This document shows positions 1 through 34,128 of a DNA stretch of 34,128 bases, piece by piece; position 1 is the first letter of the stretch; each line of letters begins with the position of its first letter. The stretch comes from Terriglobia bacterium. GTDB lineage: Bacteria; Acidobacteriota; Terriglobia; Acidiferrales; UBA7541. The notes under the pieces are model-generated. The model was not told the DNA's origin, did not search any database, and saw only the letters and a list, made by a program, of their open reading frames with translations. The stretch spans positions 1 through 34,128 of the forward strand of contig JAIQEV010000048.1 of NCBI GenBank assembly GCA_020073585.1. Reading direction: 5' to 3'. The position numbers and the translations under genes were made by a program.

Positions 1-75
1 CTGGTCGTGAGCCGGCCGGCGCTCCACCAGGATTTCCCGCGGTTCAAAGTCTTCGACAAGGTTGTGGTTTTTCAT
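1..75 (-). CDS. 5' end of an unidentified gene, running off the window edge
   Basis: An open frame starts with ATG at 75 and stays open to base 1, giving 25 residues (MKNHNLVEDFEPREILVERR, then PAHDQ). Its ATG overlaps the TGA of the Oar-like receptor in an ATGA arrangement, which is typical of translationally coupled genes. I see no strong ribosome binding site ahead of it. The phrase FEPREILVERR loosely recalls the N-terminus of spore-photoproduct-lyase-like radical SAM proteins, but 25 residues are too few to decide. The alternative is that this is only chance open frame after a broken receptor gene. Confidence 0.35.
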   Translation of the reverse strand, partial: MKNHNLVEDFEPREILVERRPAHDQ

Positions 76-3000
76 GTGTAGTACCCGTTCAACTGGTGCC
101 GCGAATCGAAGTCCGAGTAGGAATACTCCTGCGCGATATCCCAGGCATTAATGGTGGTTCCCGTGTACCCGCCCGTCCAGGCCCCGCCAATAATGTCCTG
201 GCGCTCCGGAGTCGAGGATGTATCCAGCGACTTCGAGAACGTGTAGTTCAGGACGAAGGAAATGCCGTGGGTGGTCTGCTTGCGCAGGTTCAGCTGCAAG
301 GCATGATATTCCGACCATCCGATGGTCGTCCACGTGTGCAGGTTTACGTATTGGGCTGGGAAATAGCTGTTGGGGCAGTCCTTGAATCCGTCGCCATTCA
401 GATCTGTCCCGGAGGCGCAGGTCGGATAAGCTGGCATTCCCGAATTTGCTATATAAAGCCCGCCGTAGTCCACATCCTGCCAGAACGTGCTGGCGCCGAA
501 ACCCGACCCGCCTGCGGCCGTTCCGTGATAGCCGATCATGTAGTCATAAGCCACCTGCGTTGCCGAGTAGCCGCAGGGCAGCCCCCCCGACCCGACGGGA
601 GAACTGTCCGCATTGGTCGTGAGGCCGAAGACATTAAATTGCAGACAGCCCCCATTGATCCCAGTGGGGCCAAAGGCCGGGAAGATATCCTGCCAATAGG
701 GAATAGAGCCGATGGTCAGCAGCCCCTGGTACGGATCGTTGGCGTGCTGTTCGGCATAGCCAACCAAACCGCGGGCAGCTTGCAAGGCACTGACACCCGT
801 GGCGGGATCCTTCATATCCGCGGGCATGCCGTAATCGCGAATCATGCTCAACTTGCGTCCGCGGCGGCCCACATAGGCTGCTTCGAGCGTCATGTTCCAG
901 GGCATCTGCCGCGCAATCGAAAAATCAAACGTGTGCGCGTACGGCGTGCGAATCTTGTCATCCAGACCCGCGGTCACGGTCAGCAATCCCGAGGGCGGGG
1001 TGGTGGGGAATCCTCCGCCGGGAGAGGGCTGCAGACTTTGCGCCTTGGCCGCGGCTGTGTCAAAAGGACCGCTGTAGCGGGCACAGGCAACTCCCCCGGT
1101 CGAGGAAGAGTCCGTGGCACTAAAACCGCATCCGCCCAGCTGACTGTCGATGTTGGTCGAAAGCCCGAACGATCCGGTCTGGTCGAAAGAAGTCGCAAGG
1201 CCGTTTCCGATGCGGTCGTATACCAGTCCATAGCCGCCCCGGATGGACATCTTGCCATCCGCGAAGATTTTGCCCAGCAACCCGTCCTTGAACCTGGGCG
1301 TCCAGGCAAAGGCGGCCCGCGGCGAGAAATTATTTTTGTCCCAGCTGTAATATCCGGGCTTGCCGTTGGCGGGTCCCCCCAGATCAAGGGAGATAAGCCC
1401 GCACGAAGAGGTCGGCAGGCCCTTGTTCATGGCCTGTTCGCGGCAGGTCATCCATGTGTTCAGGCTGGGTGTGGGAACAACCTGATTGCCATTAGTCTCC
1501 CACGGCGGCGAAGGGAGGTAGTAGCGCAGCCCAAACGTCAGGGTCAGGTCAGATCGCATACGCCAGCGGTCCTGCGCATAGAGTTCGTATTCGTTTACCG
1601 CAAACCTTCTCTCTACCGGTTGTCCCTCCGGCAGCGTGGCTCCCGTCTTGTCGAAATTGTAGGAGGCGGTGATCTCCGTAATGGGCCCGAGCAACTGAGT
1701 CAGGGCGTCGCGGAACGAACGGCCACTTGCGTTGGCGGGAACCGCGAAGCATCCGGCCCGGTCGCAGTTCCCATTCCCCGGTTCGATGGCCCGCGCCCCG
1801 TCCGCCATCCAGGATGGGTTGATCAGGAACTGGTGGTAGGAATTCGAGTTGTTGAACGTAGCGTTGCGCGTGAAGCGCATCTCCCCGCCGAAGCTGAATT
1901 CGTGCACTCCCCTTGTCCAGCTCACGTCGTCGCGGAAATGGTGCTGCGGCAGGATGCGCCCGTTGGTCTTATTATAGACTTCACCCGTCTCATATCCCTG
2001 GAGGTCGTCTATGAACCGAAAGTTTACAAACTCTTGATTTCGGATGCCGCTGGACTTGTCGCTGATGCGCGTGAGTCCGTAGCGGAAGTTGTTCACGATC
2101 CGCGGCGTTAGGATCGCCGTATATCCGATCGCGTATCCTTTGTTGTTGTTCAGCAGCGTCTGCCTCGATGACTCCCCTGGAAATTGCGGATCCGTGCTCA
2201 CCGTGTCATGCATCAGAGACCCGCGCCAGAACAGCGTATGCTTGTCCGCCCGGTCCAGATGCACGTCCACGCGCACGAAGGCGGTGTTGAAGCGGTTTTC
2301 CACGGGGGCCCCAAAGCGGTAGCCGAGAATGTTCAACGCGTCAAAGCTCCCGCTCGAATTGGGATCGGGAAACAGGGCATCCTGCTGGAGGACGGCTGGG
2401 TTGACTCCAATTCCCGCCGGGTCAATGGCCTGGATCTCCGCCGGGCTCAGCGCGTAATACCCCGCCGGAATGGCCCCGCAACCCGCCGCGGCGGAGCGGC
2501 AGGGCTGCAAGTTTGCGTCCATTCCATAGGAAGCACCGCTGACGCCCTGTACAAACCCGCCGGCAGGCGGCACGCAAGGGGCATTGCCGGGCACGTCGGT
2601 ACACTGATAAAAGAAGACTCCATCGCGAAAGGCCACGGAGGGAACACTGCGTTCGGCGTAGGTAAACAGCGATTCCTTCAACCGCTCGTAATTGCCGAAG
2701 ATGAACACCCGGTCCTTGATCACCGGTCCACCCGCGGACCCGCCGAAGAGGTGGTGGCGGAATTTCGGCTCCTTGATACCGGCCTGGTTGAGGAAAAAGT
2801 CGTTGGCGTTAAACGCTTCGTTGCGGTGAGCGTAGTAGGCCGTACCGTGGATATTGTTCGTGCCGCTCTTGGTCACCAGTTGCACCTGCGCCGCCGAGGA
2901 GCGTCCTCCGGAGTCCGCGTCATAACTCGTGGTGGTGGTCCGGAATTCCGCCAGCGAGTCTTGCGGTACGCGCAGCACGGTCGTGAACGCATAGCCCTTC

Positions 3001-3635
3001 TGCGGGTCGTTCGCGTCCACTCCGTCCAGCGTCACGTTGGTCTGGTCGCTGCGCGCCCCGTTCACCGACCCGCTGCGCCCGTCCTGGTCGTTCGTCCCTC
3101 CGTAACCGCCCGGCAAGTCCGATTTCGTAGGGATGAAGGCCACACCGGTCTGCAAGCTGAGCAGCCCCGCCGGATTCATGTCCAGTTGCGGCAGCGAGGA
3201 CACTTCCTTTCCGGAAATAGGTGTTCCGATGCTGGCGTCCGTCGTGTTCAGCGCCGCCACCATCTCCGTCACCACCATCGTTTCGGTGACCGCACCGACC
3301 GCAAGGTGGATATCGAGCGTACTGGTGATGCCGACGAGAACCTCGACATGTTCGCGAGCCGCGGTCTTGAATCCCTGCGCCTTCACTTCGATCTTGTATT
3401 TTCCCGGAGGCAATTGCGCGAACACGTATCTTCCATCCGCCTCTGTTGCCGTCGTGCGCGTCAGCCCCGTGCCTTCCTGCGCGATCGTCACTTGGGCGCC
3501 CGCAACGCTGGCGTTCGCCGGGTCCAGCACCGTGCCCGACAGAGAAGCCGTCTGTGACCACACCGGGCTGGCACTGAACAACACCCCCAGCGCCAGAACA
3601 CACGCCCACCCTGCTCCTTTAAAAGTTTTCGTCAT
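72..3635 (-). CDS. Oar-like TonB-dependent receptor, C-terminally truncated
   Basis: This is an outer-membrane receptor of the acidobacterial Oar-like class, which probably imports large ligands using TonB energy; the ligand is unknown. The start at 3635 is preferred over 3653 because GGGGGAGG lies 3 bases upstream and a clean signal peptide follows (residues 1-28, ending SPVWSQ). Residues about 30-110 form a carboxypeptidase-regulatory-like fold (SLSGTVLDPANASVAGAQV). A plug domain follows at about 120-260, and then barrel sequence rich in aromatic residues. The protein has 1187 residues and ends at DSRHQLNGYYT. In this family that motif is normally followed by about 200 more residues of barrel and a terminal aromatic residue. 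The missing end suggests a truncated, probably non-functional protein, or an assembly join. Confidence 0.88.
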   Translation of the reverse strand: MTKTFKGAGWACVLALGVLFSASPVWSQTASLSGTVLDPANASVAGAQVTIAQEGTGLTRTTATEADGRYVFAQLPPGKYKIEVKAQGFKTAAREHVEVLVGITSTLDIHLAVGAVTETMVVTEMVAALNTTDASIGTPISGKEVSSLPQLDMNPAGLLSLQTGVAFIPTKSDLPGGYGGTNDQDGRSGSVNGARSDQTNVTLDGVDANDPQKGYAFTTVLRVPQDSLAEFRTTTTSYDADSGGRSSAAQVQLVTKSGTNNIHGTAYYAHRNEAFNANDFFLNQAGIKEPKFRHHLFGGSAGGPVIKDRVFIFGNYERLKESLFTYAERSVPSVAFRDGVFFYQCTDVPGNAPCVPPAGGFVQGVSGASYGMDANLQPCRSAAAGCGAIPAGYYALSPAEIQAIDPAGIGVNPAVLQQDALFPDPNSSGSFDALNILGYRFGAPVENRFNTAFVRVDVHLDRADKHTLFWRGSLMHDTVSTDPQFPGESSRQTLLNNNKGYAIGYTAILTPRIVNNFRYGLTRISDKSSGIRNQEFVNFRFIDDLQGYETGEVYNKTNGRILPQHHFRDDVSWTRGVHEFSFGGEMRFTRNATFNNSNSYHQFLINPSWMADGARAIEPGNGNCDRAGCFAVPANASGRSFRDALTQLLGPITEITASYNFDKTGATLPEGQPVERRFAVNEYELYAQDRWRMRSDLTLTFGLRYYLPSPPWETNGNQVVPTPSLNTWMTCREQAMNKGLPTSSCGLISLDLGGPANGKPGYYSWDKNNFSPRAAFAWTPRFKDGLLGKIFADGKMSIRGGYGLVYDRIGNGLATSFDQTGSFGLSTNIDSQLGGCGFSATDSSSTGGVACARYSGPFDTAAAKAQSLQPSPGGGFPTTPPSGLLTVTAGLDDKIRTPYAHTFDFSIARQMPWNMTLEAAYVGRRGRKLSMIRDYGMPADMKDPATGVSALQAARGLVGYAEQHANDPYQGLLTIGSIPYWQDIFPAFGPTGINGGCLQFNVFGLTTNADSSPVGSGGLPCGYSATQVAYDYMIGYHGTAAGGSGFGASTFWQDVDYGGLYIANSGMPAYPTCASGTDLNGDGFKDCPNSYFPAQYVNLHTWTTIGWSEYHALQLNLRKQTTHGISFVLNYTFSKSLDTSSTPERQDIIGGAWTGGYTGTTINAWDIAQEYSYSDFDSRHQLNGYYT

Positions 3636-3837
3636 AAGCCTCCCCCTAAACACTTGAGCGGCAATATAAAGCCACGAGTCCCCAAAAACCCATGCTTTCC
3701 CGGTGCACGAAGAAAGATCAGTCTGTTCCGGAACCCGGCTGGCTAACTGCTGAGCCTTCTAACTCATGCTGCGGGAGATTGTCAAGAACAAGTAAAAGCA
3801 AGCGTAAGCCTGAGTCATTCCTCGCCAAACATGCGAC
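3636..3837. other. Upstream region of the Oar-like gene, no gene seen
   Basis: About 200 bases with no supported open frame. The region should hold the promoter of the Oar-like gene, but I could not pick convincing -35 and -10 elements. Confidence 0.4.
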
Positions 3838-3973
3838 TCAGCCGTTGGTAAGATGGATGAGTTTCGCCGCCGTCACAGCGGCGAGTTTGCGGATCGGCTC
3901 CACGCAGTTTCCCGCACGTCGCCGTCCAGCCGCACCAGCGACACCGCTTCCGCTCCGCGCGTCGCGTCCCGCC
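3838..3973 (-). pseudogene. Frameshifted fragment of a serA 3' end (ACT domain)
   Basis: Bases 3914-3973 match serA bases 4294-4353 with one mismatch in 60, at an offset of 380. Weaker similarity continues down to about 3845. Read on the minus strand, the fragment gives RDATRGAEAVSLVRLDGDV, as in SerA. After one base missing around 3907 is restored, it continues AVEPIRKLAAVTAAKLIHL and then reaches a stop at 3838-3840. It is therefore a second, decayed copy of the last 40 or so codons of a serA gene. It has no start and no upstream domains. It sits between the terminator of the Oar remnant and the truncated Oar gene. Confidence 0.8.
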
Positions 3974-3998
3974 CACTGCTGTGTCGGCAATCATTCGA

Positions 3999-4038
3999 GA
4001 AAAACAAAACCGCCGGGAAGCTTGCGCTTCCCAGCGGC
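3999..4038 (-). terminator. Intrinsic terminator after the Oar C-terminal remnant
   Basis: On the minus strand the sequence reads CCGCTGGGAAGC, a short loop, then GCTTCCCGGCGG followed by TTTTGTTTTT. This is a GC-rich stem with one mismatched position and a T-tract, as expected for Rho-independent termination. It lies 22 bases past the stop codon of the Oar remnant, so it is probably that gene's original terminator. Confidence 0.85.
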
Positions 4039-4059
4039 TCTGCAAAGAGTGGAACTCCG

Positions 4060-4193
4060 TTAGAACTCGTAGCGCAGCGCGAACTGCATCACCCGCGGGT
4101 TGGTGAGCATCCCGGTGTAGTTGCCGAACGAGCCGCCCACGTCCAAACTATCGGACACGCCTTGCACATCGAACCGTGAGAAGTTGATGGAAG
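4060..4193 (-). pseudogene. C-terminal remnant of a second Oar-like TonB receptor
   Basis: The minus strand has an open frame of about 43 codons from 4193 to the TAA at 4060-4062. It ends GGSFGNYTGMLTNPRVMQF, then ALRYEF. The pattern of SFG, then a prolyl-arginine turn, then QFALRY with a terminal Phe is the typical end of Oar-like outer-membrane barrels. An in-frame stop (TAA) closes it upstream, and serA begins only about 25 bases further up, so the rest of the gene is gone. It may be the lost end of the truncated receptor at 72-3635 or the end of a different paralogue; the sequence cannot tell which. Confidence 0.8.
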
Positions 4194-4216
4194 GTTACAA
4201 GGCGCCGCCGCCCGCC

Positions 4217-5812
4217 TCAGCTCTTGCCCAGGTGCACCAGCTTCGCTTCGGTCACCGCGGGCAGCTTGCGGATCGGCTCCACGGCGGATTCCGGCACGTC
4301 GCCGTCCAGCCGCACCAGCGACACCGCTTCCGCTCCGCGCGTCGCATCCCGCCGCCCCAGCGCGAACGTGGCGATATTCACTCCCTGCTGCCCCAGCAGC
4401 GTGCCCACCTGCCCGATGACGCCGGGCTGGTCGTGGTTGCGCAGGTAGAGAATCGTCCCCGCCAGCTGCGATTCCAGCGGAATTCCGTCAATCGCCAGCA
4501 CCCGCGGCGAAGCGTCGTGCAACACCGTGCCCTCCACGCTCAACCCCGGCTGCTTGCTCCCCGGCTCCGGCAGCGACGCCACTTCCAGCGTGTTCGGAAA
4601 GCCGTGCTCGCGCCGCCGCGTCTCTTCCTCGACGGTCAGCCCGCGCGCCGCGGCCACCGCCGCCGCGTTCACCAGGTTCACTTTCTCGTCCAGCACCGCG
4701 TTCAGAATCCCCGTCAGCACCGCGCTCTTCAGCAGGTGCGTCCCCGCCTCCGCCAGCTCCCCGGAGTAGCGGATGCGGATGCGCGCCGGACGCACCGCGG
4801 CCGCCTGCGACACCAGCGAACCCAGCCGCTCCGCCAGCTCCAGATACGGCAGCACACGCCGGTACTGTTCCGCCGAGAGCGCCGGCAGATTCACCGCATT
4901 GCGGATGATCCCGTCGGCCAGGTAGTCGCGCACCTGCTGCGCGATCTGCGTGCCCACCTCCTCCTGCGCTTCCGTCGTCGATCCCGCCACGTGCGGCGTG
5001 GCGATCACATTCGGCAGCGCGATCAGCGGCGAATTCTTCGGCGGCTCTTCCACGAAGACGTCCAGCGCCGCCCCCGCCAGCCGCCCGCTCTTCAGCGCCT
5101 CGGCCAGCGCGCCTTCGTCCACCAGCTCGCCGCGCGCCGCGTTCACCAGCCGCGCGCCCTTCTTCATCTGCGCGATGCTCTGCGCGTTGATCAGGTTCTG
5201 CGTCGCCGGACTCAGCGCCGTGTGCAGCGACACGAAGTCGCTCTCCGCCAGCAGCTTCTCCAGCGGCACCAGCTCCACCTGCGCCTCGCGCGCCGCCGCT
5301 TCGCTGATGTACGGGTCATACGCCAGCACGCGCATCTCGAACGCCCGCGCCCGCCGCGCCACTTCCCCGCCGATGCGCCCCAGCCCGATCAGCCCCAGCG
5401 TCTTGCCGCGCACCTCGGTGCCCGCCGCCGAAGACTTCTCCCAGCGCCCCGCGTGGATGGCCGCATCGTGCCGCGGCACCTGCCGCGCCAGCGCCAGCAG
5501 CAACGCAAAGGTGTGCTCCGCCACGCTGATGGCGTTGCCTCCCGGCGTGCTCATCACCAGCACGCCGCGGCGCGTCGCCGCTTCCAGGTCGATGTTGTCC
5601 ACGCCCACCCCGGCGCGCCCCACCACGCGCAGCCGCGGCGCCTTTTCCAGCAATTCCGCCGTCACCTTGGTCGCGCTGCGCACCACCAGCGCGTCGGCGT
5701 CCGCGATCTCCGCGTGCAGCGTCTCCTTCGTGGTCAGGACAATCTGGCAAAAACGATACTCCGCCGGAATTTGTCCCGGGCACAGGGAGTCTGTGCGCCA
5801 TCCGTCCGCCAC
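4217..5812 (-). CDS. serA: D-3-phosphoglycerate dehydrogenase, long form
   Basis: It oxidises 3-phosphoglycerate to 3-phosphohydroxypyruvate with NAD, the first step of serine synthesis. The 531-residue length fits the long SerA class. Visible parts are the Rossmann motif GLGRIG at about 143-148, the catalytic Arg in NAARGE (about 227), Glu in DVFVEEP (about 255) and His in TPHVAGS (274). An intervening domain and a C-terminal ACT domain follow (HDQPGVIGQVGTLLGQQGVNI), which in relatives senses serine. The start shown is a GTG. The first 30 or so residues do not look like the usual SerA beginning, which has a beta strand such as KVLIAD, so the N-terminus is uncertain. It is transcribed divergently from yqeY, and a decayed copy of its 3' end lies downstream. 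Confidence 0.93.
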   Translation of the reverse strand: MADGWRTDSLCPGQIPAEYRFCQIVLTTKETLHAEIADADALVVRSATKVTAELLEKAPRLRVVGRAGVGVDNIDLEAATRRGVLVMSTPGGNAISVAEHTFALLLALARQVPRHDAAIHAGRWEKSSAAGTEVRGKTLGLIGLGRIGGEVARRARAFEMRVLAYDPYISEAAAREAQVELVPLEKLLAESDFVSLHTALSPATQNLINAQSIAQMKKGARLVNAARGELVDEGALAEALKSGRLAGAALDVFVEEPPKNSPLIALPNVIATPHVAGSTTEAQEEVGTQIAQQVRDYLADGIIRNAVNLPALSAEQYRRVLPYLELAERLGSLVSQAAAVRPARIRIRYSGELAEAGTHLLKSAVLTGILNAVLDEKVNLVNAAAVAAARGLTVEEETRRREHGFPNTLEVASLPEPGSKQPGLSVEGTVLHDASPRVLAIDGIPLESQLAGTILYLRNHDQPGVIGQVGTLLGQQGVNIATFALGRRDATRGAEAVSLVRLDGDVPESAVEPIRKLPAVTEAKLVHLGKS

Positions 5813-5857
5813 CTCGCCCGCGCCGGCTAAAGCCTCTGCTACCAGGCCTGCCGCTCT

Positions 5858-5865
5858 GCTATAGT
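5858..5865 (+). promoter_or_regulatory. Extended -10 promoter element before yqeY
   Basis: TGCTATAGT at 5857-5865 is a good extended -10 (TGn plus TATAGT), ending 21 bases before the yqeY ATG. No clear -35 is seen, which extended -10 promoters can tolerate. It lies in the 74-base divergent gap between serA and yqeY. Confidence 0.5.
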
Positions 5866-5886
5866 CGGGGCCATGAGGAGCCCGCG

Positions 5887-6348
5887 ATGAGTCTTGCCGA
5901 AAAACTCCAGAAGGACCTGACCGACGCCATGCGCGCCAAGGACGAACTGCGCCTTAGCGTCCTGCGCATGATCAAATCCGCCCTGAAATACAAAGAGACC
6001 GAGAAGATCCGCCCGCTCGAAGAAGGCGAAATCCTGCAGGTGCTGCAGACCCTCGTCAAGCAGCGCAAGGAGTCCATCGAGCAGTTTACCAAGGGCGGCC
6101 GCCAGGATCTGGCGGACAAGGAACTCAAAGAGCTGGCCATCGTCGAGTCTTACTTGCCCGCCGGCGCCACCGCCGCCGAAATGGACGCCGCCGTCTCCAA
6201 AGCCATCGCCGAAACGGCCGCCAGCTCCATCAAGCAGATGGGCGCGGTGGTCAAGGCCGCCAAGGCGCATCTCGAAGGCAAGACCGTGGACGGCAAGGCC
6301 CTCAGCGACCTCGTCCGCGAACGCCTGTCCAAGCTGACGACCCCATGA
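5887..6348 (+). CDS. yqeY: GatB/YqeY domain protein
   Basis: A small helical protein of 153 residues, the normal length for stand-alone YqeY proteins. These share the tail domain of the GatB subunit of tRNA-dependent amidotransferase. The sequence is typical from the start (MSLAEKLQKDLTDAMRAKDE, then RLSVLRMIKSALKY). The central region KQRKESIEQFTKGGRQDLAD, followed by an LPAG turn and KQMGAVVKAAKAHLEGK, matches the family. A GAGGAG box stands 6 bases before the ATG. The proposed link to tRNA metabolism comes from the shared domain; the exact role is not known. It is divergent from serA. Confidence 0.93.
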   Translation: MSLAEKLQKDLTDAMRAKDELRLSVLRMIKSALKYKETEKIRPLEEGEILQVLQTLVKQRKESIEQFTKGGRQDLADKELKELAIVESYLPAGATAAEMDAAVSKAIAETAASSIKQMGAVVKAAKAHLEGKTVDGKALSDLVRERLSKLTTP

Positions 6349-6354
6349 AGGGTC

Positions 6355-6454
6355 GTCATCCTGAGGAGCGCAGCGACGAAGGATCTCTCATGGCTACCTA
6401 GAGGAGCGCAGCGACGGTTGACCGCTTCGCGGTCACACATAGCAAGGATCTCTC
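6355..6454. repeat. Two dispersed palindromic repeat units
   Basis: GTCATCCTGAGGAGCGCAGC and GAAGGATCTCTC bracket the first unit (6355-6389). A second unit (6401-6454) begins GAGGAGCGCAGCGACG, contains the hairpin TTGACCGCTTCGCGGTCA at 6418-6435, and ends AAGGATCTCTC. Related units occur at 24216-24260 and 32827-32856, and the hairpin recurs near 11205 and 25733. Confidence 0.75.
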
Positions 6455-6516
6455 TTGGCTGCCTGAAGGATTGTGCAGCGGTAAAGTACTGCGAGAACTG
6501 ATCGAGAGCTTCTGCC

Positions 6517-7137
6517 GTGTCTCTTCCCGAAACCATTCCCGTGCGCTTCACCGAAGAAGAAGCTGGCTACCTCAGCGTGCGCCCCGTCGTCCGCCAGACC
6601 TTCCGCCTCGCCGAGCTCGCCGACATGGTCGTCTCCGTCACCGGCAAGGACCCCGCGCGCGTGGCGCAGATCCTTCGCGCCGGCGCGGTCCTCTACAACG
6701 GCTACCGCTACTGGTGGGATGGTTTCTCCGCCGCGCCCGGCGAACTGGCCGCGCTCCTCGCGCCCTTTCCCGACGCCGATCCCGCGCGCCCCTTCCGCTG
6801 GGAAGAAGCCACCGCGGTGCTGCTGGAAAGCGGCGGCGGCCCGGCGCGCACCGTCCTCGAGGTCACCCGCGCGGAAGCCTCCCGCCGCCGCCTTTTCCGG
6901 CGCCGCAGCGCCTGGGACTGTCTGCGCGACGCCCTGCGCGATTCTCCGCCCGCCTACGAACAATACTCCTACGCCCGCCGCGCCGACCTCTACCGCCGCT
7001 CGCTGGCCCACGACGCCGCGCTCCGCCTGCGCGCCGAGCTTCTCGCCGTCGCCCCGCGCGCCCTCCGCGTGCGTCTCGGCGCCGCCCTTCCTTCCGCTCT
7101 GCTCTTCGCCTGTCCCCGCGCGGCGCCCCGCGCGTAA
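6517..7137 (+). CDS. Unknown protein, 206 residues
   Basis: I do not recognise a named family. The GTG start at 6517 follows GAGAG at a suitable distance. The protein is Arg- and Ala-rich with no signal peptide or membrane segment, so it is probably cytoplasmic. The best-structured part is residues about 25-80, where an RVAQILRAGAVLYNGYRYWW motif follows a predicted helix. The motif vaguely recalls an S4-type RNA-binding turn, but I would not name it so. The C-terminal half is a run of Arg-rich helices. Codon use and strand composition match the neighbours, supporting a real gene. It ends only 10 bases from the convergent DUF3857 gene at 7148. Confidence 0.7.
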   Translation: MSLPETIPVRFTEEEAGYLSVRPVVRQTFRLAELADMVVSVTGKDPARVAQILRAGAVLYNGYRYWWDGFSAAPGELAALLAPFPDADPARPFRWEEATAVLLESGGGPARTVLEVTRAEASRRRLFRRRSAWDCLRDALRDSPPAYEQYSYARRADLYRRSLAHDAALRLRAELLAVAPRALRVRLGAALPSALLFACPRAAPRA

Positions 7138-7147
7138 CGCCCTTCCC

Positions 7148-9187
7148 CTACTTCGCCGCCGGCTTCAACACCGCCGTATTCCGTTCGTCGCCGAAGATGA
7201 CCCGGTACAATTGCCGCAGCTCTCCCACCTTCTCCAGCGGCACGCTCAACTGCTTCACTTCAAACACCCGCGTGTAGCGCACCACGTTCCCGCTCGCTTC
7301 CGTCTTGCTGTGGTAGCTGGCGAAGCTGTACTCCGCATCCACCGGCGGCGGCAGGTCGTCCACCTCGTACCCCGGCGGCAGCGTAATCTCGAACGTATCC
7401 GTGTCCCGCGCCGGCCCTTCGAATTCTACCGGATACTTGCGCGCTTCCTTCGTTTCCAGGAACGAGAGCGCTTTGCTGCCTAATACCCGCGGCCGCACCA
7501 GCAGCAGGTTCCCCGCCGCTTTGCCGTAGTTTTCCGCCACCAGCGAATACTCGTAAATAAAAGGCCGGTCGGTCTGCTCCGCATTGCTCACCGTCGCTTT
7601 CGTGATACGAAATGTCCCCAGGGAGTGCGCCAGCAGCGTCTCGATCGGCTTGATCCGGTCCACATCTTTGCTCACCGTGCGCAGCGCCCACCGTTGCGAC
7701 CCGGCGCTGTCGCCCACCCGCACTTCCCGCACCTCGCCCTTCAACGTCCCCGATCCGTCCAGCGCCAGCTTCCCCGTCCGCTGAATCCCGTTCAGCGCCG
7801 CCGGCAGCTTCGGCAGCTCGGTCAGTTCCCCGCCCTCCGGCGCCACCAGCAATCCGTAATTCCCTTGCAGCGGACCCCGCAACTGCCCGAACGGCGTCAT
7901 CGTATCGGTCGGATCAAAAAACAGAATTCGCCCGAGCTTCGCGTGCGGCAGCGTCGCGGCCAGCGATGGATCCGGGACTCCTTCCGGCAGCCGGATCGCG
8001 AGAATCATGTGATTAAACGTGAACGGAGTCGCTGGGCTGTCGGCCGTAACCTTGCCCCGCTGCGTGTCGATCACCACGTAGTAGGAATCCACGCCAATCT
8101 CTTTGAGCATCGCGCTCAGCAGCGTGGCCTTGTCTTTGCAGTCGCCGTAGCGGTGGCTGAAGACGTCCCCCGCCGGATGCGGCTGGTACCCTCCGATGCC
8201 CAGGCTGATCGCCACATAGCGGATCTCCCGCTGCATAAATTGCGCCAGGGCTCTCATCTTCTCCACGGGCGTCGCCGCGCTGGTCGTCAGTTCCGCCGCT
8301 TTCTGCTTGATCGCCGGCGAGGCATCGCGCCGCCCGTTCGTCAGCCCCGTTACCCAGAGTCCCACCTCGCCCCATGTTTCCAGCCCTTTGTTCTGCGCTC
8401 CGCCCCCGGGCGGCAATAGAGCGATGATCATCTGCCCCTCGATGCCAGGCCACGGGGGCATCCTCGCTTCCGGCTTGATCGCCGGAATGTCGCTCAGTAC
8501 CCACTGCCACTGGTTGTTCCCCGCCGCCGTGGGGAGCACCTCTGCATGGTTCCTCCACATGGCCTTGTAACGCCAGCCCTCCGGAAGTTGCAGGGTGTAA
8601 CGGGCTTCGCGGGTCGGCACCTTGTGTTGAAATACCCATCGATCTTGCAGGACGTAGGGGCGGTCTTCGTGCTCCAACTCATAGCCCACGATGTTTCCGG
8701 GCTCGGCTGCGGGTATTCTCAATACTTTTTCCCGGTCGTCGGAAAATAATATGCCGTTCTCCACTTCATCCAGCCCCATTTCGGAAGCTTCTTTCTCTTT
8801 GACCTCGTAATCCTTGCCCTGCGCCGGAATGCACCACCCGTGAATGTTCGTGATGCGCGTTTCCGAATCGAAGTACACACGGACGGTGCCGTAGCCCTTG
8901 CCGTCCGGCCGCAGAATCTTATACACCCGCCGTTCCGCACCCTTGATCTTCCCGTTCGCCTGCACGCTCAACACCTCTTCCGAATACAGCAGCACCGCAT
9001 CCGTCTTCTCGTCGTGGGCCGGCAGCGGCGCATTCACCAGCGCGTGCATCCACGCCGGCGCATCTCCGGCGGCAGCTCCCGGCGCCGCCGCCGCACACAC
9101 CACGAACCACGCCAGGAAAAACAGGATCTCCCCTGGCTTACCTCTTCGCGGCTGCGGCCCCCGGTTGCAAGACAATCTGCTGTTCAT
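7148..9187 (-). CDS. DUF3857 and transglutaminase-like protein, triad intact
   Basis: A secreted or periplasmic protein of 679 residues. An N-terminal hydrophobic stretch (about 21-40, FFLAWFVVCAAAAPGAAAG) is a likely signal sequence. A DUF3857 beta-rich domain (about 60-250) is followed by a transglutaminase-like papain fold. Its triad is visible: Cys350 in YGDCKDKATLL, His393 in FTFNHMIL and Asp425 in FFDPTD. Proteins of this layout may cleave or cross-link peptides in the envelope, but substrates are unknown. The ATG at 9187 has GAGG upstream. The first 50 bases overlap the end of the preceding gene, so the two are almost certainly cotranscribed and coupled. Confidence 0.88.
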   Translation of the reverse strand: MNSRLSCNRGPQPRRGKPGEILFFLAWFVVCAAAAPGAAAGDAPAWMHALVNAPLPAHDEKTDAVLLYSEEVLSVQANGKIKGAERRVYKILRPDGKGYGTVRVYFDSETRITNIHGWCIPAQGKDYEVKEKEASEMGLDEVENGILFSDDREKVLRIPAAEPGNIVGYELEHEDRPYVLQDRWVFQHKVPTREARYTLQLPEGWRYKAMWRNHAEVLPTAAGNNQWQWVLSDIPAIKPEARMPPWPGIEGQMIIALLPPGGGAQNKGLETWGEVGLWVTGLTNGRRDASPAIKQKAAELTTSAATPVEKMRALAQFMQREIRYVAISLGIGGYQPHPAGDVFSHRYGDCKDKATLLSAMLKEIGVDSYYVVIDTQRGKVTADSPATPFTFNHMILAIRLPEGVPDPSLAATLPHAKLGRILFFDPTDTMTPFGQLRGPLQGNYGLLVAPEGGELTELPKLPAALNGIQRTGKLALDGSGTLKGEVREVRVGDSAGSQRWALRTVSKDVDRIKPIETLLAHSLGTFRITKATVSNAEQTDRPFIYEYSLVAENYGKAAGNLLLVRPRVLGSKALSFLETKEARKYPVEFEGPARDTDTFEITLPPGYEVDDLPPPVDAEYSFASYHSKTEASGNVVRYTRVFEVKQLSVPLEKVGELRQLYRVIFGDERNTAVLKPAAK

Positions 9188-11114
9188 CGCCCGTCCTCAC
9201 GGCCTGAAAAAATCCCCGCAATACCGGGTATTTGTCCGCGCTCACGCCGACCACATCGAACCGCAGCACTCGCGAGAGGTGCACTGCCCCCTTGCTGCTT
9301 TCCGCCTGGAGAATGTACTCCACTGCCTTCAGGTTTCGATCTTCCCCTTTGGGCACGCTGCTTACCTGCCATCCCGGCGGGAGTTCGATCTTCACATCGT
9401 CGGCTTTTTGGTAAGGATAAGAAAAATACACCCCATACACGCGGTGGGCATGTTCGAAGAGATGCTTTTCACTCGCCCCGAACAGCCCCACCGGCAGAAA
9501 AGCCCGCCGGCCTGCGGAGGAAACCCAGCCGGGGACCTTCACCTCGAACTCGGCCACCAGGGGCTGCTCCGAGCCTTGCCAGTCGGGCTTATTCTTCAGC
9601 TCGGCCTCGATCGTTGCCGGAATGCAGCCCTTCAGTTCCTCTTCCAAAAACTTGTTCCGCGCGGGTTCGTCTTCGTTGCGCTCCCCCAATCGCCGGTACA
9701 GCGCCTCCAATCCCGTGAATTTCAGGGTCACTTTCCCCTCCAGCGACCCTTCCTCGCTCAGCTTGAGCTCCGCAAACCTTTCGATCTTTGACACCTTGCT
9801 TTCGGGCAGATCGGTCTCGATCCACGCGCCTCCGTCCTTGTTCAGCTGGAGCCCGGTTGCCGCCGTCTCCGACCACGGCAACAATCCAAATGGCGTGAAC
9901 ACCGTGCCGGGATCGAAATAACGATCCTTGCCGTCCAGCTTCACGAGCACGATGTGGTCGTTCAATTCATGGCTGTTCATTCTGGCCTTGTTGAAAAAAT
10001 ATTCATCGCGCCGGGACACCAATACCGGATAGGCTTCGAATCCCGCGGCCCGCGCAAGCCCCAGAAACAGCCAGGTAATGTCCCAGCCATTTCCGAATCC
10101 CTTCTTCCATACTTCTTCCACGTTGCCCGCGGCTTTCAGTTTGTCGCGCTTCTCTTCCTGTTCGCTCCTGGCCCTTTCATACGTCAGATTCCGCACCTGC
10201 TGCACGCGCGCATAGATTTTCCGCAGCTTGACTTCCGGCGCATCCGCGGGAGATACGATCTCCCCCAGCGCCTGCTGCATCGCCTTCTGCTTTCCGATGA
10301 ATTTCTCGACGCGTTCGTTTTCTTTCTTTCCGAATTCCTTCCAGTATTTGTCCGGGTTTAGTTCCAGAAATTCATCGGGGCTGTAGACGAAATTGACCCG
10401 CAATTGCAGTTCCTTCTCCGGCGGCATGTACTCTTCCGCTTGAAAGGCCGGCACGTTCTGCGTCGTCATGCGGATCACGTGATCGGGATCCTGCTTGGGA
10501 GGAGTCGTGCCTGCGGGCAGCCCCGCGGGCCAACTCCAGCGCACCGCAAACCGCCCGTAAGGCACCAGCGTGAATTTGGCGCGCTTGGTAAAGAGCTCCC
10601 CGCTCAGGATCCACAGCGAATCGAACACATAGCCGTCTTCAAAATCGTAATTGAAGTGATACTCCACGATGCTCCCCACCTGCACGTCCGGCATCGTGAA
10701 CGTCTTGACCTTGTACTTCACGCCCTTGGCCTTGATCACCGTCTTGTCGTACACCTTCCCGTCGTAATTCACGATCGAGCCATCCGGCCGGATGGTCCGC
10801 GCCCGTATCGTGCCGATTTTGCTCAGCCGCCCTTGATAGGGGATCTCGATGTTGGCGTACTTGCGGCCCTCCTCCGTCAGAATCTTGATGCGCAGGTAGT
10901 TGTATTCCGTATTCGCCCTTCCGGTGTCATGCCGGTCCACCTGCCGGTACAGATAGATCGCCGCCGCCCCCGGCGCCTGCGGCTCGCTGGTCATCTTCAG
11001 CTCCGCCGGATCGATCGGCTGCCATTCGTCTCCGGTGCACACCGGGCTAAACCACATCGCCACCCCCAGAACCACGAGCAGCGTAGCCGGTACGATGCGG
11101 CGCAGTGCTGACAA
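9138..11114 (-). CDS. DUF3857 and transglutaminase-like protein lacking the Cys
   Basis: A paralogue of the downstream gene, 658 residues from a TTG at 11114. I chose this start because GGGGAGG lies 6 bases upstream and a signal peptide follows directly (LLVVLGVAMWFSPVCTG). The Cys near residue 26 could be lipidated, but no clean lipobox is seen. The DUF3857 domain covers about 50-240. In the transglutaminase-like domain, the place of the catalytic Cys reads GFGNGWDITW, with Trp344 where YGDCKD is expected. His387 (NDHIVLV) and Asp401 (YFDPGTVFTPFG) remain. It is therefore probably not a Cys-dependent enzyme and may bind rather than cut. An ordinary ATG start further up (to 11429) would lack the leader position. 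Confidence 0.85.
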   Translation of the reverse strand: MSALRRIVPATLLVVLGVAMWFSPVCTGDEWQPIDPAELKMTSEPQAPGAAAIYLYRQVDRHDTGRANTEYNYLRIKILTEEGRKYANIEIPYQGRLSKIGTIRARTIRPDGSIVNYDGKVYDKTVIKAKGVKYKVKTFTMPDVQVGSIVEYHFNYDFEDGYVFDSLWILSGELFTKRAKFTLVPYGRFAVRWSWPAGLPAGTTPPKQDPDHVIRMTTQNVPAFQAEEYMPPEKELQLRVNFVYSPDEFLELNPDKYWKEFGKKENERVEKFIGKQKAMQQALGEIVSPADAPEVKLRKIYARVQQVRNLTYERARSEQEEKRDKLKAAGNVEEVWKKGFGNGWDITWLFLGLARAAGFEAYPVLVSRRDEYFFNKARMNSHELNDHIVLVKLDGKDRYFDPGTVFTPFGLLPWSETAATGLQLNKDGGAWIETDLPESKVSKIERFAELKLSEEGSLEGKVTLKFTGLEALYRRLGERNEDEPARNKFLEEELKGCIPATIEAELKNKPDWQGSEQPLVAEFEVKVPGWVSSAGRRAFLPVGLFGASEKHLFEHAHRVYGVYFSYPYQKADDVKIELPPGWQVSSVPKGEDRNLKAVEYILQAESSKGAVHLSRVLRFDVVGVSADKYPVLRGFFQAVRTGDEQQIVLQPGAAAAKR

Positions 11115-11452
11115 GACACACCTCCCCGCTCCGCCCGCGGGCGGAGACACGAATCTGGCTGGAATAGGCTGAGTAGCGAGCCCGGCACCACGACGCAAGG
11201 AGTGGACCGCTTCGCGGTCACGCATACGAAGGACACCATTCATAAATGGTATAACCGGGCCGTATAACGGGTATGACGTGTGCAGCGCGACACTACGCCC
11301 GCCCGGCCGCTCTGTCAAGAAAAAGCCCGCCGCCCTCCCCGTTCCCGAGGATTCGCTTCCCCGCGCCCCGCGTCTGCGGCATAATCCCCGCCAGACCTGC
11401 TGGGCGGTCCGCATCAGGGCTGGCCCCATTTCGCGCAGTCCGGAGGTTTACG
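11115..11452. other. Divergent intergenic region with a repeat
   Basis: This 338-base gap separates the DUF3857 operon (-) from the OPT transporter (+). It holds the hairpin GACCGCTTCGCGGTCA at 11205-11220, shared with other gaps. It also holds two copies of TATAAC followed by C or G and GGG, near 11251 and 11266, which could be part of a promoter or operator. I could not assign promoters firmly. Confidence 0.45.
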
Positions 11453-13609
11453 GTGAGCAAACGTCCCTGGAGTTCCACGGCCCCGCCGCAAGAATTCCAC
11501 TCCTACGTGCCGGCGGAAGAGAGTCCCGCCGAGTTTTCTCTCCGCGCCGTGCTTCTCGGCGCGCTCTTCGGCCTGCTCTTCGGCGCCGTCACCGTCTACG
11601 TCGGCCTGCGCGCCGGCCTCACCGTTTCCGCTTCCATCCCCATCGCCGTGCTCTCCATCAGCATCCTGCGCGCCTTCGGCCGCTCCACCATTCTCGAAAA
11701 CAACATCGTGCAGACCACCGGCTCGGCCGGCGAATCCGTCGCCGCCGGCGTCATCTTCACTCTCCCCGCGCTCATCTTCCTCGGCTTCGGCTCCGAGTTC
11801 ACCTACTGGCGCATCTTCCCCCTCGCTCTCCTCGGCGGCTGGCTCGGCGTTCTCTTCATGATCCCCCTGCGCCGCCAGCTCATCGTCAAGGAGCACGGCA
11901 ACCTCACCTATCCCGAAGGCACCGCCTGCGCCGACGTCCTCGTCGCCGGCGAACGCGGCGGCTCCTTCGCCGGGCGCGTCTTCTGGGGCCTCGGCCTCGG
12001 CGGCGTCTACACCTTCCTCATGAACACCGTGCAGGCCTGGACCGGCCAGCCCGAATACCGCCCCAGTTGGCTCCCCGGCGCTTCCTTCCGCGCCGCCGTC
12101 ACCTCCGAGTATCTCGGCGTGGGCTACATCATCGGCCCGAAAGTTTCCGGCATTCTCTTTGCCGGCGGCATCTTTTCCTGGCTGCTCTTCATGCCCGCCA
12201 TCCGCTTCTTCGGCCAGCTCGCCCCCAACACCGCGCTTTATCCCAGCACCGTGCCCATCCCGCTGATGTCCCCCGACCAGCTCTGGTCCAGTTACGTCCG
12301 CCCCATGGGCGCCGGCGCGGTAGCCGCCGCCGGCCTTTTCACTCTGCTGCGTACTCTCCCCACCATCCTCTCCGCCCTGCGCTCCGGCCTGAAAGACGTC
12401 CGCGCCGAAAACGCCGGGCAATCCGCCGCCGCCAACCGCATTGACCGCGACATGTCCATGCGCACGGTGATCTTCGGTTCCGCCATCATCATCGTCATGA
12501 TGTGGCTGCTGCTCACCTTCCGCCCCATTCCCGGCGCGCAGACCACCCTCGTCTCCAATCTCTTTGCCGCCGTCTTCGTCGTCGTCTTCGGTTTTCTCTT
12601 CGTCACCGTGGCCTCGCGCATCAGCGGCCTGCTCGGCAACTCCTCCAATCCCATCAGCGGCATGACCATCGCCACCCTCATGGCCACCTGCGCCGTCTTC
12701 CTCGTCTCCGGCTGGACCGCCCCGAACTACGCCGTTCTCGCCCTGACCATCGGCGGCGTCGTGTGCATCGCCGCGGCCATTGCCGGCGCCACCTCGCAGG
12801 ACCTCAAGACCGGCTACCTCGTCGGCGCCACTCCCTACTGGCAGCAGGTTGGCCTGCTCGTCGGCGTCACCGTTTCCACCATCGCCGTCGGCGGCACCCT
12901 CGCGCTCATGAACAAGGGCCTGGAAAAATACGTTCCCAGCCAGATCCCCCTGAACGTCCAGTCCCTCCCCTCCGGCGTCAAAGTCGAAAAGCCCGTCTAC
13001 ACCTACAAGGGCCAGACCTACACGCTCATCAACGCTCTCGGCTCCCGCGAAATTCCCGACGGCGAATATCTCTACGACGCCAACACCAAGCAGATCGAAA
13101 TCCAGTGGGTGCAGGGCATCGGCAGCGACCAAGCCGCCGCGCCGCAAGCCCGCCTCATGGCCACGGTCATCAGCGGCATCCTCAACCAGCGCCTGCCCTG
13201 GCGCCTCGTGCTCATGGGCGTGGCCCTGGTCGTCGCCGTCGAGCTCCTCGGCGTGCGCTCCCTGGCCTTTGCCGTCGGCTCCTATCTCTCCATCGCCACC
13301 ACCATGGCCATCTTCGCCGGCGGTGTCGTCCACTGGCTCGTCGAGCGCGCCTCCAAGGACGGCGAGAGTGCCGGCGAAGCCAGTCCCGGCGCGCTTTACT
13401 CCAGCGGCCTCATCGCCGCCGGCGGCGTTTTCGGCCTGCTGGCCGTGGCCCTGCGCGTCCTGCAGGACGCCGGCGTCCGCTGGCCCGCGGCCTTCGGCTT
13501 CGGCCCCAAACTCCTCGGCCCTCTCGCGCAGAGCAACGCCTTCGGCGTCCTCATGTTCGCCCTGCTCTCCGCCTCCCTCTTCTACTTCGCCCGCAAAAAA
13601 CTGAGCTGA
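11453..13609 (+). CDS. OPT family oligopeptide transporter
   Basis: An inner-membrane transporter of 718 residues from a GTG at 11453, chosen because GGAGG stands 6 bases ahead. The protein is almost wholly hydrophobic with about 14-16 membrane segments. The family signature TTGSAGESVAAG is at 88-99. Residues about 490-570 form a hydrophilic loop (KYVPSQIPLNVQSLPSGVKV onward). Prokaryotic OPT members carry di- to oligopeptides or metal chelates with protons; the substrate here is not known. A hairpin terminator follows. The peptidases elsewhere in the window would fit peptide uptake, but that is inference. Confidence 0.92.
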   Translation: MSKRPWSSTAPPQEFHSYVPAEESPAEFSLRAVLLGALFGLLFGAVTVYVGLRAGLTVSASIPIAVLSISILRAFGRSTILENNIVQTTGSAGESVAAGVIFTLPALIFLGFGSEFTYWRIFPLALLGGWLGVLFMIPLRRQLIVKEHGNLTYPEGTACADVLVAGERGGSFAGRVFWGLGLGGVYTFLMNTVQAWTGQPEYRPSWLPGASFRAAVTSEYLGVGYIIGPKVSGILFAGGIFSWLLFMPAIRFFGQLAPNTALYPSTVPIPLMSPDQLWSSYVRPMGAGAVAAAGLFTLLRTLPTILSALRSGLKDVRAENAGQSAAANRIDRDMSMRTVIFGSAIIIVMMWLLLTFRPIPGAQTTLVSNLFAAVFVVVFGFLFVTVASRISGLLGNSSNPISGMTIATLMATCAVFLVSGWTAPNYAVLALTIGGVVCIAAAIAGATSQDLKTGYLVGATPYWQQVGLLVGVTVSTIAVGGTLALMNKGLEKYVPSQIPLNVQSLPSGVKVEKPVYTYKGQTYTLINALGSREIPDGEYLYDANTKQIEIQWVQGIGSDQAAAPQARLMATVISGILNQRLPWRLVLMGVALVVAVELLGVRSLAFAVGSYLSIATTMAIFAGGVVHWLVERASKDGESAGEASPGALYSSGLIAAGGVFGLLAVALRVLQDAGVRWPAAFGFGPKLLGPLAQSNAFGVLMFALLSASLFYFARKKLS

Positions 13610-13641
13610 GCAAGAAACTCCATCCACCACCCGCCTATGTA

Positions 13642-13677
13642 GATGCCGGGCTTTAGCCCGGCATCTTGTTTTCTTTG
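13642..13677 (+). terminator. Intrinsic terminator after the OPT gene
   Basis: GATGCCGGGC, loop TTTA, GCCCGGCATC, then TTGTTTTCTTT. The perfect 10-base stem and T-rich tail lie 32 bases after the OPT stop codon. Confidence 0.85.
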
Positions 13678-13776
13678 CCCGCCCGCAATCGCCCGCTGTC
13701 CTTGTCCTCGCCCTCTTTCCACACCCTCCTAACACTCTTTGACGCCCGCGCGCCGCCGCCGTACACTTAATCTGTC

Positions 13777-14562
13777 ATGGGCTCGCGCTCCGCCATCCGC
13801 AACTACCGCATCAGCTTCAATTTCTACATCACCCCCGGCGTCCAGCTCCTGCTCATCGCCAATTTCGCCGTCTTTTTCTTCGAACTCCTGCTCAAGCACT
13901 TCTGGGGCCTGGCCGCCTACGACTGGCTGTTGAAGTGGTTCGGCCTGGTGCCCGCCGGCGTCGTGCCCCTCCTGCGCATCTGGCAGCCGGTCACCTATCT
14001 CTTCCTCCATGACGCGGGCACCATCTGGCACATCGGCATGAACATGTTCATGCTCTGGATGTTCGGCCGCGAGCTCGAACTGGTCTGGGGCAAGAAGCGT
14101 TTCCTGCAATATTATTTCCTCACCGGCGTCGGCGCGGGAGTCATCAACGTCATCGTCAAGACCCTCCCGGCCTTCTTCGGCCACGGCTTCTCGTTCGCAC
14201 CCACCATCGGCGCTTCCGGAGCCATCTTCGGAATTCTCATCGCCATGGCCATTCTCTTCCCCGACCGCCAGGTCATCTTCTTCCCCCTGCCGGTCAGCAT
14301 CCGTATGCGCACGGCCATGATCGTCATGGCCGCCTTCACCTTTCTCGGCACCTTCGGCTTCGGCGCCGACAAGGTCAGCCACCTCTGCCATCTCGGCGGC
14401 ATGCTCGTCGGCTGGCTCTACCTGCGCCGCGGCTCCTTCCTCTACCGCGTGCGCAACGGCTTCGCCGACTGGAAGGTCCAGCGCAACCGCAAAAAATTCG
14501 AAGTCTACATGAGCGCCAAAAAGAACGAGCCCCCCTCCCGCCCCGACCGCTGGGTCAATTAA
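13777..14562 (+). CDS. Rhomboid family intramembrane serine protease
   Basis: A membrane protease of 261 residues that cuts transmembrane helices of other proteins within the bilayer. The dyad is visible: Ser147 in the GASGAIFG motif and His205 in HLCHLGGMLVG. The loop and helix motif IWHIGMNMFMLWMFG (about 84-98) is also typical. I count about six membrane segments. A basic, hydrophilic tail (about 220-261) would face the cytoplasm. It starts with ATG at 13777. It is co-directional with the OPT gene but separated by a terminator. The substrate is unknown. Confidence 0.93.
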   Translation: MGSRSAIRNYRISFNFYITPGVQLLLIANFAVFFFELLLKHFWGLAAYDWLLKWFGLVPAGVVPLLRIWQPVTYLFLHDAGTIWHIGMNMFMLWMFGRELELVWGKKRFLQYYFLTGVGAGVINVIVKTLPAFFGHGFSFAPTIGASGAIFGILIAMAILFPDRQVIFFPLPVSIRMRTAMIVMAAFTFLGTFGFGADKVSHLCHLGGMLVGWLYLRRGSFLYRVRNGFADWKVQRNRKKFEVYMSAKKNEPPSRPDRWVN

Positions 14563-14860
14563 CCCGCCTTTCTCCCAAGAAACTTGTTATAAGAGTGGAG
14601 CTTGCCACATGAAACTCGCTGTAGGGGCGGGGCTTGCTCGCCCCGCACTTCAGTCGGGACCTCTCACAGATAAGACTGAGGCAACAAAGAGACCCCATTC
14701 ATGCTTCGCATGTAGGAGGGAACGGGCCTCTTTCTGGCCAAAAACTAGATTTTTGGTATGCATATTGTGCAACTGAACCGGTAGCCATAAACTGTGGTAG
14801 GCGAAGACTTCGCACATCGTGATATTCTCCTTCCCAAACGGAGATGAGGATTAACACTTA
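14563..14860. other. Gap at the left edge of the AT-richer island
   Basis: There is no gene here. A GC hairpin GCGGGGC-TTGCTC-GCCCCGC lies at 14627-14646 within the phrase CTGTAGGGGCGGGGCTTG. That phrase recurs inverted near 33170-33194 as a dispersed repeat. From about 14660 the base composition falls and stays low through the restriction-modification genes. No clear promoter, integrase site or terminal repeats were found. Confidence 0.55.
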
Positions 14861-15748
14861 ATGTCTAAACAGCCGATGGCAGAGGTTTTTGGCTTCCCGA
14901 CAGACAACAACTCTCAAACAGCGGCACGTAACAGAGAGAAGAGACTCTGCCCCTTTAACAACAAAGTTCCAAACTGCACCAAAGACAAAGCACAAGACCC
15001 GCTAGGCGTCTGCTCCGTCTTTGAAGGGGAAAACAGAGAAAATATCGCTATCACTTGCCCTGTTCGGTTTCGTGAGAACTGGCTAATCGCAGAAGACGCG
15101 GCGGAGTTTTTCTTCCCCCCGAAGACCAAATGGACTTCGTTGCTAGAAGTCAGACTCCATGACAAGCACGGAATCTCAGCCGGAAACATTGACGTTGTGC
15201 TAGTTGCGTACAATGAGAAAGGCAAGGTCATAGACTTTGGCACATGCGAAGTTCAGGCCGTCTACATCTCAGGCAATGTCCGTGATCCGTTTGAGCACTA
15301 TATGAAAAATCCCGCGAAGAAGGCGAAGATGGATTGGTCAGGGCAGCCGAACTACCCCCGGCCTGATTATCTGTCATCATCACGGAAGAGGCTGGCCCCA
15401 CAACTACTCTTCAAAGGCGGCATCCTGAAAGGCTGGGGTAAGAAGCAGGCTGTTGCGATTCATCGCGGGTTTTATAATACGCTGCCCAAAATGGCCGAAG
15501 TTAGTAAAGCACAGGCTGACTTAGCATGGATGATTTATGACCTGAAACGAAACAACAAGTTTAATACTTACAGTCTTGTGCGCAGCCAGACGGTCTACAC
15601 ACAGTTTCAGCCGGCACTTCTGAAGCTGACCACCGCTGACGCTGGCCCGGTGGACAAATTCATTGGTCAATTGCAGGCCAAGTTGAATCAGAAATTACAA
15701 AATGCGCCAGATGCACCCGCTTTGACGGATATTGTGATAACTGAGTAG
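14861..15748 (+). CDS. NotI-family type II restriction endonuclease
   Basis: A protein of 295 residues. Cysteines 30, 39, 51 and 66, within CPFNNKVPNCTKDK, DPLGVCSVF and ITCPVRF, match the metal-binding four-Cys region I know from NotI. A likely PD-(D/E)XK core follows: Asp111 (GNIDVVLV), then Glu130-Val-Gln132 (TCEVQAVY), with Gln where Lys is common. It would cut DNA at a rare site unless the site is methylated. The gene is followed after 14 bases by an adenine methyltransferase gene in the same direction, the expected pairing. GC is lower than in the flanking genes (about 45% in a 60-base sample), which suggests horizontal gain. The family call rests on my recall of NotI motifs, and the recognition site is unknown. 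Confidence 0.8.
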   Translation: MSKQPMAEVFGFPTDNNSQTAARNREKRLCPFNNKVPNCTKDKAQDPLGVCSVFEGENRENIAITCPVRFRENWLIAEDAAEFFFPPKTKWTSLLEVRLHDKHGISAGNIDVVLVAYNEKGKVIDFGTCEVQAVYISGNVRDPFEHYMKNPAKKAKMDWSGQPNYPRPDYLSSSRKRLAPQLLFKGGILKGWGKKQAVAIHRGFYNTLPKMAEVSKAQADLAWMIYDLKRNNKFNTYSLVRSQTVYTQFQPALLKLTTADAGPVDKFIGQLQAKLNQKLQNAPDAPALTDIVITE

Positions 15749-15762
15749 GAGAGCGAATTCCG

Positions 15763-16659
15763 GTGTATCAACAGACTCTTTTCGAGGATGACTGCCTTTC
15801 TAAAGTCATCAATGTTGCTTCGATTCCACTGAGAAGCCCTTTCAGGTATCCGGGGGGTAAGACTTGGCTTGTACCACAGGTTCGCAGATGGCTTTGGAAT
15901 AAGAAGAAAAAACCCACGGAACTGATAGAACCTTTTACAGGTGGTGGAATCATCGCACTGACGGTGGCGGCAGAGAATCTCGCCAAGCATGTGACGATGG
16001 TTGAGCTTGATGATGAGATTGCCGCTGTATGGCAAACAATTCTTGGTAAAGAAGCGAAGTGGCTGGTTGACAGCATTCTGACCTACAAACTTTCGCGTGA
16101 CGTGTTGTACGAAGACCTTCAAAAGAAACCGAAATCAAGACGGGAAATGGCATTTCAGACGATTCTGAAAAATAGAACGTTCCACGGCGGTATCTTAGCT
16201 CCAGGTTCTGGCTTCCTGAAAAATGGTGAGAACGGCAGAGGCATCTTATCACGTTGGTATCCACAGACTCTGGCAAAGCGCATTCTGAATATAGAAGCGA
16301 TTCGTGACCGCATCTCTTTCATCCAAGGTGATGGCATTGGCGTGATTAGCAAAGCCTCTGCACGGCCTGGCGTAGCCTTCTTCATTGACCCGCCTTACAC
16401 AGCTAGTGGCAAGAAGGCCGGCAGGCGGTTGTACACACACTTTGAGCTTGACCATGAAAGACTATTTCAAGTTGTGAGCAAGGTTTCTGGTGACTTCTTG
16501 ATGACTTACGATGATGCGGAAGGTGTGCGGGAACTTGCGAGATCTCACAGCTTTGACACAGAACTTGTCAGCATGAAAAACACTCATCATGCCGAAATGC
16601 GCGAACTTCTTATCGGACCTAACCTTAGCTGGGCCAGAGGGCGGGTGGCGCAGAGTTAG
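15763..16659 (+). CDS. D12-class N6-adenine DNA methyltransferase
   Basis: It transfers a methyl group from S-adenosylmethionine to adenine N6 and presumably protects the host from the adjacent nuclease. It has 298 residues and starts with GTG at 15763 after an AGGAGA box. Motifs appear in the alpha-class (Dam-like) order: FRYPGGK at 27-33 and EPFTGGG at 56-62 for cofactor binding, then DPPY at 209-212 for catalysis. The target recognition region lies between them. It shares the low GC of the nuclease gene and is probably cotranscribed with it. The DPPY order and motifs point to adenine, not cytosine, which matters because the NotI site contains no A. Confidence 0.92.
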   Translation: MYQQTLFEDDCLSKVINVASIPLRSPFRYPGGKTWLVPQVRRWLWNKKKKPTELIEPFTGGGIIALTVAAENLAKHVTMVELDDEIAAVWQTILGKEAKWLVDSILTYKLSRDVLYEDLQKKPKSRREMAFQTILKNRTFHGGILAPGSGFLKNGENGRGILSRWYPQTLAKRILNIEAIRDRISFIQGDGIGVISKASARPGVAFFIDPPYTASGKKAGRRLYTHFELDHERLFQVVSKVSGDFLMTYDDAEGVRELARSHSFDTELVSMKNTHHAEMRELLIGPNLSWARGRVAQS

Positions 16660-16779
16660 TGACTCGGCACGGTCGGGGTGCCCCTCGATAAGAGCGCAGC
16701 ATGAGTGGGGTTCTTCTCCTCGCTGTTCCCCCATCCCCGGGTCCGCTTTGCCGCACCATTCGAATACCACTAAACGATA

Positions 16780-16808
16780 TTGAACATGTTTACCGGATCA
16801 GCTATACT
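16780..16808 (+). promoter_or_regulatory. Promoter-like -35/-10 pair with no gene behind it
   Basis: TTGAAC (16780-16785), a 17-base spacer and TATACT (16803-16808) are close to the sigma-70 consensus with ideal spacing. Transcription would run into a gap without genes, antisense to the 3' flank of pyk. It could make a small RNA or be a relic. Confidence 0.5.
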
Positions 16809-17150
16809 CTCATCGTTCTTTGGCGCGGAGGAGATGGAGTTGCCCCTTGTCCTCCTCACCGCGCTGCCCGCAACACCCCATCCCCGGTAACCACTTTTCA
16901 AACCTCAGCGCCCCAACGCCTCTCCTGCAACCCCTGCAGAATCAACACTTACACACTCTTTTGTATCAACGGAAATCTACAGGACTTAAAATCCTTTCCT
17001 TTGATACTCTTGCGCACTCTTCAAACCAGAGCGTCACACTAACCCCTTCAAATTCATATACAACCGCACTCTTTGCGAAAAACACGGGGGGTGGGGGTAG
17101 GGAGACAGCCAGAATCCTAAACCAACACTTGAAGTTTGCCCCCCTCCGGA

Positions 17151-17200
17151 CTCTGCGCGCCTCTGCGTACTCAGCGCCTCAGCGTTATCTTTTTCCCTCT
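17151..17200. repeat. Dispersed repeat (CTCTGCGT...GCGTTATCTTT type)
   Basis: CTCTGCGCGCCTCTGCGTAC continues to CAGCGTTATCTTTTTCCCTC. The reverse complement of the same phrase occurs twice at 32952-33000 and 33062-33110, where it reads GAAGAGAAAGATAACGCAGA and continues with ACGCAGAG-like steps. Confidence 0.65.
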
Positions 17201-17248
17201 TCCGGCTTCGGGCTCACCCGCGGCGCGGACGCACCCCAGCGCGGCCGC

Positions 17249-18673
17249 CTACGCCCCGCCGCTAATGATATGGAACTTCATGAAGTTCGTCGTGCCCCGC
17301 ACGCCCATGGGCATGCCCGCCACGATGCCCACCACGTCGCCCTTGCGCGCCAGGTGTTCCTCCAGCAGCCGTTTGTCCGTCAGCGCCGCCAGCCCGTCGA
17401 TCTTGCGCGGGTCCGCAATGTTCCGCGGCAGCACCCCCCAGATCAGCGCCAGCCGCCGCCGCGTCTCGCGTTCCGGCGAAAACGCGATGATCGGCGTCTG
17501 CGGCCGGTAGCGCGACACCAGCCGCGCCGTGAACCCGCTGTGCGTGAACACCGCGATCACCTTCATGTGCAGCTCGCGCGAGGCATGGCACACCAGCTCC
17601 GCCACGGTCTCCGCCACCTTCAGCTTCTCGGTCGGCTCCGGCCGCGGAAACTCGTGTACGCTGGCCTCCGCCTCCTCGATGATCCGCGCCATCATGGCCA
17701 CGGACTCCACCGGGTACTTCCCCGAAGCCGTTTCCGCGGACAGCATCACCGCGTCCGAGCCGTCGAAAATCGCGTTGGCCACGTCCGAGGCTTCCGCGCG
17801 CGTGGGCCGCGGGTTCTGCGTCATGGACTCCAGCATCTGCGTCGCCGTGATCACCGGCCGCCGGAAAACCCGCGCCCGCGAAATGATCTCCTTCTGCACC
17901 ACCGGCACGCGCTCCGGCTTCATCTCCACGCCCAGGTCTCCGCGCGCCACCATCACCCCGTCGGCCACGCGCAGGATCGCGTCCAGGTTCTCGATGGCTT
18001 CCGGCTTTTCCAGCTTGGCGATCACCGGGGTGTCCTTGCCGGCCCGGCGGATCAGCGCCTTGGCCTGCAGCACGTCCTCGGGCCGCCGCACGAAACTCAC
18101 CGCCACGTAATTCACCCCGTGCGCCAGCGCGAACGCCAGGTCCGCCCGGTCTTTCGCCGTCAGCGCCGGTACGCGCAGCTTTACTCCCGGCAGGTTGATC
18201 CCCTTGTTCTGCCCCAGCTCCCCGCCGTTCACCACTTCGCAGATCACTTCCCGCCCGCGCACCTGCCGCACGCGCAGCTCGATCAAGCCGTCCGCCAGCA
18301 GGATGCGGTCGCCCTTATGCACTTCCCGCGGCAGCGCCGTAAACGTCGTGCTCACCCGCGTGGCATCGCCCAGCACCCGCGCCGCGGTAATCGTAAAGCG
18401 CTGCCCCGTGCGCAGTTGCACCGGCGCGCCGCCCGCCAGCAGCCCCGTGCGGATCTTCGGTCCCTGCAAATCGGCGACCACCGCGATCGGCTTTTGCAGC
18501 TTCCCGGAGGTCTCCCGCAGCAGCGTGATGCTGCGCGCGTGTTCGGCGTGCGTGCCGTGCGAAAAATTGAGCCGTGCCACGTCCATGCCCGCGCGCATCA
18601 GCTTCTCGATGAGGCGCGGCGAGCGGCTGGCCGGTCCGATGGTGCATACGATTTTCGTGCGTCGAAAGAGCAT
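17249..18673 (-). CDS. pyk: Pyruvate kinase
   Basis: It converts phosphoenolpyruvate and ADP to pyruvate and ATP, the last step of glycolysis, in the cytoplasm. It has 474 residues, the normal length. Visible are the N-terminal RTKIVCTIGPASRSP and MDVARLNFSHG, the substrate-binding region KLEKPEAIENLDAI with the catalytic Lys, GDLGVEM, and NAIFDGSDAVMLSAETASGKYP. The C-terminal regulatory domain includes FTHSGFTARLVSRYRP. The ATG at 18673 follows GGGAGA. It starts 51 bases after the M20 peptidase gene and is probably cotranscribed with it. Confidence 0.97.
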   Translation of the reverse strand: MLFRRTKIVCTIGPASRSPRLIEKLMRAGMDVARLNFSHGTHAEHARSITLLRETSGKLQKPIAVVADLQGPKIRTGLLAGGAPVQLRTGQRFTITAARVLGDATRVSTTFTALPREVHKGDRILLADGLIELRVRQVRGREVICEVVNGGELGQNKGINLPGVKLRVPALTAKDRADLAFALAHGVNYVAVSFVRRPEDVLQAKALIRRAGKDTPVIAKLEKPEAIENLDAILRVADGVMVARGDLGVEMKPERVPVVQKEIISRARVFRRPVITATQMLESMTQNPRPTRAEASDVANAIFDGSDAVMLSAETASGKYPVESVAMMARIIEEAEASVHEFPRPEPTEKLKVAETVAELVCHASRELHMKVIAVFTHSGFTARLVSRYRPQTPIIAFSPERETRRRLALIWGVLPRNIADPRKIDGLAALTDKRLLEEHLARKGDVVGIVAGMPMGVRGTTNFMKFHIISGGA

Positions 18674-18724
18674 ATTCTCCCGTGGTTTGGCGGGACCGGC
18701 GTTCCTCGCCCGTCCCCGGTCTGG

Positions 18725-20194
18725 TTACTTCGCCGCCGCGAATCCCGCGACGATGCGGTACAGAAATTGCACGCCCTGCGCAAACGACGCCAGCGGCATC
18801 CGCTCATCCTCGCCGTGCATGCGCTTCAGGTCCTCCTCCGTCAGCGGAAACGGCACCAGCCCGTAGGCCTGCACGTTGTGCAGCCGCAACTGCGAGGAAT
18901 CCGTGGCCCACGTGGACAGGCACGGCACCACCGGGACCCCCGCAAACTGCTCCGCGCCCGTCTTCTCGATCGTCTGGTACAGCTCGCTCTCCAGCGACGA
19001 CGGCGGCGCGGCATACCCGGCGTCCGGCTGCACCTCGAATTTCACCTGCGGATCGTTTACCAGCTTCGCCAGCTCCCCCACCAGCACGTCCACCGTGTCT
19101 CCCGGCAGCAGCCGGATGTTCAGCATGGCTCGGGCCTCCGCCGGAATCACGTTCACGCGCACGCCCCCCGCGAGCATCGTCGGCGCAATCGAATCCCGCA
19201 GCATCGAATTCCACAGCGGGTTGGCCTCGGAAACCACGCGCTGCGCATGCTCCGCCCGGTCCGGCGTATCCAGCGCGCGCATCCACTTGGCCAGCTCCGG
19301 ATCTTCGATCCGCGCCAGCTCCTCGAAGTACCGCCGCACGATGGCCGTGGGCCGCGCCGGCGCCGAATACGCCCCGATCTTGGCGATGGCCGTGGCCAGG
19401 TGCACCACGGCGTTGTCCTTCGTCGGAATCGAGGCGTGCCCCGAAGCTCCGCGCGCCACCACCGCCACGTTCACCGCCACCTTCTCGCTCGCCTGCACCG
19501 CCACGTACTGCACCTTGCCGCCCTTCACGGTGACGTTTCCGCCCTCGTTCAGCGCGAATCCCGCCGCGAACTTGTCCCAATACTTGGCGATCAGCGTCTT
19601 GATGCTGGCGTCCCCGCCCTGCTCTTCGTCGCAGGTCGCCAGGAAGATCACGTCGCGGTTCAGCCGCGCGTTGCCCCGCTTCAGCGCAATGAACGCCGCC
19701 AGGTTCGCCGCCAGCATCCCCTTGTCGTCCACCGAGCCGCGCCCGTAGAGATAGCCGTCCTTCTCCACGGCCCCGAACGGGTCCACCGTCCACTTCGCGC
19801 GGTCCACCCCCACCACGTCCATGTGCGCCACCAGCAGCAGCGCCCGCGTGGGATCGGCCACCGCCGCGCTGCGCAGCCGCGCCACCACCGCCGTCCGCCC
19901 CGGTCCCGCCTCCAGCAGCTCCGGCTTGATGCCCTCTTTCTCCAGAATTCCGGCGATGTACTTCGCCGCCGCCTGTTCGTTTCCCGGCGGGTTCGTGGTG
20001 TTCATGCGGATCAGATCCGCCAGCCACTTTTCCGCTTCTTTCGCCAGCGCGGAGGTATCCGCGGTCCCTGCGGCTATCACCGGCGCAGGGGTCTGTGGAA
20101 GCTTGGCAACCGCCTGCGCGCCTGCCCGCGGCGCCGCACCCGCTATCAGAAACCCGGCCAACAACGCCACACCGATTCGCCTGCGTTTGTGCAT
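18725..20194 (-). CDS. M20-family metallopeptidase, exported
   Basis: A zinc-dependent exopeptidase or amidohydrolase of 489 residues with a signal peptide (about 1-27, GVALLAGFLIAGAAPRAGAQ). Metal ligands and catalytic residues are visible: His124 and Asp126 in LLVAHMDVVG, Asp156 in GRGSVDDKGM, Glu190-Glu191 in CDEEQGGD, and a C-terminal MHGEDERM. The dimerisation domain sits between, with RGASGHASIPT. Relatives trim peptides or carnosine-like dipeptides. Export suggests digestion in the periplasm. GGAG lies 8 bases before the ATG. It is first in a likely two-gene unit with pyk and divergent from the VWA gene. Confidence 0.92.
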   Translation of the reverse strand: MHKRRRIGVALLAGFLIAGAAPRAGAQAVAKLPQTPAPVIAAGTADTSALAKEAEKWLADLIRMNTTNPPGNEQAAAKYIAGILEKEGIKPELLEAGPGRTAVVARLRSAAVADPTRALLLVAHMDVVGVDRAKWTVDPFGAVEKDGYLYGRGSVDDKGMLAANLAAFIALKRGNARLNRDVIFLATCDEEQGGDASIKTLIAKYWDKFAAGFALNEGGNVTVKGGKVQYVAVQASEKVAVNVAVVARGASGHASIPTKDNAVVHLATAIAKIGAYSAPARPTAIVRRYFEELARIEDPELAKWMRALDTPDRAEHAQRVVSEANPLWNSMLRDSIAPTMLAGGVRVNVIPAEARAMLNIRLLPGDTVDVLVGELAKLVNDPQVKFEVQPDAGYAAPPSSLESELYQTIEKTGAEQFAGVPVVPCLSTWATDSSQLRLHNVQAYGLVPFPLTEEDLKRMHGEDERMPLASFAQGVQFLYRIVAGFAAAK

Positions 20195-20386
20195 GCCGAC
20201 TGCTCCTTCGAAGGAGATAAACCGCCGGAAAACTCTATTCCATGAAAACGCTTCATATTACCATGCGCGCGCGGCCCCCCGCCGGACCGCAAAGCAGGCG
20301 CGTAGCGTATAGTCCACGGCGGAGAGCCCGCCGCGGTTGTCACCGGCGGGCGCCTGTGTCAGCATGAACCGCAGAGGGGGCCGACA

Positions 20387-21445
20387 ATGAAGCCGACCGC
20401 TTGGGGATTCCTGCTAGTGCTGCTTACCGCCGCCCTGGTGCTGCCGCTCGGCCAGACGCCGCTCCTGGCCCGCCCGCAGCAGGGAACCGCGAACCCGCCC
20501 GCGCAGCAGCCTCCGCAGGGCCAGGTCTCCATCTCCGTCGAAGTCCCCGTGGTCACCGTCGAAGTCATCGCCGCCACGCAGCACGGCGACATCCTCACCG
20601 GCCTGAAGAAAGAAAACTTCCGCATCTACGAAGACGGCGTTCCCCAGACCATCACCAACTTCTCTCCCACCGACGCCCCCATCACCATCGTCATGCTTCT
20701 GGAATTCAGCCGCACGTATGGCGGCTGGTTCAGCGCCCAGGCCAAATACTGGGCCGAGCCCTTCTTCCACAAGCTGAACGAGAAGGACTGGGTCGCCCTG
20801 GTTACCTTCGACATGAAATCCCGGGTGGAAGTGGACTTCACCCGCAACAAGGAAGAAGTCCGCGACGCCATCTTTCATCTCTACTTTCCCGGTTTCAGCG
20901 AATCCAACATCTTCGACGCCCTCACGGACACCATGGACCGCATGAAGGAAGTGCAGGGCAAGAAATCCATTATCATCCTCGCGTCCGGCGTGGACACCTT
21001 CTCCAAGCACACCCTCGACCAGACCCTCAAGGAGCTGAAGCAGACCGACGTCACCATTTTTTCCGTGGGCGTGGGCAAGGGCATCGTGGACTACTGGGAC
21101 GCGCACGGCTACATCAGCAGCGTAGGACGCCTGACCTTCTATCAGGCGGAAAACCAGCTGCGCACCTTCGCCGAGATGACCGGGGGCCGCTCCTGGTTTC
21201 CGCAATTTGACGGCGAAATTCCCGGCATTTTCCAGGACGTCGTCGCCAGCCTGCGCAACCAGTACAGCCTGGCCTACAGCCCCGCCAACCGCACCCGCGA
21301 CGGCAAATTCCGCAAGATCAAAGTCGAACTCGTCGCGCCCGACGGCAGCCCGCTCACCGTCCTGGACCAGAAGAATAAAAAACAGAAGACCGTGCTCTAC
21401 CACCGCCAGGGCTACCTCGCCCCCAAGGACATCGGCGCCAAATGA
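20387..21445 (+). CDS. VWFA-related acidobacterial domain protein
   Basis: An exported protein of 352 residues with a signal sequence (about 1-29). The stretch VPVVTVEVIAATQHGDILTG, the KKENFRIYEDGVPQTITNF motif and the closing YSLAYSPANRTRDGKFRKIKV, with a Val-rich tail, are the hallmarks of the VWFA-related family expanded in Acidobacteria. The domain would bind a metal and a protein partner. Its MIDAS site reads E106-F-S-R-T where DxSxS is usual, so metal binding may be altered. A GAGGGGG box precedes the ATG. A TATAGT hexamer at 20308-20313 could be the -10. The role is unknown. Confidence 0.9.
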   Translation: MKPTAWGFLLVLLTAALVLPLGQTPLLARPQQGTANPPAQQPPQGQVSISVEVPVVTVEVIAATQHGDILTGLKKENFRIYEDGVPQTITNFSPTDAPITIVMLLEFSRTYGGWFSAQAKYWAEPFFHKLNEKDWVALVTFDMKSRVEVDFTRNKEEVRDAIFHLYFPGFSESNIFDALTDTMDRMKEVQGKKSIIILASGVDTFSKHTLDQTLKELKQTDVTIFSVGVGKGIVDYWDAHGYISSVGRLTFYQAENQLRTFAEMTGGRSWFPQFDGEIPGIFQDVVASLRNQYSLAYSPANRTRDGKFRKIKVELVAPDGSPLTVLDQKNKKQKTVLYHRQGYLAPKDIGAK

Positions 21446-21490
21446 GCCGTATCGGGCGGCACAAGCGCGCGGCGGTCCGGCGGCGGAAAC

Positions 21491-22498
21491 CTAATACCCG
21501 CGCGCCAAATCCACGCGGTTGAACATTTCCCGCCCGTCGAACCATCGCTCCAGCAAATCCACGAACAGCGAGGTCTCCCGCTCCCACAACCGGTCGCTCA
21601 CCGCGCTGGTGTGCGGCGTGAGCAGCAGATTCGGCGCATTCCATAACGGCGACTCCGCCGCCAGCGGCTCCTCCGCCGCAACATCCAGCGCCGCGCCCGC
21701 TAGCATTCCCGCTTCCAGCGCGCGCAGCAGCGCCGCTTCGTCCAGCAGCAAGCCGCGCGCCACGTTGACCAGGCGCGCCGTGCGTTTCATCCGCGCCAGT
21801 TGCGCGGCCCCGATCAGATGCTGCGTCTCCGGCGTCTCCGGCGCGGCAATCACCACGTAATCCGCCGCCGGCAACACCGCATCGAGCTGCGTGGCCGGCA
21901 CGATTTTTTCGGCCAGCGCCGCGTCGCCCTTGCCCGAACGTGTCACGCCCCACACGCGCATCTCCAGCGCCTTGGCCCGCCGCGCCAGCTCGCGCCCGAT
22001 CGAGCCCATGCCCACGATCAGCAGCAACTGCCCGTTCAGCTCCGTGAGATGCTGCGGTTTGTCCCACAACTCCTGCTGCGCCCAGTGCCGGCGATCCTGG
22101 CAGCGCACCGCGTCGGGAAAATTCCGCGCCAGCGCCAGCAGCAGCCCCACGGTGTGCTCGGCCATGGGCACGGAAAAAATTCCGCTCGGATTGGTCACCA
22201 GAATTCCCGAATCCCGCAGCTCCGGGTACATCAACTGCGCAACTCCCGCGGCCGTCGAATGGATCCACTGCAGTTTTTTCGCTTCCTGCAATTGCTTGGG
22301 CCGCAGCGAATAGCCCACGAAAATATCCGTGTCCGGCAGCTCCTGCGGCAGACGGTCGTAGTCCGGCAAGTGCACCACGCGCAGCTCCGGCCAGCGGCGC
22401 CGGATCGTTTCGGACAGCAGCGCTTTCGGGCGCCACTCCGTAAACGGATGCCACACGCAAATCGTCAGCTTGGTCTCGCCCGGCTTCGTCCGCGTCAT
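21491..22498 (-). CDS. D-2-hydroxyacid dehydrogenase
   Basis: An NAD(P)-dependent oxidoreductase of 335 residues from the same superfamily as SerA but without regulatory domains. The nucleotide-binding motif is GMGSIGREL. The catalytic Arg lies in VNVARGLLLDE, Glu in DVAAEEPLA and His in LTPHTSAV. The substrate, perhaps a glyoxylate- or hydroxypyruvate-type acid, cannot be told from sequence. It begins 42 bases after the end of gpmI on the same strand, so the two are probably one operon. It ends 45 bases from the convergent VWA gene. The ribosome binding site is weak. Confidence 0.9.
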   Translation of the reverse strand: MTRTKPGETKLTICVWHPFTEWRPKALLSETIRRRWPELRVVHLPDYDRLPQELPDTDIFVGYSLRPKQLQEAKKLQWIHSTAAGVAQLMYPELRDSGILVTNPSGIFSVPMAEHTVGLLLALARNFPDAVRCQDRRHWAQQELWDKPQHLTELNGQLLLIVGMGSIGRELARRAKALEMRVWGVTRSGKGDAALAEKIVPATQLDAVLPAADYVVIAAPETPETQHLIGAAQLARMKRTARLVNVARGLLLDEAALLRALEAGMLAGAALDVAAEEPLAAESPLWNAPNLLLTPHTSAVSDRLWERETSLFVDLLERWFDGREMFNRVDLARGY

Positions 22499-22540
22499 AC
22501 CTGTTGCCCGCTTCCAGAATCAAATCGCGCCGCCAGCGCG

Positions 22541-24109
22541 CTACGGCTTTTCCCGCAGATCCTTGCCCGTCATCTCCACCGGCGAGGGCTCGCCGAGCAC
22601 CCCCAGCATCGTCGGCGCGATGTCCCGCAGCGCGCCGCCGGGGCGCAGCCGCACCTTGTCGTCCTCGCTCACCAGGATGAAGGGCACGGGATTCGTGGTG
22701 TGGTAAGTGTGCGGCCCGCCGGTCACGGGATCGATCATGGTCTCGGCGTTGCCGTGATCCGCGGTGATGATCCACGCGCCGCCGCGCGGCTTCAGCGCCT
22801 GGTAGATGCGCGCCAGGCCCGCGTCCACCGCTTCGACGGCTTTGATCGCGGCCTCGAGCTTCCCCGAATGGCCGACCATGTCGGCGTTTGCGTAATTCAT
22901 GATGATGGCGTCGAATTCGCCCTTCTCGATGGCCTTCACCACCGTGTCCGTGATCCCCGCCGCGGACATTTCCGGCATCAGGTCGTAGGTGGCCACTTTT
23001 GGCGACGGCACCAGAATGCGCTCCTCGCCGCTGTACGGCTTTTCCACGCCGCCGTTGAAGAAATAGGTCACGTGCGCGTACTTCTCCGTCTCGGCGCAGC
23101 GCAAATTCTTGAACTGCAGCGCGGTGAAAACTTCCGCGAGGATGTGCTCGAGCTTTTCCGCGCCGATCACGTAGCGCAGCCACGGCCAAGTCTTCTCATA
23201 CTGGGTCATGGCCACGAAAAAGAGATTCTTCGGCCGCTGGGCGTCCGCGAACCCGTCGAAGGCCGGATCCACCAGAGCTTTGGTCATCTGCCGCGCGCGG
23301 TCCGCCCGGAAATTGTAGAAGATGACGGCATCGTCTTCGCGGATCAGGCCCACCGGCGGCGCCTCCGCGGAAGCTGAGCCGCTGCTCCGCGTGATCACCA
23401 CGGGCTTCACGAATTCGTCGGTGACGCCTTGCTCGTAGCTGCGCGCGACCGCCGCGAGAGGATCCGCGGCGCGGGTCTCCGCCTCCCCGTGGACCATCGC
23501 GCGGTAGGCCTTTTCGGTGCGCTCCCAGCGGTTGTCGCGGTCCATGGCGTAGTAACGCCCGCTGAGCGAGGCGATCTCCCCGCAGCCCAGCTCGCGCATC
23601 TTCTGCTGCAGTTGCCGCAGGAAGTCGCGCCCGCTGTTCGGCGGGGTGTCGCGCCCGTCCAGGAAGCAGTGCACGAAGACGCGCTCTACCTGATTGCGCT
23701 TGGCCATCTCGAGCAGCGCGAAGAGGTGATGCAACTGCGAGTGCACGCCGCCGTCGCTCAGCAGCCCGATGAAGTGCAACTGGCGCTGCTTCCCGCGCTC
23801 CATGGCCTGCAGAATCAGCTTGTTCCTGAAGATTTCGCCCGTGGAAATCAGCGTGTCAATGCGCGTGATGTCCATGTGCACGATGCGGCCCGCGCCCATG
23901 TTCATGTGCCCCACTTCGCTGTTGCCCATCTGCCCTTCCGGCAGGCCCACGTACGGCCCCGAGGTCTGGATCAGCGTGTTCGGGAATTTCTTGAGCAGCT
24001 CGTCGTAGGCGGGCTTGCGCGCCAGGGCCACGGCGTTGCCCTGCGTCTCGGCGCGATACCCCCAGCCGTCCAGCACGGTTAAGACAATGGGTTTTCGTTG
24101 TTTGCTCAT
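22541..24109 (-). CDS. gpmI: 2,3-bisphosphoglycerate-independent phosphoglycerate mutase
   Basis: It interconverts 3-phosphoglycerate and 2-phosphoglycerate using two metal ions and a phosphoserine intermediate. It has 522 residues, the usual size. The start has VLTVLDGWG with metal-ligand Asp14, then [16 protein letters not shown] with the catalytic Ser64. Further on are [36 protein letters not shown] and the closing metal motif TADHGNAE. It is followed by the hydroxyacid dehydrogenase gene. Confidence 0.97.
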
Positions 24110-24368
24110 GGTTTTTCAGGATACACGGAAACGGAAGGCTGGTGTAGAGGCGCGCTTGAGGGCGGTATCTTCGACAGCCCGTGGGCGGGGTGATGGGTTG
24201 CAGATACTGTCAGTTGAGATCCTTCAGCCCCGATAAAAAACATCGGGGCTTCAGGATGACAGTCGTGCGGAATGACAGGCTTGCGGGATGACAGCCTGAC
24301 CTAAGTTTTTCCGAAGCCGGTCAGCGAGGCGGGCAGTTTGCCGCGGCAGCGCCGGCATCCCGCCAGGG
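24110..24368. other. Gap with a repeat-type hairpin
   Basis: No gene. A dispersed repeat unit at 24216-24260 reads GAGATCCTTCAG, then the hairpin CCCCGATAAAAAACATCGGGG, then CTTCAGGATGAC. The hairpin could also help end transcription from the cysteine-desulfurase-like gene, which stops at 24369. Two further GGATGACAG or GAATGACAG phrases follow near 24270-24295. Confidence 0.55.
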
Positions 24369-25655
24369 CTACTGGGCGGCGAATTCGCGCAGGGCGGCCA
24401 GCAGGCGGTCCACTTCTTCGGCCGTGTTGTAGTGCACCAGGCCGATGCGCAGCATGCCGCCGGTGGCTTCCACGCCCAGGCGCTCGGTGAGGTTCAGGGC
24501 GTAGTAGTTGCCGTCCCAGGTGAAGATGCCGCGCTCGCCGAGGAACCTGGCGGCTTCCAGCGGGGTGCGCCCTGCGATGCGCACCGAGACCGTGCCCACG
24601 CGCTCGGCGGCGCGCGCCGGGTCGCTGATGCCGTAAAAGCGCAGCTTGGGGATTCCCAGCAGCCCCGCGATGAGCCGCGCCGCCAGGGCCCGTTCATGCT
24701 GCTGGATCGCGGCGTAGGCCGCGAGCAGCGCCGCGCGGCGGCCGGCCGCCCGCGGATCGCAGCGCCGGCCGAGCTCCGCGAGATAGTTCACCGCGGCGAG
24801 AATTCCGGCGAGGCATTCCTGCACCTGGGTCCCGGTCTCCCAGCGGTCGGGAATCTGATCCGAGGCCGGGCGCACTTTGTACGGCCGCAGGCGCGTCATG
24901 TGCTCTTTCTTTCCGTAGAGCACACCGGAATGCGGGCCGAAGAACTTGTACGGCGAGCAAGCCAGGAAATCGCAGTCCAGCGCGCGCACATCAATCGGCC
25001 CGTGCGGCGCGTAGTGCACCGCGTCAATAAACGCCAGCGCCCCGGCCGCGTGCGCCAGCTTCACGATCTGCGCCACGGGATTGATGGTGCCCACGGCGTT
25101 CGAGGCGTAGCCCAGGGCCACCAGCCTGGTCTTCGCGGTGAGCTTGCGCCGCAGGTCCTCGAGATCCAGGGTGCAATCGGCTTCGCGGATGTCCACCTGG
25201 CGGATGAGCACGCCGCGCTCTTCGAGCGCGCGCCACGGGGCGACGTTGGCGTCGTGGTCCAGGGTGGTGACGACGATTTCGTCGCCCGGCTGCAGTTCCC
25301 GGCCCAGCGCCCGCGCAAACGCAAAGGTGATCGTGGTCATGCTCGGCCCGAAGCTGATCTCCTCGGCCTGGCAATGAAGAAGATCGGCCATGGCCGCGCG
25401 CGCCGCGGCGATCATCTCGTCGTTGCGCCGGCTGGTGAGAAAGGCGCCGCCGCTGTTGGCGTTGGCGTTCAGAAAATAGTCCTGGAAGGCGTCCATCACC
25501 TGCCGGGGCACCTGGGTGCCCGCCGGAGCGTCGAGAAAAGCCGCGGGGTGGCCGTTCACGGCGAGTTGCAGGGATGGGAATTGCGCGCGGACCCAGGCGG
25601 AATCCAGCGGCGCGCTCGCTGCGTTTCCTGATTCACGAATGACTGGTGTGCTCAT
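24369..25655 (-). CDS. Cysteine desulfurase-like PLP enzyme
   Basis: A class-V aminotransferase fold of 428 residues. PLP ligands are visible: Asp211 in FIDAVHYAPHG and the Schiff-base Lys237 in SPYKFFGPHSGVLYG. TLDHDANVAPW and the ANANSGGAFLTSRR start are typical of the cysteine-desulfurase-like subgroup related to SufS. No obvious catalytic Cys loop is seen near the C-terminus, so sulfur transfer is not certain. The true reaction of this subgroup is not established to my knowledge. No suf or isc genes lie nearby. It is divergent from a PNPOx-like gene. Confidence 0.88.
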   Translation of the reverse strand: MSTPVIRESGNAASAPLDSAWVRAQFPSLQLAVNGHPAAFLDAPAGTQVPRQVMDAFQDYFLNANANSGGAFLTSRRNDEMIAAARAAMADLLHCQAEEISFGPSMTTITFAFARALGRELQPGDEIVVTTLDHDANVAPWRALEERGVLIRQVDIREADCTLDLEDLRRKLTAKTRLVALGYASNAVGTINPVAQIVKLAHAAGALAFIDAVHYAPHGPIDVRALDCDFLACSPYKFFGPHSGVLYGKKEHMTRLRPYKVRPASDQIPDRWETGTQVQECLAGILAAVNYLAELGRRCDPRAAGRRAALLAAYAAIQQHERALAARLIAGLLGIPKLRFYGISDPARAAERVGTVSVRIAGRTPLEAARFLGERGIFTWDGNYYALNLTERLGVEATGGMLRIGLVHYNTAEEVDRLLAALREFAAQ

Positions 25656-25732
25656 GGCGGTAGTTTCTCACAGTCGCGAAGGCCTTTGCGAGAGGTCCCG
25701 GCGCGCGGCGCGTGATACCATTTTCCGGTTCG

Positions 25733-25778
25733 TCACCGCGAAGCGGTCAACATTACGGGGGACCGCAAAGCGGTCCAC
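25733..25778. repeat. Two copies of the GACCGC/GCGGTC hairpin
   Basis: TCACCGCGAAGCGGTCAA (25733-25750) is the reverse complement, with one difference, of the hairpin at 6418-6435. A second variant, GACCGCAAAGCGGTCCAC, follows at 25761-25778. They lie in the divergent gap ahead of the PNPOx-like gene. Confidence 0.7.
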
Positions 25779-25809
25779 TCCGCGCCACGCTTCAGCGACG
25801 AGGTGCATT

Positions 25810-26463
25810 GTGCCCGAGAACTTCATTCCCACCGACAAGACCCGCGTGGTGCGCGAGCCGCAGCGCGGCGTCTATGACCGCGCAGCGATCTACAAGATTC
25901 TCGACGAAGGGTTCGTCTGCCACGTGGGCTTCGCCGTTGGCGGGCAGCCCTACGTGATCCCGACGATGTACGCGCGCATCGGCGATGCGCTGTACTTCCA
26001 CGGTTCGGCGGCCAGCCGCATGCTGCGCAATCTGAGCGAAGGCGCTGCGGTGTGCCTCACGGTGAGCCTGATCGACGGGCTGGTGCTGGCCCGCTCGGTC
26101 TTCAACCACTCCATGAACTACCGCTCGGTGGTGGCGCTGGGCACGGCCACGCTGGTGGACGACCCTGGGGAGAAGCTCGAAGCGCTGCGCGCCTTCACGG
26201 AAAAGATTCTGCCGGGCCGCTGGCAGGAGGCGCGCGGCCCCAGCGAAAAAGAGATGAAAGCCACGAGCATCCTGCGCCTGCCGCTGAGCGAGGTTTCCGC
26301 GAAGGTGCGCGCGGGCGGGGTGGAGGATGACGCCGAGGATTACGCGCGGAAGATCTGGGCCGGCATCATTCCCATGCATCTCGCCGCCGGGGCCCCGGTG
26401 CGCGATGAGCGGTGCGATCCGGCGATTCCCCTGCCGGACTATCTCACGAAGTACACGCGCTGA
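25810..26463 (+). CDS. PNPOx-like flavin-binding protein
   Basis: A split-barrel protein of 217 residues in the pyridoxamine 5'-phosphate oxidase-like superfamily. I chose the GTG at 25810, which has CGAGG upstream and is followed directly by family-like sequence. Typical phrases are GFVCHVGFAVGGQPYVIPT (first strands), ALYFHGSAASRMLRNL and VFNHSMNYRSVVALGTA. Members bind FMN or haem and reduce small molecules; true vitamin B6 oxidase activity should not be assumed. It ends 16 bases from the convergent homoserine dehydrogenase gene. Confidence 0.88.
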   Translation: MPENFIPTDKTRVVREPQRGVYDRAAIYKILDEGFVCHVGFAVGGQPYVIPTMYARIGDALYFHGSAASRMLRNLSEGAAVCLTVSLIDGLVLARSVFNHSMNYRSVVALGTATLVDDPGEKLEALRAFTEKILPGRWQEARGPSEKEMKATSILRLPLSEVSAKVRAGGVEDDAEDYARKIWAGIIPMHLAAGAPVRDERCDPAIPLPDYLTKYTR

Positions 26464-26479
26464 AGCGCGGCCGGGGCCG

Positions 26480-27514
26480 TCATCGCCCCGCCGGATTTTC
26501 CGCGTGGACGGCGCGGAGAAAATCGGCGAGGAGGCCGTAGGCGGTGGCTTCGATCCCGGGATTGTGCTCGACCAGGGAGAGGCTGAAGACGTCGAGATCG
26601 AAGCGGATGGCGGAGCTGGTGCCTTCGAGATTGGCGAGTGGGTCGGAGAGCGGGAGCAGCTCCGGCTCCACGATGGCGTGCACGGGAGCCTCCGCGCCGG
26701 CGCGGCGCTCGGCGCGGCAGACCAGCTTGTAGCGCATCCCGGCGGCGCGCGCCGCGCGGATTTTCTCCACGCTGAGCTCGCGAATGCCGGTGCGGCGGAT
26801 GTGCTCGAGCCGCAGGGGCACGCCCATCAGCACGATCACCAGGGCGGCGAGTTTCACCGCCGCGTCCCAGCCATCTAGATCCGCGCTGGGATCCGTTTCG
26901 GCCACGCCCAGGGCCTGCGCGTGCTTCACCGCTTCTTCCAGGGTGCGGCCTTTCTCGATTTCCGTGAGCACGACGTTGGTGGTGGAATTGAGGACGCCGG
27001 AAATGCCGCGCAGGTCTGCGGCGGGCAGCCCCGCGGAAAAGAGCGAGAAGATGGGCACGCCGTCCATCACCGTGGATTCATGGAGAAAGCGCTTGCCCCG
27101 GGCGCGGGCCAGCGCGGTGAGTTCGCCGTAGGCGTGGACGATGGGGCCTTTGTTGGCGCTGATGGCGTGCGCGCCGTGCTCCAGCGCGGCGCGGAGATGG
27201 TCGATGGCCGGCTGGCCGTGCTGGGCGTTGAGCGAGGTGGCCTCGAAGAGCAGATCGGCGCGAGCGCGCTCGAGCCACTCGCGGACATTGCGCGGAGCAT
27301 CCGCTGGCGGCGCGGGCCAGTGGCCGTTGAGCAGCGCGAGAGGATGCAGGCCGCCGGGATCGGCGAGCCATCCGGTACGGCGGGTGGCCACGCCGGTGAG
27401 GCGCCAGTGCACGCCGTAACGTTCGCGCAGTTCGGACTCCTTGGCGACCAGCATGCGCAAGAAGGCGCGGCCGACGTTGCCGAAGCCGATGATGGCGAGG
27501 TTATAGGGCGGAAT
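26480..27514 (-). CDS. hom: Homoserine dehydrogenase, unusual start codon
   Basis: It reduces aspartate semialdehyde to homoserine for threonine and methionine synthesis. The NAD(P) motif AIIGFGNVGRAF requires translation to begin upstream of the first Leu/Met codons (27460 and 27454). Back to the in-frame stop of the M28 gene there is no ATG, GTG, TTG or CTG. An ATT at 27514 lies 8 bases after GGAGG and gives a 344-residue protein of normal length, so I take it as the start. Further motifs are SANKGPI, the ESTVMDGVPIFSL region, GVLNSTTNVVLTEIEKG and DPSADLDGWDAAVKLAAL with catalytic Asp and Lys. There is no C-terminal ACT domain, as in the short form. Confidence 0.9.
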   Translation of the reverse strand: MPPYNLAIIGFGNVGRAFLRMLVAKESELRERYGVHWRLTGVATRRTGWLADPGGLHPLALLNGHWPAPPADAPRNVREWLERARADLLFEATSLNAQHGQPAIDHLRAALEHGAHAISANKGPIVHAYGELTALARARGKRFLHESTVMDGVPIFSLFSAGLPAADLRGISGVLNSTTNVVLTEIEKGRTLEEAVKHAQALGVAETDPSADLDGWDAAVKLAALVIVLMGVPLRLEHIRRTGIRELSVEKIRAARAAGMRYKLVCRAERRAGAEAPVHAIVEPELLPLSDPLANLEGTSSAIRFDLDVFSLSLVEHNPGIEATAYGLLADFLRAVHAENPAGR

Positions 27515-27541
27515 CGGCGTGGCCTCCGAAGGAGCTGAGAA

Positions 27542-27576
27542 CCCGCGGTCCCGCCAAGAAACAGCGGGGCCGCGGG
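27542..27576 (-). promoter_or_regulatory. Strong hairpin between the M28 gene and hom
   Basis: CCCGCGG-T-CCCGC pairs with GCGGG-GCCGCGGG across a short loop. It lies about 28 bases upstream of the proposed hom start and 44 bases past the M28 stop. There is no T-tract on either side, so it is not a plain terminator. It could stabilise or attenuate the hom transcript. Confidence 0.45.
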
Positions 27577-27619
27577 ACGGCCGTTGGCTGGTGCGCGCGA
27601 GCGAGCGAGAACATGGCGC

Positions 27620-29926
<2,307 letters not shown>

Positions 29927-30092
29927 GAAGCCTCCGGAAGTTGCGCCCGTATTCTGCCTGAAGGAGGCGCGGTTGGGAATGGCGAGGTGCAAGGAAATGC
30001 CGGGCCGCGGAGAGCGGCGCGGGAATAGTCAGGGGAGTGAGTTTGGGTTACCCTCGTGGCGCCGCAAAGAAGGGCGCGAAAAAGGGGGCTGC

Positions 30093-30512
30093 ATGTACCG
30101 GCTGGCCATGGCCATGAGCATCGCGGGAACGCTGCTGTATCACCTCGCGCAGAAGACGACGTCGCGAACGGTGAATCCGTTTTTGTCGCTGGCGGTGACG
30201 TATCTGGTGGCGCTGGCGGCAACGCTGGCGATGCTGGTCTTCTCCGGGCGGGAGGCGCTGAGCCGGGCGGGGCTGCGCGAGCTGAACTGGGCTTGCGCGG
30301 GCTGCGGGGCGGCCATTTTCCTGGTGGAGATCGGGGTGTTGCTGGCCTATCGGGCGGGCGGGAGCTTGAAAACGCTGGCGCTGATTTTGAATACGGCGGT
30401 GGTGCTGGCGCTGGTGCCGATCGGGCTGTGGTTCTTCAAAGAAAAATTCGATGCGGGGCAGACGCTAGGGATGGCGCTGTCGCTCGGAGGGCTGTACCTG
30501 CTACTGCGGTAA
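30093..30512 (+). CDS. Small DMT/EamA-like membrane protein
   Basis: A hydrophobic protein of 139 residues with four predicted membrane helices, starting at ATG 30093 after AAGGGGG. The layout is half of a ten-helix drug/metabolite transporter, with a last helix pair spaced by a short charged loop (GLWFFKEKFDAGQTLGMALSLGG). Such short forms work as dimers in the small-multidrug-resistance and EamA-like groups. The substrate is unknown. It is divergent from the M28 gene and ends 21 bases from the convergent YhhN gene. Confidence 0.85.
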   Translation: MYRLAMAMSIAGTLLYHLAQKTTSRTVNPFLSLAVTYLVALAATLAMLVFSGREALSRAGLRELNWACAGCGAAIFLVEIGVLLAYRAGGSLKTLALILNTAVVLALVPIGLWFFKEKFDAGQTLGMALSLGGLYLLLR

Positions 30513-30533
30513 GTTTGCCGCTTCCACATGGTG

Positions 30534-31226
30534 CTAGGCGAGGGCGGCTGGGCCGGGGAAGCGGGCGACGGAGGCGGTTTTGGTCAGGCCGGCGACGATG
30601 AGCCACTGTCCGAGGTAATAGGCGCCGAGAATGAAGAGCGGGGAGAAGGCCAGGGGCGCGTAAAAGCGGTCGAAAGAAAGAAGCGCATCCGAAAACAGGA
30701 AAAGAAAGGCGCCGATGGCGGCGAGACGCGCCGCAGGAGTGCGCAAGAGGAGAAAACGTCCCAGGGCTTGCGCGGCCATGGTGGCCACAAAAAACGAATA
30801 GAGCGCCACGGGCAAGTGCAGCGGAGCCGCCAGGCGCGGCCAGAGGATGGCGCACAAAGCGGCGGCCGCCGCGAGATAGAGAAGCCACACGAGGACATGG
30901 GCGGGAAATTTTGCGTCGCGGGTCAGGGCGAGCAGATAGGCAATGTGGGTGAAGAGAAACGCCGCAAGGCCCGGAAGAAAGTAGCGCTCGGGCCCCAGTA
31001 GGGCCACATCGCCCAGCAGGGAAAAGAGCAACCCGACGGTCAGCCAAAAGGCGTAACGCTCGCGGCGCGCGAGCCAGGCGGCGAGAGCCAGACCCGCCAG
31101 AAGAATCGTGGCCAGCGGTTTGAAGACGAAAACCAGCCAGGGTACGCCCGCAAGCTGCCCGGCGATGGCGGCCATCGCCGCGCCGGCAAAGAAGATTGCA
31201 GCAAGTTTCCTGCAAGCGCCGAGCAT
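30534..31226 (-). CDS. YhhN-family membrane protein (lysoplasmalogenase-like)
   Basis: An integral membrane protein of 230 residues with about eight helices. The motifs FKPLAT, LLFSLLGDVALL and FLFSDALLSFDRF, with conserved Asp residues inside helices, are those of the YhhN/TMEM86 family. Characterised members hydrolyse the vinyl-ether bond of lysoplasmalogens. Whether this bacterial protein does so is inference. GGAG precedes the ATG at 31226. It lies downstream of eno but is separated from it by a terminator. Confidence 0.88.
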   Translation of the reverse strand: MLGACRKLAAIFFAGAAMAAIAGQLAGVPWLVFVFKPLATILLAGLALAAWLARRERYAFWLTVGLLFSLLGDVALLGPERYFLPGLAAFLFTHIAYLLALTRDAKFPAHVLVWLLYLAAAAALCAILWPRLAAPLHLPVALYSFFVATMAAQALGRFLLLRTPAARLAAIGAFLFLFSDALLSFDRFYAPLAFSPLFILGAYYLGQWLIVAGLTKTASVARFPGPAALA

Positions 31227-31275
31227 GAAGACTCCGCGAGCAGACGAGTTCCCCGCGCAGAACTATACACCCGTC

Positions 31276-31317
31276 CGAAAACAAGAAGGCCGTTCTCTTC
31301 CGGCATAGAGAACGGCC
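31276..31317 (-). terminator. Intrinsic terminator after eno
   Basis: On the minus strand GGCCGTTCTC pairs with GAGAACGGCC across a 10-base loop and is followed by TTCTTGTTTTC. The perfect 10-base stem starts 18 bases after the eno stop codon. Confidence 0.88.
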
Positions 31318-31334
31318 CAGTCCTTGCAGATCGG

Positions 31335-32687
<1,353 letters not shown>

Positions 32688-32696
32688 TTAGCAGAA

Positions 32697-32726
32697 GTTG
32701 AAAAGTTGAAAGTTGAAAGTTGAAAG
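32697..32726. repeat. GTTGAAA microsatellite
   Basis: GTTGAAAA is followed by three GTTGAAA units, four in all, just upstream of the eno leader. Slippage could vary the copy number. Confidence 0.8.
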
Positions 32727-32826
32727 CCGGAAGAGCGGCGGGCTCGCGAGTGCGCGGGGATAGATTCCGGCTGCCGCTACAGGGGCAGGGAGACTACAAC
32801 AGATCTCATAAGTACAAAAAATCGAA

Positions 32827-32856
32827 GAGAGATTCCTCGCTTCGCTCGGAATGACG
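32827..32856. repeat. Dispersed palindromic repeat unit
   Basis: GAGAGATTCCTCGCTTCGCTCGGAATGACG; its reverse complement begins CGTCATTCCGAGCGAAGCG and ends GGAATCTCTC, like the units at 6355 and 24216 with a different core. Confidence 0.7.
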
Positions 32857-32902
32857 GTGTTGGCTAGGCGTCGCCCTATCTATGAGACGGCTGCCAGGCG
32901 TT

Positions 32903-33175
32903 GCGCCGGGAGAGCCGGAACAGGCAATCGCGCTTGTGCTGCAGCGGGCGGAGGAAGAGAAAGATAACGCAGAGACACAGAGAACGCAGAGGGAAGAAAA
33001 GAGGAGGGCATGGCGCCGGGAGAGCCGGAACAGGCAAGCGTGCTCGTGCTGCGGCGGGCGGAGGAAGAGAAAGATAACGCAGAGACACAGAGAACGCCGA
33101 GGGAAGAAAAGAGGGGGGCTTGGCGGCGGGAGAGCCGAAACAGGCAAGCGTGCTTGTGCTGCAGCGGGCGGGGCT
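32903..33175. repeat. 110-bp tandem repeat, about 2.5 copies
   Basis: Copies start at 32903, 33013 and 33123 with GCGCCGGGAGAGCCGGAACA (third copy GCGGCGGGAGAGCCGAAACA). Each runs through CAGGCAA, a GTGCTGC step, GCGGGCGGAGGAAGAGAAAG, ATAACGCAGAGACACAGAGA and AGGGAAGAAAAGAGG. The third copy breaks off at GCGGGCGGGGC and runs into a hairpin. Copies differ by only a few bases. The phrase CGGCTGC(C/T)AGGCG flanks both sides (near 32888 and 33240). Confidence 0.9.
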
Positions 33176-33185
33176 TGCCCCGCCC
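33166..33185. repeat. GC hairpin of a dispersed repeat
   Basis: GGGCGGGGC-TT-GCCCCGCCC is a perfect 9-base stem with a 2-base loop, followed by CCTACAGCGG. Read inverted, it shares GCTGTAGGGGCGGGGC with 14618-14633. Confidence 0.75.
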
Positions 33186-33245
33186 CTACAGCGGAACTCT
33201 GGTGAGAAATGCGGGCTAGGCGCTGCGCTATTTAGGAGACGGCTG

Positions 33246-34128
33246 CTAGGCGGATTCGGGCTCTTCGATGAGGGATTCCTGGCGGACGACGACGACGATG
33301 CCGGAATCGGTGACGTGGAAGCGGCGGCGGTCGGCTTCGAGGTCGTAGCCGATCTCGGTGCGCTCGGGGAGGGTGACGTGGCGGTCGATGATGGCGTTGC
33401 GTACGCGGGAATGGCGGCCGATGGAGACGTGGTTATAGATGATGGAGCGGGAGATCTCGGAGTAACTGTTGATGCGCACGTCGTAGCCGAGGACGCATTG
33501 GACGACACGGCCGCCGGAGATGACCGAACCGCCGGCGACGATGGAATCGAGGGCCGCGCCCATGCGGTCGGGATCGGCAAAGACGAATTTCGCGGGGGGA
33601 TACTGCTGCTGCCAGGTGCGCAGGGGCCACTCCTTGTCGTAGAGATTGAAGACCGGGGAGACGGAGACGAGATCCAGGTTGGCTTCGAAGTAGGCGTCGA
33701 TGGTGCCGACATCGCGCCAGTATTGGGAGATCTGGCGGTTCTCGTCCTCGAAGTTGTAGGCGAAGACCCGGTGCTTGCTGATGATGCGCGGGAGAATGTC
33801 CCGGCCGAAATCGTGGCTGGAGCGGGGGTCCTCGGCGTCGGCGAGGAGGATGGGGATGAGCAGCTGGGTATTGAAGATGTACACGCCCATGGAGCCGTTG
33901 CACTTTTCGGGATTGTGGCGGGAGGGCTTGGGCAGGGCGGGCTTCTCCTGGAAGCCGGTGATGCGCCAGTTCTCGTCGGTCTCGATGACGCCGAAGCGTC
34001 CGGCGGCTTCCTCGGGGGCGATCTCGAGGGTGGCCACGGTGACGTCGGCGCCGGAATCGACGTGCTGCTCGAGCATCTTGCGGTAGTTCATCTTGTAGAT
34101 GTGGTCGCCGGAGAGGATGAAGACGAAC
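33246..34128 (-). CDS. glgC: Glucose-1-phosphate adenylyltransferase, 5' end outside the window
   Basis: It makes ADP-glucose from glucose 1-phosphate and ATP for glycogen synthesis. The frame is open to the right edge, so the N-terminal part of the nucleotidyltransferase domain is missing from view; an internal Met at 34091 is not the start. Visible are LSGDHIYKMNY, the sugar-phosphate region GRFGVIETDENWRITGFQEK with the conserved Glu-Lys, NGSMGVYIFN, DFGRDILP, YWRDVGTIDAYFEANLDL, and the C-terminal beta-helix (SGGRVVQCVLGYDVRINS, NAIIDRHVTLPERTEIGYD). About 294 codons are present of the usual 410-430. The gap to eno is filled with repeats. Confidence 0.95.
   Translation of the reverse strand, partial: FVFILSGDHIYKMNYRKMLEQHVDSGADVTVATLEIAPEEAAGRFGVIETDENWRITGFQEKPALPKPSRHNPEKCNGSMGVYIFNTQLLIPILLADAEDPRSSHDFGRDILPRIISKHRVFAYNFEDENRQISQYWRDVGTIDAYFEANLDLVSVSPVFNLYDKEWPLRTWQQQYPPAKFVFADPDRMGAALDSIVAGGSVISGGRVVQCVLGYDVRINSYSEISRSIIYNHVSIGRHSRVRNAIIDRHVTLPERTEIGYDLEADRRRFHVTDSGIVVVVRQESLIEEPESA

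Follow-up and report, generated by a model that had tools for sequence, protein, structure and literature searches.

Among the known systems closest to the gene pair analyzed here are NotI on the nuclease side and M.CbeI on the methyltransferase side. NotI is reported to have a glutamine in place of the usual catalytic lysine and to hold iron in a four-cysteine (Cys4) motif (accessible text of PMC4081073). The class of NotI's own methyltransferase was not found in the sources we searched. In the available part of PMC3425538, M.CbeI is described as annotated as a D12 class N6-adenine methyltransferase and as having the motif DPPY, yet it makes N4-methylcytosine (m4C) in GGCC and serves CbeI, an isoschizomer of HaeIII. 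According to the same account, DmtB of Anabaena, which is 57% identical to M.CbeI, places m4C on the inner cytosine of GGCC. A loose parallel is M.DraR1, an m4C enzyme that its authors assign to the alpha class but that has SPPY and a GIY-YIG partner (excerpts of PMC6712171 and PMC10855626). Our search of the open-licence literature found no account of the NotI-branch family or of the pair; a Bacillus anthracis restriction paper mentions M.EagI once, and the available text of Hiraoka 2019 mentions NotI 0 times (PMC6329791). Public plasmid records already label members of the pair "NotI family restriction endonuclease" and "DNA adenine methylase."

The locus and its NotI-family nuclease

We analyzed a stretch of 34,128 nucleotides from a Terriglobia bacterium (assembly GCA_020073585.1, contig JAIQEV010000048.1), which we refer to as the window. 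The features relevant here are as follows.

14861..15748, + strand: NotI-family restriction endonuclease, 295 aa, ATG start (Pfam PF12183, invariant residues, AlphaFold model)
15763..16659, + strand: D12-class (alpha-class, Dam-fold) amino-methyltransferase, 298 aa, GTG start (Pfam PF02086, model, motifs)
15749..15762, + strand: intergenic gap of 14 bases (ORF coordinates)
14560..17000, no strand: lower-G+C stretch (composition profile of 12000-20000; limits approximate)
4797..4804, no strand: GCGGCCGC (NotI) site, with others at 6095, 7489, 17241, and 30862

Both reading frames of the pair are intact, and the ORF calls agree with the coordinates, frames, and 14-base gap given in an earlier annotation made from the letters alone (here, the sequence-only reading). 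The G+C content is 0.48 to 0.54 across positions 14560 to 17000 compared to 0.62 to 0.69 in the flanks (500-base steps). Because this low-G+C stretch lies between G+C-richer flanks, the two genes were probably acquired by their host. Overall, the pair is best read as an ordinary, intact-looking Type II restriction-modification system of a widespread, uncharacterised NotI branch.

A scan of a genome collection returned 491 stretches encoding a relative of the nuclease, of which we kept the best 80, so the set favors close relatives. By their record titles, these best 80 of 491 come from Acidobacteria, Cyanobacteria (Oscillatoria), Chloroflexi, planctomycetes, Nitrospirae, Verrucomicrobia, Thermus-Deinococcus kin, proteobacteria, and others. 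The nuclease alignment comprises 77 sequences (the window plus 76 of the 80 loci; four were omitted for length).

The window nuclease matches the Pfam NotI family, PF12183, at 203.4 bits (E 4.4e-60, cutoff 22), and Cys 30, 39, 51, and 66 together with D111, E130, and Q132 are invariant in all 77 aligned sequences. An AlphaFold model built with this alignment (pLDDT 92) matches NotI (3c25) with a Z score of 19.8 over model residues 3 to 286 (277 aligned, rmsd 4.0, 12% identity). NotI with and without DNA gave the sole strong structural matches (Z 19.8 over 277 residues and 18.4 over 276), the next other solved entry reached a Z score of only 8.6, and Foldseek matched the model to NotI at E 3.9e-11. 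Searching the Protein Data Bank by sequence, with the window nuclease and two profiles, missed NotI, which was found by fold comparison; identity to NotI is 12 to 15%. The Pfam score, the fold including the metal-binding part, and the Cys4 and D...E-x-Q site all place the protein in the NotI family, as the sequence-only reading had proposed from the four cysteines, D111, and E130-V-Q132. The active site is PD-(D/E)XK-like, and the model and alignment predict that D111, E130, and Q132 carry out catalysis on a NotI fold. In the relatives G475, G461, G486, G437, and G438, the frame of the NotI-type nuclease has an internal stop codon, a sign of pair turnover.

Methyltransferase partners across the nuclease family

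Three of the best 80 loci lack a D12 gene but end <300 bases past the nuclease and were excluded from the pairing count. D12 sequence follows the nuclease in 76 of the remaining 77, on the same strand in 74 loci and convergent in 2, although one of the 76 (L046) retains only a C-terminal remnant of the methyltransferase. The two genes lie within -17 to 22 bases of each other in 61 of 72 measured loci, with spacing counted from the earliest start codon in each frame and overlaps therefore rough. Nuclease and methyltransferase distance matrices are correlated across 66 loci, the window's included (r 0.62; 2000 permutations reached at most 0.13), and shared host descent may add to this correlation. 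NotI-type nucleases of this branch are thus paired with D12 methyltransferases beyond chance, the two genes lying side by side and being kept together as in a Type II system. Two loci have unusual neighbors: at L046:5831-6760, an RE_HaeII-like gene (30.9 bits) lies between the NotI-type nuclease and the D12 remnant, and at L094:5880-7895, the sole unpaired locus of the 77, a 671-aa N6_N4-type methyltransferase with DPPY stands in place of D12.

We also tallied partner classes over 69 loci from phylum and relative searches, a set that overlaps the first in some genomes and holds two pieces from each of two genomes; the score bins were set after the scores had been seen. At 90 Pfam bits or more, 42 of 48 loci have a D12 partner and 6 have no recognised methyltransferase, several of the methyltransferase-less loci in the tally being short. 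Below 40 bits, the 19 loci comprise 12 with an SPPY-type methyltransferase, 6 with a C5 methyltransferase, 1 with none, and 0 with D12, as classified by SPPY and C5 models that drew in part on this low-scoring group itself. One of the two loci between 40 and 90 bits has a D12 partner, and the other has none. The class of the partner tracks the branch of the nuclease. In a tree of 44 selected nucleases, partners change four times, where the minimum possible is two and 0 of 200 shuffles were as low; the SPPY-partnered rows form one side of a branch (support 100/99). C5 partners occur twice in the otherwise D12 half of this tree, in Paraburkholderia pBN5 and in Sedimenticola, whose row is long and less surely placed.

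The nuclease of pBN5 is 85% identical over 315 residues to that of Aeromonas and 82% identical over 339 residues to that of pEST4011. Both of these nucleases are D12-paired. The pBN5 gene instead adjoins a C5-cytosine methyltransferase (220 bits) and a Vsr gene (85.5 bits), and a D12 profile search of the whole 39.5 kb plasmid gave no match. The pBN5 C5 enzyme is 48 to 70% identical to eight C5 methyltransferases beside other NotI-family nucleases. A stretch invariant in all nine, SDHTKRYGR, lies between motifs that we take to flank the C5 recognition region. Because a nuclease 82 to 85% identical to D12-paired ones has a C5 methyltransferase, cytosine is very probably part of the site in at least one D12-paired branch, and the simplest reading is that methylation of this cytosine would block cutting. 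If this is a natural partner swap, either methyltransferase should be able to block that nuclease.

For the window, this argument is weakened because the window nuclease is only about 29% identical to that of the pEST4011 branch. The D12 enzymes of the window and pEST4011 are 50% identical overall, 53% over residues 22 to 290, and 63% in the loop 130-175, a loop in which the window enzyme is 17 to 26% identical to M.CbeI, two cyanobacterial GGCC-type rows, and the Dam rows. Given this likeness between the methyltransferases, the cytosine-site argument would extend from the pBN5 branch to the window.

Class and relatives of the methyltransferase

The window methyltransferase matches Pfam PF02086 (MethyltransfD12) at 47.5 bits and carries FRYPGGK at residues 27 to 33, DPPY at 209 to 212, and TYDD at 248 to 251. 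We aligned it with 67 of the 80 loci, selected by the motif RYPGGK. All 68 sequences match PF02086, and DPPY is invariant among them; RYPGGK is invariant as well, but it was the selection criterion, and L037 has RYAGGK. A structural model (pLDDT 86) matches 7m6b "Mcbe1" with a Z score of 25.0 and Escherichia coli Dam with 22.7. The Pfam match, DPPY, and the Dam fold all make the enzyme a D12, alpha-class amino-methyltransferase, which upholds the class that the sequence-only reading had assigned from FRYPGGK and DPPY.

Within this class, the closest solved chain is 7m6b (phmmer 43.2 bits, compared to 17.2 for DpnM; profile search 51.1 bits, compared to 16.6 for DpnM and 15.2 for Dam). The 7m6b chain shares 53 to 55% identity with a pair of D12 enzymes from cyanobacteria, of which one is HaeIII-linked, and from this identity and its name we take it to be M.CbeI. 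An apparent contradiction of the M.CbeI kind recurs on a Nostoc plasmid, where a HaeIII-family nuclease (GGCC) is directly followed by a D12 "adenine methylase." The window enzyme falls outside the Dam subgroup (N6-adenine, GATC), scoring 34.9 bits against TIGR00571 (cutoff 114.85) and having RYPGGK and TYDD where the compared Dam rows have KWAGGK and the (I/L)(S/T)N type. It also falls outside the M.CbeI/DmtB group as defined by high identity and a common recognition loop (23% identity overall, 18% in the loop). In a tree of 25 D12 proteins, 13 NotI-linked proteins group together with one Bdellovibrio protein; a starred branch parts two Dam rows from all others, with long branches flagged. 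The NotI-linked group is on the same broad side as M.CbeI only, with other uncharacterised D12 groups between them, and is not its sister. A PADLOC model on which a HaeIII-linked D12 methyltransferase scores 406 bits yields 86 bits for the window enzyme, and two models that score Dam at 353 and 504 bits yield 37.5 and 21.8 bits for the window enzyme.

Two D12 genes among the relatives differ from this pattern. At L003:2327-3259 (genome G038), the D12 partner is convergent with a nuclease whose frame is open and has DPSY for DPPY; judged by this motif, it may be inactive. At L295:2983-3867, on the Bdellovibrio plasmid pBdHM1, a D12 enzyme 47% identical to that of the window lies beside a PHP-domain protein, and the annotation shows no NotI gene up to 3 kb away; the enzyme is perhaps a solitary copy.

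Recognition site and methylated base

The five GCGGCCGC sites in the window are all where the sequence-only reading had placed them, but their number is uninformative, since shuffled sequences contained 6.8 +/- 2.6 and 83 of 100 shuffles reached 5. We rejected a new specificity deduced from these sites because the count is at chance level. Observed/expected ratios for 4- and 6-base palindromes, 8-base and interrupted palindromes, and G+C-only 8-mers revealed no clear recognition site in up to about 2.5 Mb of pair-carrying genomes (1.56 Mb from seven deeply sampled genomes, one of which, G438, has a stop codon in the nuclease, and 0.94 Mb more, with 20 kb counted twice). None of 24 listed 6-mers fell to <0.3 of expectation in every one of the seven deep genomes. 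CTCGAG stayed <0.7 in all seven (0.13 to 0.66), but the control pool gave 0.73, and palindromes were mildly depleted in general. The largest differences between pooled carriers and controls were for AGCT (0.82 vs 0.98, z -6.2), CGGCCG (0.46 vs 0.70, z -4.7), GTCGAC (0.41 vs 0.71, z -4.6), and CTCGAG (0.44 vs 0.68, z -3.7), the controls being 0.50 Mb unmatched by phylum and the contrasts not used as evidence. In a matched contrast of G049 with its genus, CAGCTG (z -2.8) and CGGCCG (z -2.2) were depleted. Single samples showed stronger losses, with GAGCTC at 0 of 34 expected and CAGCTG at 0.03 in G408, and GTCGAC at 0 of 26 and CGGCCG at 0 of 21 in G398; these depletions, which differ between genomes, are likely marks of other restriction systems.

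A cytosine methyltransferase for the NotI site elsewhere in the genome was one of the findings that the sequence-only reading had named as telling against it, and a PF00145 (C5 methyltransferase) search of the window's genome (assembly 96.7% complete) gave 0 matches, the same search being positive in 10 of 14 control genomes. SPPY-type methyltransferases are encoded on contigs C109 and C60 of this genome, and another enzyme may protect the nuclease site in the host. The C60 gene (L130:6030-8213) is directly followed by a 293-aa ORF without a Pfam match, and the two may form a further restriction pair in this host.

As a motif typically found in N6-adenine enzymes, DPPY counts against N4-cytosine marking by the window methyltransferase. 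From the D12 class and DPPY, the sequence-only reading had argued that the enzyme methylates adenine and could not protect a NotI site, and it had taken a nuclease with a new, adenine-containing site as the simplest reading. The motifs are not proof of adenine methylation, given that M.CbeI breaks the rule and that 7m6b is the closest solved relative, and the step to a new site loses its support with the M.CbeI exception and the cytosine swap in pBN5. A new specificity is possible with only 12 to 15% identity to NotI, but an adenine-containing site need not follow because a D12 partner may mark cytosine. We therefore lean toward a Type II pair with a cytosine-containing, probably G+C-rich site and a methyltransferase that would make N4-methylcytosine more probably than N6-methyladenine. 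By analogy with M.CbeI and by comparison of relatives, N4-cytosine marking is somewhat likelier for the window enzyme than N6-adenine marking. The nuclease, with its NotI fold, Cys4 site, and D111/E130/Q132, would cut unmodified DNA at a short site, and the alpha-class methyltransferase would methylate the same site in host DNA; the site would contain cytosine and would probably be G+C-rich like that of NotI, and the product would be N4-methylcytosine, as for M.CbeI. N4-cytosine marking is weakened because the window enzyme is 23% identical to the M.CbeI chain and is not its tree sister, and we also counted against it the best PADLOC models for the enzyme (PD-Lambda-5_B, 135.7 bits; PDLC03358, 91.7 bits), the lack of clear site avoidance in the carriers, and the adenine in AGCT, GTCGAC, and CTCGAG, which are among the lowest pooled motifs. 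A broader proposal, which we regard as falling a little short of probable, is that the NotI-linked D12 enzymes are a new clade of alpha-class N4-cytosine methyltransferases marking a NotI-family site, so that three unrelated methyltransferase types (C5, alpha D12, and SPPY-type) would serve one nuclease family, with a recent swap between pBN5 and the pEST4011 and Aeromonas plasmids.

The main alternative, which we consider doubtful, is that the D12 enzyme makes N6-methyladenine and that the nuclease site is new and contains adenine (plus cytosine if the pBN5 swap holds). It is consistent with DPPY in 68 of 68 methyltransferases, with the adenine-specific designation of the family by Pfam and TIGR00571 (the latter score below cutoff), with a nuclease distant enough from NotI for its specificity to have changed, and with a loop 130-175 unlike that of GGCC-type D12 enzymes; AGCT was also the lowest 4-base palindrome, in the pooled unmatched contrast and not in every genome. 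Against it stand the motif exceptions M.CbeI and DmtB (as described in the available part of PMC3425538), a nearest solved relative of the M.CbeI type rather than Dam, and the C5 enzyme of pBN5 beside a nuclease so similar to D12-paired ones. A special case of the preferred reading, unlikely in our estimation, makes the nuclease a true NotI isoschizomer that cuts GCGGCCGC, with D12 protecting by N4-methylcytosine. The NotI fold over nearly the whole model would fit, as would the membership of the C5 partners of several branches in one methyltransferase family, the outcome to be expected of a conserved family site. On five plasmids or parts with NotI-family genes, GCGGCCGC occurred 15 times compared to 26.8 expected, a weak, uncorrected deficit from too few counts. 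However, GCGGCCGC is not depleted in pooled carriers (31 seen, 31.9 expected), it is the lowest G+C-only 8-mer in two control pools just as in the carriers G420 and pBN5, and identity to NotI is 12%. That the genes are not a restriction pair at all, with a decayed nuclease or a solitary regulatory methyltransferase adjoining by chance, is very improbable: stop codons in some relatives' nucleases and the Bdellovibrio plasmid D12 gene would fit such a history, but the window frames are intact, the catalytic residues are invariant in 77 sequences, 76 of 77 loci are paired, and divergence is correlated.

Should the D12 partner act on cytosine, the label "DNA adenine methylase" would misname the clade, possibly some hundreds of genes (491 nuclease relatives were found, the best 80 of which were examined), and methylome predictions made from the label would be directed at another base than the one modified. 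Should the partner act on adenine, the branch would represent a new specificity on a NotI scaffold.

Compared with known systems, the methyltransferase has its best PADLOC match in the component B model of PD-lambda-5 (135.7 bits), but the nuclease matches none of the PD-lambda-5 models at E 0.1 or better; we rejected membership in this system, as far as it is described in the accessible part of PMC9519451, because only the methyltransferase half matches. M.CbeI and DmtB, both alpha-class N4-cytosine enzymes, share with the window enzyme the D12 class, RYPGGK, DPPY, the TYD motif, the "adenine" annotation, and a nuclease partner. They differ in sequence (23% identity to M.CbeI, 18% in the loop 130-175), and because this recognition loop differs, the site of the window enzyme is probably not simply GGCC. 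NotI (PDB 3c25 and 3bvq; PF12183) shares with the window nuclease the fold over nearly the whole chain, the Cys4 site, and glutamine for lysine; it differs in length (354 residues in the solved chain compared to 295 aa) and is 12 to 15% identical, and the two sites are not known to be the same. The pairs of Thermus brockianus pTbrSNM4-1c, pEST4011, and Aeromonas pKAM497_4 have both families and the gene order of the window, with nucleases 59% identical to that of the window in pTbrSNM4-1c and about 29% identical in pEST4011 and pKAM497_4.
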